Below are positions 1 to 64,000 of a DNA stretch of 64,000 bases, piece by piece. The notes beneath the pieces are model-generated. The model was not told the DNA's origin. It saw only the letters and a list, made by a program, of their open reading frames with translations, and searched no databases. This DNA is from an uncultured Bacteroidia bacterium. Lineage in GTDB: Bacteria > Bacteroidota > Bacteroidia > Bacteroidales > UBA932. Location: NCBI GenBank assembly GCA_902792815.1, contig CADBAY010000011.1, forward strand, positions 1-64,000, given 5' to 3'. The position numbers and the translations under genes were made by a program. How positions within the stretch are numbered: position 1 is the stretch's first letter; every line of letters starts with the position of its first letter.

Positions 1-97
1 CGACCCCTCCCGGCCAAGCCGGGCCCCTCCCTCTTACGGAGCCGAGGGCGGCTACGGGTCACCGTCAGTTTGCTGACACCCGGGCGCTGTTACAAGC
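1..97. repeat. Possible partial copy of palindromic repeat family A at the window edge
   Basis: GC-rich and non-coding. It carries two C-rich blocks (CCCCTCCCGG and CGGGCCCCTCCC) separated by a short inverted pair, as in the core of the elements at 1697-1858 and 10971-11104. A second small inverted pair (GTCA...TGAC) follows at about 58-78. The left end is cut by the window edge, so outer arms cannot be checked. The rest of the region up to 163 holds no gene that I can see. Confidence 0.35.
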
Positions 98-163
98 AAA
101 AATAACGATTATTTGGAGATTCAACAAATAATTGCGATTATTGCTTTACTAATACAAAACAGA

Positions 164-1699
164 ATGAAGACCAATAAATTGTTATTTGCCGCTGCGGCTG
201 CGGCTGCATGTGGATGCACTGGAGGGCAGAAAGTTCCGGAGAAGCCAAACATTATCTACTTGATGTTCGACGACCTTGGCTACGGCGACCTCGGATGTTA
301 TGGGCAAACCAAGATAGAAACTCCCAACATCGATGCGCTTGCCTCCCGCGGAATCTTGTTTACCGACATGTATTCGGCAGCACCCCTGTCAGCGCCGTCA
401 CGCTGCTGCATAGTAACGGGTAAACACATGGGACACAGCCAGATACGCAATAACGAGGAGCATTTTGTACCCACTGACGGCAGGGGCTGGAACAGCCTTT
501 TCCTCGACGATACCATGGAGGGCCAGCAGCCTATGCTTGCAGGCACACCCACAATAGCCCGCATGATGCAGGATGCTGGATACAAAACCGCTATGGTAGG
601 CAAATGGGGTCTGGGATTCCCGTCAAGCGAGTCAACTCCCAATAAAATGGGATTCGATTATTTTTACGGTTTCAACTGCCAGGCTCTCGCCCACTCTTAC
701 TATCCTACCCATCTGTGGGAAAATGATGTAAAGATCGAAACGGGCAACGAAACGGTCATACAGGGAGAGCCGCTCCCAGAGGGGCTCGACCCTCTCGATC
801 CCGCCAATTACGACCGCTACGGGGGAAAGTTTTACAGCCCCGACCTTATGTACGACAAGCTGGAGAAGTTTATTGTGGATAATGCAGGCGGTCCTTTCTT
901 TGCCATGTGGACTACCACAGTGCCGCACAGCGCCGTGCAGGCCCCTTCTGAAGAAGTTATGCACTATGTCGAGAAACTTGGCGACGAGGAGCCCCGCGTT
1001 GACGGCGGTATGTATCTGCCCAGCCGTTATCCTCACGCCACGTATGCCGCCATGGTGACCCACATCGACACCCAGGTGGGCCGCCTGGTTGCAAAACTCA
1101 AGGAACTGGGCGTCTGGGACAATACCATCTTCATAGTCACCTCCGACAACGGCCCTGCCCACAACGGCAATTCTCCCATGGAGTATTTCCAGAGCGGCGG
1201 TCCTTTCAGCTGCGCTGCCGGATGGGGCAAGAGTTCGCTGCACGAGGGAGGTATCAGGATGCCGTTCGTGGTTGCCTGGGGAGACAGGCTCAAGGCGTCC
1301 AAGAGTTCGCACATTGCTTATTTCGCCGACCTGATGCCCACTTTTGCCGAACTCGCAGGAGTGGAAGCGCCCGACAACGACGGTGTTTCATTTGCCCCTA
1401 TCTTGCTGGGACAGAACGACAAACAGCAGGAGCACCCGTATCTGTACTGGGAATTCCCCGGCGCCAAGGGCTGGGTTGCCGTACGCACAGGCGAGTGGAA
1501 AGGGCTTCTCCAGAAGGCGGCAAAGGGCAACAGCGATATGGAGCTGTACAATCTGGTCTCCGACCCGCGTGAGAGCACGAATGTGGCAGCGGAGCACCCT
1601 GATATTGTCAAGCAGATGTGGGAGATCGTGCGGGAGAGTCACGAGGCTCCGGTTTACGATATTCCCAAGTTCAATCTGGATATCCAGTTCCCCGAGTAG
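164..1699 (+). CDS. Sulfatase lipoprotein, serine-type (S1 family)
   Basis: Arylsulfatase-superfamily hydrolase predicted to remove sulfate esters from an extracellular or periplasmic substrate. ATG at 164 is preferred over the upstream in-frame TTG at 113 because it gives a lipoprotein signal peptide (MKTNKLLF, Ala-rich, Cys near residue 16). Metal-binding Asp36-Asp37 lie in the FDDLGYGD block. The sulfatase signature is S-A-P-S-R at residues 76-80, so Ser76 is the residue that must become formylglycine, followed by the expected TG. A late SDNG motif supplies the other metal ligands. Serine-type enzymes need an anaerobic sulfatase-maturing radical SAM enzyme; none is in this window. It is clearly paralogous to the sulfatase at 6519. 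The TAG stop lies in the left arm of a long palindrome shared with convergent tsaE. The specific substrate is unknown. Confidence 0.93.
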   Translation: MKTNKLLFAAAAAAACGCTGGQKVPEKPNIIYLMFDDLGYGDLGCYGQTKIETPNIDALASRGILFTDMYSAAPLSAPSRCCIVTGKHMGHSQIRNNEEHFVPTDGRGWNSLFLDDTMEGQQPMLAGTPTIARMMQDAGYKTAMVGKWGLGFPSSESTPNKMGFDYFYGFNCQALAHSYYPTHLWENDVKIETGNETVIQGEPLPEGLDPLDPANYDRYGGKFYSPDLMYDKLEKFIVDNAGGPFFAMWTTTVPHSAVQAPSEEVMHYVEKLGDEEPRVDGGMYLPSRYPHATYAAMVTHIDTQVGRLVAKLKELGVWDNTIFIVTSDNGPAHNGNSPMEYFQSGGPFSCAAGWGKSSLHEGGIRMPFVVAWGDRLKASKSSHIAYFADLMPTFAELAGVEAPDNDGVSFAPILLGQNDKQQEHPYLYWEFPGAKGWVAVRTGEWKGLLQKAAKGNSDMELYNLVSDPRESTNVAAEHPDIVKQMWEIVRESHEAPVYDIPKFNLDIQFPE

Positions 1700-1858
1700 A
1701 CTCTGCTGACGCTGTCAGCGGACTACGGCCTATCCCTCCCGCAGCGCTTCGCTTGCGGGCCCCTCCCACTTTCCCCCTATAGTCCCCCAGGGGACACTTG
1801 CCCAATGGGGCGGCTGCGTGGGCGCAGACGGTCCGCTTGACAGCGGCAGCAGAGTCTA
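1697..1858. repeat. Long palindromic element (family A) between convergent genes, probable bidirectional terminator
   Basis: Left arm 1697-1723 and right arm 1831-1858 are near-perfect inverted repeats. They enclose a GC-rich core of about 105 bp with its own inner hairpins (CTCCCGC...GCGGGC, CCCCTATAG/CAGGGG). The arms contain both stop codons: TAG of the sulfatase at 1697-1699 and TAG of tsaE at 1856-1858. The core matches, in reverse orientation, the core of the element at 10971-11104, while the outer arms differ in sequence between copies. Confidence 0.8.
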
Positions 1859-2290
1859 CTGAATGCTATCAGTCCAGTCCAGGGATCGGGAACCGTCGGG
1901 AAGGACGGAAATAGATACACGGAGGGTCTCGTCGGGAAGGAGATCCTCTATGTTTTCGGGCCACTCCATAAGGCACAGGAAACCGCTGTCGAGGTACTCG
2001 TAAAGACCTATATCGAGGGCCTCGGCCTGTTTGTTGATACGGTAGAAATCAAAATGATATATCGGCTCTCCCGAAGCGGAGCGGTACTCATTGACTATGG
2101 CAAAGGTGGGCGAACTCACCGCATCTTCACTCACTCCCAGAACTTTGCACACGGAAGTAGTGAAGGTGGTTTTGCCGGCTCCCATGGGAGCGAAAAAGGC
2201 TACCAGTTTATTGTCCCCTATCTCTGAAAGGAACTCCCGTGCCGCCCTCTCAAGGTCGGAAAGACCGTTGATAATTATTGTATGATGCAT
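1856..2290 (-). CDS. tsaE: tRNA threonylcarbamoyladenosine biosynthesis ATPase TsaE
   Basis: 144 aa, normal for the TsaE/YjeE family. It is the ATPase partner of TsaB-TsaD in making N6-threonylcarbamoyladenosine at position 37 of ANN-decoding tRNAs. The P-loop is GAGKTT at about residues 37-42, followed by family blocks SSPTF, HFDFYR and LMEWPE. ATG at 2290 is used. A promoter of the Bacteroidota type at 2400-2430 gives a leader of about 105 nt. That leader holds a 40-codon ORF (2275-2397) overlapping the tsaE start. The gene converges on the first sulfatase. Confidence 0.95.
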   Translation of the reverse strand: MHHTIIINGLSDLERAAREFLSEIGDNKLVAFFAPMGAGKTTFTTSVCKVLGVSEDAVSSPTFAIVNEYRSASGEPIYHFDFYRINKQAEALDIGLYEYLDSGFLCLMEWPENIEDLLPDETLRVSISVLPDGSRSLDWTDSIQ

Positions 2291-2397
2291 CTCTTTACCG
2301 AATGGCCATTTGTACAGCCCGGATTTGCCGCACGCACAGCTGCCTCACCATGAATGTCGGGTGTTAAACGAAGTACTAATCTGCCGCTCTTACTCAT
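2275..2397 (-). CDS. Short leader ORF resembling a HicB-type ribbon-helix-helix start
   Basis: 40 codons from ATG at 2397 to TAA at 2275, overlapping the tsaE start by 16 nt in another frame. The ATG lies only 2 nt beyond the -7 box at 2400-2407. The first about 24 residues (MSKSGRLVLRLTPDIHGEAA) look like the beginning of the small HicB-like DNA-binding domain (SGR-LR-P-H-A pattern); the remainder does not. It could be a remnant fused by frameshift to the tsaE leader, a genuine tiny peptide, or chance. Confidence 0.35.
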   Translation of the reverse strand: MSKSGRLVLRLTPDIHGEAAVRAANPGCTNGHSVKRCIIQ

Positions 2398-2399
2398 TG

Positions 2400-2430
2400 C
2401 AAAGATACTAAAAATAGTATAACTTTCAAA
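2400..2430 (-). promoter_or_regulatory. Promoter for tsaE
   Basis: On the minus strand, TATCTTTG at 2400-2407 matches the Bacteroidota -7 consensus TAnnTTTG, and TTTG at 2427-2430 is the -33 element with a 19-nt spacer. It is one of the best matches in the window. Confidence 0.7.
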
Positions 2431-2437
2431 TCACCAG

Positions 2438-4021
2438 TCACCAGCCGGGGCCGTTCTGGCGGTCGAGGAAGCGGTATGCGGCAGCCTCGGAAATGTGTTC
2501 GGGCCTGATATCCCGGCAGAGTGCCAGGTCGGCGATGGTGCGGGCCACTTTGATAATACGGAAGTACGCCCTCATGGAGAGTCCGAGTTTTTCCATGATG
2601 GAAATCAGCAGTTGGCTGCATTCATCGCTCAGCGGGCAGAATCGCTCTATGAGTTTATTATCCATCTCGGCGTTGGTAAAAATACCAGTCCCCTTAAGAC
2701 GCCGCTGCTGTATTTCACGGGCCGAAGCCACCCTCGCCGCAACCACGGCACTCGACTCCGCCGGACGCTGCTCCAAAGCCTTGAGGCGAGAGAGCTCAAG
2801 AGCCGACAAGCATGGCACAAGTAGCTGTATATCAATGCGATCCATTATCGGCCCACTCAAGCGGGCGAGGTAATTGAGGCGCTGCGTAGGAGTGCAGGTG
2901 CAACGGTCCCCGACTCCCCAATATCCGCAAGGGCAAGGGTTCGAGGCCAGCACGAGCATGAACGACGAGGGGTATTCCACCTTGGCCTTAAGTCTCGAAA
3001 TAACCACTTTACGGTCTTCGATGGGTCCGCGCAGCGCCTCAATCACGCTCCGCGGCATTTGCGCCGCCTCGTCGCAGAAAAGCACCCCGTTATGCGCCAG
3101 GCTCACCTCCCCGGGGATTATATTGTCCCCTGCTCCCCCGCCGATTATAGCAGCCAGCGAGGCAGAATAATGCGGCGCCCTGAAAGGCCTGGAATTCATA
3201 AGGCCGAAGCGAAGGTTCCCCTTTCCGGCAATGCTGAATATCTTGGACGTCATCAGGCTCTCTTCCCTTGTCATAGGAGGTAAAATGCCCGCCAGAGCCT
3301 TTGCAAGCGAGCTTTTTCCACTCCCGGGAGGACCTATCATAGCCAGGTTGTGAGCCCCGGCGGCGGCTATTTCCATGCCGCGCTTGGCTCCTTCCTGACC
3401 GATTATATCAGCAAAATCGGGAATACCGTGCAGGGAACCCCCTCCCTGCGATCCCTCTCCGGAAGTCAGATCACGGTAAGACTGGCTGTTCCAGATGAGC
3501 AGATCGTCGCTTTCGCCCCCGGACAAGATGCGCACCACATCGTCCAGAGTCTTTACTCCATATATACGGTTCTGATGCAGTTCCGCCGCTTCAAGCGCCG
3601 AGGCTTCCGGAAGCACTATGCCTTCCAGGCCCTCCTGGTCGGATAATTCCGCAAACGGAAGCGCCCCGGGGATATCCCTCACGCTCCCGTCAAGGCCCAA
3701 CTCGCCCATCAGCATATATCGCTCGCACAGTGGAAGATCCACCTGCCCCGACGCCGCGATTATGCCTATTGCAATGGGCAGGTCGTACCCACTGCCGTTC
3801 TTGTGCAGGTCGGCAGGCGCCAGGTTTATAACTATACGCTTGCCGGGGATATGATATCCCAGCGACTGAAGGGCCGTGGTGGTGCGCAGCAGGCTCTCTT
3901 TTACGGCCACATCGGCAAGACCCACCAGATGGATACCGATTCCACGGTCGATGTTTACCTCCACCGTCACTTTGACCGCCTCCACACCCACACATTTGGC
4001 GCCTATTATCCTGATAAGCAT
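2438..4021 (-). CDS. YifB/ComM-family Mg-chelatase-like AAA+ ATPase
   Basis: 527 aa, full length for the YifB/ComM family. The N-terminal ChlI/Lon-like domain (about 20-140) begins with LVGLADVAVKES. The AAA+ module has Walker A GPPGSGKS at 230-237 and Walker B LFCDEA near 315. The C-terminal Mg_chelatase_C region ends at FLDRQNGPGW. ComM acts as a hexameric helicase promoting branch migration during integration of transforming DNA; that role is known for proteobacterial ComM and only inferred here. The start is 1 nt from the stop of the upstream lipoprotein gene, so the two are probably cotranscribed. Confidence 0.93.
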   Translation of the reverse strand: MLIRIIGAKCVGVEAVKVTVEVNIDRGIGIHLVGLADVAVKESLLRTTTALQSLGYHIPGKRIVINLAPADLHKNGSGYDLPIAIGIIAASGQVDLPLCERYMLMGELGLDGSVRDIPGALPFAELSDQEGLEGIVLPEASALEAAELHQNRIYGVKTLDDVVRILSGGESDDLLIWNSQSYRDLTSGEGSQGGGSLHGIPDFADIIGQEGAKRGMEIAAAGAHNLAMIGPPGSGKSSLAKALAGILPPMTREESLMTSKIFSIAGKGNLRFGLMNSRPFRAPHYSASLAAIIGGGAGDNIIPGEVSLAHNGVLFCDEAAQMPRSVIEALRGPIEDRKVVISRLKAKVEYPSSFMLVLASNPCPCGYWGVGDRCTCTPTQRLNYLARLSGPIMDRIDIQLLVPCLSALELSRLKALEQRPAESSAVVAARVASAREIQQRRLKGTGIFTNAEMDNKLIERFCPLSDECSQLLISIMEKLGLSMRAYFRIIKVARTIADLALCRDIRPEHISEAAAYRFLDRQNGPGW

Positions 4022-4022
4022 T

Positions 4023-5216
4023 TTAGTTGTTTATTTTAACGGACACCCCCGACAGGAAGCCGTACAAGTTATACCTGAGAGTATCTTTGCCGAACGCCAG
4101 AAACGGCAAGTCCGTCCCCTGCCCCCTCGGAGTCAGGACCGCGGCAAGATTTGACCCCACCATGCAGGCGCAGTGGCGGTTGAAGAAATAGTAGCCTTCC
4201 CACCCTGGGCGAGGCTGGTTGAAAGACAGCAACTCATTCTCGTCCCGTCCGTAATAAAAGAAGTCGGAGCCCCCTTGAAGATTCTTGTTGAAACCTTCCC
4301 CTCCCACTCCGTAGTTCAGCCTTGTATTCAATGGACGATTGAAATGTCCAACCACCGACGGGCTGCCAGAGAGCGAGAGTATTTCACCGTCAACCCATAT
4401 TATCCTGCCGCCCCAATAGATATCCACCGGCTTGCCCCTGAAACTCAACACGGCATTTGACTTCTCGCGGTAAAAGAGTGCCGCGCCACCGCCAATCTGC
4501 TTTACGTCAAGCACCTGCACGGACGGGGTGCCAAGCATCATTTCCGGCACCCCGTCCCTTACCAGATATGCCCTCTGGACGCCTCCGGTAGAGGTTTTAT
4601 ATGCAAAGCACACAGCCCCGCCGTCTTCATATATCGCTCCCGTAGGGCCGCAAGTACAGCTGTCAAATCCGCCGAAAACCTCACCGCCCTCAACCTTCAT
4701 CAAAGGCACACCGTCGCGCCGGTAAGTAAACCACAGCGACGAAGGCCCCCGGCCAAGGGTGTGCAGCACTCCGTCTTTATGCAATATACCAAGCAAAGAT
4801 TCACTTCCGCTCCACTCAGCTACCGTTTCGCCGTTACATTTTACCGTAGTCCCGTGAGAGTCAAAGTATTCAGAGTACAGTTTTCCGTCTATTATATGAT
4901 GCCGGTCGGGATGGGCGCTGATGCGCTTCGAGGGCCCTGCGCATACAGAGAGCAGTTGCTCCGTGCCGCGGAAAAACTTGAGAGTGCAAGCCGTCGCCCC
5001 GAAAGCAGTATCCTTCTGCCAGTCGTAAGTGGGAGGAAAACTTATTGCCGAGACGTAAAACGCAGTATCCGGATGCGGCCCTGCAGAGACATCATCCTGC
5101 GATAAACCCCGGCTCCGGGAGTGCTCCCACGCCCGCGGATAACCCATGGGCAATGCCGGCTCAAGCAGCACACAAGAGGAAAAAAGAATAAGCAACAGTA
5201 GTGACGAAGCTCTCAT
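4023..5216 (-). CDS. Hypothetical lipoprotein
   Basis: 397 aa from ATG at 5216. The upstream in-frame extension to 5282 is rejected because it would bury the signal peptide. MRASSLLLLILFSSC gives a lipobox (FSSC, Cys15). The rest is rich in Gly, aromatic residues and short beta-strand-like repeats of the type DGVPLM/DGV, with no catalytic motif I recognise; a beta-propeller-like fold would fit. It lies 1 nt upstream of the yifB-like gene. Function unknown. Confidence 0.75.
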   Translation of the reverse strand: MRASSLLLLILFSSCVLLEPALPMGYPRAWEHSRSRGLSQDDVSAGPHPDTAFYVSAISFPPTYDWQKDTAFGATACTLKFFRGTEQLLSVCAGPSKRISAHPDRHHIIDGKLYSEYFDSHGTTVKCNGETVAEWSGSESLLGILHKDGVLHTLGRGPSSLWFTYRRDGVPLMKVEGGEVFGGFDSCTCGPTGAIYEDGGAVCFAYKTSTGGVQRAYLVRDGVPEMMLGTPSVQVLDVKQIGGGAALFYREKSNAVLSFRGKPVDIYWGGRIIWVDGEILSLSGSPSVVGHFNRPLNTRLNYGVGGEGFNKNLQGGSDFFYYGRDENELLSFNQPRPGWEGYYFFNRHCACMVGSNLAAVLTPRGQGTDLPFLAFGKDTLRYNLYGFLSGVSVKINN

Positions 5217-5321
5217 AGCGGTGTTTTTTGAGAGCAAAGGAAAACAATTCCCGGCGGTATCCGGCAACTCCCGGCGCGCCATTCGTCACATTTTTACGAT
5301 TTTTAAAGAAATTGCTGATTT

Positions 5322-6002
5322 TTACTGCCCGTAGGTGGCTCCGGGGCCGTGCTTACGGAAGAAATGCTTGTCTTCGAGGGCCTGGCCGCAACTTGCAGAG
5401 GGATTTATCTGAAGGGTAAGGTAAGCCATCTTTGCTATCTCCTCAAGGACTTTGGCGTTGTATGCTGCCTCGGCGGGTGTAGCGCCCCAGCTGAATGGGC
5501 CGTGATTACGCACCAGAGCTCCGGGAGTAAAAACCGGATCCAGCCCCTCAAAGCGGCTTATTATGACCTTGCCGGTTTCTTTTTCATATTCGCCGTTTAT
5601 CTGCTCTTCTGTCAGAGCCGCCGTGCAGGGTACAGGACCCCGGAAAGCATCGGCGTGAGTGGTGCCCAGGCAAGGGATGTCGCGCCCGGCCTGAGCCCAG
5701 GCCGTGGCATACGCAGAATGGGTGTGGACTATACCGCCTATCTGAGGGAAGGCCTTGTAAAGAGCAAGGTGAGTGGGGGTGTCCGAAGAAGGTTTGAGGT
5801 GACCGTCAACGATATTGCCGTCAAGGTCAAGCACAACCATATCGTCCTCCGTCATAGTGTCATAACTGACTCCGCTGGGCTTGATGACCACCAGTCCGCG
5901 GTCGCGGTCTATCCCGGAAGCATTGCCCCAGGTATAAATCACAAGGCCCTGGCGTACCAACTCCAGGTTCGCCTCGAGAACCTTTTTCTTTAATTCTTGC
6001 AT
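5322..6002 (-). CDS. araD: L-ribulose-5-phosphate 4-epimerase
   Basis: 226 aa, typical of the class II aldolase-fold AraD family, which interconverts L-ribulose 5-phosphate and D-xylulose 5-phosphate. Visible blocks are GNASG (26-30), KPSG (41-44), SSDTPTH (72-78) and the zinc-binding HTH at 93-95. ATG at 6002 is chosen over the in-frame upstream start at 6071 because a -7 box (TATATTTG) sits at 6007-6014, between the two. That leaves only 4 nt between box and start codon. No araA or araB is nearby, so the pathway role is inferred from family. The related sugar-phosphate epimerases of this fold are the main alternative. Confidence 0.9.
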
Positions 6003-6006
6003 AATG

Positions 6007-6014
6007 CAAATATA
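6007..6014 (-). promoter_or_regulatory. -7 promoter box of araD
   Basis: TATATTTG (minus strand), a perfect TAnnTTTG match, 4 nt before the ATG at 6002. No clear -33 TTG is at the expected distance. It predicts a leaderless or nearly leaderless mRNA. Confidence 0.55.
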
Positions 6015-6063
6015 CTGATTTTTCGCTGTATTATCAGTCCAAAATAAAAACGAAAATAAATAG

Positions 6064-6094
6064 TTGCACATATGAAGAAAATTAGTTTACTTTG
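6064..6094 (+). promoter_or_regulatory. Probable promoter of the BlaI-like gene
   Basis: TTG at 6064-6066, a 20-nt spacer, then TTACTTTG at 6087-6094 (one mismatch to TAnnTTTG). The start codon follows 29 nt later. Confidence 0.5.
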
Positions 6095-6123
6095 CGGTAT
6101 CAACACTAAAATCACCGATTGTT

Positions 6124-6498
6124 ATGAGAAATCTTACCAATAAAGAAGAGCAGATAATGGAGCTCTACTGGGACAAAGGTCCTATGTTCATTCACGAGTT
6201 GCAGGCTCTTTACGACGAGCCCAGGCCGCATTTCAACACTCTGTCAACCCAGGTGCGTACCCTTGAAAAGGACGGATTCATAGCCCACCGTACCTTCGGC
6301 GGCTCTTACCAGTATTTCGCGGCCATCACCAGAGAGGAATATGGCAAAGGCGGTATTGAGGGCATGGTAAAGAACTACCTGGGCAATTCGTACCGCGACC
6401 TTGTATCGGCTTTTGTACAAGACGAGCACCTGTCGCTGGGCGAGCTCAAAGAACTTGTCGCCACTATTGAAGCCGCAGAGGGCACGGAAACTTTATAA
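6124..6498 (+). CDS. BlaI/MecI-family transcriptional repressor, orphan
   Basis: 124 aa winged-helix repressor of the BlaI/MecI/CopY type. The N-terminal half has the expected LTNKEEQIMELYW, the HFNTLSTQVRTLEKDG recognition region and a Y-F wing. The C-terminal dimerisation helices follow (LVSAFVQDEHLSLGELKEL). Family members normally pair with an M56 BlaR1/MecR1 sensor protease gene next door; none is present. Instead the sulfatase gene begins 20 nt downstream on the same strand, so it may control the sulfatase-GH27 run; that is inference. Confidence 0.88.
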   Translation: MRNLTNKEEQIMELYWDKGPMFIHELQALYDEPRPHFNTLSTQVRTLEKDGFIAHRTFGGSYQYFAAITREEYGKGGIEGMVKNYLGNSYRDLVSAFVQDEHLSLGELKELVATIEAAEGTETL

Positions 6499-6518
6499 CT
6501 AATGTATTAATCCTCAGT

Positions 6519-8075
6519 ATGGTTAAGTTTCACCGATTCTCCGCCGCCGGAGCGGCGCTTCTCTCTCTTGGCGCCTGCACTTCACCCGAGGGGCAGCGGC
6601 CAAATGTTGTAATACTCCTTTTCGACGACCTGGGTTACGGCGACCTGGGCTGCTACGGGCAGAAACTCATCGAAACGCCCAACATCGACGCACTAGCTCG
6701 CAACGGCATAGTGTTCACTGACATGTACACTGCCGCCCCCCTGTCGGCTCCTTCACGATGCAGCATTATGACCGGCCTTCACAGCGGCCACAGCCAGATA
6801 AGGTCCAACGACGAGAGAGTCCCTCGTCCGGAAGGTCTTGTACCCGCCAACGCAGATGAGTATTTTGAACGTATTCATGAGAATCCGCAGCTCGAAGGAC
6901 AGTGGCCTCTTGAAAAAGGCACCCCGACGCTGGCCAGCATGATGCACGATGCGGGCTATACCACCGCCATGGTGGGCAAATGGGGACTCGGCGGGCCGGA
7001 ATCCGGCTCCGATCCCCGCGACTGCGGTTTCGATTACTTCTATGGTTTCAACTGCCAGATGCTTGCCCATTCCTACTACCCCGACTACCTTTGGGAGAAC
7101 GAAACCAAGGTATTCACAAGAAACGCCTACATGCCCGTCAACAGGCGTCTGGACCCGGGTGCAGACCCTTATGACCCACGCAGTTACGACAAATTCAACC
7201 AGCAGGATTACTCCTGCGACCTGATGTACGAGAGGCTTGAAAACTGGGTGTGCGAGGCGGCCGGTGGCGATAAACCTTTCTTCCTTATGTGGACCACCAC
7301 AGTGCCGCATTCCACCGTACAGGCGCCGGAGGACGAAGTAATGTACTACGTAAATAAACTCGGCGAGGAAAAGACTCCCATTACCGACGGGGGATGGTAC
7401 TACCCGGTGCTATATCCGCATTCAGCCTATGCTGCAATGATCACTCATATTGACAATCAGCTGGGACGTCTGACTTCAAAGCTAAAAGAGCTGGGAGTTT
7501 ATGATAACACCCTGATAATCATTACATCAGATAACGGACCCGCTTGCAATTCCAACTCTCCCATGGAGTATTTCAACAGCGGCGGCCCGTTCAAGTGCGG
7601 CAAAGGCTGGGGCAAACGCACCCTGCACGAAGGGGGAATAAGAATGCCGTTTATCGTAAGCTGGAACGGACGGCTTAAACCTGGCAAAAGCAGCTATATG
7701 GGCAATTTCACCGATCTTATGCCCACCCTTGCCGAGCTTGCCGGAGCGCAAGCCCCTCAAAACGACGGCATATCTTTCGTCCCCGCCCTCACGGGAGGAA
7801 AACAGCCGCAGCATGACTTTCTGTATTGGGAATTCCCGGCTGCGAAAGGCTGGATAGCAGTGCGTGAAGGCCCCTGGAAAGGGCTGGTGCAGAATGTGGT
7901 GCTCGGAGAATCCCAAATGGAGCTTTACAACCTCGAAGATGATCCCCGCGAGAGCCTTGACGTTGCCTCTCAGCATCCCGACATAATAGAGCGTATGTGG
8001 AAGCATATAGAGGCCTCACACGCCCCCGTGCCCGGCGGGAACCCCAATTTCGAACTTGAAATAACCTACCCATGA
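6519..8075 (+). CDS. Sulfatase lipoprotein, serine-type (second paralogue)
   Basis: 518 aa. Lipoprotein signal peptide (MVKFHRFSAAGAALLSLGAC). FDDLGYGD metal site, then PLSAPSRCSIMTG, a serine-type sulfatase signature in which the modified residue is the Ser of S-A-P-S-R. Later blocks GKWGLG, TTTVPHS and TSDNGPA match the sulfatase at 164 closely over the full length, so the two are recent paralogues that probably act on related sulfated sugars. It follows the BlaI-like gene by 20 nt and overlaps the GH27 gene by 4 nt (ATGA), which indicates cotranscription. As with the first copy, activity would need a maturase encoded elsewhere. Confidence 0.94.
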   Translation: MVKFHRFSAAGAALLSLGACTSPEGQRPNVVILLFDDLGYGDLGCYGQKLIETPNIDALARNGIVFTDMYTAAPLSAPSRCSIMTGLHSGHSQIRSNDERVPRPEGLVPANADEYFERIHENPQLEGQWPLEKGTPTLASMMHDAGYTTAMVGKWGLGGPESGSDPRDCGFDYFYGFNCQMLAHSYYPDYLWENETKVFTRNAYMPVNRRLDPGADPYDPRSYDKFNQQDYSCDLMYERLENWVCEAAGGDKPFFLMWTTTVPHSTVQAPEDEVMYYVNKLGEEKTPITDGGWYYPVLYPHSAYAAMITHIDNQLGRLTSKLKELGVYDNTLIIITSDNGPACNSNSPMEYFNSGGPFKCGKGWGKRTLHEGGIRMPFIVSWNGRLKPGKSSYMGNFTDLMPTLAELAGAQAPQNDGISFVPALTGGKQPQHDFLYWEFPAAKGWIAVREGPWKGLVQNVVLGESQMELYNLEDDPRESLDVASQHPDIIERMWKHIEASHAPVPGGNPNFELEITYP

Positions 8076-9697
8076 CAACACTAAAGCACGTTTCAATCAT
8101 CCTCGCTGCCCTGTCCCTCAGCCTTTCGGCAGCTGCCCAGCTGCCCGGCGAAGATGAAATAGTAGTCCCCGACTACAGCGCATATATCCTCACCCCCAAG
8201 GCTCCTGACACCCCCCGTATCAACGGCCCGAAGGTTTACGGCGCCCGCCCGAAGGCGGATTTCCTGTACCGAATCCCTACTACCGGAGTACGGCCTATGC
8301 GCTTCAGCGTCAAGGGTTTGCCCCGAGGTCTCAAGCTCGATGCAGATAAAGGAATCATAAGCGGCAAGGCCCGCCGCCGCGGCAGCTACCGCGTGCAGAT
8401 TACAGCCACCAACGCCTTGGGAAGCGACTCCAGGGAGCTCCGCATCGAGATAGGCGACCGCATCGCCCTTACTCCCCCGCTGGGGTGGAATTCCTGGAAC
8501 TGCTGGGGCATCTCCATCAGCCAGGAGCGCATTCTCGAATCGGCCCGCGCCCTGGTGGAAAGCGGCCTTGCCGACTATGGCTGGAGCTACGTCAACATCG
8601 ACGACGGATGGCAGGGGCTGCGCGGCGGGCAGTGGAATGCGATTCAGCCCAACAAGAAGTTCCACGATATGAAAGAGCTTGGCGACTCACTGCATGCCCG
8701 GGGACTTAAGTTCGGCATTTATTCGGGGCCCTGGTGCTCCACCTACGCATCTCATATCGGATCTTCGTGCGACAATGCCGACGGCACTTACTGGTGGGTT
8801 CAGCAGGGCCTTGTGGACGAAAACTGCCGCCTCGACCGCAGCAAGCTGGGTAAAGAAGAGATACGCAATTTCGGCAAATACTCCTTCGCCACCGCCGATG
8901 CCCGCCAGTGGGCTGCCTGGGGCGTTGACTATTTGAAATACGATTGGAATCCCAACGACGAATGGTGGATGAGGGATATGCGTGAGGCCATCGACGCTAC
9001 CGGACGGGATATCCTGTACAGCATCTCCAACAGCTCGCGCGTCACCATCGCTCAGGCGCTTCTTAAGTACGCCCAATGTTGGCGCACCACGAACGATATC
9101 CGCGACACCTGGGAGAGCATGTCCACTATAGGCTTCGAAGGGCAGGACCGATGGGCGGCCTTCCGCGGCCCGGGACATTGGCCCGATGCAGACATGCTCG
9201 TGCTCGGAAAGGTCGGCTGGGGGCGCAAAATGCACTGGACCCAGCTGACGCCCTGGGAACAGTACACCCACATAACTCTCTGGTCTATACTTGCTTCACC
9301 CATGCTGCTGGGATGCGATATGGCTATGCTTGACCCCTTTACCCTCAGTCTTTTGTGCAACAGTGAGGTGCTCGACGTCAACCAGGATCCGCTGGGACTT
9401 CAGGGGGTGCGTTTCGCTTCCGGAGAGGGGCATCTCACATATGTCAAGCCTCTTGAAGACGGAACCATAGCCGTGGCCTTGTTCAACCTGTCCGAAGAGG
9501 AACAGGTACTGGGGTTCGCGCCCAAGAAACTCGGGGTGTTCGGCGACCAGACCGTTCGTGACCTGTGGCGTCAGAAAGACGTGGGAACGGTGGCCTACAA
9601 AGACCGCTGGGAAGTGGCTGTTCCTCCTCACGGCTGCGCATTCTACCGCATCAGTCCGGGCCATACTTCAGACAAACTCGTAGGCTTTTACCGTTAA
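8072..9697 (+). CDS. GH27 alpha-galactosidase with N-terminal Ig-like domain
   Basis: 541 aa secreted enzyme. Signal peptide ends near LSAAAQ (residue 23). Residues about 45-127 form a putative-Ig (He_PIG-like) domain (FSVKGLPRGLKLDADKGIIS). The GH27 barrel starts at PPLGWNSWNCWG (about 135). The nucleophile is Asp291 in YLKYDWN and the acid/base is Asp342 in WRTTNDIRDTW, aligned with human alpha-galactosidase A. The C-terminal antiparallel beta domain follows. It shares an ATGA overlap with the upstream sulfatase. Combined sulfatase and alpha-galactosidase suggest a sulfated, alpha-galactose-bearing glycan; this is inference. GH27 also contains N-acetylgalactosaminidases and arabinopyranosidases. 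Confidence 0.93.
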   Translation: MTTLKHVSIILAALSLSLSAAAQLPGEDEIVVPDYSAYILTPKAPDTPRINGPKVYGARPKADFLYRIPTTGVRPMRFSVKGLPRGLKLDADKGIISGKARRRGSYRVQITATNALGSDSRELRIEIGDRIALTPPLGWNSWNCWGISISQERILESARALVESGLADYGWSYVNIDDGWQGLRGGQWNAIQPNKKFHDMKELGDSLHARGLKFGIYSGPWCSTYASHIGSSCDNADGTYWWVQQGLVDENCRLDRSKLGKEEIRNFGKYSFATADARQWAAWGVDYLKYDWNPNDEWWMRDMREAIDATGRDILYSISNSSRVTIAQALLKYAQCWRTTNDIRDTWESMSTIGFEGQDRWAAFRGPGHWPDADMLVLGKVGWGRKMHWTQLTPWEQYTHITLWSILASPMLLGCDMAMLDPFTLSLLCNSEVLDVNQDPLGLQGVRFASGEGHLTYVKPLEDGTIAVALFNLSEEEQVLGFAPKKLGVFGDQTVRDLWRQKDVGTVAYKDRWEVAVPPHGCAFYRISPGHTSDKLVGFYR

Positions 9698-9706
9698 TAC
9701 GAAAGA

Positions 9707-9737
9707 TTTGTGTTTCGGTTTTTTTATACTATATTTA
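9707..9737 (+). promoter_or_regulatory. Probable promoter of the first MBL-fold lipoprotein gene
   Basis: TTTG at 9707-9710, a 19-nt spacer, TATATTTA at 9730-9737 (one mismatch to TAnnTTTG). The ATG is at 9745, 7 nt later. Confidence 0.5.
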
Positions 9738-9744
9738 CATCTTG

Positions 9745-10959
9745 ATGAAAAAACTAATACCGCTTGTACTATTGCTAGGTCTTGTCGCGTGCGCGCCCGC
9801 GGGAAGGTTGAGCCTCCGGAAACCGGGCGAATTGGACATCCATTGCATTAATACCGGAAGAGGCGAGAGCAGTTTTCTTATCCTGCCCGACGGCACTACC
9901 CTCCTTGTCGATGCCGCCGGCTCCAATCTGAAGAAGCACAAGTATATGCCCACTCCGCCCAAGCCGGACAGCACCGTCAGTTCCGGTCAGGCCATCATAA
10001 ATTACATCAGGCATTTCGCCCCCAGGACCGACACCCTCGACTACTTCATCCTCACCCATTATCACGTCGACCACATGGGCGACCCCGCAAAGGACGCCCC
10101 CATCCACCCCGAGGGCGGCTTCGGCATGTCGAGTATCTGTGAGGTGGGCTCCGCCCTTCCCTTCCGGAACCTCCTTACCCGCGGAAATCCCGCAGAAGTC
10201 AAGTCATCCAACTGCACCAACGACCGCAACATGGCCAATTTTGCCAAGTTCGTAGACTGGACGGTAAAGGCCAACGGCACCCGGTACGCCTACTTCGATC
10301 CGAGCTCCGACAGCCAGATAGTTCCCCTGCACAAGAGCGTCAAGAACTTCAAGGTCAGCAACCTGGCGGCCAACGGATACTACCGCACTCCCGAGGGCAC
10401 AGTCGCCACCGACATCCCTTCCAAAGCCCTGCTCGACGCCCAGGGCGACCCCAAAGCTTACCCGGGCGAGAATGCCCTAAGCTGCACGTTCATCCTCAGC
10501 TACGGTCCTTTCGATTACTTTGCCGGCGGAGACCTGCAGTGGGCGCACAAAGAATTGCACGATTACTTCGATATCGAACTCCCCGTCAGCCGGGTATGCC
10601 GCAAGGTTGAAGTAATGAAGGCCAGCCACCACTGCACCAAGGGAGCCAACGGGCCCGACATCCTGGGAGCGCTCAAGCCCGATGTGGTACTGGCCCACGT
10701 CTGGAGGGACGTCCAGCCCAACCCCGAGACCCTGCAGAACATCTACGATGCAAGTCCTGGCTGCAAAGTGTTCCTGACCAACCTGGCACCCAAGAACGAA
10801 CCCGTAATCGCCGACTACCTCGACCGCATCGCCTCCAAACAGGGGCACATAGTAATCCGCGTGTCCAAAGGCGGCACCCGGTACACCATATACACACTCG
10901 ACGACAGCGACCCCGCCTACCGTATCACCGGCAAGTGGGGCCCTTTTGTTTGTAATTGA
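9745..10959 (+). CDS. MBL-fold hydrolase lipoprotein (ComEC-C-terminal-like), paralogue 1
   Basis: 404 aa from ATG 9745; the frame is open back to 9565 but that part overlaps GH27. MKKLIPLVLLLGLVAC gives a lipobox (Cys16). The metallo-beta-lactamase fold shows ELDIHCINTGRGESSF and ILPDGTTLLVDAAG (30-59), the metal motif HYHVDH (105-110), a later ASHH, and WRDVQPNP. This arrangement (INxGxGE...PDGxxxLxDAAG...HxHxDH) resembles the C-terminal domain of ComEC/Rec2 and phosphorylcholine esterases rather than beta-lactamases. The substrate is unknown; a phosphodiester is the family-based guess. Two paralogues follow at 20067 and 21511. Confidence 0.88.
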   Translation: MKKLIPLVLLLGLVACAPAGRLSLRKPGELDIHCINTGRGESSFLILPDGTTLLVDAAGSNLKKHKYMPTPPKPDSTVSSGQAIINYIRHFAPRTDTLDYFILTHYHVDHMGDPAKDAPIHPEGGFGMSSICEVGSALPFRNLLTRGNPAEVKSSNCTNDRNMANFAKFVDWTVKANGTRYAYFDPSSDSQIVPLHKSVKNFKVSNLAANGYYRTPEGTVATDIPSKALLDAQGDPKAYPGENALSCTFILSYGPFDYFAGGDLQWAHKELHDYFDIELPVSRVCRKVEVMKASHHCTKGANGPDILGALKPDVVLAHVWRDVQPNPETLQNIYDASPGCKVFLTNLAPKNEPVIADYLDRIASKQGHIVIRVSKGGTRYTIYTLDDSDPAYRITGKWGPFVCN

Positions 10960-10970
10960 TATGTTAATGA

Positions 10971-11104
10971 TTAGCGACAGTACAGCAGCACCCTGCTTGC
11001 AGACCGTCTGCGCCCACGCAGCCGTGAGTGGGAGGGGCCCGCTTGCGGGAGGGATAGGCCGAAGGCCGTAGTCTGCAAGCAAGGCGCAGCTGTACTGTCG
11101 CTAA
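10971..11104. repeat. Long palindromic element (family A), complete copy
   Basis: Outer arms 10971-11004 and 11071-11104 are inverted repeats of 34 bp with few mismatches. The enclosed core contains TGGGAGGGGCCCG...CGGGAGGGATAGGCC, the reverse complement of the core at 1724-1830. It lies between two co-directional genes, so it is not simply a convergent terminator. No ORF of its own. Confidence 0.8.
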
Positions 11105-11115
11105 ACGATACAAAT

Positions 11116-12540
11116 ATGAAACGTAGAGACTTTTTAAAGACAAGCGGAGCCGCAGTTGCAGGAGGCCTGCTGCTGGGGGGAGCCCCGGCACTTAGCAGCT
11201 GCAGTAGCGCCGCCCAAAGCAACGACCGCGACTGGGGCAGCACCGACGTACTCGTAGTAGGCGGAGGCCCCGCAGGCGTCTGCGCAGCCATAGCAGCAGC
11301 ACGCACCGGAGCCAAAGTAACCCTCGTAGCCCCCTTTATGACCTGCTACGACACAACAGGCGAAGTAATGGTAATACGCGGCCTGTTCGAAGAAGTGGTT
11401 GACAGGATGGTAGCCCTGGGCGGCGCCATTCACCCCTCGCAGGTCCGCGCCGGAACGCCATTCAGCGCCTGGATAACCACAGGCCACGACCACCTCACCC
11501 CCTTCGACCCCGAAACCCTGAAGTTTGTACTCGACCAGATGTGCACCGAAGCCGGAGTCAAGATTCTCTACCACACCTCCCTTGTCGACCCTATACTTAA
11601 AGGCGGCGCCGTCGCCGGCCTGCGCATTCTCACACGCGAAGGCCTTGGCCGCATAGGAGCCAAAGTAACCATCGACGCCACCGGCGACGGAGACGTAGCA
11701 GCCAGGGCCGGAGTCCCCTGCACCTTCGGCAATCCCGAGATTGGCAAGGTGCAACCTTCCACCCTGTTCTTCCACATCAACAACGTAGATACCCCCAAAC
11801 TTATCAAAGACGTCGAAGCCCACCTGCACGAGTTCCGCAAAGTCAACGGAGTGAGCTACAGGGCCCTGCACTGGAGAGTGGAAGAGGCCGAGGCTGCCGG
11901 CGAATGGGACATAGCACGCAAGAGCGTCAACATCTACCGCGGCGTAAGGGAAGATGAATGGGCGGTCAACTGCACCCGCATAGCCAATGTAGACGCCACC
12001 AGCACCGAGAGCCTCTCGGCCGCCGAAACCGAAGGCCGCCGCCAGGTGCAGGAGCTGATGAACTTCTTCCACAAATACGTCCCCGGCTGCAAAGACGCCA
12101 CAATCAAGAGTTCCGCATCCACCCTCGGAATCCGCGAATCGCGCCACGTACAGGGCGAATATCTGCTTACCGCAGACGACCTGCTGCAAGGCGTAGTTCC
12201 GGACGACAGCATACTCTGCGCATCAAATTCTGTTGACGTACACGGCCGCAACGGAGCCAATACCACCGAATACAAGACCGTCGAGAAGGGACAGTGGTAC
12301 GGACTCCCGCTCCGCAGCCTGATTCCCCTGCAGATAGACGGATTGATAGTAGCAGGCAGGGCCATCAGCGCCAGTTCCGACGCCGCAGGCGCAGTGCGCG
12401 TCATGCCTCCCTGCATGGCTATGGGGCACGCCGCCGGCATCACCGCGGCACTTGCGGCGGGCAAAGGCGCGGCGCCCAGGAGCATAGACCCCGCTGACGT
12501 GCGCGCCTTGCTAAAGCAGCAGAAAGCTTTCCTCGGATAA
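11116..12540 (+). CDS. FAD-dependent oxidoreductase with Tat signal
   Basis: 474 aa. The N-terminus MKRRDFLKTSGAA is a twin-arginine signal, followed by SSC (Cys29), so it may be a Tat-exported lipoprotein. The FAD-binding Rossmann motif is VVGGGPAGVCAA at about 47-58. Further blocks TIDATGDGDVAARAG, GIRESRH and the C-terminal PPCMAMGHAAGITAALA match the FAD_oxidored (PF12831) family, which is common in Bacteroidota glycan loci. Substrate unknown. It is 26 nt upstream of susC, so it probably belongs to the same transcript. Confidence 0.88.
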   Translation: MKRRDFLKTSGAAVAGGLLLGGAPALSSCSSAAQSNDRDWGSTDVLVVGGGPAGVCAAIAAARTGAKVTLVAPFMTCYDTTGEVMVIRGLFEEVVDRMVALGGAIHPSQVRAGTPFSAWITTGHDHLTPFDPETLKFVLDQMCTEAGVKILYHTSLVDPILKGGAVAGLRILTREGLGRIGAKVTIDATGDGDVAARAGVPCTFGNPEIGKVQPSTLFFHINNVDTPKLIKDVEAHLHEFRKVNGVSYRALHWRVEEAEAAGEWDIARKSVNIYRGVREDEWAVNCTRIANVDATSTESLSAAETEGRRQVQELMNFFHKYVPGCKDATIKSSASTLGIRESRHVQGEYLLTADDLLQGVVPDDSILCASNSVDVHGRNGANTTEYKTVEKGQWYGLPLRSLIPLQIDGLIVAGRAISASSDAAGAVRVMPPCMAMGHAAGITAALAAGKGAAPRSIDPADVRALLKQQKAFLG

Positions 12541-12566
12541 TTACAACCAACACTAATAACAATCAA

Positions 12567-15500
12567 ATGAAAAAACACATTTTCACAACATTCCTCGCCC
12601 TGATCTGCGCAGCCGCAGCGCTTAACGCGCAGGTCAAGGTCTCCGGAACCGTTCTCGACAAGGACGGAGCTCCCGTGATCGGAGCTGGTGTAGTGGAGCA
12701 AGGAACGCTCAACGGCACCACCACCGGCGCGGACGGAACTTACATCCTGTCGGTAGCCTCCGACAAGTCGGTGCTGGAATTCTCCTGCATCGGCTTTGAG
12801 ACAGTCCAACAGACTGTCGGCAACCGCCAGGTGATCGACATCCAGATGCAGGAAGACAGCAAGCTTCTCGACGAAGTCGTGGTCATCGGCTACGGCACCG
12901 TCAAGAAGAAAGACCTCACCGGCGCTGTAGCGGCGGTGGACGGCGGCAAGCTTTCTGCCATACAGGGCGTAGGTCTTAGCCAGGCCCTGCAAGGATCCAT
13001 GCCCGGCGTACAGGTTACGCGTACCAGCGGCCTGCCCGGAGCCGGCGCCACCATCCGCGTGCGCGGTATCACCACTATCGGCGACTCCGACCCTCTGGTG
13101 ATCGTTGACGGCGTGCCCGTGAGCACCATCAACGACGTCGACGTAGATGCCATCGAGAACATCACCGTCCTGAAGGATGCGGCTTCCGCATCAATCTACG
13201 GTGCCCGTGCTTCGGCAGGCGTCATCCTCATCACCACCAAGAGGGCCAAGGAAGGCAACCTGAGCATCGACTACAACGGATCGTTCAGCGTCCTTACCCG
13301 TACCCGCCATCCCGAGCAGGTCAGCCCAAAGCGCTTCATGGAGCTTCAGAACGAGGCCAACTGGAACGATGCAGGCAACCCCGAAGGCCGTGACTACTTC
13401 ACCTACGAAGAGGACTTCGTGAACAACTACATGGACAACCACGCTCTCGATCCAGATGCATACCCTCTTACCGACTGGGATGCCCTGATGATTGCCAAGT
13501 GGGCGCCCCAGCACAAGCACCGCGTAGGCATCAGCTACGGTAACAAGAACATCAAGTCACGCGCCATGCTCTCCTACGAGAACGAGGACGCACTCTATGT
13601 GGGACGCAACGTGGAGCAGTACACCGCACGTCTGAACAACGACATCAAGATCAACAACTTCATCAGTGCGTCGTTCGACATGACCTTCAACCACAAGTTG
13701 TCCAACAACAACCAGGTCAACCCCGTTCAGGCTGCATTCAAGTACAACCCCATCTACTGCGCCGTGTGGTCCGACGGCACCATGGGCCCCGGTAACAACG
13801 GAACCAACACCTACGCCCGAATCCACGCAGGCGGCTTCGACAACACCGCGCGAGACGCCTTCTACGGCAAGGCCTCCCTTACCATCACTCCGTTCAAGAA
13901 CTTCACAATCACCGGAGTGTTCGCCCCGTCGCTGCGCCACAGCGCCGAGAAGGACTACGTGCAGCAGGCCTACTACTACCGCGAGCCCGGCGTGCTCAGC
14001 GCCACTCCTCTGAGCGGATGTACCTACAACACCCTCACCGAGAGCCGCACCGACGCCAAGACCATCACCAAGCAGTTGCTGATCAACTACAGCGCCGATT
14101 TCGGCAAGAATCACCACACCACTTACCTGCTCGGTTACGAGGACAGCTACAACTTCTCCGAGTCCATGAGCGGCAGTTCCGACCAAATGGAACTTGCCGG
14201 ATATCCATATCTGAACCTTGCCAACAAAAATTACTTGACCGTCTCCGGCAATGCCTCGGACAACGCATACCGCTCTTTCTTCGGCCGCATAACCTACGAC
14301 TTCAAAGGCCGTTACCTCCTGCAGGTCAATGCCCGTTACGACCAGTCGTCACGTTTTGCCAAGGAATACAGGGGAGGTTTCTTCCCCTCCGTATCGCTTG
14401 GCTGGGTAGTAACCGAGGAGCCCTGGATGAAGAACATCGTTGGCGGCGCACTCAACTTCGCCAAGATCCGCGCATCGTACGGTACCCTTGGTAACGAGCG
14501 CATCGGCAACTATCCTTACCAGAGCCTCATAGCTTTCGGCAGCGTGCCTATGTACACATCTCCTACCACAATTTCGTCAGTAATGACGGCCGCCCAGACT
14601 GCATATGCTATCTACGACATAACCTGGGAGACCACCAAGACCTGGGATGTCGGTATTGACCTGAGCATGTTCAACAATAGGCTGTCCTTCACCGGTGACA
14701 TCTACCGCAAGAACACCTACAACATGCTCCTCAGCCGCAAGATTCCCGATGTGCTCGGTTATTCCGACCCTGAGGACAACATCGGCCAGATGCACACCAA
14801 CGGTTGGGAAATCCAGATCGGCTGGCAGGACCGCAAGGGCGACTTCACCTACGCCATCAACGCCAACCTCTCCGACTACACCTCAATAATGGGCGACCTG
14901 GGCGGCTACCAGAGCCTCGGAGGCAACATCATCAAGGAGGGAGTGGAATACAACGCCTGGTACGGTTACCGCTCCAACGGCCTGTATCTCACCGACGAGC
15001 AGCTTGCAAACTCCGCCAAACTTTATCCCAGCGTGGGCCTTGGCAACATCGAGTACAAAGACCTTGACGGTCCAGACGGTACTCCCGGCAACCCGGTTCC
15101 CGACGGAATCGTGAACGCAACTTACGACCGCGTAGTCCTTGGAAGCTCATCTCCCCACTACCAGTACGGCGGCAACATCCTGCTGGGCTGGAAGAACTGG
15201 GATCTGTCGATGACTTTCCAGGGAATCGGCAAGGTGCTGGCCTGGAAGGGCCAGGCAATGGTTTACCGCGACGGCGACGCCTACACCTTCCCCGTAGAGT
15301 ATGACAAGCACTACTGGAGCCGCTACAAGAGCGACGAGGAGAACGCCAAGGCCCTGTACCCCCGCGCCACCCTCACCAACTCCGCCAAGAACGACTACGA
15401 ACAGACCTCCGACTACTGGCTCTTCAACGGCGGCTACTTCCGTATGAAGAACATTACCCTGAGCTACTCTCTTCCCGAGAAGTTCACCAAGGCCATCAAG

Positions 15501-15644
15501 ATGCAGAAAATCCGCTTCTACGCCAGCGCCACCGATCCGTTCTCCATCGACCGCTTCCCCCAGGGCTGGGATCCGGAATCCTACACCAACCTCAGTGCCT
15601 ACATGACAAGGACTTTCACCGTCGGTGCACAGCTCACATTCTAA
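12567..15644 (+). CDS. SusC/RagA-type TonB-dependent outer-membrane transporter
   Basis: 1025 aa. Signal peptide (ends AALNAQ), carboxypeptidase-regulatory-like domain at about 24-95 (VSGTVLDKDGAPVIGAGV), TonB-dependent plug with LLDEVVVIGYGTVKKKDLTG, then the large beta-barrel ending in GAQLTF (C-terminal Phe). The SusC role is TonB-driven uptake of oligosaccharides or other oligomers delivered by the SusD lid. The next gene starts 3 nt after the stop and is a BACON protein, with SusD only third; susD normally follows susC directly. Confidence 0.96.
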   Translation: MKKHIFTTFLALICAAAALNAQVKVSGTVLDKDGAPVIGAGVVEQGTLNGTTTGADGTYILSVASDKSVLEFSCIGFETVQQTVGNRQVIDIQMQEDSKLLDEVVVIGYGTVKKKDLTGAVAAVDGGKLSAIQGVGLSQALQGSMPGVQVTRTSGLPGAGATIRVRGITTIGDSDPLVIVDGVPVSTINDVDVDAIENITVLKDAASASIYGARASAGVILITTKRAKEGNLSIDYNGSFSVLTRTRHPEQVSPKRFMELQNEANWNDAGNPEGRDYFTYEEDFVNNYMDNHALDPDAYPLTDWDALMIAKWAPQHKHRVGISYGNKNIKSRAMLSYENEDALYVGRNVEQYTARLNNDIKINNFISASFDMTFNHKLSNNNQVNPVQAAFKYNPIYCAVWSDGTMGPGNNGTNTYARIHAGGFDNTARDAFYGKASLTITPFKNFTITGVFAPSLRHSAEKDYVQQAYYYREPGVLSATPLSGCTYNTLTESRTDAKTITKQLLINYSADFGKNHHTTYLLGYEDSYNFSESMSGSSDQMELAGYPYLNLANKNYLTVSGNASDNAYRSFFGRITYDFKGRYLLQVNARYDQSSRFAKEYRGGFFPSVSLGWVVTEEPWMKNIVGGALNFAKIRASYGTLGNERIGNYPYQSLIAFGSVPMYTSPTTISSVMTAAQTAYAIYDITWETTKTWDVGIDLSMFNNRLSFTGDIYRKNTYNMLLSRKIPDVLGYSDPEDNIGQMHTNGWEIQIGWQDRKGDFTYAINANLSDYTSIMGDLGGYQSLGGNIIKEGVEYNAWYGYRSNGLYLTDEQLANSAKLYPSVGLGNIEYKDLDGPDGTPGNPVPDGIVNATYDRVVLGSSSPHYQYGGNILLGWKNWDLSMTFQGIGKVLAWKGQAMVYRDGDAYTFPVEYDKHYWSRYKSDEENAKALYPRATLTNSAKNDYEQTSDYWLFNGGYFRMKNITLSYSLPEKFTKAIKMQKIRFYASATDPFSIDRFPQGWDPESYTNLSAYMTRTFTVGAQLTF

Positions 15645-15647
15645 AAA

Positions 15648-17066
15648 ATGAACAAGATGAAAAAGTATATAAGTCTTTTCCTCTGCGCCGCTATAGCATT
15701 GACAGCCTGCCAGAATCTCACTCCCGAGAAGATCGTTCCCAACGAGGAGTATGCAGGCAGCCGCGCATCCGTGGAGCTTTCGAGCGCCGATCCCATCCCC
15801 GCCGAAGGTGGCACCATTACGGCCAAGGTTCACCGCAGCCCCGCTTTCGAAGTCTCTCTGCCCAAGACGGCCGACTGGGTCACAGTCAGCCAGTCCGACA
15901 GCACTTTGAGCATCACCGCCAAAGCCAACCCTTCGGCAGTTACCCGTTTCGCTCACGTGAGCATCATCGACAAGGAGCTCCAGATTTCCGTTACCAGCTT
16001 TGACGTAGTGCAGGCAGGTACCGACAAAGATGTAAAGCCTATCACATACAAAGACTTCAGCGCAGGCCCCGAGACCATCAGCGTAGCAGCCAAGGAAACC
16101 TCTGCGATAATTAGCGTTACCGCCGAAGATGTGCCTTGGACCATCACCAGCAACAACCCGGCCTTTACTGCCGATCCCGCCTCCGGCAACTCAAATGCCT
16201 CAGTTACTATCAGTTTCCCTGCCAATACCGCCAAGGAAGAAGTAAGTGCCGTTATAACTGTAAGCACCACATCCGAAGAGGTTAACACCCAGTCATTCAC
16301 GATTACTATCACCCAGGAAGCTGCTAAGGATGAGAAAGAAGCGGTCAAGCCCGCTCCCGGAACCGTACTGGCAGAGTGGTATTTTGCCACTTCACAGGTG
16401 GACGCTCTGGCAGCACATTTCAGTGAAGCGGTGACCGACGATCTGGCCGACGCCCCCGGCAACGGCGGCTTGTGGGTAGAGCCCAATGTGTCAGGAAACG
16501 GCCGTCTGGAGTACTACAACGGAATTGACAAGGCAGCGGCAGGCATAGTGGACAAGGCCCACAAGCGTTGCAAGAGGGCAATCGGAAGTTATGGCGAACC
16601 AGTGGTGTACGGAACCTACAAAGGCGATTACATCCTGTGGACCGCCTATGCCGAGAATGAGTCTCCTCTCGCCGCAGGCACCAAACTCTCTCTCAACTTC
16701 GTGCTCAGGCCCAACAACTTCCTGATTATGAAGTATTGGCTTGTAGAGTATCTCGACGGCGACGAGTGGAAAGTTGCCGGAACCGCCAAAGAAGCGGACG
16801 GATTCAAGTACAACGTTGAACTTACATTTGCCGAAGGATCCGGGAACCAGACCAACACCGTAATTAATCCCGTAGTCACTTTGAGCAAAGATACCGAGGC
16901 TGCGATATTCCGAATCACCGCTACATCCGACGCCGGATGTATGGACGGAGCACCCGTGACCCTTATCAATGCATCCCACGCCCTGCGTTTTGCCGGTGAG
17001 GATTGCAATGCCAACACTCCCCATTACTCAGTTAAGGAGCATCCTATTATCAAGGTCGTTGAATAA
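15648..17066 (+). CDS. Lipoprotein with two BACON-like domains and a C-terminal domain shared with a neighbour
   Basis: 472 aa. Lipobox LTAC (Cys21); start at 15648 or the in-frame ATG at 15657. Residues about 40-125 and 130-230 look like two BACON domains (beta-sandwiches common in Bacteroidota surface glycan-binding proteins). The C-terminal about 240 residues start at VLAEWYFAT and contain CKRAIGSYGEPVVYG, GTKLSLNFVLRPN and KYWLVEYLDGDEWK. They are clearly homologous to the C-terminal part of the protein at 18841. A surface glycan-binding role is inferred. Placement between susC and susD is unusual. Confidence 0.8.
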   Translation: MNKMKKYISLFLCAAIALTACQNLTPEKIVPNEEYAGSRASVELSSADPIPAEGGTITAKVHRSPAFEVSLPKTADWVTVSQSDSTLSITAKANPSAVTRFAHVSIIDKELQISVTSFDVVQAGTDKDVKPITYKDFSAGPETISVAAKETSAIISVTAEDVPWTITSNNPAFTADPASGNSNASVTISFPANTAKEEVSAVITVSTTSEEVNTQSFTITITQEAAKDEKEAVKPAPGTVLAEWYFATSQVDALAAHFSEAVTDDLADAPGNGGLWVEPNVSGNGRLEYYNGIDKAAAGIVDKAHKRCKRAIGSYGEPVVYGTYKGDYILWTAYAENESPLAAGTKLSLNFVLRPNNFLIMKYWLVEYLDGDEWKVAGTAKEADGFKYNVELTFAEGSGNQTNTVINPVVTLSKDTEAAIFRITATSDAGCMDGAPVTLINASHALRFAGEDCNANTPHYSVKEHPIIKVVE

Positions 17067-17069
17067 TTA

Positions 17070-18821
17070 ATGGCAATGAAAATGAAAAAATCAATATTTG
17101 CAGCACTTGCCGCGGCGGCACTCCTCACCGCCTGCGTAGACCTGGACCTCAGCCCCAAGAGCCAGGGTTCCAGCGAAAACTGGTACTCTACTGCGCAGGA
17201 GCTTCAGTTCTCGCTAAATGCTCTGTATACACCAAATATGTGGTATACAGAGGCTTGGCGGGCATGGACCACCGACCGCTGGACAGACGACTGGAACCAG
17301 CGCACCCAGACTTATGACTGGCTTGGCGGCACCATCAGCACCACATGGAGCGAAGGCGCCAATACCTGGTCAAATTACTACAAGGGCATAGCCCGCGCCA
17401 ACACCGTTATTCAGAGCATCGCTAAACAAAAAGATGTTCTTGGTGAGGAAATCGCCACCCAATATACAGGCGAGGCAAAGTTCTTCCGTGCATCGTTCTA
17501 CACCTATCTCATCACTCTCTTCGGGGACGTACCATATTACACGGAATATATGACGCTGGAGGAAGCATATAATATAGGACGCATTGACCGCAACTACATC
17601 CTGGAGCAGATCTACAAGGATTTCGACGACGCAGCCAAGGCACTCCCCATATCTTATTCCGGCGCACAGCGCGTAACAAAGGGAGCAGCTCTGGCCATGA
17701 AGGCCCGCGCCGCCCTGTTCATGAACGACTGGAATACATGCGCCAAGGCCTGCAAGGACTGCATGGACCTTGGCGTTTACTCCCTACATCCCGATTATAG
17801 GGAACTTTTTCTTTCCAAGACCAAGGAAAGTCCTGAATACATCTTTGTCCTGCCAGCTTCAACTGAGTTAAAAGTTTTTTCCTACAACAACAATAATAAC
17901 GACGCGGATAAAGCCGGCATAAAGAGTTTCCTTCCCCGCAACAACGGAGGCACTTCGGTGGCCCAGCCTACCTGGCACCTGTTCTTCGCTTACACCTGCA
18001 CGGACGGCAAAAATGTGGAAGATTCTCCTCTTTATGACGCCGCTAATCCGTTCAAGAACAGGGATCCCCGCCTAAGCGAACTGACTGCTCCTTTCGACGA
18101 GGAATTCATGGACTACATCTATAACCCGCGTCCCAGCGCCACCACTACCCTGCAGGTATCTACCGGCAAGCAGGTCAAGAACAACGACACCAAGGTCGTT
18201 TCCAAGGACTGCTCGTACAACGGCTTGGTAATAAAGAAGTTTATTGACGAAGAGTGGACTGACGATTTAAAGACGGACACACCTATGCGTATTATTCGCT
18301 ATGGTGATGTACTGCTTATGTACGCCGAGTCCAAGATGGAAATGAACCAGATCGATGATTCCGTGTTCGAGGCCCTCAACTCCATCCGCGCCCGTGCCTA
18401 CAAGTGCGGAGTCGGAGAGACGGGCAAGTACCCCGCCATCACCGAGACCAACCAGACCGCACTGCGCCGCATCATCCGCAACGAGCGCCGCTGCGAACTT
18501 GCGTGGGAAGGACGCCGCTGGTTCGACATTATCCGCTGGAGGATTGCCGAAGAGGTCCTTGGCAACAACGCTCCGATCTACGGTCTGCCCGGCAACAGTC
18601 AGGTCGCTGAGAACGAAAAGAGCGGCTACTGGATCTTCCCCAAGGATTTCCGTCCGCACATGAGGGCGAGTTCTTCTATCGATATGTCTGATATGCAGAA
18701 CTATCCTAAATACTTCACCGAGAACCAGCACTGCAGTTTCGTTCCCCGCCAGTATCTCTTCCCCATTCCCGAGAATGAAAGGGTCGTGTGCCGTAAACTG
18801 ACTCAGAACCCTGGTTATTAA
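17070..18821 (+). CDS. SusD/RagB-family outer-membrane lipoprotein
   Basis: 583 aa (in-frame ATGs also at residues 3 and 5). Lipobox LTAC (Cys22). N-terminal SusD region with DLDLSPKSQGSSENWY; TPR-type helices in the middle (YTGEAKFFRASFYTYLI, ALAMKARAALFMNDW). Typical C-terminal RagB block at IRNERRCELAWEGRRWFDIIRW and ending PENERVVCRKLTQNPGY. It is the partner lid of the SusC-type protein at 12567. It starts 3 nt after the BACON gene. Confidence 0.95.
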   Translation: MAMKMKKSIFAALAAAALLTACVDLDLSPKSQGSSENWYSTAQELQFSLNALYTPNMWYTEAWRAWTTDRWTDDWNQRTQTYDWLGGTISTTWSEGANTWSNYYKGIARANTVIQSIAKQKDVLGEEIATQYTGEAKFFRASFYTYLITLFGDVPYYTEYMTLEEAYNIGRIDRNYILEQIYKDFDDAAKALPISYSGAQRVTKGAALAMKARAALFMNDWNTCAKACKDCMDLGVYSLHPDYRELFLSKTKESPEYIFVLPASTELKVFSYNNNNNDADKAGIKSFLPRNNGGTSVAQPTWHLFFAYTCTDGKNVEDSPLYDAANPFKNRDPRLSELTAPFDEEFMDYIYNPRPSATTTLQVSTGKQVKNNDTKVVSKDCSYNGLVIKKFIDEEWTDDLKTDTPMRIIRYGDVLLMYAESKMEMNQIDDSVFEALNSIRARAYKCGVGETGKYPAITETNQTALRRIIRNERRCELAWEGRRWFDIIRWRIAEEVLGNNAPIYGLPGNSQVAENEKSGYWIFPKDFRPHMRASSSIDMSDMQNYPKYFTENQHCSFVPRQYLFPIPENERVVCRKLTQNPGY

Positions 18822-18840
18822 TGAGAAGAACAACACTTTT

Positions 18841-20070
18841 ATGAAAAAGCATTTATATGTTTTAATAGCTCTTGCCGCGGCGGTATTTACCGCCTGCGGC
18901 GAGAAGAGCGGCCCTGAAAAGCCCGAACCCGCAAAGCTCGAGGTCAAGCCCGGAGTCATTAATGTAAAAGGAGGCGACCAGTCCGCCAGTTTTACCGTTT
19001 CGGGCGCCGCATGGCAAGCCGTGAGCGACAATAAGGACTTTGTTCTTAATCCCGCTTCCGGTGACGGCAAGAACAACACCGTTAACGTGTCTTTCCCTTA
19101 CAACACCACCGACGCTACCATTTCTGTCCAGATTACTGTGACGAACAAAGAAAATACTAGTGATGTTCATTACGTGACTCTCAACCAGACCGGCGGATTC
19201 GTTGTCGATCCTGTAGAGCCCGAGCAGCCCGACCAGCCTGACCAGCCCGACAATCCTCAGCCCGTCGAGCCTAAGGTTCTGGCAGAATGGGAGTTCGCAA
19301 CCGAGCATCTGGAGTTCTTTGAGAAACATTTCGCTTATGAGCTGGCCAAGGTTGACGGAAAGCCCAACCCCGATGCACATCTGCCCGGTTACGCTTCCGA
19401 CGACCATTACTGCGAGTCCAATATCGTCAGCGGCGGCAAGATACGCTTCAAGAACGGCTCCGACAAGACCGCTCTCGACGACAACGGACGCTGCAAGAGA
19501 GGCACCGGCAACTACGGAGAGCCTTGCTGGTACGGAGCCTGGAAGGGCGACGTGGCCGAAATGACGGCCGAGACCGCGGAAGCCCTGCCCGCCGGCACCA
19601 AGCTGCATATTTACTATGTTCTCCGCCCCAACACGCAGAACACCCTTAAGTACTGGCTGCTTGAAATCAAGGACGGCGAGAACTGGGTACCTGTAGGCGA
19701 GGTCAAGAATGCAGCCGCAGGCGGTGAAGAGGTAAAATACAACGTCGAACTTATCTATGACCCGTCAGGCAGCAAGGATATAGGCACCGACCCTGTGACA
19801 GGAGACCCTGTATATCCCGACAATCCCCAGCAGATCAACACCGTTGTGGACTATACCTACACACTCACATCTACCGTGAGCGGCCTGGTAGAGTACCGCA
19901 TGACCTGCCAGTCACTGATGATAGCCGACGGCTCCATGGTTGTATCGACCATAGGTGAAACCTCTGCCAGCAAAGCCCAGAACTCCGTGGTCCGTTACGC
20001 CGGCAAAGACTCCAACAGCGGCGGCTCCCGCCCCGTCCAGGAGCATATGAAGATTGAAATCGTTAAATGA
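18841..20070 (+). CDS. BACON-domain lipoprotein, paralogue of the protein at 15648
   Basis: 409 aa. Lipobox FTAC (Cys19). One BACON-like domain at about 30-120, then a Pro/Glu/Asp/Gln-rich linker (about 121-142). The C-terminal domain starts VLAEWEFAT and shares RCKRGTGNYGEPCWYG, AGTKLHIYYVLRPN and KYWLLEIKDGENW with the protein at 15648. Probable surface glycan-binding protein of this locus (inference). The stop overlaps the next gene by 4 nt (ATGA), a strong sign of translational coupling to the MBL-fold gene. Confidence 0.8.
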   Translation: MKKHLYVLIALAAAVFTACGEKSGPEKPEPAKLEVKPGVINVKGGDQSASFTVSGAAWQAVSDNKDFVLNPASGDGKNNTVNVSFPYNTTDATISVQITVTNKENTSDVHYVTLNQTGGFVVDPVEPEQPDQPDQPDNPQPVEPKVLAEWEFATEHLEFFEKHFAYELAKVDGKPNPDAHLPGYASDDHYCESNIVSGGKIRFKNGSDKTALDDNGRCKRGTGNYGEPCWYGAWKGDVAEMTAETAEALPAGTKLHIYYVLRPNTQNTLKYWLLEIKDGENWVPVGEVKNAAAGGEEVKYNVELIYDPSGSKDIGTDPVTGDPVYPDNPQQINTVVDYTYTLTSTVSGLVEYRMTCQSLMIADGSMVVSTIGETSASKAQNSVVRYAGKDSNSGGSRPVQEHMKIEIVK

Positions 20071-21458
20071 GAAGAAAGTATTTGAGTATGGCTATCCTGG
20101 CAGCCGCCCTGTTCGGCTGCCAGGAGCCTTATACTCCTCCCACACCTGGAGGTAAAAAAGAACCTGAAAGTGTTGACCCGCCAATCGATGTCAAGGTGGG
20201 TCAGGTACTGCCTGCCTGGCAGGACGGATATCTTGACATCCACAGCATCAACGGTGGCCGCGGAGAGGCGTTCTATTACATCTTCCCCGACGGCACAACC
20301 ATGCTTTGCGACGCAGCAGGAGCCCCTCCCGCAGAACTTCACGACTACGGCAGCGACTCGCAGGGCGTCCCCTCCAAACCTTCTGTATCGGTGAGCAGCG
20401 GCGGCGTTATAGTCAATTATATCAAGCATTTTGCTCCTGCAGTTGCAGGAGGGCGCCTGGACTACTTCTACACTTCACATTACCACGGCGACCATATCGG
20501 CGCTTGGAGGGACAATTATGCCTCCTACGGCTGGACGCCGTTCAACAAGGAGGGAGAACAAGTATCGTCGGTGAACCTCAACGACGGCGGGTTCTACCTC
20601 AACGGCATAGCCGAGGTGGGCCTCGCCATCCCCATCGACAAGGTTCTTGACCGCGGCGACTGGGCATCGCGCCCTTCGGCCGATTATTTCGACTCCGGGG
20701 GCCAGAAGCGTTACCAGCTCTATGTCAATTACCTCGACTACGCCAAGCGCAAACAAGGCACCGTGCGAGAGACTCTTAAGATCGGCCACGACGACCAGGT
20801 GGTGCTCAAGCACGACGCCGGCAAGTATTCCACTTTCCGCGTGCTCAACGTTGCGGCCGGCGGAGATATCTGGACTGGCAAAGGAACAGAAGTCAATACT
20901 ACCTATGTTCCTTCAACAGCTGAGTGCAGCAAGAACCACACCGCGTGGGCCATCAGCGAGAACATCTTCTCCAACGTGTTCCTGCTCAGCTATGGAAGCT
21001 TCGACTTTTTCAGCGGCGGCGATATCCAGTACAGCGGAAGAAGCAACTACAGCTGGAAAGACATCGAGAAACCTATATCGGTGGTTATGAAGAAGGTGGA
21101 GGGCATGAAAGCCAGCCATCACAGCACCGCCAATACCAACAGCGCCGAACTGCTGGGTGTGCTCAAGCCCGACTTCTACATAGCCGGAGTATGGCGTGAC
21201 GTTCAGCCCAACCCCGCTACGCTAAAGCGTGTACTCAGCGCCAATCCTTCTACCCGAATATTCACTACCAATCTGGTACAGAGCAACATAACTACACTCA
21301 AGGCCGAAGGTGTCGACCCTTCCACCTTTGCCGCCACTGGAGGACACGTGGTGGTAAGAGTGCTGCCGGGAGGAGTCAAATACTACATCTACGTCCTCGA
21401 CGACAGCAACCTGGAGTACAAGGTCAAGGCCAAGTTCGGGCCTTTTACTGCAAGATAA
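20067..21458 (+). CDS. MBL-fold hydrolase lipoprotein, paralogue 2
   Basis: 463 aa. Lipobox LFGC (Cys18), followed by a linker QEPYTPPTPGGKKEPE almost repeated in paralogue 3. MBL-fold blocks: YLDIHSINGGRGEAF, IFPDGTTMLCDAAG, metal motif HYHGDH at 138-143, GMKASHHST, VWRDVQPNPATL and a C-terminal GHVVVRVLPGGVKYYIYVL. It starts within the stop of the BACON gene (ATGA). All metal-binding residues of the HxHxDH motif are present, so it is probably active. Predicted phosphodiesterase- or nuclease-like hydrolase on the cell surface; substrate unknown. Confidence 0.87.
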   Translation: MRRKYLSMAILAAALFGCQEPYTPPTPGGKKEPESVDPPIDVKVGQVLPAWQDGYLDIHSINGGRGEAFYYIFPDGTTMLCDAAGAPPAELHDYGSDSQGVPSKPSVSVSSGGVIVNYIKHFAPAVAGGRLDYFYTSHYHGDHIGAWRDNYASYGWTPFNKEGEQVSSVNLNDGGFYLNGIAEVGLAIPIDKVLDRGDWASRPSADYFDSGGQKRYQLYVNYLDYAKRKQGTVRETLKIGHDDQVVLKHDAGKYSTFRVLNVAAGGDIWTGKGTEVNTTYVPSTAECSKNHTAWAISENIFSNVFLLSYGSFDFFSGGDIQYSGRSNYSWKDIEKPISVVMKKVEGMKASHHSTANTNSAELLGVLKPDFYIAGVWRDVQPNPATLKRVLSANPSTRIFTTNLVQSNITTLKAEGVDPSTFAATGGHVVVRVLPGGVKYYIYVLDDSNLEYKVKAKFGPFTAR

Positions 21459-21510
21459 TAGCAAGCAAAATGAGCTTCTACAATTATCAAACTAGTGAAG
21501 GTTTCATTAA

Positions 21511-22896
21511 ATGAAAGAATATAGTTTATTGATTCTTTATTCACTGATTCTGGCCTCCTGCGAGCAGCCGTATGTTCCGCCGACTCCGGGGGGAAAGACT
21601 GAGCCGGAGGTGAAAGAGCCGGCGTTTGAAGTGAAGGTCGGGGAGGCTCTGCCCTCATGGCAGGAAGGGCTGCTGGACATTCATTTCATCAATACTTCCA
21701 CCGGCGAATGCTGCTTTATGATCTTCCCCGACGGAACGCAGATGCTGGTGGATGCCGCCGGGTCGCATAACCCGACCGGCCCTGTGGGCAGTACGACAAA
21801 TGTCGGGATACGCTCGCGCTGGGACCCTATGAAGGATTCCGGTTTCAGGGCTGGCGAATTCATTGCGGATTACATCCAGAAATGCATGGCATGGACCGGG
21901 AACAACAAACTTGACTATGTGCTCAACACCCATTTCCACGGGGACCATTTCGGCAGTACCACCGGCATGCCTGTCTCCGACAAATCGCCAAGCTACGTTA
22001 AGCAGAGTCTGCCTGAGGTGCTTGACCTGCTGCCCGCAGGCTTGCTGCTGGACCGCGGATGGCCCTCGTACGACTATCCTGTGGATATGCAGACAAAGGC
22101 ATCCAATGCCTCCATCGTCAAGAATTATGTAACTGCCGTAAAATGGCACGTAGCTAATACCGGGCTCAAGGTCGAGCGCTTCAAGGCCGGCGCGTCCGAC
22201 CAGATTGTTATGCTTCGTTCCGCTGCCGGCTACCCCGATTTCAAGGTTCAGAATGTTGCGGTGAACGGTGACATATGGGACGGCCCGGGCACGACCACCG
22301 CGACTGCTACTTTCCCCGCCCTGAAGGATATTCAGGTTGCAGATCCCAAGAATATCGGCAACGCCGATAACTGTCCGGAAGAGAACCATTGCACCACTGT
22401 TTTCAAACTAAGCTACGGCAAGTTCGATTTCTTCCACGGGGGCGACGCCCAGTACGACGGCTGTTCCACTTTTGTATGGAAGGATATGGAGACTCCCTGC
22501 GCCAAGGTTTGCGGAGCAGTGGATGTCATGAAGGCCGACCATCACGGCGTTACCAACACTAACGGATATGGCTTCGTTGCCAAGAACAAGCACGTCTGCG
22601 AGGCAATGAAGTACCTCACTCCCCGGTGCTGGATAATCAACAGCTGGACCGACGGGCACCCGCGCCAGCCTGTATATGAAGGGGTTACGGGAATGAATCA
22701 GAGCCTGGACATCTTCATCACCAACACCTGTGACGCAATGCGTTCATACGGACGTTTCGGCCAGGTCAAAGGTTCAGACGGCCACATAGTAGTACGCGTC
22801 GAGAAGGGCGGTGCTCACTATTATGTGTATGTTCTTTCCGATTCGGACGGAAAAAGGACCGTACGTACAATCGCCGGTCCTTATACTTCAAAATAG
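21511..22896 (+). CDS. MBL-fold hydrolase lipoprotein, paralogue 3
   Basis: 461 aa. Lipobox LASC (Cys17) then EQPYVPPTPGGKTEPE, as in paralogue 2. Blocks LLDIHFINTSTGECCF, IFPDGTQMLVDAAG, metal motif HFHGDH at 141-146, VMKADHHGV and the family C-terminus GHIVVRVEKGGAHYYVYVL. It differs from paralogues 1 and 2 in the middle: extra residues after the DAAG block and WTDGHPRQP where they have WRDVQPNP, which suggests a changed substrate pocket. It is 52 nt downstream of paralogue 2 and ends in the stem of a bidirectional terminator. Substrate unknown. Confidence 0.86.
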   Translation: MKEYSLLILYSLILASCEQPYVPPTPGGKTEPEVKEPAFEVKVGEALPSWQEGLLDIHFINTSTGECCFMIFPDGTQMLVDAAGSHNPTGPVGSTTNVGIRSRWDPMKDSGFRAGEFIADYIQKCMAWTGNNKLDYVLNTHFHGDHFGSTTGMPVSDKSPSYVKQSLPEVLDLLPAGLLLDRGWPSYDYPVDMQTKASNASIVKNYVTAVKWHVANTGLKVERFKAGASDQIVMLRSAAGYPDFKVQNVAVNGDIWDGPGTTTATATFPALKDIQVADPKNIGNADNCPEENHCTTVFKLSYGKFDFFHGGDAQYDGCSTFVWKDMETPCAKVCGAVDVMKADHHGVTNTNGYGFVAKNKHVCEAMKYLTPRCWIINSWTDGHPRQPVYEGVTGMNQSLDIFITNTCDAMRSYGRFGQVKGSDGHIVVRVEKGGAHYYVYVLSDSDGKRTVRTIAGPYTSK

Positions 22897-22921
22897 CTGT
22901 CCGGGACTCCCGAAGCTATTT
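22891..22921. terminator. Bidirectional terminator with both stop codons in its stem
   Basis: AAATAGCT (22891-22898) pairs with AGCTATTT (22914-22921), with a T run after it on the plus strand. TAG of the plus gene (22894-22896) and TAG of the minus gene (22916-22918) lie in opposite arms. Confidence 0.75.
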
Positions 22922-23620
22922 TTTCAAACTTAACCCGTTGGAATGGATATCTCCGCTGCCTGAAACTCTGGAATTAAGGCTGCGGGCGCTGCCCAGAAGG
23001 GTTATGTCGCCGCTGCCGCTTATCTTTGCGGAAACATCCCCCGCTCCGGAGAGTTCCATCGCAATGTCACCGCTACCGCTGATTGTAAGGCTCATATCCT
23101 CTGCAGTTACGGGGCCGGCATCGATGTCTCCGCTTCCGGACACCTTAACGGCAAACTTCTTACAAGCAACTGCGCCAGCATCGATATCGCCGCTACCTGT
23201 TACGGAAAAGCCCAACGGTCCGTCCACTCTCAAATCGCCCTTAAACACTAAATCTCCGCTGCCGGTGATTGACGCCTCGCGAAGCACCGGAGCGCTCACG
23301 CTCACATAGCTTAGCGCCTTGGGGCTGACTGAAACCCCGGGTTTGGTGCTGATCACCAGCACATCGCCCTTTACTTCAATGCGATAGTCGTCTATAAGGT
23401 TCTCGTCGGTGTGGAGGACTACGGAATGATCCTCATCGCTTTGGGCGAATATGACATCGAGCGATCCGACCAAAGATACAGAATTGAATTCCCCGACTTC
23501 GAAAGTCTTCTCCGCAGCCGTTCCGTTGCCTCGGACAATGTTAACAGGGAGAGAAAAAGTGCACGAAGCCGCCAGCAGAGCAACCCCGAGCAAAAGTGAT
23601 AAGTGCTTCATATCCATCAT
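22916..23620 (-). CDS. GIN-domain (DUF2807) lipoprotein
   Basis: 234 aa. Lipobox AASC (Cys20). After [19 protein letters not shown] comes a right-handed beta-helix-like body with repeated SGSGDI/TGSGDL motifs about every 20 residues (at least seven), the hallmark of the DUF2807 'head GIN' fold. Likely a cell-surface or periplasmic structural/adhesin-like protein; no enzymatic role is suggested. Start overlaps the stop of the methyltransferase gene by 4 nt (ATGA), so it is the second gene of a two-gene operon. Confidence 0.9.
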
Positions 23621-24528
23621 TTTTCAAGTCTAACTACAATCGAGAGCGGCAGTACTTTGCCAAAACTGTCGTTAAGGGCCAGCTCGCCCGAAGTAATCCG
23701 GGGTGCCGCAACGGCCGGCAAACCGGGAATACCGAAGGCCTCGCGGACCAAAGTCTCGCCGAGGGCGGCACTGTAGCCGTTGGAATACAAATTCAGCACC
23801 ACAAAACCATGCGGCGCAAGAATGGTCGCCACCGTACGGAGCATCTCGAAAAGACACTCGTCAAGCTTCCACTTCTCCCCGTCGGGGCCGTGCCCGTATG
23901 CCGGAGGATCAAGAATTATCCCGTCGTAAAGATGCCCGCGGCGGCACTCCCTGGCCGCAAACTTCATAGCATCTTCAACCACCCAGCGAACCCCGTCAAG
24001 GCCGCTGCGCTCCATATTTCCCCTCGCCCAGGTAACCACCTGCCTGACAGAATCAAGATGCGTAACTTCGGCTCCGGCAGCCCTCGCGGCGAGCGAAGCG
24101 GCTCCGGTGTAAGCAAACAAATTGAGCACCTTTGGGCTCTCCATCGAGCGGCATTTACGATATATGAAATCCCAGTTCGGCGCCTGCTCCGGGAACACCC
24201 CCACGTGCTTGAAACTCGTCAGCCCCAGCCGCAACGAAACACTCGCCTCCGAAGCAGGCAGAGCATAGCGGATCCACCACTGATCGTCCATCGCCCGAAG
24301 CCGCTCCCAAGTACCGCTGTCCTCCTTGCCGGCACGCCCGAACCCCGCCCCCGGCTTAAAATGCGTATGACTCAACCTCGCCCACTCACTCTGGGGCAAA
24401 GACTTCGTCCAAAGGGCCTTGGGCTCCGGACGCGACAGCACATAAGAGCCAAAACGCTCCAACTTTTCGCCGTCGCCGCTGTCAAGCAGCTCATAATCCT
24501 TCCAACTAATATCAGGAAACTCTATCAT
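23617..24528 (-). CDS. Class I SAM-dependent methyltransferase (RlmI/RlmK-like)
   Basis: 303 aa. The SAM-binding motif I region is [21 protein letters not shown] (about 128-148), acidic motif [12 protein letters not shown], and catalytic-type motif DPPAYGHG. This combination is typical of RlmI/RlmK-type 23S rRNA cytosine/guanine methyltransferases, but the PUA domain seen in RlmI is absent, so the target is uncertain. A -7 box (TATCTTTG) sits at 24533-24540, only 4 nt before the ATG. Confidence 0.85.
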
Positions 24529-24532
24529 AACG

Positions 24533-24540
24533 CAAAGATA
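24533..24540 (-). promoter_or_regulatory. -7 box of the methyltransferase gene
   Basis: TATCTTTG on the minus strand, 4 nt from the ATG at 24528. It is divergent from the pgk promoter, whose -7 candidates begin at 24545. Confidence 0.55.
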
Positions 24541-24544
24541 TCGA

Positions 24545-24561
24545 TATTTTTGTTAAATTTG
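24545..24561 (+). promoter_or_regulatory. -7 box(es) of pgk
   Basis: Two perfect TAnnTTTG matches lie back to back: TATTTTTG at 24545-24552 and TAAATTTG at 24554-24561. The second is 21 nt upstream of the pgk ATG. No clear -33 TTTG. Confidence 0.5.
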
Positions 24562-24582
24562 TGGGATTTATCAAATACGATT

Positions 24583-25836
24583 ATGCAACAGCACATTGAT
24601 TCTTACAATTTCAACGGCAAAAAGGCCATAGTCCGCGTGGACTTCAACGTCCCCCTCAACGAGAATTTCGAGATCACCGACGACACCCGCATCCGCGCAG
24701 CGATGCCCACCCTAAAGAAGGTGCTCGCTGGCGGCGGCGCCCTTATCATCATGTCTCACCTCGGCCGTCCCAAGGGAGTAGCCGACAAGTTCTCCTTAAA
24801 GCACATCCTAGCGCACGTATCCGAGTGCCTCGGAGTGAACGTTAAGTTCGCCCCCGACTGCCAGAAGGCCCAGGCCGAAGTGGCCGCCCTCAAGCCCGGC
24901 GAGGCTCTCCTGCTCGAGAACCTCCGCTTCTACGCCGAGGAAGAAGGCAAACCCCGCGGGCTCGCCGAAGACGCCTCCGACGAGGAGAAGAAAGCCGCCA
25001 AGGCAGCTGTCAAGGCATCCCAGAAAGAATTCGTAAAGACCCTCGCTTCATACGCCGACTGCTACATCAACGACGCATTCGGCACCGCACACCGCGCACA
25101 CGCATCCACCGCCCTCATCGCCGACTACTTCCCCAACGACAAGATGTTCGGTTACCTCATGGAAGGCGAGATCAAGGCCATCGACAATGTGCTCCGCAAC
25201 GCACAGCACCCCTTCACCGCCATCATCGGCGGCAGCAAGGTATCCAGCAAGCTCGCAGTGCTCGAGAACATGCTCGAAAAGGTTGACAACCTCATCATCG
25301 GCGGCGGCATGGGTTACACCTTCATCAAAGCGGAAGGCGGCAAGATAGGCAACTCCCTCCACGAAGACGAACTCATGCCCCAGGCACTGGAAATCATGGC
25401 AAAGGCCAAGGAGAAGGGCGTAAACATCTACCTTTCTGTCCAGACCCTGGTAGCCGACGCATTCAGCGCAGACGCCAATACCAAGATCGTCCCCTCTCAC
25501 GAGATTCCAGACGGATTCGAGGGCGTAGATGCAGGTCCCGAGTCGCTCGAGCGCTGGGGCAAGGTCATCCTCGACTCCAAGACCATCCTCTGGAACGGTC
25601 CCGTGGGCGTATTCGAGATCGCTCCTTTCGCCAAGGGAACCCTCAAGATAGCCGAACTCCTTGCCCAGGCCACCGAGAAGGGCGCCTATACCCTTGTTGG
25701 CGGCGGTGACTCCGTAGCAGCCGTGACCCAGATGGGATTTGCAAACAAGGTGAGCTACGTAAGCACCGGCGGCGGCGCAATGCTCGAGGCCCTCGAGGGC
25801 AAAGAGCTCCCCGGTATCGCAGCTATCAAAGGATAA
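24583..25836 (+). CDS. pgk: Phosphoglycerate kinase
   Basis: 417 aa, the normal length. It transfers phosphate from 1,3-bisphosphoglycerate to ADP in glycolysis. N-terminal substrate site [33 protein letters not shown], and [10 protein letters not shown]; nucleotide side with [19 protein letters not shown] and the C-terminal [10 protein letters not shown]...STGGGAMLE. The start at 24583 is clear; the frame is open upstream to 23596, but that part is antisense to the methyltransferase. It is followed by a rho-independent terminator. Confidence 0.98.
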
Positions 25837-25858
25837 TTCCTGTATCCGGAATAAGATC

Positions 25859-25886
25859 AGCCCGCGCCATTGACGCGGGCTTATTT
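25859..25886 (+). terminator. Rho-independent terminator of pgk
   Basis: AGCCCGCG at 25859-25866 pairs with CGCGGGCT at 25874-25881, followed by TATTTATTATT. The convergent gene ends at 25888, so it may serve both strands. Confidence 0.8.
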
Positions 25887-25887
25887 A

Positions 25888-26676
25888 TTATTTCTCAAAC
25901 AAATAACCTATGCTTTCGCCCGCATTGCACACGGTGACGTTGTCAACTATGCCCCTACGGCACACAAGTGCAACGCAACGCAGGTTCCCGCTCCCAGCCG
26001 CCAGGGAGAACGACGCCTCAAATACTTCTCCTCCACCTCTGAAAACAACAGGACTCTCCTCCCAGAAGCGCAGCACATCGTTATGCACATAGTCGCCGGA
26101 GGCCCCTGTCTGCGGAGCGACAATCCCATCTTCGAGCACCAGCAGGGCCAAGTTGTACTCTCCGTTGCGAACGGCGGTAGCCTCCACCTCCACATTCAGC
26201 ACGGCGTCTTCCAGTGTGCTTTGGATCTTCAGTCCCGCCGCCTTGCCCCGCACCTTGAGCAAGCGGTCGCAGTGCGAGAGCAGCAGATCCGGCGAAGATG
26301 TGGTAATGAGCGATGAACCATCAAGGTCAACAACCGCCGAAGGATAGGCGGTAATGCCAAAACGCGAGACAAGAGAGCTGCTCCACGGTTCAAGGCTCAT
26401 AGCATCGAGGCAATGCACGCCCACGCTCACGATGCGCCCGGGACGCAGTTGCTGCGCCTGTACTACGGCCGCCTGCATCTTGGGACAATGGACGCACCAG
26501 GTACCCGTAAAATCCAGCACCAGCGAGCGGCGGAAGTATTCATCACCCTCTCCCGCCCAAGGATCGGGGGAAGGATTGTCGGGATTATCGATGGGAACGG
26601 GTTCAGGATCGTCCTTCTGGCCCACGCAGGAGAGCATGGGCAGCAGGCAGCAGAGTATGATAATCCACTTTTTCAT
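25888..26676 (-). CDS. Omp28-like lipoprotein with thioredoxin-fold CxxC
   Basis: 262 aa from ATG 26676 (an in-frame start at 26748 is rejected because it lies inside the upstream gene and hides the signal peptide). Lipobox MLSC (Cys17), an Asp/Pro-rich linker, then a thioredoxin-like domain with FTGTWCVHCP (Cys61, Cys64) and a cis-Pro-type TAYPSAVVD. The C-terminal beta-rich half matches the Omp28-type architecture. Possible thiol-disulfide role at the envelope. The start overlaps the DUF6029 stop by one base (TGATG). It is the third gene of an operon that begins with a TlpA-like protein. Confidence 0.83.
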   Translation of the reverse strand: MKKWIIILCCLLPMLSCVGQKDDPEPVPIDNPDNPSPDPWAGEGDEYFRRSLVLDFTGTWCVHCPKMQAAVVQAQQLRPGRIVSVGVHCLDAMSLEPWSSSLVSRFGITAYPSAVVDLDGSSLITTSSPDLLLSHCDRLLKVRGKAAGLKIQSTLEDAVLNVEVEATAVRNGEYNLALLVLEDGIVAPQTGASGDYVHNDVLRFWEESPVVFRGGGEVFEASFSLAAGSGNLRCVALVCRRGIVDNVTVCNAGESIGYLFEK

Positions 26677-28280
26677 CAGAATGACCATTGAATACGGAGC
26701 ACTCCACCGGTAAACGCCGGCTGCCATCGGCAAACTCCGCCCGAGCAAATCATGCCCTCGCGGTTGCGGCCCGCAAGCAGCGAAATGTTTAAAGCATCCA
26801 GCGAGTAGGAAGCTCCAATGTTGTAGTAATGTACCTTCGAGCTGCCATGATTGTACATGTCGCTGAGCGTAAAACTCCAGTGAGGCGAGAAGGTAAACTC
26901 CACCAGCGCCGCCATCCAGTCGCGGCTAAGCTCCTGGGAATAAAGATATTGCAGTTCAAGACGGGCGGCCACATCAGACGAAATCCTATACTGTCCGTCC
27001 AGCACGAAGACATTTTGCGCATTGGTGGCCTTGCGGTTGCCGTGAGTAGGCGAATTCTCCTGGATGGACACGAATGCAATGGTCTTGAAAGCGCGGCTCC
27101 ACCGCCTTTCAAGTTCGATGTTTACGTCGCGGTAGGCAAGGTGCGATTCCGTCCGGTCGGGAAGGGCGCAAGGCAGAGCCTCTATCCAGCTGCCGGCAAC
27201 GTGCAGCTTCATTCCGTACCGCCCGCCAAGCGCGCTCCCGCGGCGGAAAGTCCAGAACAGGTCGCCCTGCACCCCGGCCTCGCCGTCGGCATAAGTCACG
27301 TAAGGGTTGAGCCCCGCCAGCATATAAGATTGCTGCATACAGAGCGACGGAAGATAGTTGAGCGTATTGGTAAGCGATGGCGCCGAAGTGGTAAGGAATA
27401 TATGCTCCGCCATATTCTCAAGGCGCCTCAGGGTAATTGTCCCCGAAAAAGGCCCCGCAGCCGCTGTGACCTCTATAAGCTGGGCATTCCCGCCCTTGAG
27501 GCGGTAGCGCTCTTTGGCGCCGCTCAGCTGCTCGGCATAAAAATCGGCCCCCTTGCCCACATACTCAGCCTTAAGCGAAAAGCCTTCCCAGGCATATTGC
27601 GCCCGGGCCGACCAACCGGGGAGATGCAGCGGAACGCTGAAGCCAGAACCGGAGGCAAGATAAGCTATGCCCTCATCTGTTTTTAAAGCGATGCGGTCGG
27701 TAAAACTGCCCTCCAGCTTAAGCGTGTGGACCGACTCTACGCCAAGAGAGCGGAGCACATCGAGCGAAAGGTCCGCCCCGGCAAGGGCCGAAGCGCCCGT
27801 AGGCCAGAGGCCGTACTTGGGAAATCCGCCCAGCAGTTTGAATTCCAGTTCCCTGCCCCCTGTACGGACGGAGGCCCAGCCTCCGTCGATACAGTTGTTA
27901 AGGCCAAGGTCCCTGTCTTCCCAGCTGCGGAGCAGCAAGCCGCTTCCCAGCTGCTCGTGGAAGCTGCCGCCGTGAAGATGCAGCAGGCCGTGTGTCCAGT
28001 CGATGTAAAGCCCTGTCAGACCCGCTCCTTTAAGCTCCGAAGGATAGCCGGCAAGTGCCTGCGGATACCATTCAGCCTGCACTCCGGCCGAGAGCGAGTC
28101 TCTCTGCCAGTCAAGCTTAAGATAATTGTTGGAGCCCCATCTGTGCGCCGCCGGCCCCAGGGCGGGATCATCAAAATATACCGCTGAATTACTTTCAATA
28201 GCGCCTCTGAAAGACTGTCCCGCCGCAAGCAGCGGAAGGAAGACGGCTGTTAAAATAGCGATCAGCGGAGCGAGTCTCAT
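26676..28280 (-). CDS. DUF6029-like outer-membrane beta-barrel protein
   Basis: 534 aa. Signal peptide (MRLAPLIAILTAVFLPLLAAG) without lipobox. The body is rich in alternating aromatic/polar strands (GLYIDWTHGLLHLHGGSF, LEFKLLGGFPKYGLW) and ends in IQWSF, a typical outer-membrane C-terminus. It resembles the DUF6029 proteins that accompany TlpA and Omp28-like genes. It is flanked by overlapping reading frames on both sides, so the three products are probably made together. Function unknown. Confidence 0.75.
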   Translation of the reverse strand: MRLAPLIAILTAVFLPLLAAGQSFRGAIESNSAVYFDDPALGPAAHRWGSNNYLKLDWQRDSLSAGVQAEWYPQALAGYPSELKGAGLTGLYIDWTHGLLHLHGGSFHEQLGSGLLLRSWEDRDLGLNNCIDGGWASVRTGGRELEFKLLGGFPKYGLWPTGASALAGADLSLDVLRSLGVESVHTLKLEGSFTDRIALKTDEGIAYLASGSGFSVPLHLPGWSARAQYAWEGFSLKAEYVGKGADFYAEQLSGAKERYRLKGGNAQLIEVTAAAGPFSGTITLRRLENMAEHIFLTTSAPSLTNTLNYLPSLCMQQSYMLAGLNPYVTYADGEAGVQGDLFWTFRRGSALGGRYGMKLHVAGSWIEALPCALPDRTESHLAYRDVNIELERRWSRAFKTIAFVSIQENSPTHGNRKATNAQNVFVLDGQYRISSDVAARLELQYLYSQELSRDWMAALVEFTFSPHWSFTLSDMYNHGSSKVHYYNIGASYSLDALNISLLAGRNREGMICSGGVCRWQPAFTGGVLRIQWSF

Positions 28281-28765
28281 TTACCCGCGCATTTGCGGAG
28301 AGCGGCGAGCAGCTGCAGCTCATCTCCGGGACGATATCCTATGTGGGTGTGGTAAAGATTGCCGTCTTTGTCGTACACAAATACTTGCGGAACGGCAGAC
28401 ACGTTAAGGGCACGGCGCAGGTCCCCGTTTGGGTCGAAGAGCGGAGTAACCCCTTCCCAGGCCTTTGTCATGGCCACAGCCCTCTGGAGAGAGCGGCTGT
28501 CGTCAACCGAAACGGCATACACGCGAAGCGGGAAATCTCCGTTCCAGCCGGCGGCCTCGTCCATCACGGCCTCAAGCTCCTTGAGACAAGGCTTGCAGGT
28601 GGTCATCCACATACTGATCACAAAGGGCGTTTTATGATCGATAAGCGAAGAGGTTGTAACGGTCCGGCCTGAAGCGTCGGAGAGTTTGACTCCGGGAATA
28701 TCCTGCCCCTTTAAGGATAAAGCAGCAATGCAGCAAAGCAGGAGTAGTGTCACCAGGCGTTTCAT
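28277..28765 (-). CDS. TlpA-like thioredoxin-family protein
   Basis: 162 aa exported redoxin. Signal peptide MKRLVTLLLLCCIAALSLKG; AhpC/TSA-Redoxin fold with MWMTTCKPCLKE (Cys57-Cys60) and cis-Pro SAVPQVFVYD. Predicted periplasmic thiol-disulfide reductase. It is the first gene of the TlpA-DUF6029-Omp28 operon (ATGA overlap with DUF6029). A -7 box TATATTTG at 28770-28777 is 4 nt before the ATG. Confidence 0.88.
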   Translation of the reverse strand: MKRLVTLLLLCCIAALSLKGQDIPGVKLSDASGRTVTTSSLIDHKTPFVISMWMTTCKPCLKELEAVMDEAAGWNGDFPLRVYAVSVDDSRSLQRAVAMTKAWEGVTPLFDPNGDLRRALNVSAVPQVFVYDKDGNLYHTHIGYRPGDELQLLAALRKCAGK

Positions 28766-28769
28766 ATTG

Positions 28770-28777
28770 CAAATATA
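28770..28777 (-). promoter_or_regulatory. -7 box of the TlpA-DUF6029-Omp28 operon
   Basis: TATATTTG on the minus strand, 4 nt upstream of the ATG at 28765; no obvious -33 TTG at the usual distance. Confidence 0.5.
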
Positions 28778-28806
28778 AAATAAATTGGGTCAATAACCGT
28801 ACCGCA

Positions 28807-28837
28807 CTTGTAAATTGCTAAAAAATAACTACCTTTG
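28807..28837 (+). promoter_or_regulatory. Promoter of rpsP
   Basis: CTTG at 28807-28810, 19-nt spacer, TACCTTTG at 28830-28837 (perfect TAnnTTTG). The transcript would have a leader of about 50 nt before the rpsP ATG at 28895. Confidence 0.75.
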
Positions 28838-28894
28838 CAGTCCGCTCTCGGGTAGGGCGGACATTTAGGTTCAATTTAAACAAACAGATTCACA

Positions 28895-29443
28895 ATGGCT
28901 GTTAAGATTCGTTTACAGCGCCACGGTAAGAAGAATTTCGCATTCTTCCACATTGTAGTGGCAGACTCACGCTCCCCGCGTGACGGTCGTTACATCGAGG
29001 AACTCGGTGTGTATAACCCCAACACCAACCCCGCTACCATCGATCTCAATTTCGAGCGCGCACTGGCATGGGTTAAGGTCGGTGCAGAGCCTACTCTGAC
29101 CGCCCGCCGCATTCTCTCCTACGAGGGTGTTCTCCTTAGGCATCACCTTGACGGTGGTATCGAGAAAGGCGCTCTCACCCAGGAAGTTGCTGACAAGAAG
29201 TGGAACGACTGGAAGGCTGGCAGGGATGCCAAGATCGAGGCCAAGAAGACCGGTCTGAAGAACGCTGCCATCGAGGCCCGCAAGGCCGCCAAGGCCGAAG
29301 AGGCCAAGGTAAATGAGGCACGCGCCGAGGCTATCGCCAAGAAGGCCGCCGAGCTTGCCGCCGCCCAGGCTGCAGCAAAGGCCGCCGCCGAGGCACCCGC
29401 CGAGGAGGCTCCCGCAGCAGAGGAAGCACCCGCCGAGGCATAG
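28895..29443 (+). CDS. rpsP: 30S ribosomal protein S16 with long Ala/Glu/Lys-rich tail
   Basis: 182 aa; bacterial S16 is usually about 80-90 aa. The core ([18 protein letters not shown]...[12 protein letters not shown]...[12 protein letters not shown]) ends near residue 90. The remaining about 90 residues form a charged, Ala-rich, probably helical extension ending in AEEAPAEA repeats; such tails occur in Bacteroidota S16. rimM follows after 1 nt. Confidence 0.97.
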
Positions 29444-29444
29444 G

Positions 29445-29909
29445 ATGCTCTCTGTAGCCAAAATCATTAAGTCCAACGGCACGAGTGGAGATGTCCTCAT
29501 CGGACTTCTGGACTGCGAGCTTTCGGACCTTACAAACGAGGAACCGGTATACATCGAATTCGATGGACTGCCGGTTCCATTTTTTGTAGAAAGCATCTCC
29601 CCCAAGGGGTCCACACGCGCCATAGTGCACCTTACCGACGTCGATTCCCTTCAGGACGCCGAAGAGCTTGTGGGCCGGGAGATTTACATCGAGGGCGAAT
29701 ATGAAGACGACGGCCCGGAGGATTTCACCGGCTGGACCCTGTACGACGGCGAGCGTCCGGTAGGCACCGTAGAAGGCCTGGAAGATATTCCCGGCAACCC
29801 TTGCCTGATTGTCGGAGGCGCCCTTATCCCCCTTCACGAAGATCTTATCCAATCTGCAGACCCTTCCACCCGTACTCTGGTGATGAACCTCCCGGAGGGA
29901 CTGCTGTAA
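29445..29909 (+). CDS. rimM: Ribosome maturation factor RimM
   Basis: 154 aa. ATG at 29445, one base after the rpsP stop. N-terminal RimM barrel (VAKIIKSNGTSGDVLIGLL), the central VYIEFDGLPVPFFVESI, and a PRC-like C-terminal part (LYDGERPVGTVEGLEDIPGNP, IPLHEDLI). It assists maturation of the 30S head around S19 and 16S rRNA, so pairing with rpsP is expected. trmD and rplS, often next in line, are absent here. Confidence 0.93.
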   Translation: MLSVAKIIKSNGTSGDVLIGLLDCELSDLTNEEPVYIEFDGLPVPFFVESISPKGSTRAIVHLTDVDSLQDAEELVGREIYIEGEYEDDGPEDFTGWTLYDGERPVGTVEGLEDIPGNPCLIVGGALIPLHEDLIQSADPSTRTLVMNLPEGLL

Positions 29910-29919
29910 ATTCATCAGT

Positions 29920-31308
29920 ATGACTCTGTCCAACACCACTTCCGAGCGCATAGAGGCCCTCGCAGGGGGCCAGCGCGCATTTTTTGCCACAGGCGTCACC
30001 CGCGATATACGCTTCCGCAAGCAGCAGCTCAAGGCCCTGCGCAGCGCCCTTCAAAAATGGGAAAAGCCCCTTTGCGATGCGCTGTGGACCGATCTTCATA
30101 AATCCTATGAGGAGGCCTTCATGACAGAGATCGGCCTGGTGTTCGGCGAGATTTCCGACGCTCTCAAGCACGTAGGCAAATGGGCGCGCAGGCGTAAATG
30201 TCCTACGCCCATTACGGGCATACCCTCAAGCAGTTACATCATCAGGGAGCCCCTCGGGTGCACTCTCATAGTCTCTCCGTGGAACTATCCTGTGCAGCTG
30301 CTGCTGAGCCCCCTTGTGGGCGCCATCGCCGCGGGCTGCACCGCCATCCTCAAGCCCTCGCCATATGTTCCGAACGTGTCCGCCGCACTCCAGCAGATGA
30401 TCGAAGAGACCTTCGAGCCCGGCTACATTGCCGTGGTGCAGGGCAACCGCGAGGTCAACACCGCCTTGTTCGGCACCCGCTTCGACCTGGTGTTCTTCAC
30501 CGGCAGCCCGGCCCTGGGCAAAGTGGTGATGGAGGCCCAGTCCAAATATCTTACGCCGCTGGTGCTGGAACTAGGCGGCAAGAGCCCCTGCATAGTGGAC
30601 AAAGATGCCGACATACAGATCGCCGCCCGCCGCATCGTCTGGGGAAAGTGCCTCAACAGCGGCCAGACCTGCATAGCTCCCGACTACCTTTTCTTGCACG
30701 AAGACATCAAGGACGCCTTCATAGAGGCGTTCAAAAAGGAACTCGCCGGCTTGTATCCCGAGGGCACGAAGGATGCAAAACACTACGTGCACATAGTCCG
30801 TGACCGCGCATTCGCCCGCCTCACTTCTTACCTGCAGGACGGTACCGTGATTGCCGGAGGGCATTTTGACCCCGCCACACGCTGGATAGAGCCCACCCTG
30901 CTTGACGGCGTGAGCCCACAGGCCCCAGTGATGCAGGAAGAAATCTTCGGCCCCATCTTCCCGATACTCACCTTCCGCGAGCGCAAAGAGGTGGAGCAAT
31001 TTGTCTGCAGCAGGGAGAAGCCACTTGCCTTCTACTACTTTGGCAAGAAGGCCGACGGCTGGAGCATACTCTCTCATACCACTTCCGGCGGTGCCTGCAT
31101 CAACGATGTCATAATGCACATCGCTAACAGCAAGATTCCTTTCGGCGGCGTGGGCAATTCCGGAATGGGAAGCTACCACAGCGAACGCAGCTTCCTCGCT
31201 TTCAGCCACGAGCGTTCGGTATTCGTCACTCCCACAAGCATCGATCTCAAGTTCCGCTACATGCCCTACGGAATGTTCAAGCTGGTCAGGAAGATGCTGA
31301 AGGGGTAA
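29920..31308 (+). CDS. Aldehyde dehydrogenase
   Basis: 462 aa NAD(P)-dependent ALDH. Motifs: SPWNYPVQL (Asn122), LKPSPYVPN, FTGSPALGK (cofactor), general base Glu217 in LELGGKSP, catalytic Cys251 in SGQTCIAPD, and C-terminal PFGGVGNSGMGSYHSE. This short form without an N-terminal extension and with IREPLG near 109 is closest to the ALDH3-type enzymes (fatty or aromatic aldehydes). It starts 10 nt after rimM and probably shares its transcript. Confidence 0.93.
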   Translation: MTLSNTTSERIEALAGGQRAFFATGVTRDIRFRKQQLKALRSALQKWEKPLCDALWTDLHKSYEEAFMTEIGLVFGEISDALKHVGKWARRRKCPTPITGIPSSSYIIREPLGCTLIVSPWNYPVQLLLSPLVGAIAAGCTAILKPSPYVPNVSAALQQMIEETFEPGYIAVVQGNREVNTALFGTRFDLVFFTGSPALGKVVMEAQSKYLTPLVLELGGKSPCIVDKDADIQIAARRIVWGKCLNSGQTCIAPDYLFLHEDIKDAFIEAFKKELAGLYPEGTKDAKHYVHIVRDRAFARLTSYLQDGTVIAGGHFDPATRWIEPTLLDGVSPQAPVMQEEIFGPIFPILTFRERKEVEQFVCSREKPLAFYYFGKKADGWSILSHTTSGGACINDVIMHIANSKIPFGGVGNSGMGSYHSERSFLAFSHERSVFVTPTSIDLKFRYMPYGMFKLVRKMLKG

Positions 31309-31420
31309 AACTGGCCCGGGCGTGGCGTCCCCAAGGATTGCCGGGATACGGACGTTTCGGGATATGGTATGACCTGCCGTTTGCCCTCTGCTGAAGCAAC
31401 CACCAAATGATGCTACCGAC

Positions 31421-31548
31421 AGCCCCAGCGGGCAAGGTCTGATTTCATTGCCGACACCTTGCCCGGCAATCGGCCTCTGAGGTGCGTAGGAGCCATATTC
31501 AGCGGCAAGGTCTGCCATCTGTTTTGAGACCTTGCCCGCTGGGGCAGG
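31421..31548. repeat. Repeat family B, copy 1 (double hairpin between convergent genes)
   Basis: Outer arms are a perfect inverted repeat: 31422-31440 and 31527-31545. Inside are two further copies of the motif, in inverted then direct orientation (ACACCTTGCCC at 31454-31464, GGCAAGGTCT at 31504-31513), so the unit can form two adjacent hairpins or one long stem. A T run (31550-31554) follows, so it may terminate the rimM-ALDH transcript; the minus-strand DUF5686 gene ends just beyond at 31576. The 31309-31420 stretch shows nothing I can identify. Confidence 0.75.
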
Positions 31549-31575
31549 CTTTTTCCTGAGTCTTCTTGGTCCTTC

Positions 31576-34140
31576 TTAGAACCGCACTTCCATGCCAAGG
31601 TTGATGGTCCACAGGCGGCGGGCGGGAACCATTGTGCCGTCAGGCCCGGGTACGGTGGTATGGGTGATGCGGCGTACGTAATCGACGCGGAAAAGGCGGA
31701 AGATATTGGACACGCCGATACCAAGTTCCACATAGGGCACGCCTCCCATAGGCTGGGTCATATAACTGAACGTCTTGCCGCCCTTCAGGGAATAAACATT
31801 CGTGGGGAACTTGGTCATGGCTCCGTACGCAGGATCGGTGCCGTTGTTGGCGTCGGTAAGCATACCGTACGCTATCTTGGCGCTGAACTCCTCGCGCAGC
31901 TGTAGCTTGCGCAGCAGAGGTATCTTACCCAGGATGAATCCGTTGAGGTTGTGGTACCAGATGAGCTGCGCCCAGCGGTCGGAGGCGAACTCGAAATACT
32001 CCATACAGGAGAATGCGCTCTTGTCCAGAATGTTGGTGGTATTGCCCGGGAACAGGTTAAGCATGGTCCAGGGCACCCGCCCTATGATGGCCCCGGCATT
32101 GAAATGCATATCCGACATTCCGAAGGGAGGAATTCTGAACTTCCAGTCCACATAGAGCTGAGGCTTGAAATAGCCCACGTCGCCCGGGCGCAGACCAGGT
32201 ATCGATCCGCCGAGGTCGATAGACACTATAGGGAAGAAAGTGTGGACGAAAGCCTTGTTGAAGTAGCCCCGGTTGACCGTCTCCTCTTTTGAGAAACGCA
32301 GCTGGATACGGGCTTCGTTAGTGGCAACGCTGGGCAGCGATACCGGCAGGCCGTCCGGGCCAAGCTCCCAGGTATCCATAGGCACGAACATATTGGAATA
32401 GTACCTGCGTGCAGCTATCTCGGCAAAGAAGTTGAAATTCATCGAGAACTCGTGCTCGAAGAAGGCCGAGAAGTTGCTGCGCGGAGCCAGCCTCGAGGTT
32501 CCTCCCCAGATGGAAGCCAGCAGGTTGCCGCTGGTGAGGTTGCTGCTGCCCTTGCCAAGCTGGAAAACGTCATATGACGCATCAAGGGTAAGCTTGCTGA
32601 ACGGCTCCTTGCGGAAAAGATGCTCGTATGTAAGGCCTCCTTTGACTTGTTTGTCCTTGAATCCGTAGGCCACGAAGCCTGTAAAGCGGAACTTCTGGCT
32701 CAGATCTTTTGATGTATGTAGGCCGAGCCTCGGCTTGAAGCCTTCCAGATTGTTGTTGCTTATCAGCTGCATGTAGGGGCCTATACCTATGGGACCTATG
32801 TCATAGTATTCTGTGACAAGGGTATAAACGGTACGGTAGGCCGTTTTATAGAGCGGGGCATCCTGTACCTGGTCCACCATTTTATAGATGTCCTGTTCTT
32901 TGCGCGTAAGCTCATAGGGCCGCGCCTGATTCCAATATGCGTCGTCCTTGTGATTGGCATCTTCAAGCACCTTTACTTTACCGTCCGCCACCTGCATGTC
33001 TTCAATCGCGATGGGGCTGAAGTCGATATCGGAATAATTGAGCTGCCTGGTGCCGATGACCGACATCACCCTCGAAGAATCACCCAGGGCGATAGAAAAG
33101 TCGGCGTATAGCTTGTCCTGCTTGTAAAACCAGGTGGAGTCCGGGAGCCTCTGGTAATCGGTCTCAAGCACTATGTCGCGGAGCCAGTTGACGTTACCGC
33201 CCTTGACCATCTTGGCCCTTATGCTCTTGAGGGCGAATTCTTCGGCGTCGATACGCATTTCTCCATCCAGAGCCGGGGTTGAAATGCCCCTCTTGGGATG
33301 GTAGCGCACCACGTAAGTCTTGCGTCCGTCCATCTGAAGCGAGTCCACGATGAAGTAATTGTAGTACAGCAATCCGCCGTTCTGGATGGGCGAAGGGAAC
33401 TCCACGTCGAAACTGTTGATGAAGGGACGGTAGAAGTTGACCCTAAGGTGCATGCTGCCGGTAAACTGGCTCAGCATGTTATGGTTAGGGTTGATACCTG
33501 AGATACGGTTGGCAAGCACCGTTTCGTTGTCGATGTCGGGTGTACGCGTATGGCGCCGCTCCACTACAGACTCGGATATCATGGCCGGAAGGTATGGAAC
33601 GCCGCTCACCACGGAGGTGTCGATATAGTCGAACACGAAGCCGAAGTCGCGAAGGAAAGCATTGCCGCGGAGCTGCTCGCGGGGATGCGTGATATCCAGC
33701 TCCATCTTGTTGTAAATAGTACACTTATACTGTTCCCGCAGATCCGGATCGTTACGGTCGCGATGCTTGTCGATGTTGCGAAGCAGGCGCTTGATAAGGC
33801 GGTTGTCGGCCTTGACAAACGCTCCCGAGAGCTGGTTGTCGGTGAGTTTGAGGCGGAAGTTCACCTCGGTAAAAGCTCCGCGCTTGACCGCCTTTTCCTG
33901 GGTATCGTAGCCAAGGAGCTGGCACACCAGAATCTGTGCCGCAGGGTCACGGGTCTCAAGAGTATATTTGCCGTCGATATCTGCGGTAAGGCCAATTGTG
34001 GTGCCTTTGAAGAATATGCCCGCAAAAGGTATGGGCTCGCCCGTATCTGCATCCGTCACGGTGCCGCGGACCTTGGTGGTCTGGGCAAGCAAAGATGCAC
34101 CGGCGAGGAGCATACACAAAACAAGAGCAAATCTCCGCAT
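31576..34140 (-). CDS. DUF5686 family outer-membrane protein with carboxypeptidase-regulatory-like domain
   Basis: 854 aa from ATG 34140; the in-frame start at 34167 lies upstream of the -7 box (34148-34155) and is rejected. Signal peptide ends ASLLAQ. Residues about 22-105 form a CarboxypepD_reg-like domain (VRGTVTDADTGEPIPFAG...GYDTQEKAV). The large remaining part, with SVVERRHTRTPD and SGINPNHNMLSQF, is the DUF5686 family and ends as an outer-membrane barrel (NLGMEVRF). Function unknown; related proteins are conserved in Bacteroidota. Confidence 0.87.
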   Translation of the reverse strand: MRRFALVLCMLLAGASLLAQTTKVRGTVTDADTGEPIPFAGIFFKGTTIGLTADIDGKYTLETRDPAAQILVCQLLGYDTQEKAVKRGAFTEVNFRLKLTDNQLSGAFVKADNRLIKRLLRNIDKHRDRNDPDLREQYKCTIYNKMELDITHPREQLRGNAFLRDFGFVFDYIDTSVVSGVPYLPAMISESVVERRHTRTPDIDNETVLANRISGINPNHNMLSQFTGSMHLRVNFYRPFINSFDVEFPSPIQNGGLLYYNYFIVDSLQMDGRKTYVVRYHPKRGISTPALDGEMRIDAEEFALKSIRAKMVKGGNVNWLRDIVLETDYQRLPDSTWFYKQDKLYADFSIALGDSSRVMSVIGTRQLNYSDIDFSPIAIEDMQVADGKVKVLEDANHKDDAYWNQARPYELTRKEQDIYKMVDQVQDAPLYKTAYRTVYTLVTEYYDIGPIGIGPYMQLISNNNLEGFKPRLGLHTSKDLSQKFRFTGFVAYGFKDKQVKGGLTYEHLFRKEPFSKLTLDASYDVFQLGKGSSNLTSGNLLASIWGGTSRLAPRSNFSAFFEHEFSMNFNFFAEIAARRYYSNMFVPMDTWELGPDGLPVSLPSVATNEARIQLRFSKEETVNRGYFNKAFVHTFFPIVSIDLGGSIPGLRPGDVGYFKPQLYVDWKFRIPPFGMSDMHFNAGAIIGRVPWTMLNLFPGNTTNILDKSAFSCMEYFEFASDRWAQLIWYHNLNGFILGKIPLLRKLQLREEFSAKIAYGMLTDANNGTDPAYGAMTKFPTNVYSLKGGKTFSYMTQPMGGVPYVELGIGVSNIFRLFRVDYVRRITHTTVPGPDGTMVPARRLWTINLGMEVRF

Positions 34141-34147
34141 AAGGGTG

Positions 34148-34155
34148 CAAATATA
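34148..34155 (-). promoter_or_regulatory. -7 box of the DUF5686 gene
   Basis: TATATTTG (minus), 7 nt before the ATG at 34140. It decides the start choice. Confidence 0.55.
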
Positions 34156-34199
34156 GCAATTTCCCACGGAGATTTGCTCAAAAAGAAGAATAATCGGTA

Positions 34200-35621
34200 T
34201 TACTTAAACAGCGAAAGTGTCTCTTTGTAAATCTTTTCGGCCATATACGCGTGGCCTGCGGCATTGGGATGCAGTTCGCTGTAGACAGTCACCTTTTGGT
34301 CACCCCTGAAGTCAACCACCGGCAGCTTGAAGTGCTCTGCGATGGTCTTTACGGAGTTGCCGTACTCGCCGTCGATATGGTTGCCCACTATGCAGATAAG
34401 CTGCGCATCTGGATAATTCTTCTGCAGAGTCTTGATTACCCAGATGTAAGACTCGCGGAAGCGGGCGTGCTTGTTGAGGGCTTCGGGAGCGGAATTGAAA
34501 TCAAATTCGCCCAAGGCTATCTGGCGTGCAGGCTGGCTGTCGTTTGTCCCGCCGAAAAGGATGATTACGTCGGGATTCTTGAACAGGCTGCAACGCTTCA
34601 CAAAGGGAGTACGCACCACAGTCGGGTCGCCGTCGGCAACGCAGCTTCCGCTCCAGGAGGAGTTCACATCCAACTCACACTTCCAGTAATCCTTGACCAG
34701 ATGCCCCCAGTAGGTCTTTTCCCACGATGTCACATCGGAGCAGGCGGCATTGGTGGAAGGATAATATGGCCTGTGGTCGGAAGGAATGATGCCATTGAAG
34801 GTGGAGATAGAGTCGCCCAGGATGCCGAGGCGCGTTGGCATATGCTTGAGGCCCTCCACTTCGGCGTTTGCCATGTCAAGGCTGATGTGGTTCACCACCC
34901 CAGCCTTGAGCGTCTGGTCGACCGTAAAGGTGGCCTTGACTCCCCCTTCGCACTCTACGGTTACCGTGCCTTTGAAAGCGCTGGGCAGCACCATTGCGCC
35001 AAGGCTTGCGGGAGCACTTGAGCTTCCCACCTTGAAAGCGCCTCCGGAGCAGTCGAAGCTGATGCCGGAGGAGCTGTTTGACAGTTCTCCTATGCGGGAC
35101 TCCTCGGGATAGATCTTAATATCGGCAGTAAGCGCAGCCGTTCCCGAAGAAGTCAGTTTAACCGCACTGAAAGGCCTTCCGGCAAGCTTCCCTCCGGTAT
35201 CGAAGATATCCAGAACTATGCCTGCGGTAAGTGGCCTTATTGTGCCGGTAACAGGCTCCCGGCCAAGCAGGATAGTGGTGGTACAGAACACCATCTCGCC
35301 CGTCTGTGCGGATGTTGACGGATTGTCCTTGACCAGGTAGGAAGGAAGGGAGAATATATTGCCCGGTTCGCCCGTAAAGCACCAGAGGCTGGTAGCGGAG
35401 CCGCTCACCTTAAAGGTACCGGACAGCTTATCCGAACCCAGAGCAGTTAACGTCCCGGTGCCCGAGTCGCCGCCATCGGTTATATAAGACACCAGGCAGG
35501 GCTGGATGGAGGTATTGTCAAGGGACAGCTCCACCTGTACCGTTTTTTCCGGTGCAATCTTCTGGCAGGCAAAGGATACGAGAAGAGCCGCAGCAAACAA
35601 AAAGAGTCGTTTAGCTTTCAT
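34200..35621 (-). CDS. SGNH/GDSL hydrolase lipoprotein with N-terminal domain
   Basis: 473 aa from ATG 35621; a TTG 9 nt upstream would overlap the EEP gene stop. Lipobox SFAC (Cys18). About 240 residues of beta-rich N-terminal domain precede the SGNH fold. Block I is ILGDSIS with Ser271, block III FGGTNDS, block V SELHPNAAGH with His451. The canonical Asp three residues before the His is Ser here, so either Glu449 or His alone must complete the catalytic set, or activity is altered. Predicted esterase or lipase-like hydrolase. It is the last gene of the second SusC/D operon, 5 nt after the EEP gene. The same two domains are fused in the protein at 46464. Confidence 0.87.
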   Translation of the reverse strand: MKAKRLFLFAAALLVSFACQKIAPEKTVQVELSLDNTSIQPCLVSYITDGGDSGTGTLTALGSDKLSGTFKVSGSATSLWCFTGEPGNIFSLPSYLVKDNPSTSAQTGEMVFCTTTILLGREPVTGTIRPLTAGIVLDIFDTGGKLAGRPFSAVKLTSSGTAALTADIKIYPEESRIGELSNSSSGISFDCSGGAFKVGSSSAPASLGAMVLPSAFKGTVTVECEGGVKATFTVDQTLKAGVVNHISLDMANAEVEGLKHMPTRLGILGDSISTFNGIIPSDHRPYYPSTNAACSDVTSWEKTYWGHLVKDYWKCELDVNSSWSGSCVADGDPTVVRTPFVKRCSLFKNPDVIILFGGTNDSQPARQIALGEFDFNSAPEALNKHARFRESYIWVIKTLQKNYPDAQLICIVGNHIDGEYGNSVKTIAEHFKLPVVDFRGDQKVTVYSELHPNAAGHAYMAEKIYKETLSLFK

Positions 35622-35626
35622 TTCTT

Positions 35627-36625
35627 TCAATATTCAAACTGGAAGAGCACAGGATTGTGGTCCGAAAGATACGGAAGGCCATAATTGGACCCTTCTACCC
35701 AATACTTCCCCGGCTTGAGGGACTTACAGCCGTAATAGATATGGTCTATTATGCTGCTGCTCTTGCCGAAACCGTTGAAAGTGGCGCTGTTCCGATCGGT
35801 GCCGGAGCCCGTCAGGCGGGCATACTCCATACTGTCGTTCAACGGCTTAAGTTCGCTTGAATCGGAGGTGGTGTTGAGGTCGCCCACATGGATTATCAAC
35901 TTTGAAGAGTTCTTCAGGTCGGTCTCCTTGGTGAGGGCTTTCATCTGCGAGACCATAAGCTCAGCCGAATTCTTGCGGGCATCGGCACTCTTGTGATCGT
36001 AGTGGGTCGGGAAGAAATAGACAAGTGCATCGTTGTTCTTCTTGTCTTTAAGGACCACATAAACGGTGACCCTCCGGCAGGCCGAATTCCAGGCGCCGTA
36101 TGTGCCGTCGGCATTCTTGGCGGGTATTTGGCGCGTAGAATTGTCGAGCCAGAAGAAGTCTTTCTGCACCAGTTCGAAACGGCTTTTCAGGTACATTATT
36201 CCAACACCTTCCCCGCCTGCATTTGCCACCGACGAGCCGGAAGAGCTGTCACGGCACACATCGTAATAACCGTATTCCGAATTGAAATACGACGACGAGA
36301 AGAAGTTGGACTGCTCCTTGCGCACTTCCTGCAAGCCTATCAGGTCGGGCTTGGCGGTATCGATGAACTGCTTCACCGCCGGAGCGCGAACCGACCAGGC
36401 CGCGCTGCTGCCATTTGGATAAGTGTCGGCGGTATTGGCATAACGGATGTTGAAAGTACATATCGTCATGCTTGCCGTACCGCCCGGAGTGTCGGGTTCT
36501 TCCGGTTCCGGGGTCACAGGAGCGGGAGGCGGGGTAACCGGATTCACTACATCCTTGGGCACGCAGGCAATAAAGGCTGCGTGCACCAGGATGAGCGATA
36601 AAAACAATCTAATGGATTTTGTCAT
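35627..36625 (-). CDS. Endonuclease/exonuclease/phosphatase (EEP) family lipoprotein
   Basis: 332 aa. Signal peptide MTKSIRLFLSLILVHAAFIAC (lipobox, Cys21), Pro/Glu linker, then an EEP-fold phosphoesterase: TFNIRYAN, the metal-binding Glu in IGLQEVRKEQ, FFPTHYDHKS, HVGDLNTTSD and the C-terminal catalytic SDHNPVLF. The active-site residues are intact. Members cleave phosphodiester or phosphomonoester bonds of nucleic acids, inositol phosphates or sphingomyelin; the substrate cannot be told from sequence. It lies 5 nt after the PKD/propeller lipoprotein gene and next to the SGNH gene. Confidence 0.9.
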   Translation of the reverse strand: MTKSIRLFLSLILVHAAFIACVPKDVVNPVTPPPAPVTPEPEEPDTPGGTASMTICTFNIRYANTADTYPNGSSAAWSVRAPAVKQFIDTAKPDLIGLQEVRKEQSNFFSSSYFNSEYGYYDVCRDSSSGSSVANAGGEGVGIMYLKSRFELVQKDFFWLDNSTRQIPAKNADGTYGAWNSACRRVTVYVVLKDKKNNDALVYFFPTHYDHKSADARKNSAELMVSQMKALTKETDLKNSSKLIIHVGDLNTTSDSSELKPLNDSMEYARLTGSGTDRNSATFNGFGKSSSIIDHIYYGCKSLKPGKYWVEGSNYGLPYLSDHNPVLFQFEY

Positions 36626-36630
36626 TATTT

Positions 36631-38523
36631 TTATTCCATTTTACAAGTCTTGCGGGGATTACCGCCAAGCTGCGACCATCCGTCCGCGGGAGCGGCCACG
36701 CCCTTCACTGCCGAGAGAGTAGGTTTGCCGTCCTTGACTCCGTTGCAGTAGATGGTGCCGTCGGGAGCGATGGTAGGCGAAGTACAGACACTCTGACCGA
36801 GAGTGATTTCCGCAATCTTGACTCCGTCAGGCCCGAGCTTGACCAGTTTGCCGGCGCTTTGGTCGGTGGCTGTCTCGTTATAATAGACATTGCCATTCTT
36901 GTCAACGGCAGGGCTGCCCATAACCTCGCCGCCGGCGGGAGTGTACCACTTCTTGGTTCCGTCGGGATTGACGGCGGTGATACCGGTCGTGGTGCTCACG
37001 TAGATGGTTCCGTCTTCACCGATAACGGTACCGAGGCTGTAGTACTGCTTGTTCTTACCGTCGAGGTCAAGACGCCACTCGTGAGTCGCTCCGGCTTCCT
37101 TGTCATACTTGCCAAGGTCGTAGCACATAAGTACGGCATCCGCCTCCGAACCGCCGGCGCCCTCGGCCTTGCCGAAGAGGATGTACACCTTATTGCTGCC
37201 GTCGATGGCCATGTAGCTGGTGAAACCTATCTCGGTATTGGTCTGGCCGATGTAGCCGAGCATGAAGGCGTTCTGTCCTGCGGCTGCGCCGTAGTACTTC
37301 CAGCCGTCACCCTCTTTCCAGTACACACGGGTACCGTACTTGCTGTCGGTATGCACCATGAAGGTCTCTTCCTTGGTTGCGGCAAGTCCGCCGTGCGAAC
37401 CACGCTTTACCTGGAGATATCCGGCGTACGAGCCGTCACCCTTGTAGAGCAGGAGTCCGTTGTCGCCGGAACCCGAAGGCCAGAGCTCAGGGAAGTCGGC
37501 AGGTGCAGGATTACGCTTGGTAGCAACGAAGATGTGGTCGTTCAGAACCAGAGGTATGACATTGCAGAACCAGCCATAGCCATAAGCATAGTACCATTTC
37601 TGCGTGCCGTCCGGATTGACTGCATAGATACCGGACTCATAGGTCCTGGTCTTGTCCTGGGTATCCTTGTTACCCACGATCACGAACACGGTACCGTCTG
37701 CATCTACCGAAGGAGTGCAGGAAGAGAAGTTCTTGGTGGTGCCGGGGTTGTGGCTGCCGGCATCGAAACTCCATTTCTTCTCTCCGTCCTTGCCGATTGC
37801 AACCAGATGCAGGCCGCTGGAGAAGGCGTAAATGGTATTTCCGTCGGGGCTTACGGCAGGTGAAGAGAATATCACGTCGCCGTCGCCGTCGTACGAATTG
37901 GACCACAGGAGTTCGATAGAGGCCTCGCTCTTTTCTACGTGGACGGTCTTTGTGACGGAGCCCTTGCCCCTCTGGTTGTCGGTTACGGTGAGAGTAACTT
38001 CGATGTCGCCGTACTCGTTGAACGTGAACTTGGGATTCTGCTCCATAACCGTGTTGGCGCCGATCCTCCACTCCCAGCCGATAATCTTGCCGTCAGGGTC
38101 GGTGGACTTGTCGGTGAACTGCACCTCGTCGCCTGCGGTGATGCCGCTGGACGGGCTGTAGTCGAAGTCAGCTATAGGACGTTTGTTGGTGTCCTGTACG
38201 GTGATGGTCTTGGTGCAGGTGCCGCTGACACCGCTGTTGGTGACGGCGGTGAGCTTGATTTCCTTCTCGCCCGGAGTATCGAACGACAAAGGAGTTTCCA
38301 GCTGCTTGCCCCACACATACTCGGAGCCCCATTCCCATTTGCACGCAACGATAATGTCGTTGGTGGCGGTGGAAACGTTGGTTATCTTGATATCCTCGTA
38401 TATCTCGTACACATCCTTGTCGGTGGTAAAGTCGGCGTTGACCGACACCTTGGGCTTGTTCAGGCACGAGGCCGCAGCGAGCAAGGCTAGAGAAATGAGG
38501 AGTAATCTGTTAACTCTTTTCAT
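36631..38523 (-). CDS. Lipoprotein with PKD-like domains and PQQ-like beta-propeller
   Basis: 630 aa. Lipobox AASC (Cys20). Two PKD-type Ig domains at about 25-112 and 115-200 (PIADFDYSPSSGITAGDEVQFTD, DGKIIGWEWRIG, VTLTVTDNQ). A beta-propeller built from repeats such as SPAVSPDGNTIYAF, PSVDADGTVFVIV, GEDGTIYVSTTTG and SPAVDKNGNVYYN fills the rest. No enzyme motif is apparent. In position it corresponds to the surface-binding protein (SusE/F-like) of a Sus operon, so ligand binding is the best guess. Confidence 0.82.
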   Translation of the reverse strand: MKRVNRLLLISLALLAAASCLNKPKVSVNADFTTDKDVYEIYEDIKITNVSTATNDIIVACKWEWGSEYVWGKQLETPLSFDTPGEKEIKLTAVTNSGVSGTCTKTITVQDTNKRPIADFDYSPSSGITAGDEVQFTDKSTDPDGKIIGWEWRIGANTVMEQNPKFTFNEYGDIEVTLTVTDNQRGKGSVTKTVHVEKSEASIELLWSNSYDGDGDVIFSSPAVSPDGNTIYAFSSGLHLVAIGKDGEKKWSFDAGSHNPGTTKNFSSCTPSVDADGTVFVIVGNKDTQDKTRTYESGIYAVNPDGTQKWYYAYGYGWFCNVIPLVLNDHIFVATKRNPAPADFPELWPSGSGDNGLLLYKGDGSYAGYLQVKRGSHGGLAATKEETFMVHTDSKYGTRVYWKEGDGWKYYGAAAGQNAFMLGYIGQTNTEIGFTSYMAIDGSNKVYILFGKAEGAGGSEADAVLMCYDLGKYDKEAGATHEWRLDLDGKNKQYYSLGTVIGEDGTIYVSTTTGITAVNPDGTKKWYTPAGGEVMGSPAVDKNGNVYYNETATDQSAGKLVKLGPDGVKIAEITLGQSVCTSPTIAPDGTIYCNGVKDGKPTLSAVKGVAAPADGWSQLGGNPRKTCKME

Positions 38524-38541
38524 AATCTTTTACTTTAAGGG

Positions 38542-40365
38542 TTACCAGCCGGGGTTCTGCTTGAGAGCTTCATTCTTCTGGATGACGTTCTCGGGAACCG
38601 GGTAAATGTACATATTGTCGTTCCACTTGCGGGGCATTTCATAACCCAGCAGGTAGCCGCCTGAAGGATCGTCGGCAATCTTGACAGCCTTCTGATGATC
38701 GTTAAGTGTCATGGCGATGGCCTTATATGTGCCGTTCTTCTGATAATTGGCATCAGCGGTCACGTACACGTCGTTCTCGCCGTCGCCGTTCAGGTCGACA
38801 GGAGTGTCGAGCCCCGGAATGTAAACGCCGTCCCAGGGAGCGTTCTGCCAATCGGCACCGCAAGCCCAGCGCTTAAGGTCGTCCATACGGAAGCCCTCGA
38901 GTATAAGTTCGATGGCCCTGTCGCGGCGCACCTCAAGAATGACGGGATTGGTCACGTTGGGGTAGAAAGTCTGCTGCAGATAGGTATCCACCACTGTGGG
39001 GAGCTTGTCAAGGTCTCCTCCGGAGATACCTGCCCTGCGGCGCAGGGCGCCGATAGTTTTGCTCCAGTCATCCGCGGTGATGGATCCCAGCTCGGCCTTG
39101 GCCTCGGCGTAGTTGAGCAGAACCTCGGCATAGCGCAGCAGCGGCACGTCGTTGTCGTTGGAACGGGCGTTGTCGTAGTTCACATCGTCCATGACATACT
39201 TGGTGTACTGGTAGCCGGTGAGCGAAAGGCTCATGTCGGGGCTGGTACGGACATACTTGCCGCTCTTGTCCTTGCGGGTGTAATCGGCTCCGCGTATGGT
39301 CTGGCAAAGGCGGGCGTCACGGCCGGTGGTCTCTTCGACGAAGGTCTTGTACGCGCCGTTGGCTTTCTTCTCGTTGTAGATGGAGCCGTCTTCGTTCAGG
39401 TAAGTCTTGGCGAAAGCACGGGTCATCGAGAGGTGAGGGCCGTAAGAAGTGGAATTGTAATACCAGTTGGCCTCGCCGAGCACCGAAAGGTCTTTGCTCT
39501 GCGTGTAGGCAAGCATCACTTCTTCGGTCACAGGGTTGTCGCTGATGAACAGGTCGCGGTAGGCCCCGCGGCCACCCGACTCATAAACAGTACCGGTGTG
39601 GAGCTTGTAAGGGCCTTCGTCCATAACCTTCTTGGCAGCCTCTGCAGCGGCCTTCAGCAGTTCATCGGCGGTGATGGTGCACCCCTCAAGGTACTGGGCG
39701 CCATACTTGCTTCCGTTTGCGTGATATTTGCGGAAAGTTCCTTCGAACAGGCAGATACGGCTCTTGATAGCAAGGGCGGTCCACTTGTTTACGGTATTGG
39801 AGTAAGGAGTGATGCCGGTTACCGTAATGTTATCCGCAGCAAAATCCAGGTCTTCGATGATGTTGGTAATGATAACATCACGGCTGTCCTGAGTCTTGTA
39901 CAGATCTTCATCGACGGGGTCGAGAGGTTTACTGATCCAAGGCACTTTACCATAGGTAACGAGCTTGTCGTAGTAGAGCAGGGCGCGGAACAGACGGGCA
40001 ATGCCGGTATAGTTGTTGCGCACCTCTTCAGGCACTGTAGGATCGGTATTGTACTGTATGAAGTAGTTTACGTTACGGATGCTGCCCCAGCTCCAGGACG
40101 TGGAAGTGCTGACGGTATATGCACCCTGCTCGTAGGTACCGATGTTCATCTTTGCCGAGTGGTCATGCATCACATTGATTCTGTGAGCATTGCTATAGTC
40201 GGGCAGATAGTTGTAGAAGCCGTAGACATAGTTGCGCAGACCTGACTCGTCGCCGAAGACTATAGCCCTTCCGGCCTCGGCCTGGGGCGCCTCGGTAAGG
40301 TCGCAGCCGACTGCTGTGAGGCCCAGTGCAACGAATGCTGTAAGAATGTAGAATATGTTTTTCAT
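38542..40365 (-). CDS. SusD/RagB-family lipoprotein (second locus)
   Basis: 607 aa. Signal peptide MKNIFYILTAFVALGLTAVGC (Cys21). SusD helices and C-terminal RagB block (NPVILEVRRDRAIELILEGFRMDDLKRW; end YPVPENVIQKNEALKQNPGW). It has a near-consensus Shine-Dalgarno (AGGAGG, 40371-40378 region, minus), rare for this group and perhaps used to match SusC output. It is 15 nt after susC. Confidence 0.95.
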   Translation of the reverse strand: MKNIFYILTAFVALGLTAVGCDLTEAPQAEAGRAIVFGDESGLRNYVYGFYNYLPDYSNAHRINVMHDHSAKMNIGTYEQGAYTVSTSTSWSWGSIRNVNYFIQYNTDPTVPEEVRNNYTGIARLFRALLYYDKLVTYGKVPWISKPLDPVDEDLYKTQDSRDVIITNIIEDLDFAADNITVTGITPYSNTVNKWTALAIKSRICLFEGTFRKYHANGSKYGAQYLEGCTITADELLKAAAEAAKKVMDEGPYKLHTGTVYESGGRGAYRDLFISDNPVTEEVMLAYTQSKDLSVLGEANWYYNSTSYGPHLSMTRAFAKTYLNEDGSIYNEKKANGAYKTFVEETTGRDARLCQTIRGADYTRKDKSGKYVRTSPDMSLSLTGYQYTKYVMDDVNYDNARSNDNDVPLLRYAEVLLNYAEAKAELGSITADDWSKTIGALRRRAGISGGDLDKLPTVVDTYLQQTFYPNVTNPVILEVRRDRAIELILEGFRMDDLKRWACGADWQNAPWDGVYIPGLDTPVDLNGDGENDVYVTADANYQKNGTYKAIAMTLNDHQKAVKIADDPSGGYLLGYEMPRKWNDNMYIYPVPENVIQKNEALKQNPGW

Positions 40366-40380
40366 TGCTGTTCCTCCTTA

Positions 40381-43300
40381 TTATTTGTCTATATGTCCGA
40401 AGGTAACTTTCACACCGACACTGATACTCTTCATCGTCGGGAAGTTGTATCCGTCACCGGTGGTTTCAAGCACGCCGTCGGCGCCGTAGATATTAGCGGT
40501 CACGTCAACATCGCGGGTCCACTTGTAAACCGGCGACCAGGTCCAGAGGTTCTCGCCCGCCACGAACACGGAGACCTTCTGAAGGCCGGCCTTGCGGGTA
40601 ATCTTCTCGGGGATGTTGTAACCTATCTGGACGCTCTTGAGGCGTATGTAAGAAGCATCCTGCAGATACCTTGTATTGGCATTCACGCGGCCTTTGTAGA
40701 AAGGAGCGAAGTAACCGGTGTAAAGAGGCAGGTACGCGTTGGGATTCTCGGGAGTCCAGTAATTTCCCAGGTGCCAGGAAGGCATCTGGTTGTAAGGCCT
40801 GTTGTACATGCCCCAGAAAGCGGAAGACTCGTTGTCGGGATACCAGTCCTGTTTGCCCACGCCCTGGAAGAATGCGTTGGCGTAGATACCGGCCCACTCC
40901 ACATCGAAACCGAAGGAATAGATGTAGCGGGGCTCGCTGTTACCGATGATTTTGCGGTCGCCCGGATCGTCGGCGGTGTTCTTGCCGCGGTCGATATATC
41001 CGTTCTTGTTAAGATCCACGAAGTGCATCTGGCCGGGAAGTATGTTATAGCTTTCGGTCTGCTGCATCAAGGGGTTGTAGTGAGCCTGTCCGGCTGCTGC
41101 CGCCATAGCTTCGTCGGCATCGATCTGGGCCTGGTTCTGATACAAGCCGTCGCACTCGAAGCCCCAAAGCTCTCCGAGCACCATACCCTCGTAGTATGAA
41201 TTATTGTAGGCATTGTTGCTCAGCGACTTGAGGGCGTTGTTGTATTTGTCGATGACAGAATAATAGTCGGCCAGGGTGGCGTGGACGCCGTACTTGAAGG
41301 GATGTCCTCCAAGCTTTATGGCATCGTCCCAGCCGAGAGTGATTTCAAAGCCGCGGGTGGTCATTTCGGCAAAGTTGCCCTTAGGCGAACTGGCGCCGTA
41401 TACATCGGGGAGGGTAGGTCCTACGGTGTACATATTCAGGGTCTTACGTACATACACGTCGCCGGTGAAATTCAGCCTGCCGGAGAACAAACTCAGGTCA
41501 ATTCCTCCGTCAATGGTCTGGGCCGTTTCCCAGGTCAGAGACTCGGGGATAGGGGCGGGAGCGCTGGTGTAGCGTACCTTCTGGCCGTTGATAATGCGGC
41601 CGTTATCGAAATCGAAGGTTTCATCGTAAGCATAAACGCTGACGTTACTGTTGCCGAGCGAACCGTAGGATGCGCGGATCTTGAGGTTGGAAATGATGCT
41701 CTGGTCGATATTGAACCAAGGTTCCTGGCTCACCCTCCAACCGGCGCTCACCGAGGGGAAGAATGCCCAGCGCTGACGGGCGGGGAACTTGGACGAGCCA
41801 TCGTAGCGGCCGTTGATCTCGAGCAGGTAGCGCTCCGCGAAGTTGTAATTGAAACGGAAGAAAGCACCGGCCGTACGCCATTTGCTGTAGTCGCTGGTAA
41901 TGCTCTTGTTGTCAAGGCCGAGTGCCAGGTTGAGCTGGTCCACATTAGGGGCAAGCAGGCCGTCGTTGTACGCATAGACATTGCGGTATGTCTGCTGCTC
42001 GTAGTTGTAACCGAGCAGGGCCTTGAAGTTGTGCTTGCCCACCGTATCCTCCCACTCGATCCACTCGTTGGTGGCAAGGTAATCGTAAGTGCGGAGAGTT
42101 TCGCTGATGTAGTCGGCAAGGCCCTTGATTTCCGCGAGCGACTCTATAATGCCTTCATACCTTGAGAAGGGTGAAGGAAGACGGTGAACATGGGTATCGT
42201 ACGAGCGGGCCCTGTAGGTAAAGTCGGCGTTCAGGCGCAGGCGCTTGTCGAAGAATGTGGCCTTGGCGGCCACGGTGTTCTGCGCCTGGCGGTTGGTGTA
42301 AGTACGGTTGCTGCCGCCGTAGAGGATATCACCTACCGAATACACGCCGCTGTAGGACAGGGTGCCGTCGGGGTTGATGATGGGCGAGCAGGGGTGCCCT
42401 TCGTCGGCGATGTTACGCCAGATGTTGCCGCCGGCCTCGCTCTGGGTCTCAGGCATCACGTACTTGCTGTAGGCGATGTCGGTGTTGGATGTGATCTTGA
42501 GCCAGGGAGTAACCTGGTAGCCCACCTTCACACGGCCGTTGTAGAGCTTATAGGAGTCGGGGTTCACCTGGCTGTCGAACAAACCGTTGTTGTCGTAGAG
42601 TCGGGCAGAGACATAGTAATCGAATTTGTCGTCCGCTCCCGAGATGGACAGGTTGTGGGTCTGGGTGAAGGTAAAGTCCTTGTACAGGGCGTCGTAGTAA
42701 TCGGTTCCTTTATGGAAATACAGCCAGCGGCCTTTGGTGATAAGGGAGCCGTCGGAAACCAGGGTTTCGTAATTCCCGCTTTCATGCCTCAGGCGATATT
42801 CGTCGAGCCATGCCGTGGTGAAGTCCATGGTCTTGTTGATGGCGGTAGGATTACTGCCCTTGTAGTTGTACCATGCCTTGTAGAAGTGCTCGGCCCACAC
42901 ATAACCGTCTGACACCACGTCAGGCATTGCGGTCGGCCTTTCGAAAGAAAGGTTGGTCTGGTAGCTGACGGTGGCGGTGCCCTTCTTGGCGTTTTTGGTG
43001 GTGATGAGCACAACGCCGTAAGGAGCCCTGGATCCGTAGATAGCCGAAGAGGCGGCGTCTTTGAGCACCGACACGCTCTCGATATCGTTAGGGTTCAGGA
43101 GGCTGGCGTTGCCTTCCACACCGTCGATGAGCACAAGCGCGCTGCCGCCTTGTCCGATAGAGGTTCTTCCTCGGATGTTGAACGACGGCGAAGAGTTTGG
43201 ACGGCCGTCGGTAAACTTGAGGTTGAGGTTGGCCACGCGGCCCTGGAGCATCTGCGCCAGGTTGGCGTTGGGACGGCCGTCAAAGGTTTCGGCCCCCACC

Positions 43301-43689
43301 TGGTCGACCGCACCGGTAAGGTTGGCCTTCTTTTGAGTACCGTAACCTACGACCACCACCTCGTCGAGCAGTTCGTCGTCGGAAGAGAGAGTAACATCAA
43401 TCCTCGATCGGCCGCGTACCGGTATTACCACGGTCTTAAAACCGATGCTCTGAATTGAAAGGGAAGCGTTGGAAGGAACAGTGATGGTATAATTACCGTT
43501 CAGGTCGGTAGCCACACCGGTAGTTGTCCCCTCCACCATTACACCAGCACCTATAACCGGAGCCCCCTGATCGTCAAGGACCTTACCGGATACGGTGACC
43601 TTGCCGGTGCCCTGTCCCTGCCCCTGGGCAAATGCCGGAGCGGCGATGAACAGTAACACCAGCAGCAACAGTATGCTTTTGGCTTTCAT
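40381..43689 (-). CDS. SusC/RagA-type TonB-dependent transporter (second locus)
   Basis: 1102 aa. Signal peptide (MKAKSILLLLVLLFIAAPAFA), short Gln/Gly stretch, carboxypeptidase-regulatory-like domain (VSGKVLDDQGAPVIGAGV), plug with LLDEVVVVGYGTQKKANLTGAV and NIRGRTSIGQGGSALVLIDGVEG. Barrel ends VGVKVTFGHIDK. First gene of a five-gene operon: susC, susD, PKD/propeller, EEP, SGNH. The operon has no glycoside hydrolase or local regulator. Confidence 0.96.
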   Translation of the reverse strand: MKAKSILLLLVLLFIAAPAFAQGQGQGTGKVTVSGKVLDDQGAPVIGAGVMVEGTTTGVATDLNGNYTITVPSNASLSIQSIGFKTVVIPVRGRSRIDVTLSSDDELLDEVVVVGYGTQKKANLTGAVDQVGAETFDGRPNANLAQMLQGRVANLNLKFTDGRPNSSPSFNIRGRTSIGQGGSALVLIDGVEGNASLLNPNDIESVSVLKDAASSAIYGSRAPYGVVLITTKNAKKGTATVSYQTNLSFERPTAMPDVVSDGYVWAEHFYKAWYNYKGSNPTAINKTMDFTTAWLDEYRLRHESGNYETLVSDGSLITKGRWLYFHKGTDYYDALYKDFTFTQTHNLSISGADDKFDYYVSARLYDNNGLFDSQVNPDSYKLYNGRVKVGYQVTPWLKITSNTDIAYSKYVMPETQSEAGGNIWRNIADEGHPCSPIINPDGTLSYSGVYSVGDILYGGSNRTYTNRQAQNTVAAKATFFDKRLRLNADFTYRARSYDTHVHRLPSPFSRYEGIIESLAEIKGLADYISETLRTYDYLATNEWIEWEDTVGKHNFKALLGYNYEQQTYRNVYAYNDGLLAPNVDQLNLALGLDNKSITSDYSKWRTAGAFFRFNYNFAERYLLEINGRYDGSSKFPARQRWAFFPSVSAGWRVSQEPWFNIDQSIISNLKIRASYGSLGNSNVSVYAYDETFDFDNGRIINGQKVRYTSAPAPIPESLTWETAQTIDGGIDLSLFSGRLNFTGDVYVRKTLNMYTVGPTLPDVYGASSPKGNFAEMTTRGFEITLGWDDAIKLGGHPFKYGVHATLADYYSVIDKYNNALKSLSNNAYNNSYYEGMVLGELWGFECDGLYQNQAQIDADEAMAAAAGQAHYNPLMQQTESYNILPGQMHFVDLNKNGYIDRGKNTADDPGDRKIIGNSEPRYIYSFGFDVEWAGIYANAFFQGVGKQDWYPDNESSAFWGMYNRPYNQMPSWHLGNYWTPENPNAYLPLYTGYFAPFYKGRVNANTRYLQDASYIRLKSVQIGYNIPEKITRKAGLQKVSVFVAGENLWTWSPVYKWTRDVDVTANIYGADGVLETTGDGYNFPTMKSISVGVKVTFGHIDK

Positions 43690-43720
43690 AGGTTGGAGTT
43701 TGTAGCGTTATTATATATCA

Positions 43721-43751
43721 CAAATATAAATACTCTGCCACCAAAATACAA
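43721..43751 (-). promoter_or_regulatory. Promoter of the second SusC/D operon
   Basis: TATATTTG at 43721-43728 and TTG at 43749-43751 (minus), 20-nt spacer; leader of about 30 nt to the ATG at 43689. Confidence 0.65.
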
Positions 43752-43784
43752 GTGTTAATATATTAAAGTATTGCGTAGGGTTTC

Positions 43785-43890
43785 GGAAGTGCTTCCGGGG
43801 GTGCGGGAGGGGGGGAAGAGGGGGAGGCGGGGAGCAGGGGCGGGGGAGGCGGGAGCGGGAAGGGAGCGGGAGCGGCGGGCGAAGGGAAAA
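43785..43890. other. Strand-biased G-rich tract
   Basis: After a small perfect hairpin (GGAAGTGCTTCC, 43785-43796) the plus strand is almost pure purine and G-rich to 43890, with many runs of three to seven G. The minus-strand transcript coming from ispE would be C-rich and G-poor here, as in Rho-loading (rut) sites. The plus strand could form G-quadruplexes. No ORF. Confidence 0.6.
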
Positions 43891-43898
43891 CACTTTTT

Positions 43899-44084
43899 GT
43901 CGCAGGTCTGCCACTCCGGTAATGCTGGTTCCCCATCTGGTGTCGCAGGTCCGATTCTTTGCTGGGGACCGGCGACGGAAATCACTGCTGTATGGCATAT
44001 AGCGTTGCCGGTCCTACATAGAAAAGCTGACTTGCGACGTGACAAGCCGTGACTTGCGACGTAGCGTCAGCTGACCTGCGACGT
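43899..44084. repeat. Repeat family C, copy 1 (22-bp phased inverted motifs)
   Basis: GTCGCAGGTC occurs at 43899-43908 and 43942-43951. A central GGGGACCGGCGAC (43964-43976) and GCATATAGCGTTGCCGGTC follow. The reverse-complement motif GACYTGCGACGT then occurs at 44029, 44051 and 44073, exactly 22 bp apart, with unrelated 10-bp spacers. It lies just downstream of the ispE stop. The related copy is at 59528-59670. Confidence 0.8.
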
Positions 44085-44134
44085 GATCGGCTTGCATAGT
44101 GCTATGGAGAAGAAAGGCCGGGGAGCCGGGGCGA

Positions 44135-45151
44135 TTATTTGCGGAAGAGGCCGAAGACGGAGGAGCCGGAGCCGGACATGGCGGCGTAGGAGGCGCCGCG
44201 GCGGTAGAAGTCGGCAATGAGGGCGGGGATTTCGGGGTGGCGGGGGCAGACGGTGGCTTCGAAGTCGTTGACGACGAGGCCGCGCCATTGCTCGACAGGG
44301 AGTTTCAAGGCTTCCCGGAGGGGTAGGAGATTCTTCGACTCGCTTTGCTCGCTCAGAATGACAGCGGACGGAGACTCAGCGATGGCAGCAGTGCCGGCGG
44401 TTCCATACCGACCCTGGTCATTACGTGCCGGCACTTCCGGGCTCGCAGCAGCGGCGTCCTGCCGACTCTGGCCCTTACGAACAGGAGGCTGGATGCCGCT
44501 GCTGCAATCCAACCAACGCCAGCGATCGCGCGGAACTATGCCGCCGTAAGCCTCCCTGGTACTCACGGCCACAGGCTTGCCGTCCGGCCCGAGAGGAATC
44601 TCCACCCGGAGCTCATAGCCCGACAGGTCAATGTCGAAAGGTTCCAGCACCTCTCCCCTGCCGGTAGCGAACATCGGCCGGCAATAAAACAAAGCGTCAG
44701 CGACCGGGAGCGTCTGAGGGTTGGTAGTGCCGACAAAAAACGCGCAATCAGAACCAAGGCGCGCAGCATAGGCGGCGAGAGCGGCATCTGAAAGCCCCAG
44801 CTCCCCGATCTCATTAAGAGCACGAAGCATAAAGGCCGCATCGGCACTGCCGCCTCCGAGCCCGGCCCCCACAGGGGCGAACTTTTGCAAACCTATACGC
44901 ACAGGAGGCAACTGCGGGAAATCGGCCTTCAGAAGCCGCCAGGCACGCACCGTCAGGTCGTCCATCGGGTCCCAGTCCACTCCTTCCGCCCGCTCAATCT
45001 CGATAGAAAGCTCCGCCGCGGGCTCCACATCCAGCACATCTGCCCAACCATAGTACGGCACGAACAGCGTCTCGATGTCGTGGAAGCCTTCGGGACGGCG
45101 GCGCAGGACATTGAGCCCGACGTTCACTTTGGTGCAGGTGCGCAGAATCAT
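44135..45151 (-). CDS. ispE: 4-diphosphocytidyl-2-C-methyl-D-erythritol kinase with in-frame repeat insertion
   Basis: 338 aa, against about 260-290 usual. GHMP kinase of the MEP isoprenoid pathway. N-terminal KVNVGLNVLRRRPEGFHDIETLF, ATP loop PVGAGLGGGSADAAF (about 93-107), C-terminal NDFEATVCPRHPEI and MSGSGSSVFGLF are intact. About 60 extra residues (about 213-275) lie between RDRWRWLDC and LREALKLPVEQW and are encoded by palindromic repeats (44328-44505), including SAVILSEQSESKNL. All other motifs fit, so the enzyme is probably functional with a surface loop. It overlaps sufD by 4 nt and ends the psuK-suf operon. Confidence 0.92.
   Translation of the reverse strand: MILRTCTKVNVGLNVLRRRPEGFHDIETLFVPYYGWADVLDVEPAAELSIEIERAEGVDWDPMDDLTVRAWRLLKADFPQLPPVRIGLQKFAPVGAGLGGGSADAAFMLRALNEIGELGLSDAALAAYAARLGSDCAFFVGTTNPQTLPVADALFYCRPMFATGRGEVLEPFDIDLSGYELRVEIPLGPDGKPVAVSTREAYGGIVPRDRWRWLDCSSGIQPPVRKGQSRQDAAAASPEVPARNDQGRYGTAGTAAIAESPSAVILSEQSESKNLLPLREALKLPVEQWRGLVVNDFEATVCPRHPEIPALIADFYRRGASYAAMSGSGSSVFGLFRK
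44328..44363. repeat. Small interspersed repeat inside ispE
   Basis: The minus strand reads TGTCATTCTGAGCGAGCAAA followed by GCGAGTCGAAGAATCT, a short palindromic sequence type that recurs across many bacterial genomes. Here it is translated in frame as VILSEQSESKNL. Confidence 0.7.
44391..44505. repeat. Two tandem palindromic units inside ispE
   Basis: Unit 1: GTGCCGGC (44391-44398) pairs with GCCGGCAC (44427-44434). Unit 2: GCAGCAGCGGC (44445-44455) pairs with GCCGCTGCTGC (44495-44505). The loops are related to each other (CCATACCGACCCTGGTCATT versus CCTGCCGACTCTGGCCCTTA), so the two units are diverged copies. Confidence 0.65.
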
Positions 45152-45717
45152 AAGGCTCGGTTAAGCACAGGCGCGAGGAAGGCCTCCACCTGCATTGCTC
45201 GCGCTTCATCCTCGGGAATGCCGCGGCTGCGCATATAAAACAGTTCTTCAGGATTGAGATATCCGGTAGTAGCGCCGTGCGAACACTGCACATCGTCGGC
45301 ATAAATCTCCAGCTGCGGCCGGGCCTCGCAGAAAGCGCCCTCGGAGAGCAACAGAGAGTGGCACTGCTGGTGCGCATCGGTCTTGACGGCACCGGGAGCC
45401 ACGTACACAAGACCGTCGAATTCGGCCCTCGCGCTCCCACTCACCACGCCCTTGAAAAGCTGCTCCGAATGGCACCCGGGAGCATTATGGCGCACAATTA
45501 CCTGCAGCCGGACATTCTCCGAGCCGCTGCAGCGCCAGGCCCCCGCAAGGTCGAGCGAAGCCCCGGGACCGTCGAGATGGAACTCCAGCGCCCGCTCGCA
45601 GCTCACGCCCTCGGGAACGATGAGAGTCAGATGCAGCTGCTCGCCACTCTCCAGATGAGTCACCGCCGGGAGCGGATCGCGCCCGACTACGCACACCAAT
45701 TTATCCGTTGATGCCAT
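45148..45717 (-). CDS. sufD: Short SufD-like Fe-S assembly protein
   Basis: 189 aa; SufD is usually over 400 aa. Only the C-terminal half of the SufBD beta-helix and the SufC-binding end are present, with the diagnostic [20 protein letters not shown] (about 136-155) and [18 protein letters not shown]. The start overlaps sufC by 17 nt and the stop overlaps ispE by 4 nt, so it is an intact, tightly coupled gene rather than a fragment. It probably pairs with SufB on SufC dimers. Confidence 0.88.
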
Positions 45718-46453
45718 CGTACCCTTGTTTTTCGATCAGGTCAACAAGCTCGCGTCCGCCGGTACTGACGATGCGCCCGTCCTTGAGCACATGCACCACG
45801 TCCGGAACTATGTACTCCAGCAGGCGCTGGTAGTGAGTAATAACTATAGATGCAGTCTCGGCAGTGCGCAGACGGTTCACGCCGTCCGCCACTATGCGCA
45901 GGGCGTCCACATCGAGGCCGCTGTCGGTCTCGTCCAGAATACTCAGCACAGGCTCAAGCATCGCCATCTGGAAAATCTCGTTGCGCTTCTTTTCGCCGCC
46001 GGAAAAGCCCACGTTCACCTCTCTCTTGGCAAATTCGCCCTTCATCTGCACCAGGGCCATCTTTTCCTTCAGGAGCTTAAGGAACTCCGCGGGCTTTAGC
46101 TCGCTCTCGCCTGCAGCCTTGCGCCTGGCGTTGAGAGCGGCTTTCATAAAGTTGGTGATGCTCACCCCGGGAATCTCCACCGGATACTGGAAGCTCAGGA
46201 ATATACCTGCCCAGGAGCGCTCCTCGGGAGGCATGGCGAGCAAGTCGCGGCCGGCATAAGTCACTGAGCCCGAGAGCACTCTGTAGTCCGGCCGTCCGGC
46301 CAGGACCGCGCTCAGGGTTGACTTTCCAGCCCCGTTGGGCCCCATAACTGCATGCACCTCGCCGCGGCGTATGGTAAGGTTCACGCCTTTGAGGATTTCA
46401 CGTCCTTCGATTCCGGCGTGCAGGTCTTTTATTTCAAGTAGAATGTCTGACAT
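45701..46453 (-). CDS. sufC: Fe-S cluster assembly ATPase SufC
   Basis: 250 aa ABC-type ATPase of the SUF Fe-S assembly scaffold. Walker [11 protein letters not shown]-loop region [13 protein letters not shown], signature [13 protein letters not shown], Walker [16 protein letters not shown], and [18 protein letters not shown], all as in SufC. It is separated from sufB by pnuC and the GH97 fusion gene; its start is 10 nt after the fusion stop. Confidence 0.97.
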
Positions 46454-46463
46454 AAATGCTTAT

Positions 46464-49400
46464 TTAGAACCCCAGCACCGCTGCTATGGGATAATGGTCG
46501 GAGATATAGGGTTTACCCTCGAAGCTCCGGTCCACCACGTAGAACTCACGTGCTGAAGAGAAGCCTCGGTAGTAGATGTAATCGATTATTTTGGCGCGGG
46601 TTGCGCCATACCCGTTAAACGACGGCTTGTCGCTGGTGACGGGCGCCTGGAGACGCGCGTCAAGCATCTTGCCCTCAAGGCTAAGAAGGCACTCGTCCCC
46701 CGGCTCCACGTTAAAGTCGCCGGTAAAGATGAGAGGCACCCCGGGGGTCATTTCCTCAACACGGTCCACAACCATAGAGAGTCCGCGCTTGCGTGCTTCC
46801 ACTCCCCTGTGGTCGAGATGGGTGTTGACGAAGTAAAACTCCCTGCCGCTGCTGCGCTCCCGCAGTTTAGCCCATGTGGCGGTACGGGGATACTTGGCAT
46901 CCCAGCCCACCGAAGGCACGCCGGGAGTCTCCGAAAGCCACCAGGTGCCGCCGTCAAGCAGCTCAAGGACATCGGTACGGTAGAACACCGACATCCTCTC
47001 GCCCGCGTCCTTACCGTCGTCACGGCCCACGCCGAAGCCTTTGTATTCGGGGCAATTCTGCAGAATGAATGCTTCCTGCTCGGGATAGGCTTCCTGGATG
47101 CCGAAAACATCGGGCCTCTCGCTGCGCAGCATTGCGGCAACGGCCTCGCGCCTCTGAGGCCAGGAGTTCTCGCCGTCCTTGGCCCCGGCATTGCGGATGT
47201 TGAACGACATAACCTTCAGTCCTACAGCCTCCAGAAGCACTTTTTCAATCACTTTATACCCGGCAAGGTTGGGATGCACGGAGTCTAAAGCATAAGCGGG
47301 ATCAAGAGCTCCGTCAGGGGTGCGGAGTGCTGAATGATAATCGGCGAGCGGAATGTTGTGCCCGGCCGCATAATCCTTGATCAAGCCGTTGAGCTGCTCT
47401 ATCTGCGGCCTGGGGTCACCCAGTTGCTTGCGCCAGCCTATGGTGCCGGCGGGGCAAAGGGTGCAGAGAATCGGTTTGATGCCGTTGACGCGGGCAAGTT
47501 CCACCATCGACACGATATTGCCGAAGCAGTTCTCGACCGATATATAACCGTTGTTGCGTGCAATATCGTTGGTGCCTATGAGGAGTGCCATGTATTCCGG
47601 ATGCAGGTCGATCACGTCCGGCCTGATACGCGAGAGCAGCTGAGCGGTGGTCTGCCCGCTGATACCGCGGCCCACGAAGCCGTGCTCCTCCAGCCACTGA
47701 TGGTCAAGCCTCTCCCAGTTCCAGGTAATAGAGTCGCCGAACAGCACCATCTTGGGTGCGGAGGTCATTTCGGCATTTTGCTTTTCGTAAACTCCGTACT
47801 GGGGCCAGTCGGAATCGGTCTTCTGCCAAGGCTCGGGAGTGCTGCGCAAAATCGCCGCCCAGCCGCCGCCAGGGGCCATTTTGATACTGATTCTGCCCCC
47901 CTCGGGGAAATCAAGCCACTGGTGCTTGTAGTCCCTCGCCGCCCTGTGGGCGTTGGCCCCGTCGGCGAAGACTTCCAGCAGCGGCGTCCCCTCTATGAAG
48001 GAAAGGTCGAGGGTCATTTCCCTCTCGTTCCAGTCGGTAAGGGCGCCTATGTACCAAGTATCGCCCTTGCGGCGCGCAATAGCCACATATTCGCCCGCCT
48101 TGCCTTCAAGCGCACGGGTTTCATCCCACACAGTGGGCACTTCGGCAATGAATTTAAGGCACTCGCGCTCTTTTTTGTAATTGGACGGCGAGTCGCAAAG
48201 CATGGTGAGAGGCGCGTCGAAGATGACGTACTCGGCCAGCTGACGGCAGCGGGTCCCCTGCGACATAGCCTCCGAACTCACGTAGCGGAAATTACCCTTG
48301 GTGGCATTGCGCATAGCTCCCTGCGTATAGTCGCAAGGCCCGGCGACAAGGCGCACGAAGGGGATGCTCACCTCGTAAGTAACGAGATCAATATCGTAAG
48401 GCTTCTGGCCCTTGGCGTTCTCCAGGCCGTACACGCCCTCGAAGTTCACCACGTTGGGCCAGGTGCGCTGGAGTCCCGCTGGCTTGAAAGCTCCGTGGAA
48501 ATCGACCATCAGGTGATAGCGCGCGGCGGTTTCGGCTGTACGGCGGTAGAAATCAACCATGGGCTGGTCGTCGCGGTCCATAAAGTCGACCTTGAAGCCC
48601 TTGACGCCCATCGCTGAATATTCGCGGCAAGCGCGCTCCATATCCTTTTCGAACGCCCAGTAGCCGGCCCAGAGTATGAGCCCCACGCCACGCTCTCCGG
48701 CATATCGGCAGAGCTCCGGAAGATCTATCTCGGGCACCACCTGGAACAGGTCGGCCTGTTTATTTACCGCCCATCCCTCGTCAAGAATAACGTATTCTAT
48801 GCCGTTGCGGGAAGCAAAGTCGATATAGTATTTGTACGTGTCGTTGTTGACTCCGGACTTGAAATTAACTCCGTACACGTTCCAGGCGTTCCACCAGTCC
48901 CAGGCCACTTTGCCGGGCTTTACCCAGCTGAAATCGACTCCCGGATCCCTCTCGCGCCCGAGCAGCCAGGGAAGGTCGCAGGTCAGAAGGTCTTTATCTT
49001 CTTTGGAAACTACTACGATACGCCAAGGGAAAGCCTCGCCGGCATCAGCCTTGGCGATATAGTCCTCGCGCGAGCGCACAAGGCCCTGGAGCATATTGTG
49101 GCCGCCCTGCTCGATATCTTTTGGATATGGAGCGAACACGGCCTCGAGGCTAGTGTCGCCGTCCTCGTTGGAAAGATACATTCCGGGATAGTTCAGCAGG
49201 TCGCTCTCGGTGATGCAGATCTTCATTCCCCCGGGCCCGTCCAGAGTGACGGGAAGGAAGGCGAGGCGGCCCTTCTCCCATTTGCTTATTTCGGTGCGGG
49301 TATAAGTAGATTCGAAAGAGGTAAAGAACTGGCACTCAAAGCTATCGTTGCTTTTACGTGTATATGGCACGAATGCCTTGCAGTCGCGCCCGATATTGAA

Positions 49401-49838
49401 TGCCGCCTGCTCGCCGTTAACCTTGAAGGGGGCTTTGCGGTCGGCCACAAAACGGTAAGCGGCACCCTCGTCGTAGGCGCGGAATACTATCGAATAGCCC
49501 TTACAGCGGAGCGTAAGTTCATTATATGCCTCCTTAACCTGAGCCTGGCGGTACACGACAGGCGCAAGAATGCTGTTTACGCTGCTCTTGACGGCCTTTT
49601 TAACTTTGACGTCCTTGCCGAACACGGTGCCGTCGTCAAGAGTCATGCTAAGCGGCGAGGGCTCGATGATGGCAGAGCCGCACATCTTCACCGACCAAAG
49701 GGTCTGCGGACCAGCCGAAATATCTATGGCAAGCTCTCCTGAAGGAGACAGGAGCTTGTACGTCTTGACAGCCGCCCCGGCAGGGAACGCCGTTAGCGCA
49801 AGGAGCAGGGCAGCTATTATTAAACGCCTGATTTTCAT
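46464..49838 (-). CDS. GH97-SGNH-EEP trifunctional fusion protein
   Basis: 1124 aa, signal peptide ending AFPAGA. Residues about 24-675 are a GH97 glycosidase (SPSGELAIDISAG; WDWWNAWNVYG; GFKVDFMDRDDQ with Asp417). MVDFHGAFKP near 447 has Gly where the inverting members have a catalytic Glu, so a retaining, alpha-galactosidase-like enzyme is more likely. Residues about 690-870 are an SGNH hydrolase (LFGDSITWNW near 700, IGTNDI, DSVHPN). Residues about 873-1124 are an EEP phosphoesterase (VMSFNIRNAG, FGIQEAY, TGDFNVEPGD, SDHYPI). All catalytic motifs look intact. The gene lies between pnuC and sufC with gaps of 12 and 10 nt. Confidence 0.93.
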   Translation of the reverse strand: MKIRRLIIAALLLALTAFPAGAAVKTYKLLSPSGELAIDISAGPQTLWSVKMCGSAIIEPSPLSMTLDDGTVFGKDVKVKKAVKSSVNSILAPVVYRQAQVKEAYNELTLRCKGYSIVFRAYDEGAAYRFVADRKAPFKVNGEQAAFNIGRDCKAFVPYTRKSNDSFECQFFTSFESTYTRTEISKWEKGRLAFLPVTLDGPGGMKICITESDLLNYPGMYLSNEDGDTSLEAVFAPYPKDIEQGGHNMLQGLVRSREDYIAKADAGEAFPWRIVVVSKEDKDLLTCDLPWLLGRERDPGVDFSWVKPGKVAWDWWNAWNVYGVNFKSGVNNDTYKYYIDFASRNGIEYVILDEGWAVNKQADLFQVVPEIDLPELCRYAGERGVGLILWAGYWAFEKDMERACREYSAMGVKGFKVDFMDRDDQPMVDFYRRTAETAARYHLMVDFHGAFKPAGLQRTWPNVVNFEGVYGLENAKGQKPYDIDLVTYEVSIPFVRLVAGPCDYTQGAMRNATKGNFRYVSSEAMSQGTRCRQLAEYVIFDAPLTMLCDSPSNYKKERECLKFIAEVPTVWDETRALEGKAGEYVAIARRKGDTWYIGALTDWNEREMTLDLSFIEGTPLLEVFADGANAHRAARDYKHQWLDFPEGGRISIKMAPGGGWAAILRSTPEPWQKTDSDWPQYGVYEKQNAEMTSAPKMVLFGDSITWNWERLDHQWLEEHGFVGRGISGQTTAQLLSRIRPDVIDLHPEYMALLIGTNDIARNNGYISVENCFGNIVSMVELARVNGIKPILCTLCPAGTIGWRKQLGDPRPQIEQLNGLIKDYAAGHNIPLADYHSALRTPDGALDPAYALDSVHPNLAGYKVIEKVLLEAVGLKVMSFNIRNAGAKDGENSWPQRREAVAAMLRSERPDVFGIQEAYPEQEAFILQNCPEYKGFGVGRDDGKDAGERMSVFYRTDVLELLDGGTWWLSETPGVPSVGWDAKYPRTATWAKLRERSSGREFYFVNTHLDHRGVEARKRGLSMVVDRVEEMTPGVPLIFTGDFNVEPGDECLLSLEGKMLDARLQAPVTSDKPSFNGYGATRAKIIDYIYYRGFSSAREFYVVDRSFEGKPYISDHYPIAAVLGF

Positions 49839-49850
49839 ATCATTGACAAT

Positions 49851-50450
49851 CTATTCGTTTTGGGAGTATTTGCGCCTCCAGCCAATAAGCGACCAAATGC
49901 CGTTGGCAAGGTAAAGGGCGCTGACTATAGGCATGACGTACAGGCCGGAGCTGATGTAGAGCACTATATTTGCCACATTCACCACAAGCCACACGATCCA
50001 GCACTCCCAGTACTTCCGGGCACTCAGGAACTGGGCCGTGAGGGTGAGCATCAGAATGAAAGAATCAAGCAGTGGCTGCGGGTCCGGGGCGAAAACTTCG
50101 GGCCATCTCTGGGGGAGCCACTGCAGGGCCTTGGCCCAAAGTATGCCGCACAGCACAACCAAGGTAAACATATTCACCCACTGCCAGGGCTTCATCTTGC
50201 CGATTTTCAAATCCCCCTTGGAGTTCTTCTCCTCCTCCTTGGGATGCGTCCAGCGCCAATGCCCGTAAAGGTTGATTCCGAAGGCCACCGGCTGCAGCAG
50301 CATTGCGCTGTACAGATGCTGCCGCCAGAACAGCACGAACAGGAACACATTGTAGATGTATCCCACCCAGAAGTTGTACTTGGAGCCGCGGCCCGCAAGG
50401 AACACGCAGCTAAGGCCGAGTATGGCCGACACTATCTCTACCCAGCTCAT
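49851..50450 (-). CDS. pnuC: PnuC-family nicotinamide mononucleotide/riboside transporter
   Basis: 199 aa, multi-pass (about six to seven hydrophobic segments). Conserved PnuC features are [42 protein letters not shown] and [19 protein letters not shown]. It imports nicotinamide riboside or related vitamin precursors by facilitated diffusion. The start overlaps the sufB stop by 4 nt. Confidence 0.92.
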
Positions 50451-51892
50451 CCTACAGCCCCCTCCAAAGACACGCTCAGCAGCTTCTGAGCTTCGATTGC
50501 GAATTCCATGGGCAGACGGCTCAACACCTCTTTGGCGTAACCGCCTACTATAAGGGCCGTCGCATCTTCGGGACCTATACCCCTCTGGCCGCAGTAGAAG
50601 AGCTGGTCGTCGCTGATCTTGGAAGTGGTGGCCTCATGCTCCACTACCGCCTGCGGGCAGAAATTCTTGATCACCGGGAAGGTATGGGCTCCGCACTGAG
50701 AACCTATCAGCAGAGAATCGCAGGACGAGAAATTCCTTGCTCCCACCGCGCAGGGCCCCATACGCACGAGGCCTCGGTAGCTGTTCTCGCTGTGCCCGGC
50801 TGATATACCTTTTGAAACTATGCGGCTGCGGGTCCCGCGCCCGAGATGTATCATCTTGGTGCCGGTATCGGCCTGCTGGTAATTATTGGTCATGGCTACA
50901 GAATAGAATTCCGAAGAACTGTAGTCCCCTTTGAGCACGGTGCTAGGGTACTTCCAGGTAATGGCCGAGCCCGTCTCTACCTGAGTCCAGCTCAGGTGCG
51001 AGCCCTCGCCGCGGCAAAGCCCCCTCTTGGTCACCAGGTTAAGTATGCCGCCGCGGCCCTGCGCATCGCCGGGATACCAGTTCTGGACGGTGCTGTATTT
51101 CACGTCGGCGTCTTTTTCCACTATTATTTCGACCACCGCGGCATGCAGCTGGTTGGTGTCGCGCATAGGGGCGGTGCAGCCCTCCATATAGCTCAGCTTC
51201 GCCCCCTCGTCGGCCACTATGAGAGTACGCTCGAACTGCCCGGTGCCGGCCGCGTTGATGCGGAAGTAGCTGCTAAGTTCCATAGGGCATTCGACCCCCT
51301 TGGGAACATAGCAGAACGAGCCGTCCGAGAACACTGCCGAATTGAGCGCCGCAAAGAAATTGTCCCCCGCGGGCACCACGGTGGCAAGGTACTTTCGCAC
51401 CAGGTCGGGATGCTCTTTTACCGCCTCGGAGAAGGAACAGAAGATTATTCCTTTGTCTGAGAGAGTCTTGCGGAAGGTGGTGGCAACGCTCACCGAATCG
51501 AATACGGCATCGACAGCAACCTCCTTGGATTTCACTCCGGCAAGCACTTCCCTCTCCTTAAGGGGAATGCCCAGCTTGTCGAAGGTTTCCATAAGGGCAG
51601 GGTCGATCTCGGTAGGGCGCTCGCTGTCTTTAATGGGGGCAGCGTAATAGATAATGTCTTGATAATCAATCTTTGGCATCTTGAGGTGCCCCCAACGGGG
51701 CTCCTTCATAGTCTGCCAGCGCCGGAAGGCGTCAAGCCGGAAGTCAAGCAGCCACCCGGGCTCCCCTTTCTTGGCCGATATGAGGCGGATGATATCTTCG
51801 TTCAGACCCTTGGGTACATACTCCTGCTCGACGTCAGTCACGAAGCCTTGTTTGTATTCTTGCTGCGCAAGGTCTTTAATCAGCTCGTCCAT
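50447..51892 (-). CDS. sufB: Fe-S cluster assembly scaffold SufB
   Basis: 481 aa, full length. N-terminal [15 protein letters not shown] and [15 protein letters not shown], central [21 protein letters not shown] and EGCTAP, C-terminal [19 protein letters not shown] with the conserved cysteine, and [18 protein letters not shown]. It forms the SufBC2D scaffold. It is 11 nt after psuG. Confidence 0.97.
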
Positions 51893-51903
51893 TTTTCAAA
51901 TCG

Positions 51904-52815
51904 TTACTCGCACAAGCACTTGGCAGTGGCGGCTGCGAGGCGGGCGTTGTTCAGAACCAACTGTATGTTGGAAGCAAGGCTGTCCCCGCCGGTGATATCC
52001 TTTACCCTGGCAAGCAGGAAAGGTGTGGTTTCCTTGCCGCGAATGCCCTGCTCTGCGGCCTCAGCGAGAGCCTGCTCTATGGCGGCATTTATACGCTCCG
52101 GATCCATGGAATACTCCTCGGGGATGGGATTGGTAACCAGCATTCCGCCGCCAAGGCCCATGTCAAGCTTAGCGCGGAAAGCGGCTGCAAGCTCCTCGGG
52201 TGTATCGATGCGGTAGTCCACCTTGAAGCCGCTCCGACGCGTATAGAAAGCCGGAAGTTCGTCGGTCCCATAGCCTATTACGGGCACTCCGTGAGTCTCC
52301 AGATACTCCAGCGTAAGGCCCAGGTCCAGAATAGACTTGGCTCCTGCGCAAACCACCATTACGCTTGTGCGGGCAAGTTCTTCAAGGTCGGCGGATATGT
52401 CCATAGTAGTCTGCGCTCCGCGGTGCACTCCCCCGATTCCTCCGGTGGCGAATACCTTGATGCCGGCCATAGCGGCAATAATCATGGTTGTGGTGACGGT
52501 AGTTGCTCCGTCGGCTCCGCGAGCCACCAACACGGGGAGATCCCTGCGGGAGGCTTTGGCTACAGCCCTTCCGCTGCGGCCCAGGTGCTCAATCTCTTCC
52601 CGGCTCAGGCCGGCTTTCAAGCGCCCGCCTATTATGGCTATGGTGGCGGGTACCGCTCCGCAGTCACGTATTGTCTGCTCCACGCGGAGTGCCGTCTCCA
52701 CATTCTGCGGATAAGGCATTCCGTGCGAGATAATGGTCGATTCCAAAGCCACCACGGGGCGAGAAGCGGCAAGCGCGGCACTCACCTCGGGGGCTATATC
52801 GAGATATTTATTCAT
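51904..52815 (-). CDS. psuG: Pseudouridine-5'-phosphate glycosidase
   Basis: 303 aa. Family blocks [16 protein letters not shown], the catalytic-region [10 protein letters not shown] and [39 protein letters not shown] and [11 protein letters not shown] are all present. It splits pseudouridine 5'-phosphate into uracil and ribose 5-phosphate. The start overlaps the kinase gene by 8 nt, the usual pairing for pseudouridine degradation. Confidence 0.96.
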
Positions 52816-53692
52816 ATTTCAGATGCTTGATTTCTTCGTTTACAGCTTCTGAAGTTTGCATTGCAATGCGGGCGCACTCAAGTCCGAAGCGGGCGGCGTC
52901 AACCGCAGTAGCCTGCGGCCCTGCGTGCACTATTCCCGCCAGGAGGGCGTCTCCCGCACCCGTGGCATTGACTATGCCAGTAGCGGGAAGCGCGGGGAGA
53001 GCGGTCTCCTCTCCGTCTTCGCGCACCACAACCCCCTCGGAACCCTTGCTCAGATATATCCTGCCAACCTTCGAGCCCAGGGAACGGCCCGGCTCGAAAA
53101 GGCCCAGCACCTCGGCCTCGAGGCGGTTGCATTTGAGGGCGAACACAGGGTCGGAATGCAGGCGGTTCATTGCCAGGGCCTCGCGCAGGCGCATGGCCTT
53201 TGCGGACGAGACGGCATCGATATAAAGGGGTGGTTCACAGCAGCTTACCAGCATACCGAGAGTCTCCGCAGGCAGGTTGGTATCGGCCACTACGACGTCG
53301 AACTTATTGATCTTTGACAGACGTGACTCCAGCCATTCGGGAGTCATAAGCCCGGTCACGGCCATATCGGCAACGCCGCCCAGAAGTTCTCCGTCCGAGT
53401 CGTTCAAGCTCACGAAACAGGCGTTCCTGGCTCCTGACACAACCCGGCTGTACTTGGTGCCTATACCCACGGAGGCACAGTGCTCGCGCAGCATACGTCC
53501 GAAGCCGTCGTCACCGAACACCGTAATGAGTTGTACTTCATTTCCAAGCAGCACAAGATTGTGGGCTATGTTCCGGCCCACTCCGCCGGGTGCTGTACGC
53601 ACCATTCCGGGATTGGAATCCCTTGCAACGAAAGGCACCGCAGTCGTTGCGCAGATGTCCATATTGGCTCCGCCGATAACGCAAATCTTCAT
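52808..53692 (-). CDS. psuK: PfkB-family kinase, probable pseudouridine kinase
   Basis: 294 aa from ATG 53692 (the open frame to 53827 lies beyond the -7 box and is rejected). PfkB fold: [25 protein letters not shown] (signature 1), and catalytic [17 protein letters not shown] (signature 2, Asp base). Function is assigned from its overlap with psuG; sequence alone gives only a PfkB-type sugar/nucleoside kinase. First gene of the eight-gene operon. Confidence 0.9.
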
Positions 53693-53698
53693 AGATTG

Positions 53699-53730
53699 CA
53701 AATATAACAAAAATCGGCTATTTCCGGCAA
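53699..53730 (-). promoter_or_regulatory. Promoter of the psuK-psuG-suf-ispE operon
   Basis: TATATTTG at 53699-53706 and TTG at 53728-53730 (minus), 21-nt spacer. The box ends 6 nt before the ATG at 53692. Confidence 0.6.
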
Positions 53731-53858
53731 TAGTTCCTGAGGGCGCAGCCGCAGCATATTTCGGACCCTGCTCTCTTGCGGCGGTGCACCATAAAAGCCA
53801 CCGCCGCAACAGCTGCCACAACAACAAACACCAAAACTATTATCGTCGCCAGATTCAT
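53718..53858 (-). CDS. FeoB-associated Cys-rich membrane protein
   Basis: 46 aa: one N-terminal transmembrane helix (about 4-26), basic HRRKR, then ICCGCALRNYC. This matches the small Cys-rich protein often encoded after feoB. Its ATG overlaps the feoB stop (ATGA). It probably supports Fe(II) uptake or handling at the membrane; its exact role is not known. Confidence 0.85.
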   Translation of the reverse strand: MNLATIIVLVFVVVAAVAAVAFMVHRRKRAGSEICCGCALRNYCRK

Positions 53859-56212
53859 ACGAACAGAAGCGCAATCCTGTAAGCACCGAATGCAGCCACC
53901 CAGGCCACGGCGCACTGGAAGCCGATCATAAACAGGGCCCACTTGCCCCCGAGTTCACGCCTTACCGCCGCTATCGCAGCAACGCAGGGCGTATAAAGCA
54001 GGCAGAACACCAGCATAGGCACCGCCGTAGCCACGGTAAGAGTGCCCGCCACGCCAAGCACCTCCATGGTGGAAACGACGCTCTCCTTGGCGAGGAATCC
54101 GGAAATGAATGCCGTCACCACTCTCCAGTCGCCCAGTCCCAGCGGAGCAAACAGCGGAGCAAGGATGCCTGCAAGCCACGCCAGAATGCTACCCTCGCCG
54201 TTCTGTACCATATTGAAACGGAAGTCGAAGGTCTGCAGGAACCATATCACCAGCGTAGCCACGAAGATCACAGTAAAGGCTCTCTGTATAAAGTCCTTGG
54301 TCTTATCACACAGCAAGTGCCAGACGTTGCGCAGCTGTGGCAGGCGGTAATTGGGAAGCTCCATCACAAAGGGAGCCGCCTCCGACTTTCCCCGCCAGTA
54401 CTTGCCAGCCAGAGCCACCAGGATGCCTATCACTATTGACAACAAGTATAGGCACACCAGCACCAGCCCGCCGCGTCCGGGGAAGAAAGCGCTGCTCAGG
54501 AAGGCATATATGGGCAATTTGGCCGAACAGCTCATGAACGGCGTGAGCATTATGGTCTTGCGGCGGTCGCGCGCCGAGGGAAGGGTGCGCGAAGCCATCA
54601 CTCCGGGCACCGAGCATCCGAGTCCGATGAGGAGCGGCACGATACTGCGCCCCGACAAGCCTATCTTGCGCAGGAAGCCGTCGGTGACGTATGCCACGCG
54701 GGCCATGTAGCCGCTGTCTTCCAGCATCGACAGGAAGAAGAACAGAATAATGATAATGGGCACGAAGCTTATTACTGATCCCACTCCCCCGAAAATGGCA
54801 TCGACAACCAGCGATTGCACGGCAGGGCTTACATTCCACCGTGCGAGCAAGTTGCCGACGCCTTGTCCGAGGGCTCCTATGCCGGCATCAAGCAGGGCTT
54901 GAAGAGGAGCTCCGAGCACATCTATAGTGAGCCATATCACCAGCGCCATAACAGCGATGAAGATAGGGATTGCCGTCCATTTTCCGGTAAGGACCTTGTC
55001 GATGCGGCGGCTGCGTATATACTCGCGGCTCTCTCGGGGCTTGACCACCGTCTGCGCGCAGAGTTTGCGGATGAAGGTATAGCGCATCTGGGCGATAGCT
55101 GCCGCGCGGTCCATCCCGCGCTCGCTCTCCATGGTGGTGATGATGCTCTCGATGGCGCTTTTTTCGTCGGCTGGGAGCTTGAGGGCCCTCTCCACCCAGT
55201 CGTCACCCTCGATAAGTTTTGTGGCGGCAAAACGCAGCGGAAGACCGGCCGCTGCAGCGTGGTCTTCTATCAGATGCATTACGCTATGTATGCAACGGTG
55301 CACGGAGCCCCCGTCATCGTCTTTGCCGCAGAAGTCGGTGCGGCCGGGGGTCTCGCGGTAGCGCGCCACGTGAACGGCGTGCTCCACAAGCTCGTCGATA
55401 CCCTCGTTGCCCGCGGCCGAAATGCCCACCACAGGAATGCCCAGAATGCGTTCCATCTCGTTGATGCGGATGGAGCCCCCGTTCCCCCTTACTTCGTCCA
55501 TCATATTGAGCGCCAGTACCATAGGCACATCGAGTTCCATCAGCTGAAGGGTCAGGTAGAGGTTGCGTTCGATGTTGGAAGCGTCAACTATGTTTATGAG
55601 TCCGCGAGTATCGGGGTCGAGGATAAACTCACGCGACACTATCTCTTCGGTGGTGTACGGCGAGAGGGAGTAAATGCCGGGCAGGTCGGTGATTACCGTG
55701 TCCGGCCAGTCGCGGATGGCGCCTTCCTTACGGTCAACCGTCACGCCGGGGAAGTTGCCCACATGCTGGCGGGAGCCTGTAAGAAGGTTGAAAAGAGTGG
55801 TCTTTCCGCAGTTCTGCTGGCCGGCAAGGGCAAAGCGGATCACGGTACCTTTGGGAATGGCGTTACGGTGGTCTTTGGAATGATATTTCCCTCCTTCGCC
55901 AAGGCCCGGGTGGGAATTGTGGTCGTGAAGATAAGCGTTGCGTCCTTCCTGTCCGGAGCCCTCCGAGGCTTGCACGTCGGGAGCGGAAAGGAGCGAAACG
56001 CTGATATCGGCGGCATCCGCTTGCCGAAGGGTGAGTGCGTATCCGTTGATCTGCAACTGGATAGGATCCCCCGTCGGGGCTCGGCCCACAACCTGGAAGG
56101 TGGCGCCGGGGATGAGTCCCATATCCAAAAAATGCATACGGGTTGCACCCTCGCCTCCGACCGAGACGATTGTTGCGTATTGATTTATTTCGAGTTTGTC
56201 GATTGTCAGCAT
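53855..56212 (-). CDS. feoB: Ferrous iron transporter: FeoA-FeoB fusion
   Basis: 785 aa. Residues 1-75 are a FeoA (SH3-like) domain. A linker (about 78-122) has five His (96, 98, 101, 111, 115). The FeoB G domain has G1 GQQNCGKTTLFN (131-142), VGNFPGVTVDRKEG, DLPGIYSLSPYT and NMMD; the GDI helices and membrane domain with Gate motifs (GLGCSVPGVMASRTL, FMSCSAKLPIYA) follow. Fe(II) importer of the inner membrane; the FeoA fusion is common in Bacteroidota. A -7 box (TAACTTTG) at 56220-56227 lies 7 nt before the ATG. Confidence 0.96.
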   Translation of the reverse strand: MLTIDKLEINQYATIVSVGGEGATRMHFLDMGLIPGATFQVVGRAPTGDPIQLQINGYALTLRQADAADISVSLLSAPDVQASEGSGQEGRNAYLHDHNSHPGLGEGGKYHSKDHRNAIPKGTVIRFALAGQQNCGKTTLFNLLTGSRQHVGNFPGVTVDRKEGAIRDWPDTVITDLPGIYSLSPYTTEEIVSREFILDPDTRGLINIVDASNIERNLYLTLQLMELDVPMVLALNMMDEVRGNGGSIRINEMERILGIPVVGISAAGNEGIDELVEHAVHVARYRETPGRTDFCGKDDDGGSVHRCIHSVMHLIEDHAAAAGLPLRFAATKLIEGDDWVERALKLPADEKSAIESIITTMESERGMDRAAAIAQMRYTFIRKLCAQTVVKPRESREYIRSRRIDKVLTGKWTAIPIFIAVMALVIWLTIDVLGAPLQALLDAGIGALGQGVGNLLARWNVSPAVQSLVVDAIFGGVGSVISFVPIIIILFFFLSMLEDSGYMARVAYVTDGFLRKIGLSGRSIVPLLIGLGCSVPGVMASRTLPSARDRRKTIMLTPFMSCSAKLPIYAFLSSAFFPGRGGLVLVCLYLLSIVIGILVALAGKYWRGKSEAAPFVMELPNYRLPQLRNVWHLLCDKTKDFIQRAFTVIFVATLVIWFLQTFDFRFNMVQNGEGSILAWLAGILAPLFAPLGLGDWRVVTAFISGFLAKESVVSTMEVLGVAGTLTVATAVPMLVFCLLYTPCVAAIAAVRRELGGKWALFMIGFQCAVAWVAAFGAYRIALLFV

Positions 56213-56219
56213 TGCTGCG

Positions 56220-56250
56220 CAAAGTTACGCTTGGCGGCCTTGCCGGGCAA
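56220..56250 (-). promoter_or_regulatory. Promoter of feoB
   Basis: TAACTTTG at 56220-56227 and TTG at 56248-56250 (minus), 20-nt spacer, 7 nt before the start codon. No Fur-box-like palindrome is obvious. Confidence 0.6.
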
Positions 56251-56260
56251 TACCAATTTG

Positions 56261-57106
56261 TTATGATTGTATCTGGGGGGCGGAGGCCACGTGGCTGCGG
56301 TACAGCTCGTCTATTCCCACGAAGCCCTCGCCTGCAGGGTCTTCGAGGACGTTGATCCTGGTCTTGGGCCCGCACACTGCAACACGCAGTACATCAATTA
56401 TTTGCCGCGACACCACAGGCTCCAGCCAATCGAACTCCTTGACCCGGCGATTGTCGATTTCAGCCTCAACCTCGGCACGAATGCTTTCCGTCATCTTGTG
56501 GGTAAAATCTTCCGCCACCTTGTCGTTAACAGGAGGAAGGCTTATGCCCAGCAGCGAGCGGCTCCGGAAAGTGTTGCTCAGGTCCCAAGTCAGGCGCTTA
56601 CGGGAGTAAGAAATGATGCCGGGGTTGAATCCGGCCACGTAGAGAGTATCCGAATCGGGCTCATATTTGAACCTTACATCCTCTAGGCGCACCCCGTATT
56701 CGGCACAGATATCGGCCCGGAGCGCTCCGTTGAAAACGAGCGACCGCTCCTTGTCTTCACGGACGTAAGTGCGCGTGAACGAAGTATCTACGTTAAGTAC
56801 AGAAAGGTGCAGCACGGGGGTCAGGGAGGCCACGTTGAGCGGGCTGTGGCGAAGGGTATCCAACTCGCGGCGCAGTTCCGAGAGCTGATTGGTCAGTTCG
56901 TCGTTGCGCTGCTCGCTTTTAAGCAGTTCTTCACGGCCGTTTTTAATGAAGGCTTTCCATACCAAATAGCCCAAGACAATGCCGGCTATGAGGATAACTC
57001 CATACTTGAGGGTCGGAGAGGTAAAAAGCAGCAAAACCCCCACTGCAAGCAGCAGGATGGCAACGATAATAACGGCTACCGTTCTGAATTTCACTTTACC
57101 TGACAT
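56261..57106 (-). CDS. DUF4230-like membrane protein
   Basis: 281 aa from ATG 57106. The upstream ATG at 57145 would start before the -7 box TAGCTTTG (57112-57119) and is rejected. Two hydrophobic segments (VAVIIVAILLLAVGVLLLF and YGVILIAGIVLGYLVW) are followed by a coiled-coil (about 60-85) and a conserved periplasmic/cytoplasmic domain (SLVFNGALRADICAEYGVRL, RSLLGISLPPV). It resembles DUF4230 proteins; function unknown. It ends 48 nt before feoB, so the two could be cotranscribed. Confidence 0.72.
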   Translation of the reverse strand: MSGKVKFRTVAVIIVAILLLAVGVLLLFTSPTLKYGVILIAGIVLGYLVWKAFIKNGREELLKSEQRNDELTNQLSELRRELDTLRHSPLNVASLTPVLHLSVLNVDTSFTRTYVREDKERSLVFNGALRADICAEYGVRLEDVRFKYEPDSDTLYVAGFNPGIISYSRKRLTWDLSNTFRSRSLLGISLPPVNDKVAEDFTHKMTESIRAEVEAEIDNRRVKEFDWLEPVVSRQIIDVLRVAVCGPKTRINVLEDPAGEGFVGIDELYRSHVASAPQIQS

Positions 57107-57111
57107 CGGTG

Positions 57112-57119
57112 CAAAGCTA
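57112..57119 (-). promoter_or_regulatory. -7 box of the DUF4230-like gene
   Basis: TAGCTTTG (minus), 5 nt before the ATG at 57106; it is divergent from the promoter at 57129-57159. Confidence 0.5.
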
Positions 57120-57128
57120 CGCTTTATT

Positions 57129-57159
57129 TTTGGTTTTTTATGCATTAATCGTATCTTTG
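57129..57159 (+). promoter_or_regulatory. Promoter of the lipoprotein gene at 57188
   Basis: TTTG at 57129-57132, 19-nt spacer, TATCTTTG at 57152-57159: an ideal match. Leader about 25 nt. Confidence 0.75.
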
Positions 57160-57187
57160 CTTAATTGTTGTTTTAAATAACACGGTT

Positions 57188-58243
57188 ATGAAAATCAAGA
57201 ATACACTTCTTTTGCTGGTGGTTGCAGCCGCAGCTGCCGTTTCCTGCAACTTGTTCAATAATTGGGATATGGATGTCCCCATGGGGGTTGACAAACACGC
57301 CAACCTTACTCCCGAGAAGCTTTTCGACGTTCAGTTTGACAACAATCTCGCCACTACTCCGGCCGGAGATATTTGCTTGAGCTTCGAGCCTTCCAAAGGC
57401 ATCGAAAAAGAGTGCACCCTGGAGGCCGGCAAGAATACTTTACTCGGAGAGTTTACCGTTGTCGCCGACGACGGCCCCGCTATCAGCGGAGGTGCCGACT
57501 TTGATCCGGCACAGATATTCTTCACCTTCGACAACCCCTCGGACAAGACCGTCAAGTTCGATGTCGACGTAGAGGCCAGCACTTTAACTAAGGCCGTCCA
57601 GACAGTCACTTTCTCCATTCCTGTACCGGCAGGCAAGACCGGTTACACCGTGCTTATCAAGAGTTCCAACTCCGACGTTCCCGCCGCCAACTCAAATGCC
57701 ACCGTCATAATGGACAACACTGCCAAGGACGTTTTCGTCGGCCACAAACTCAGCGGTCCCGTCAAGTTTAAGGTTATGGCCGGCGTGGGCACCACCAAGG
57801 CCGGCGTGGCTCCCGCGGCATCGGCATTCAAGTTAAGGGCAACCGCCAAGGTTTTCGTGCCGTTTACGCTCAGGAAAGGTTCTTCGTTTACCCTCATCAA
57901 GGCGTTCACCGACCTGGGCCTCAAGCTCTCGGACTATACCATTGAATCAAAGGAATACGATGTGATTGCCGATGTTACCAACAGCATGCCTTTTGAGATC
58001 TCCGGTACCGGCGAATCCGTCCAGGGCGTCACAGCTACCATCAACAATCCTATCGCCGCCGGCACAAAAGCCTCTCCCGCCAAGACCTCGATTATCGTGA
58101 GGGTAAATGACAACTCCGGCAACAGCTTGGTCCAGGATGCTTCCATCAAACTTAAGTTCACGGCCGCTGAGAATGGTGCCAGGATCAACAACGGCGGAAC
58201 GCTCCAGATTCATTACACCGGAATCAAAGTTCATCAGTTCTAA
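57188..58243 (+). CDS. Hypothetical lipoprotein
   Basis: 351 aa. Lipobox AVSC (Cys20). The body is beta-rich with Ser/Thr/Val strands (KFDVDVEASTLTKAVQ, KFTAAENGARINNGGTLQIH) and no catalytic motif; it looks like an all-beta surface or periplasmic protein. It is monocistronic with an excellent promoter and terminator, which suggests strong independent expression. Function unknown. Confidence 0.82.
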   Translation: MKIKNTLLLLVVAAAAAVSCNLFNNWDMDVPMGVDKHANLTPEKLFDVQFDNNLATTPAGDICLSFEPSKGIEKECTLEAGKNTLLGEFTVVADDGPAISGGADFDPAQIFFTFDNPSDKTVKFDVDVEASTLTKAVQTVTFSIPVPAGKTGYTVLIKSSNSDVPAANSNATVIMDNTAKDVFVGHKLSGPVKFKVMAGVGTTKAGVAPAASAFKLRATAKVFVPFTLRKGSSFTLIKAFTDLGLKLSDYTIESKEYDVIADVTNSMPFEISGTGESVQGVTATINNPIAAGTKASPAKTSIIVRVNDNSGNSLVQDASIKLKFTAAENGARINNGGTLQIHYTGIKVHQF

Positions 58244-58261
58244 GATGCTTTAAATAATTTT

Positions 58262-58296
58262 ACCGCCGCTCCCGGGTGTGGGGCGGCGGTATTTTT
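58262..58296 (+). terminator. Rho-independent terminator
   Basis: ACCGCCGC (58262-58269) pairs with GCGGCGGT (58283-58290), then ATTTTT, just after the lipoprotein gene. Confidence 0.9.
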
Positions 58297-58383
58297 ATGC
58301 TTGCTTGGGCTTATGCGTTTATGCCGGTCAGGGCCGGGGCGGGGGCGGAGCCAGGCGGGGGCGACTGCGGCTTCAGGACGGCA

Positions 58384-59091
58384 CTAAAGCAGTGAGAGGG
58401 CCACTTCCATCATATTTGTGAAAGTGGTTACGCGCTCCTCGGCTGTGGTATCTTCGCCGGTAATGACGTGATCGGATATGGTGCAGATAGCCAGGGCCTT
58501 GTTGCCGCTGCGGGCTGCATTCATATAAAGGGCCGACGCCTCCATCTCCACCGCCAGCACGCCCATCTTGATCCATCCGTTTATGTCCGGCGTGTCGGAG
58601 TAGAACACGTCGGTCGAGAGCACATTGCCCACTTTATAGTTGATGCCTCTGCGGGTGCATTCGTCAGCGGCGCGGCGGATGAGGTCGAAGTCGGCGATGG
58701 GGGCGAAAGTTCCCCTCAGGTGGTATTGGTCGCCGTAGCAGGAGTCGGTGCAGGCACCCTCGGCAATCACCAGGTCGCCCACGTGGAGGTCCATGCTGTA
58801 TGCTCCGGCAGAACCCACGCGGATGATGGTTTTGACTCCATAGAAGTTATAAAGCTCGTAGGTATAGATGCCTATCGAGGGAATGCCCATGCCGTGGCCC
58901 ATCACGCTGACGCGTTTGCCTTTGTAGGTGCCGGTGAAGCCCAGCATTCCGCGGACGTTATTGAATTGAACGGGATTATCGAGGAAATTTTCTGCCATGA
59001 ATTGGACTCGCAGAGGGTCGCCCGCCATGATGACGGTCTCGGCTATCTCGCCGTACTGCGCTCCGATGTGAGGTGTAGGTGTACTTGCCAT
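58384..59091 (-). CDS. deoD: DeoD-type purine-nucleoside phosphorylase
   Basis: 235 aa from ATG 59091 (a start at 59121 would overlap the -7 box). Family blocks [55 protein letters not shown] and the catalytic ISDHVITGE (Asp of SDH). It cleaves purine (deoxy)ribonucleosides with phosphate, giving ribose 1-phosphate and base. Confidence 0.95.
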
Positions 59092-59108
59092 AATGTGATT
59101 ATTTTGCA

Positions 59109-59140
59109 CGAAAGTAAACATTTTTTAGCTTTTGAGCAAA
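59109..59140 (-). promoter_or_regulatory. Promoter of deoD
   Basis: TACTTTCG at 59109-59116 (one mismatch to TAnnTTTG) and TTTG at 59137-59140 (minus), 20-nt spacer. Confidence 0.55.
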
Positions 59141-59306
59141 AATTAGCGGCGGGCGGGGGCAGACAAGCACAAAAGCCGCTGTTTTGTGTCAGAATAGCCT
59201 ATTGCCGAACCCAAAGCGCACAAAATCTTGGAAAATGTGGCAAAAGAGGCTCAGAACCTTCTGTTTTGACACGAAAAACCCATATTTGTGCGCTCTCGAA
59301 GGCCAA

Positions 59307-59418
59307 AGCGGACAAGGTCTCATTTCATTGGCGACACCTTGCCCGGGAAAAGCCGTTAGAGGCCCGCAGGAGCCAGGTATGCGGGCAAGGTCCCCGGCAT
59401 ATAATTAGACCTTGCCCG
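59307..59418. repeat. Repeat family B, copy 2
   Basis: ACAAGGTCT (59312-59320), GACACCTTGCCC (59333-59344), GGGCAAGGTCC (59383-59393) and AGACCTTGCCC (59407-59417): the same four-motif order as at 31421. The middle is nearly identical to copy 3 (AAAGCCGTTAGAGG, GAGCCAGGTA, CCCCGGCATAT). Confidence 0.8.
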
Positions 59419-59527
59419 AAAGCTTCTTTCTCTTCCGCCGCGGGCCTCACACCACTACGCGCTAACTCATGTTTTCCAGCCTGACGGAGATGCTGCAGGA
59501 GGCTGGAAAGCAGGAATCTTCCTCCAT

Positions 59528-59670
59528 GTCGCAGGTCAAGAGGCTTGGCGTCGCAGGTCAGTATTTCTACCGGGGACCTGCGACACAAATCAAAGCAATG
59601 TGCCATATAGCGTCGCCGGTCTCCCATCCTTTTTCCGACCTGCGACGATAAACAACCAGACCTGCGACGT
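59528..59670. repeat. Repeat family C, copy 2
   Basis: GTCGCAGGTC at 59528 and 59550 (22 bp apart). The centre has GGGGACCTGCGAC and CCATATAGCGTCGCCGGTC. GACCTGCGACG follows at 59637 and 59659 (22 bp apart). Layout and centre match the copy at 43899. Confidence 0.8.
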
Positions 59671-59750
59671 CTGCCAGAGGGACTTTCTCGTGGATCTCCT
59701 GCCCGGCGTGGATGATAGCCGCTGCGGGCGGGGCCTGCGAGGCGGATGGG

Positions 59751-59861
59751 CGGGCAAGGTCTCCTTTCAGCGGCGACACCTTGCCCAAGGAAAGCCGTTA
59801 GAGGGCCGTCAGAGCCAGGTAAGCGGGCAAGGTCCCCGGCATATTATTAGACCTTGCCCGG
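59751..59861. repeat. Repeat family B, copy 3
   Basis: GGGCAAGGTCT, GACACCTTGCCC, GGGCAAGGTCC and AGACCTTGCCC in the same order and spacing as copy 2. It ends 66 nt from the stop of the endonuclease gene. Confidence 0.8.
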
Positions 59862-59926
59862 CAGCTCATTTGGGCCCGAAACGCACAAAAACCTGTAAAA
59901 TGTGTCAGAAGTTATGATCTACCCGA

Positions 59927-60775
59927 TCACTTAATCCCCCAGTCGCTGAGCTTGACTTTGCCTTCGACTCTTTCTTCGATTTTGTCGTCGAGGGCGGGGA
60001 AGAAGTCGAAGCCGGTGAGGGCTTCGAGTTCATCGACGCTCATCAAGCAGTCCTTGAGGTAGTAGCGGGCGTCGTCATTGTCCATCACAAAGGCGATGGC
60101 GCTGTAAGATCCGTCGGGGCGGCGGGCAAGGACGGCTTTGTAGAACGAATCGGGCACCACTACGTCCCTCTCTCCGATGGTCCCGTAGCGGTTCTTCCCT
60201 ACTATAGGTCCGGTGACAACCCACACGCTTCCGTAGCGCTTGGCCCAGGCGCGGACGCGCTTCTCAAGGTACTGCCAGTCGCCGGCATTGAGGACTTCGT
60301 TCTGCGGGCAGATATTGGTAAAGTAGAACGTCTCCGCCATGGCGGTGCTGCTGAAAGCGGCGTCGGCGGCCGGCATGAGGTGCCCCTTGGTCCATCCGGA
60401 GCCGCTGTAATCCTCCCGCATGGCCTGGGTGCAGCCCCGCAGGTCGGGATCCATCCGGAACTCTATACCGTCCCGGTCGCGGCGCCCCTCAGCCTCCTCG
60501 GCAGTGAGCTCATAAGCCACCCAGTCGGGAATGAGAGTGCTTGTATTGTAAGAAGTTACGTATGCACCATGCTTAACGATACGCCCTCCGGATACAGGCA
60601 CCGGAAGTTCAAGGGCGCCACCGGAGCTGACATCAGTGCCCGGGGATGCCAGAACGCCCGGATCATCAGGAGTCACGGGCTCCTCGGCAGCCCCGCCTCC
60701 GCCTACAAAATAATAGACAAGAGCGGCAATGGCGAGCACTGCGAGCAACAAATATTTCTTGATTTTCTTCACCAC
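59927..60775 (-). CDS. DNA/RNA non-specific endonuclease (NUC1 family)
   Basis: 282 aa, starting at GTG 60775 (or GTG 60772). An N-terminal membrane anchor (about 7-23) and low-complexity linker precede the beta-beta-alpha-metal nuclease domain. The catalytic block reads WTKGHLMPAAD (His132), where most relatives have DRGH, so Lys replaces Arg. The metal/second block is NEVLNAGDWQYLE (Asn163, Glu171). Probably a membrane-anchored or exported nuclease for nutrient nucleic acids. The promoter candidate TATTTTTG at 60796-60803 is divergent from ridA. Confidence 0.92.
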   Translation of the reverse strand: MVKKIKKYLLLAVLAIAALVYYFVGGGGAAEEPVTPDDPGVLASPGTDVSSGGALELPVPVSGGRIVKHGAYVTSYNTSTLIPDWVAYELTAEEAEGRRDRDGIEFRMDPDLRGCTQAMREDYSGSGWTKGHLMPAADAAFSSTAMAETFYFTNICPQNEVLNAGDWQYLEKRVRAWAKRYGSVWVVTGPIVGKNRYGTIGERDVVVPDSFYKAVLARRPDGSYSAIAFVMDNDDARYYLKDCLMSVDELEALTGFDFFPALDDKIEERVEGKVKLSDWGIK

Positions 60776-60795
60776 TTATGCGGTTAGCGCACATG

Positions 60796-60803
60796 CAAAA
60801 ATA
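60796..60803 (-). promoter_or_regulatory. -7 box of the endonuclease gene
   Basis: TATTTTTG (minus), 20 nt upstream of the GTG start; no clear -33. Confidence 0.45.
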
Positions 60804-60845
60804 TGAATTTTTATCAATTATTATTCTCAGTAGCAATAAAAACTG

Positions 60846-60853
60846 TATCTTTG
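60846..60853 (+). promoter_or_regulatory. -7 box of ridA
   Basis: TATCTTTG, 16 nt upstream of the ATG at 60870; no clear -33. Confidence 0.5.
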
Positions 60854-60869
60854 ACAAAAACCGAAACGT

Positions 60870-61247
60870 ATGAAAGCAATCAGTTCATCCAAGGCCCCGG
60901 CCGCCATAGGCCCATACAGCCAGGCCATCGACAGCGGTGCAGGACTCGTTTTTGTGTCCGGCCAGCTACCCATCGACCCTGCTACGGGAGCTTTCCCCGA
61001 GGGTGGCATAAAGGAGCAGACAGCCCAGTCGATCCGCAATGCAAAGGCCATTCTGGAGGAGGCCGGCAGCGGACTTGCCAAAGTGGTCAAGACAACCGTT
61101 TTCCTTGCCGACATGGCCGACTTCGGAGCAATGAACGAAGTGTATTCCAGCTACTTTACCTCTCCCTTCCCCGCCCGCAGCGCAGTGGCGGTCAAAGACC
61201 TGCCCAAGGGTGCTCTGGTTGAGATTGAATGCATCGCAAGGGTATGA
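60870..61247 (+). CDS. ridA: Enamine/imine deaminase RidA
   Basis: 125 aa. Rid fold with APAAIGPYSQAIDSGAGLVFVSGQLPIDPATG, NAKAILEEAG and the C-terminal Arg-containing PFPARSAVAVKDLPKGALVEIECIA. It removes reactive 2-aminoacrylate and related enamines. It overlaps the next gene by 4 nt (ATGA). Confidence 0.96.
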   Translation: MKAISSSKAPAAIGPYSQAIDSGAGLVFVSGQLPIDPATGAFPEGGIKEQTAQSIRNAKAILEEAGSGLAKVVKTTVFLADMADFGAMNEVYSSYFTSPFPARSAVAVKDLPKGALVEIECIARV

Positions 61248-61891
61248 AGAAAGTAGGGCGGACCATACTGTGGATCCTGCTCGTGCCGGTGCTCGCAGCG
61301 CTGGCGCTTATCTTCACGTGCGACGGTATCATCTCGCACGCGGCCAAAGGACGCTGCTACGAAAGCACCGATGACATCCCGCACAACAAAGCGGCTCTCG
61401 TGCTCGGCACCTCGTCCAAGCTCGCCGGAGGCCGTCCCAACGCCTACTTCACCTACAGGATAAGAGCCGCCGTCGAGCTTTACAACGCCGGCAAAGTGGA
61501 TTGTATTGTGGTCAGCGGAGACAACCGCCACGCCTCGTACAACGAGCCCCGCGAGATGAAAAGGGCCCTTCTTGCCGCCGGCATCCCCGAAAGCAAGATT
61601 TTTATGGATTACGCCGGCTTCCGCACCCTCGATTCGGTGGTAAGGATGGACACCATATTCAGCCAAAACAGCTTCACGGTGGTCAGCCAGCGCTTCCACA
61701 TCGAGCGAGCCCTGTACATCGCAAAGTCCAGGGGCCTTGACGCAATAGGCTACAGCGCAACTGACGTAAACCGCTTCTACGGCTTCAGAACCCGCTGCCG
61801 CGAATACCTTGCACGGGTGAAGATGTTCATCGACCTCCTCACCCACAAGGAGCCTCACTTCGGAGGCGAGAAAATAGAGCTTGACTGCTAA
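61244..61891 (+). CDS. SanA/YdcF-like DUF218 membrane protein
   Basis: 215 aa. ATG at 61244 overlaps the ridA stop; an in-frame start 15 nt upstream is less likely. One N-terminal transmembrane helix (VGRTILWILLVPVLAALALIF), then a DUF218 domain (ALVLGTSSKLAGGRPNAYF, CIVVSGDNRHASYNEP, VSQRFHIERALYIAKSRGLD). SanA is linked to envelope barrier function in E. coli; the biochemical role is unsettled. Confidence 0.9.
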   Translation: MKKVGRTILWILLVPVLAALALIFTCDGIISHAAKGRCYESTDDIPHNKAALVLGTSSKLAGGRPNAYFTYRIRAAVELYNAGKVDCIVVSGDNRHASYNEPREMKRALLAAGIPESKIFMDYAGFRTLDSVVRMDTIFSQNSFTVVSQRFHIERALYIAKSRGLDAIGYSATDVNRFYGFRTRCREYLARVKMFIDLLTHKEPHFGGEKIELDC

Positions 61892-61968
61892 TTCTCAAGC
61901 ACACTGCCTTCCTCGCGGCTGAGCGGTCTAACTTCAGGAACGCCGCAAACATCATCCTTTTTCATCAT
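61888..61968 (-). CDS. Very short ORF, possible peptide gene
   Basis: 26 codons (MMKKDDVCGVPEVRPLSREE... to TAG), partly overlapping the sanA-like stop on the other strand. The pattern (MKK...PEV..L..E) resembles the many tiny Bacteroidota peptides of unknown function. A weak -7 box (CACATTTG) lies at 61997-62004. Confidence 0.3.
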   Translation of the reverse strand: MMKKDDVCGVPEVRPLSREEGSVLEN

Positions 61969-62013
61969 AATCTACTTCAGATTAAAACAACTATTGCAAA
62001 TGTGATGAAAACT

Positions 62014-62420
62014 TTACTGTCCAACATTTAGTTCGAGTTCAATTACCTTTGTCTTACCCGCGGCGGCTTTGTACGCCTCTCCAGCGGCCGCCCTGCGCAT
62101 CTGTGCGGCTTCCAGTCGGGTGCTAAGAGTATTGCGTGTAATAGTATTGGATACATGCCAGAATCCGTCTTCGCCCTGCTCGACAATATTGCCGGCATCG
62201 TCGGTTGCCCAGTGGCCGAATTCGTCACCGTGCAGGTGTATGCCAATGGTAGAACCGTCTGGCTGGGTAACAACGATCCTGCCGGGATATGCAGGACCGG
62301 CAAAGGCAGTCAACGTGGCGCTTTCTCCTTGTCGTTAACTTCCTCAGCCTCACGCTGGCAGCAAGGGATTAGCACAGCAGCGGCACATATTGCCGCAATA
62401 AACTGGTAAATACGTTTCAT
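62014..62420 (-). pseudogene. Broken M6-peptidase-like lipoprotein gene
   Basis: From ATG 62420 (or 62426) a lipoprotein signal peptide is read (MKRIYQFIAAICAAAVLIPC) and stops at TGA 62310-62312. In another frame from about 62313 the sequence continues AFAGPAYPGRIVVTQPDG, STIGIHLHGDEFGHWATDD, GFWHV, a pattern typical of the N-terminal domain of M6-type secreted metalloproteases, and ends at 62014 before any HEXXH. So it carries one frameshift and a truncation. Confidence 0.6.
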
Positions 62421-62453
62421 AGGCATACGGAAAAACTAAAACTCGCCGAAATC

Positions 62454-62564
62454 TTATTCATGTACCGGCGCTATCTGGGAGTCCTCCAGAAGCGATTTTC
62501 TCAGCGATACCGTGACGACCTTCAGGGAAGGGGCGGTGTAACAGAACTGGAAATTCTGTGTCAT
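62454..62564 (-). CDS. Short peptide gene
   Basis: 36 aa (MTQNFQFCYTAPSLKVVTVS...). The YTAPSLKVV block fits the small Bacteroidota peptides of the type 'Y-x-x-P-x-x-x-V' often found beside secreted proteases. A promoter at 62605-62635 and a modest Shine-Dalgarno (AGAAGG) precede it. No signal peptide. Function unknown. Confidence 0.45.
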   Translation of the reverse strand: MTQNFQFCYTAPSLKVVTVSLRKSLLEDSQIAPVHE

Positions 62565-62604
62565 AAATAAACCTTCTAAAATGTTAACACTTAACTAGTA
62601 ATTA

Positions 62605-62635
62605 CAAAGGAAAGTATTTTTTCAGAATAATCAAA
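62605..62635 (-). promoter_or_regulatory. Probable promoter of the short peptide gene
   Basis: TTCCTTTG at 62605-62612 (one mismatch) and TTTG at 62632-62635 (minus), 19-nt spacer. It is divergent from the -7 box at 62645. Confidence 0.5.
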
Positions 62636-62644
62636 TAAATGAAC

Positions 62645-62652
62645 TATTTTTG
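62645..62652 (+). promoter_or_regulatory. -7 box of the exported BACON-like gene
   Basis: TATTTTTG, 22 nt upstream of ATG 62675. The in-frame ATG at 62639 lies before it, so the later start is used. Confidence 0.55.
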
Positions 62653-62674
62653 CAAACAACACCGCTTTGTTGTC

Positions 62675-63814
62675 ATGAAAGTTTTTGTCAAGATTATCGC
62701 AGTAGCCGCCTTGCTGGCGGGCTCCGTTTGCGCTCAAGCCCAGAATGCTGTTTATACTTTTTTGTTCGACAGCATTAAAACATCAGAATCAGAAGACTTT
62801 GTCCCCGGAACAGGACGCGTTGTTATTTATGATAATCTAACAGTTTCCATCTCCGGTTCCAAGGCAAAAGGGAAACCAATTAATTACTCATTTAAATTCA
62901 ACAGCTTGGTCCCGTTAAAAGGGGTGCTGGGTTTCAAATTATATTCTGACATTAATGTCGACGATAAAAAGCCCTACCTATTTGTTTCGTATGAAGGATG
63001 GATGGCTGACTACAACGATAAATCTTCCGGTCACTTTCTTGCGCTTTATGATGATAATAAACATAATATAGCCACCATGGAAGCCTGCTTGGATGCTATA
63101 AAAAACTCTACCGGCATTTTCAGGAATTTCTCAAGCGAAGCCGACCGTGAACTACCCCTGACCGTCAACGGCTACAATACCGGCAAAGTCTTTACCGTGC
63201 CGGCCAATGGAGGCGATACGGTATATCCTATCCGGACTAAAACGGGCAAGATGGTATGCGACACCAAGATAGGCGACTACACAGCCACTTCCGATTCCTA
63301 CTGGTGCGAGATCAACACCAAGACCGATGCGGCTATACTTTTACGTACCAGTGCCAATACTACCGGCTATGAAAGGAAGGCGACCATAACCGTCGAAGCC
63401 GGAGGCAAGACCACTACGGTAAGGGTAAGCCAGCCGTCCTGCACGGCAGTGGTCAAAAATGTCTGGGTAGAACACAACAAATTTTCCGGCCTGGTGAAAG
63501 GCATGAGGATACATTTCGATTTCGAGACTTACAACATGCGCGGACGTACCGGGGAATGCGGGGCTTACTTCTTTTTCGCGAACGGCCAGAAGCTGATGGA
63601 CTACAATTACCAGTACCGTGCTCTGGACGGCCAGGTGTGCGTTTGTACCAACTTTACTCCGGGATACGACAACACCTCCTACAACGACGTACAACTGTTC
63701 ATGCCTTATTCCGAGTTGCACATCAACGGAAGCGCAACATGTAAATTTTATGTCCAAATAGCTATTGGCGGCCAGTACGCCATAAGCCAGGAATATTCTT
63801 TCACATACAATTAA
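62675..63814 (+). CDS. Exported protein with BACON-like domain
   Basis: 379 aa. Signal peptide MKVFVKIIAVAALLAGSVCAQAQ. An N-terminal beta domain (about 24-150), a BACON-like part (about 150-245: VFTVPANGGDTVYPIRTKT, WCEINTKTDAAI, RKATITVEAGGKTTTVRVSQ), then a C-terminal domain (VWVEHNKFSGLVKGMRIHFDF, DVQLFMPYSELH) of a type seen in many Bacteroidota secreted proteins. Lower GC than the rest of the window in its first 450 bp, hinting at separate ancestry. Function unknown. Its stop is 2 nt from that of the convergent gene. Confidence 0.78.
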   Translation: MKVFVKIIAVAALLAGSVCAQAQNAVYTFLFDSIKTSESEDFVPGTGRVVIYDNLTVSISGSKAKGKPINYSFKFNSLVPLKGVLGFKLYSDINVDDKKPYLFVSYEGWMADYNDKSSGHFLALYDDNKHNIATMEACLDAIKNSTGIFRNFSSEADRELPLTVNGYNTGKVFTVPANGGDTVYPIRTKTGKMVCDTKIGDYTATSDSYWCEINTKTDAAILLRTSANTTGYERKATITVEAGGKTTTVRVSQPSCTAVVKNVWVEHNKFSGLVKGMRIHFDFETYNMRGRTGECGAYFFFANGQKLMDYNYQYRALDGQVCVCTNFTPGYDNTSYNDVQLFMPYSELHINGSATCKFYVQIAIGGQYAISQEYSFTYN

Positions 63815-63816
63815 GC

Positions 63817-64000
63817 TTAGCGCTGGACGTACTCTTTGAGTATCTCGTCAATACGCCCGTTGATAGCATCTGCAGTGGCTTTGCCCTTGACTCCGATGCC
63901 GGGGATGGAGTACAAGTCGCCTGCGGCGGCACGAAGCGCCCCCATCCCTATCTCGCCGTTATTAACAGCCGACAATAAAGTGGAAAGCAGGCCGTCGATA
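63817..64000 (-). CDS. Partial gene, C-terminal end only
   Basis: The last 61 codons of a minus-strand gene whose start is outside the window. The reading includes RAAAGDLYSIPGIGVKGKAT and ends LKEYVQR-stop. I do not recognise the family. Codon use is typical of the window and no stops interrupt it. Confidence 0.6.
   Translation of the reverse strand, partial: IDGLLSTLLSAVNNGEIGMGALRAAAGDLYSIPGIGVKGKATADAINGRIDEILKEYVQR

Follow-up and report, generated by a model that had tools for sequence, protein, structure and literature searches.

A three-domain GH97-SGNH-EEP gene within the suf operon of an uncultured Bacteroidales bacterium and its possible origin from a shrinking polysaccharide utilization locus

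The stretch of DNA analysed here (the window, 64,000 nucleotides of contig CADBAY010000011.1) contains an open reading frame in which a preliminary description recognised a GH97 glycosidase, an SGNH hydrolase and an EEP phosphoesterase joined in one polypeptide. How could three such enzymes come to share a single chain, and do they share a substrate? The coordinates and minus strand given for the frame were borne out, with 0 internal stop codons in its 1124 codons, and the gene was divided as follows.

46464..49838, minus strand: whole fusion gene, 1124 aa plus stop, from the open reading frame; also a continuous frame in loci L009/L135
49764..49838, minus strand: putative N-terminal signal peptide, aa 1-25, hydrophobic and lacking a lipobox cysteine, assigned by eye
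47844..49763, minus strand: GH97 domain of the retaining alpha-galactosidase type, aa 26-665, with Asp418 and Glu473, from Pfam, NCBIfam and alignment
47220..47813, minus strand: SGNH hydrolase domain, aa 676-873, with Ser703, Gly728, Asn757, Asp852 and His855, from Pfam and alignment
46467..47219, minus strand: EEP phosphoesterase domain, aa 874-1124, abutting the SGNH domain without a linker, from Pfam and alignment

The Pfam matches to the protein all exceeded their cut-offs: GH97_N (30-293), Glyco_hydro_97 (302-568), GH97_C (570-664), Lipase_GDSL_2 (699-863) and Exo_endo_phos (877-1115). All three parts of GH97 are thus complete, and the NCBIfam retaining alpha-galactosidase equivalog NF053844 was passed over aa 11-664 (994.4 bits, cut-off 800). 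We take Asp418 to be the nucleophile of this domain and Glu473 its acid/base. The former had been numbered Asp417, which needs correction, as the motif KVDFMD begins at residue 416. Asp418 is kept in all 21 aligned GH97 rows and aligns with an Asp of 3a24, where 5e1q has Gly. In a subfamily study, this β4 position holds Asp in GH97b, c and d and Gly in GH97a and e (PMC1249566); with Asp418 the domain agrees with a 97b-like enzyme, and it scores as a retaining alpha-galactosidase.

The remaining two domains are as complete as had been proposed. The SGNH Ser (in GDS), Gly, Asn and Asp-x-x-His residues are kept in 15/15 SGNH-bearing aligned rows, and the domain is probably a carbohydrate or acyl esterase. 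Of 55 aligned rows, with near-copies counted among them, 50 have the full EEP catalytic set (Asn880, Glu916, His1007, Asp1041, Asn1043, Asp1086, Asp1114 and His1115), and the remaining 5 have gaps and 0 substitutions; the EEP domain is probably a metal-dependent phosphoesterase. With catalytic residues intact throughout, the three-enzyme reading of the polypeptide stands, and all three domains would be expected to catalyse. The source organism appears to be a herbivore-gut bacterium that exports one chain joining the three enzymes.

Among 400 genomes of the genus, its own included, the triple occurs in 2, and GH97-SGNH without a fused EEP occurs in 13. The second triple gene, unbroken and 91% identical, lies in one other genome (G046; L009 and L135 are the same record). 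Between the two genes dN/dS was 0.07 for GH97, 0.09 for SGNH, 0.05 for EEP and 0.13 for the junction, and the fusion is intact in both species at a synonymous divergence of about 0.6. Purifying selection acts on each of the three domains.

Flanked by pnuC and sufC, the fusion gene lies within the suf operon for Fe-S assembly, a position missing from the preliminary description.

50447..51892, minus strand: sufB, from the scan
49851..50450, minus strand: pnuC, directly upstream of the fusion gene, from the scan and synteny
45701..46453, minus strand: ABC ATPase beside sufB/sufD, presumably sufC, the next gene downstream of the fusion, placed by synteny across relatives
45148..45717, minus strand: sufD, short form, from the scan

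In most genus members examined pnuC lies between sufB and sufC, and at 10 of 14 sufB loci (those of G011 and 9 further genomes) sufC follows pnuC without an insert. In the relative G110, the pnuC-sufC gap is filled by a polysaccharide utilization locus (PUL) of about 37 kb, with the order pnuC, Glug, transposase, Glug, GH127-like, GH97-SGNH, MPE, SusC, SusD-like, BACON, MPE, MPE, Glug, MPE, EEP, GlpT-like antiporter, sufC, where MPE is a calcineurin-type metallophosphoesterase (n=4). GH97-SGNH lies inside a SusC/SusD locus in L119 and L120 as well. In G332, pnuC and GH97-SGNH are followed directly by the antiporter gene, which the contig end cuts off after 37 codons, and G275 and G026 have pnuC-GH97-SGNH-sufC. 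In G050, GH97-SGNH overlaps a lipoprotein-type EEP gene by ATGA, with the antiporter next, and a second, partial copy runs GH97-SGNH, MPE, EEP. No SusC/SusD pair adjoins the fusion gene in the window, the nearest being at 38542-43689, past sufC, sufD and ispE.

Phylogeny ties the fusion to these loci. In the GH97 tree the triple pair forms one clade (100/100), nearest to the suf-located GH97-SGNH genes with moderate support (89/72). The window EEP has the separate EEP of G110 as its sister (94/97), with 73% identity between them. GH97-SGNH genes are not monophyletic in the GH97 tree, with four GH97-only rows nested inside. One row entered as GH97-only, L134 (G316), is truncated by its contig end at about residue 626 and may carry further domains.

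On this gene order and these trees, the fusion is best read as what a deletion left behind in an ancestral suf-located PUL. First, GH97 and SGNH would have been fused in one clade of the genus, either once with later loss or twice. Then, in the PUL between pnuC and sufC, deletion of all genes separating GH97-SGNH from EEP, together with the signal peptide of EEP itself, would have put the two into one frame; the antiporter gene 3' of EEP would have been lost too. Because no remnants of deleted genes were seen by eye at the SGNH-EEP junction, it is the gene order that points to deletion as the probable event. An alternative is the reverse direction, with an old GH97-SGNH gene around which a PUL was acquired in G110. 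As to the other PUL members, no GH127-like match was found in the genome of the window species; total loss of the calcineurin phosphoesterase was considered and rejected, with two relatives (56-58% identity) elsewhere in that genome. Taken as a whole, a genuine exported three-domain enzyme of two-step origin with the biochemistry proposed here is a good deal more probable than its negation.

Such a deletion may have been close to neutral, joining two useful enzymes with common export and expression but no common substrate, a reading to which we give somewhat less than an even chance. The genus joins EEP frequently to glycosidases and esterases; its fusion partners include amylase, rhamnosidase, GH27, esterases and GDPD. 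In 31 genus genomes there were 109 EEP matches, 23 of them in open frames of at least 450 aa, versus 0 of 25 outside the genus. Of these 23 frames, 12 have a second domain above the Pfam cut-off or a second EEP (the G046 triple counted via its identity to the window gene), 8 were scanned with none above cut-off, and G036:C8, G041:C18 and G032:C7 lay outside the domain scan. In the EEP tree of 46 rows the fusion label changes 13 times, at least 8 of them forced by well supported branches, which is near random placement. Against neutrality stand the persistence of the fusion in two diverged species with low dN/dS in each domain, and the functional likeness of the neighbours in related PULs.

Slightly less probable, yet a serious contender, is one dedicated substrate with alpha-galactoside, ester and phosphate bonds, the fusion being selected for three cuts per molecule. 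The preliminary description had argued for such a substrate from the domains. This argument is weak by itself: fusion partners of EEPs of the same subfamily include rhamnosidase, SASA esterase, PF00756 esterase and GDPD and hence show no substrate specificity, and three domains alone do not prove a single substrate, since EEPs of the genus join many unrelated enzymes. The 13 genomes with unfused GH97-SGNH also speak against it, as does the absence of SusC/SusD at the window locus, consistent with a lost dedicated uptake system.

Gene neighbourhoods give the proposal independent support. Phosphoesterase genes of two unrelated folds stand beside GH97-SGNH in some relatives, a calcineurin-type MPE directly downstream in L119, L120, L122, L124 and L159 and an EEP in L125. 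The GlpT-like, organophosphate antiporter-like gene lies beside EEP in L125, L197 and L218, and beside GH97 in L132; in G110 and G050 it accompanies GH97-SGNH together with the phosphoesterase genes. Relatives of it without adjacent EEP or GH97 occur in L214 (beside GDPD), L215, L216 and L217 (MPE two genes off). That EEP always accompanies GH97 was rejected: outside the clade, GH97 was examined at 67 loci (L022-L088), and just 1 has an EEP within 3 kb. The neighbour test has biases, since its MPE profile was built from the clade's own genes, 2 of the 9 loci scored positive are the fusions, several loci have short flanks, the species are related, and duplicates and the own inverting-type GH97 (L001, L003, L010-L021, L135-L140) were excluded; for EEP alone and without the fused genes it gave 3/19 versus 1/67.

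Given the phosphoesterases and antiporter of the ancestral locus, a phosphate-bearing substrate is plausible. The fusion protein may act in the periplasm, where it would trim oligosaccharides that are galactosylated, esterified and phosphate-bearing, or glycerophospho-compounds, after their release by other systems. More speculatively, and in our view rather unlikely in this full form, the ancestral locus would have been a system for glycerophosphate-bearing, alpha-galactosylated, acylated material, either a Gram-positive teichoic-acid-like polymer or plant galacto-/phospholipid head groups, from which organic phosphate (e.g. glycerol-3-phosphate) would be released and imported by the antiporter in exchange for phosphate, the whole being compressed in the window lineage to one trifunctional chain whose gene is expressed as part of the Fe-S assembly operon.

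A role of the EEP domain as a secreted nuclease, in place of one as a sugar or glycerol phosphoesterase, is improbable. Nucleases do occur in the EEP superfamily, the general EEP-family model PRK05421 matches the fusion protein weakly (22 bits, cut-off 144), and related EEPs give weak matches, far below cut-off, to the MnuA nuclease and ExoIII models; however, the closest solved relatives are 3g6s, 4c1r and 3mpr, and 4c1r, deposited as a mannosyl-6-phosphatase, matches at E 4.6e-43, with 3g6s scoring slightly higher. That separate genes were joined by an error of assembly or frame, which the preliminary description had named as a danger, has next to no probability short of one error common to both assemblies: most of the genomes compared are draft metagenome assemblies and the parts are adjacent overlapping genes in G050, but the sibling gene is continuous in the separate G046 assembly, and this, with purifying selection in every domain and across the junction, rules the error out.

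Each part of the fusion has known relatives. Residues 29-662 cover nearly the entire chain of the 3a24/5e1q-type GH97 alpha-galactosidase (797 bits), which we take to be B. thetaiotaomicron BT1871, with nucleophile Asp and acid/base Glu both present; the solved chains are GH97 alone, whereas the fusion continues into SGNH and EEP. The SGNH domain shares its length of about 200 aa and its catalytic blocks with 3p94 (E 1e-50), 4iyj, 4ppy and 4hf7, named GDSL-like lipase/protein or putative acylhydrolase, but those are free-standing chains of about 200 aa and the SGNH of the fusion is internal. The best solved relatives of the EEP are 3g6s, 3mpr and 4c1r (presumably BT3990), at E of about 1e-43, and 4c1r and 3mpr share WLSETPxVPSxGWDA with it; these too are free-standing, unlike the EEP at the C-terminus of GH97-SGNH. 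Among the papers listed by literature searches, judged by titles and the beginnings of abstracts, none concerns a characterised enzyme with the GH97-SGNH-EEP architecture. The multicatalytic PUL enzymes CE15-GH8 (PMC8417218) and fused acetyl-feruloyl esterases (PMC7110780) resemble it as Bacteroidota proteins with several catalytic domains per chain; at the start of their abstracts, neither a phosphoesterase domain nor an origin by PUL collapse within a housekeeping operon is mentioned. The main new result is the probable origin of the fusion in a suf-located PUL series. In the loci of herbivore-gut Bacteroidales flagged here, phosphoesterases and an organophosphate antiporter accompany an alpha-galactosidase-esterase, so that their substrate is testable, and the natural series of no insert, full PUL, partial loss and fusion suggests how PUL shrinkage can give a multicatalytic enzyme.

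In the window, the fusion gene lies within a suf operon in the order sufB-pnuC-fusion-sufC-sufD-ispE, with gaps of 12 bases to pnuC and 10 bases to sufC. Profile models name sufB, pnuC and sufD around the fusion, and the remaining neighbors are presumably sufC and ispE. The features are as follows.

45148-45717, minus strand: sufD, only 189 aa, matching the C-terminal part of SufD models
46464-49838, minus strand: fusion ORF, 1124 aa, uninterrupted
Fusion aa 11-664: GH97, retaining alpha-galactosidase model, 994 bits against a cut-off of 800 (Pfam, NCBIfam)
Fusion aa 699-863: Lipase_GDSL_2 (SGNH) (Pfam)
Fusion aa 877-1115: Exo_endo_phos (EEP) (Pfam)
49851-50450, minus strand: pnuC, nicotinamide riboside transporter model

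Among 14 sufB loci from other genus members, 10 show insert-free sufB-pnuC-sufC. The remaining four comprise sufB-sufC (G215), a polysaccharide utilization locus (PUL, G110), a locus without sufC in reach (G088) and one that is cut off (G050); in the fifteenth genome, G004, no sufB match above threshold was found. Comparably short open frames of 194-200 aa occupy the sufD site in L009, L118 and L121.

The preliminary description had proposed complete GH97, SGNH and EEP domains in one chain, and the Pfam and NCBIfam matches together with complete catalytic letters confirm this, except that the GH97 aspartate numbered Asp417 is in fact Asp418. The GH97 letters D418 and E473 are present, which we take to be the equivalents, roles included, of D415 and E470 of BT1871. 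The SGNH set is complete (S703-G728-N757-D852-H855), as are all eight EEP catalytic residues. The closest solved matches are 3a24/5e1q for GH97 (797 and 794 bits), 3p94 for SGNH (E 1e-50), and 3g6s, 4c1r and 3mpr for EEP (E about 1e-43), 4c1r being named mannosyl-6-phosphatase by its depositors. By eye, the chain starts with what resembles a typical signal peptide lacking a lipobox, and SGNH passes into EEP without a linker.

The fusion gene is genuine and has been maintained. An ORF of identical length, 1124 codons, occurs at 91% identity in the sibling genome G046 (L009 and L135 are its one record). Between the two, dN/dS (Nei-Gojobori) was 0.073 for GH97, 0.093 for SGNH and 0.051 for EEP, at an overall dS of about 0.6. 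Among the matches listed in a 400-genome genus set (the own genome among them; the set samples a larger group, and for most genomes two candidates were scored), the triple occurs in at least 2 genomes and a GH97-SGNH protein in at least 13. The best 80 of 167 relatives in a scan of genome contigs, possibly excluding the window's own record, included 1 triple and 11 GH97-SGNH proteins. The records are Bacteroidales MAGs, with yak, water buffalo or sheep named for several of the nearest loci. Given its large number of species, the genus may correspond to Cryptobacteroides of GTDB.

Where the window has the fusion, G110 has about 37 kb between pnuC and sufC. In order, this insert encodes a Glug protein, a PD-(D/E)XK transposase, a Glug protein, a GH127-like protein, GH97-SGNH, a calcineurin-type phosphoesterase (MetallophosN/C), SusC (called by BLAST), a SusD-like protein (by likeness to an L119 gene), a BACON protein, two calcineurin-type phosphoesterases, a Glug protein, a fourth calcineurin-type phosphoesterase, a lipoprotein-type EEP and a GlpT/PgtP-like antiporter, followed by sufC. 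Over 251 aa, the EEP of G110 shares 73% identity with that of the window (62% for that of G050), and the two are sisters with support of 94/97 (tree of 20 rows). Partial states also exist: G275 and G026 have pnuC-GH97-SGNH-sufC, and G332 has pnuC, GH97-SGNH and then 37 initial antiporter codons up to the contig end. In the GH97 tree (45 rows), the triple pair forms one clade (100/100) beside the suf-located GH97-SGNH genes and that of G110 (89/72). Four GH97-only rows fall inside GH97-SGNH, which is not monophyletic; therefore, either a single first fusion was later lost in one case or it happened two times. In the simplest account, a PUL in the suf operon would have shrunk in a different way in each lineage. 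In that of the window, the deletion would run, in frame, from inside the GH97-SGNH 3' end to beyond the EEP signal peptide. We infer that this deletion was the fusing event; no remnant of the deleted genes was seen at the window fusion.

A near-fusion separate from the window's is found in G050 (L014/L125), where the GH97-SGNH stop TGA shares bases with the start ATG of an EEP gene. This EEP has a lipoprotein-like signal of its own, and next in order come the antiporter and a further GDSL protein. A second, partial copy there (L159) has GH97-SGNH, a calcineurin-type phosphoesterase and EEP.

The preliminary description had further read the three domains as pointing to one substrate. In the genus, 23 of 109 EEP matches (31 genomes, each at least 95% complete) sit in open frames of at least 450 aa, versus 0 of 25 from 58 genomes of the same order outside the genus (longest 349 aa; Fisher p 0.007, kinship of species uncorrected). 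A long frame by itself is not yet a fusion: 12 of the 23 have either a further domain that passes a Pfam cut-off or a second EEP, scans of another 8 showed none above cut-off, and 3 were outside the scan. Partners in these and other genus genomes include SASA esterase, GH78, GDPD, PF00756 esterase, alpha-amylase, GH27, BNR, DUF6259, DUF4861, a PQQ-type propeller and a second EEP. On the EEP tree (46 rows) there are 13 changes of the fused state, at least 8 of them forced by well supported branches. Since EEP is fused to many partners scattered on the tree, the three domains alone are no evidence of one substrate.

The window's own genome also encodes fusions of alpha-amylase with EEP (L157, contig C7, open frame of 923 codons) and of DUF6259 with EEP (L158, contig C3, open frame of 990 codons). 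EEP-GDPD fusions occur in L151, L180 and L181; just upstream of that in L151 are an MGH1-like glycosidase gene and, by eye, a sugar-kinase-like gene. The window also holds an unfused EEP gene:

35627-38523, minus strand: region of a free EEP gene, which comes after SusC, SusD and a PKD/PQQ-type gene

In a SusC/SusD locus of G081 (L167), EEP and a domain like the window's PQQ-type protein form one protein, twice, a second case of neighbors fused.

The neighborhoods, for their part, favor a phosphate-bearing substrate. A calcineurin-type phosphoesterase, of a fold unrelated to EEP, lies immediately downstream of GH97-SGNH in L119, L120, L122, L124 (two copies) and L159. Either phosphoesterase type occurs within 3 kb in 9 of 21 clade loci (two fused, two GH97-only; L134, one of the 21, is truncated by its contig end) versus 2 of 67 outside-clade GH97 loci (Fisher p 2e-5, a value biased by shared descent, by the length of the flanks and by a profile built from the clade itself). 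For EEP alone, with fused genes excluded, the counts are 3/19 versus 1/67. Among solved structures, the antiporter is closest to GlpT (1pw4, 171 bits), and it has arginines aligned with R45 and R269, presumably the GlpT substrate-site arginines; it reached no cut-off of the curated NCBIfam models. In the window's own genome, a 63% relative comes after a glycerophosphodiester phosphodiesterase-like gene. G221 has an EEP-antiporter pair ahead of SusC, a SusD-like gene and one more gene, resembling those of the G110 locus by eye. However, several antiporter copies have no EEP or GH97 neighbor, and calcineurin-type genes are common here (8-12 matches per genome in five genomes), both of which count against the pattern. 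Candidates for such a substrate are polymers of glycerophosphate or the head groups of lipids.

Because of family knowledge and the intact residues, we propose that in the chain, which is predicted to be exported, GH97 would take off alpha-galactosyl groups with configuration retained, SGNH would take off acyl or acetyl groups, and EEP, using a divalent metal, would hydrolyze a phosphate monoester or diester. No publication on the GH97-SGNH-EEP architecture was found in open-licence PMC text, searched partly among the top matches. Multicatalytic glycan enzymes are already known as a kind; what is new here is the domain combination, and the origin of this one is unusually clear.
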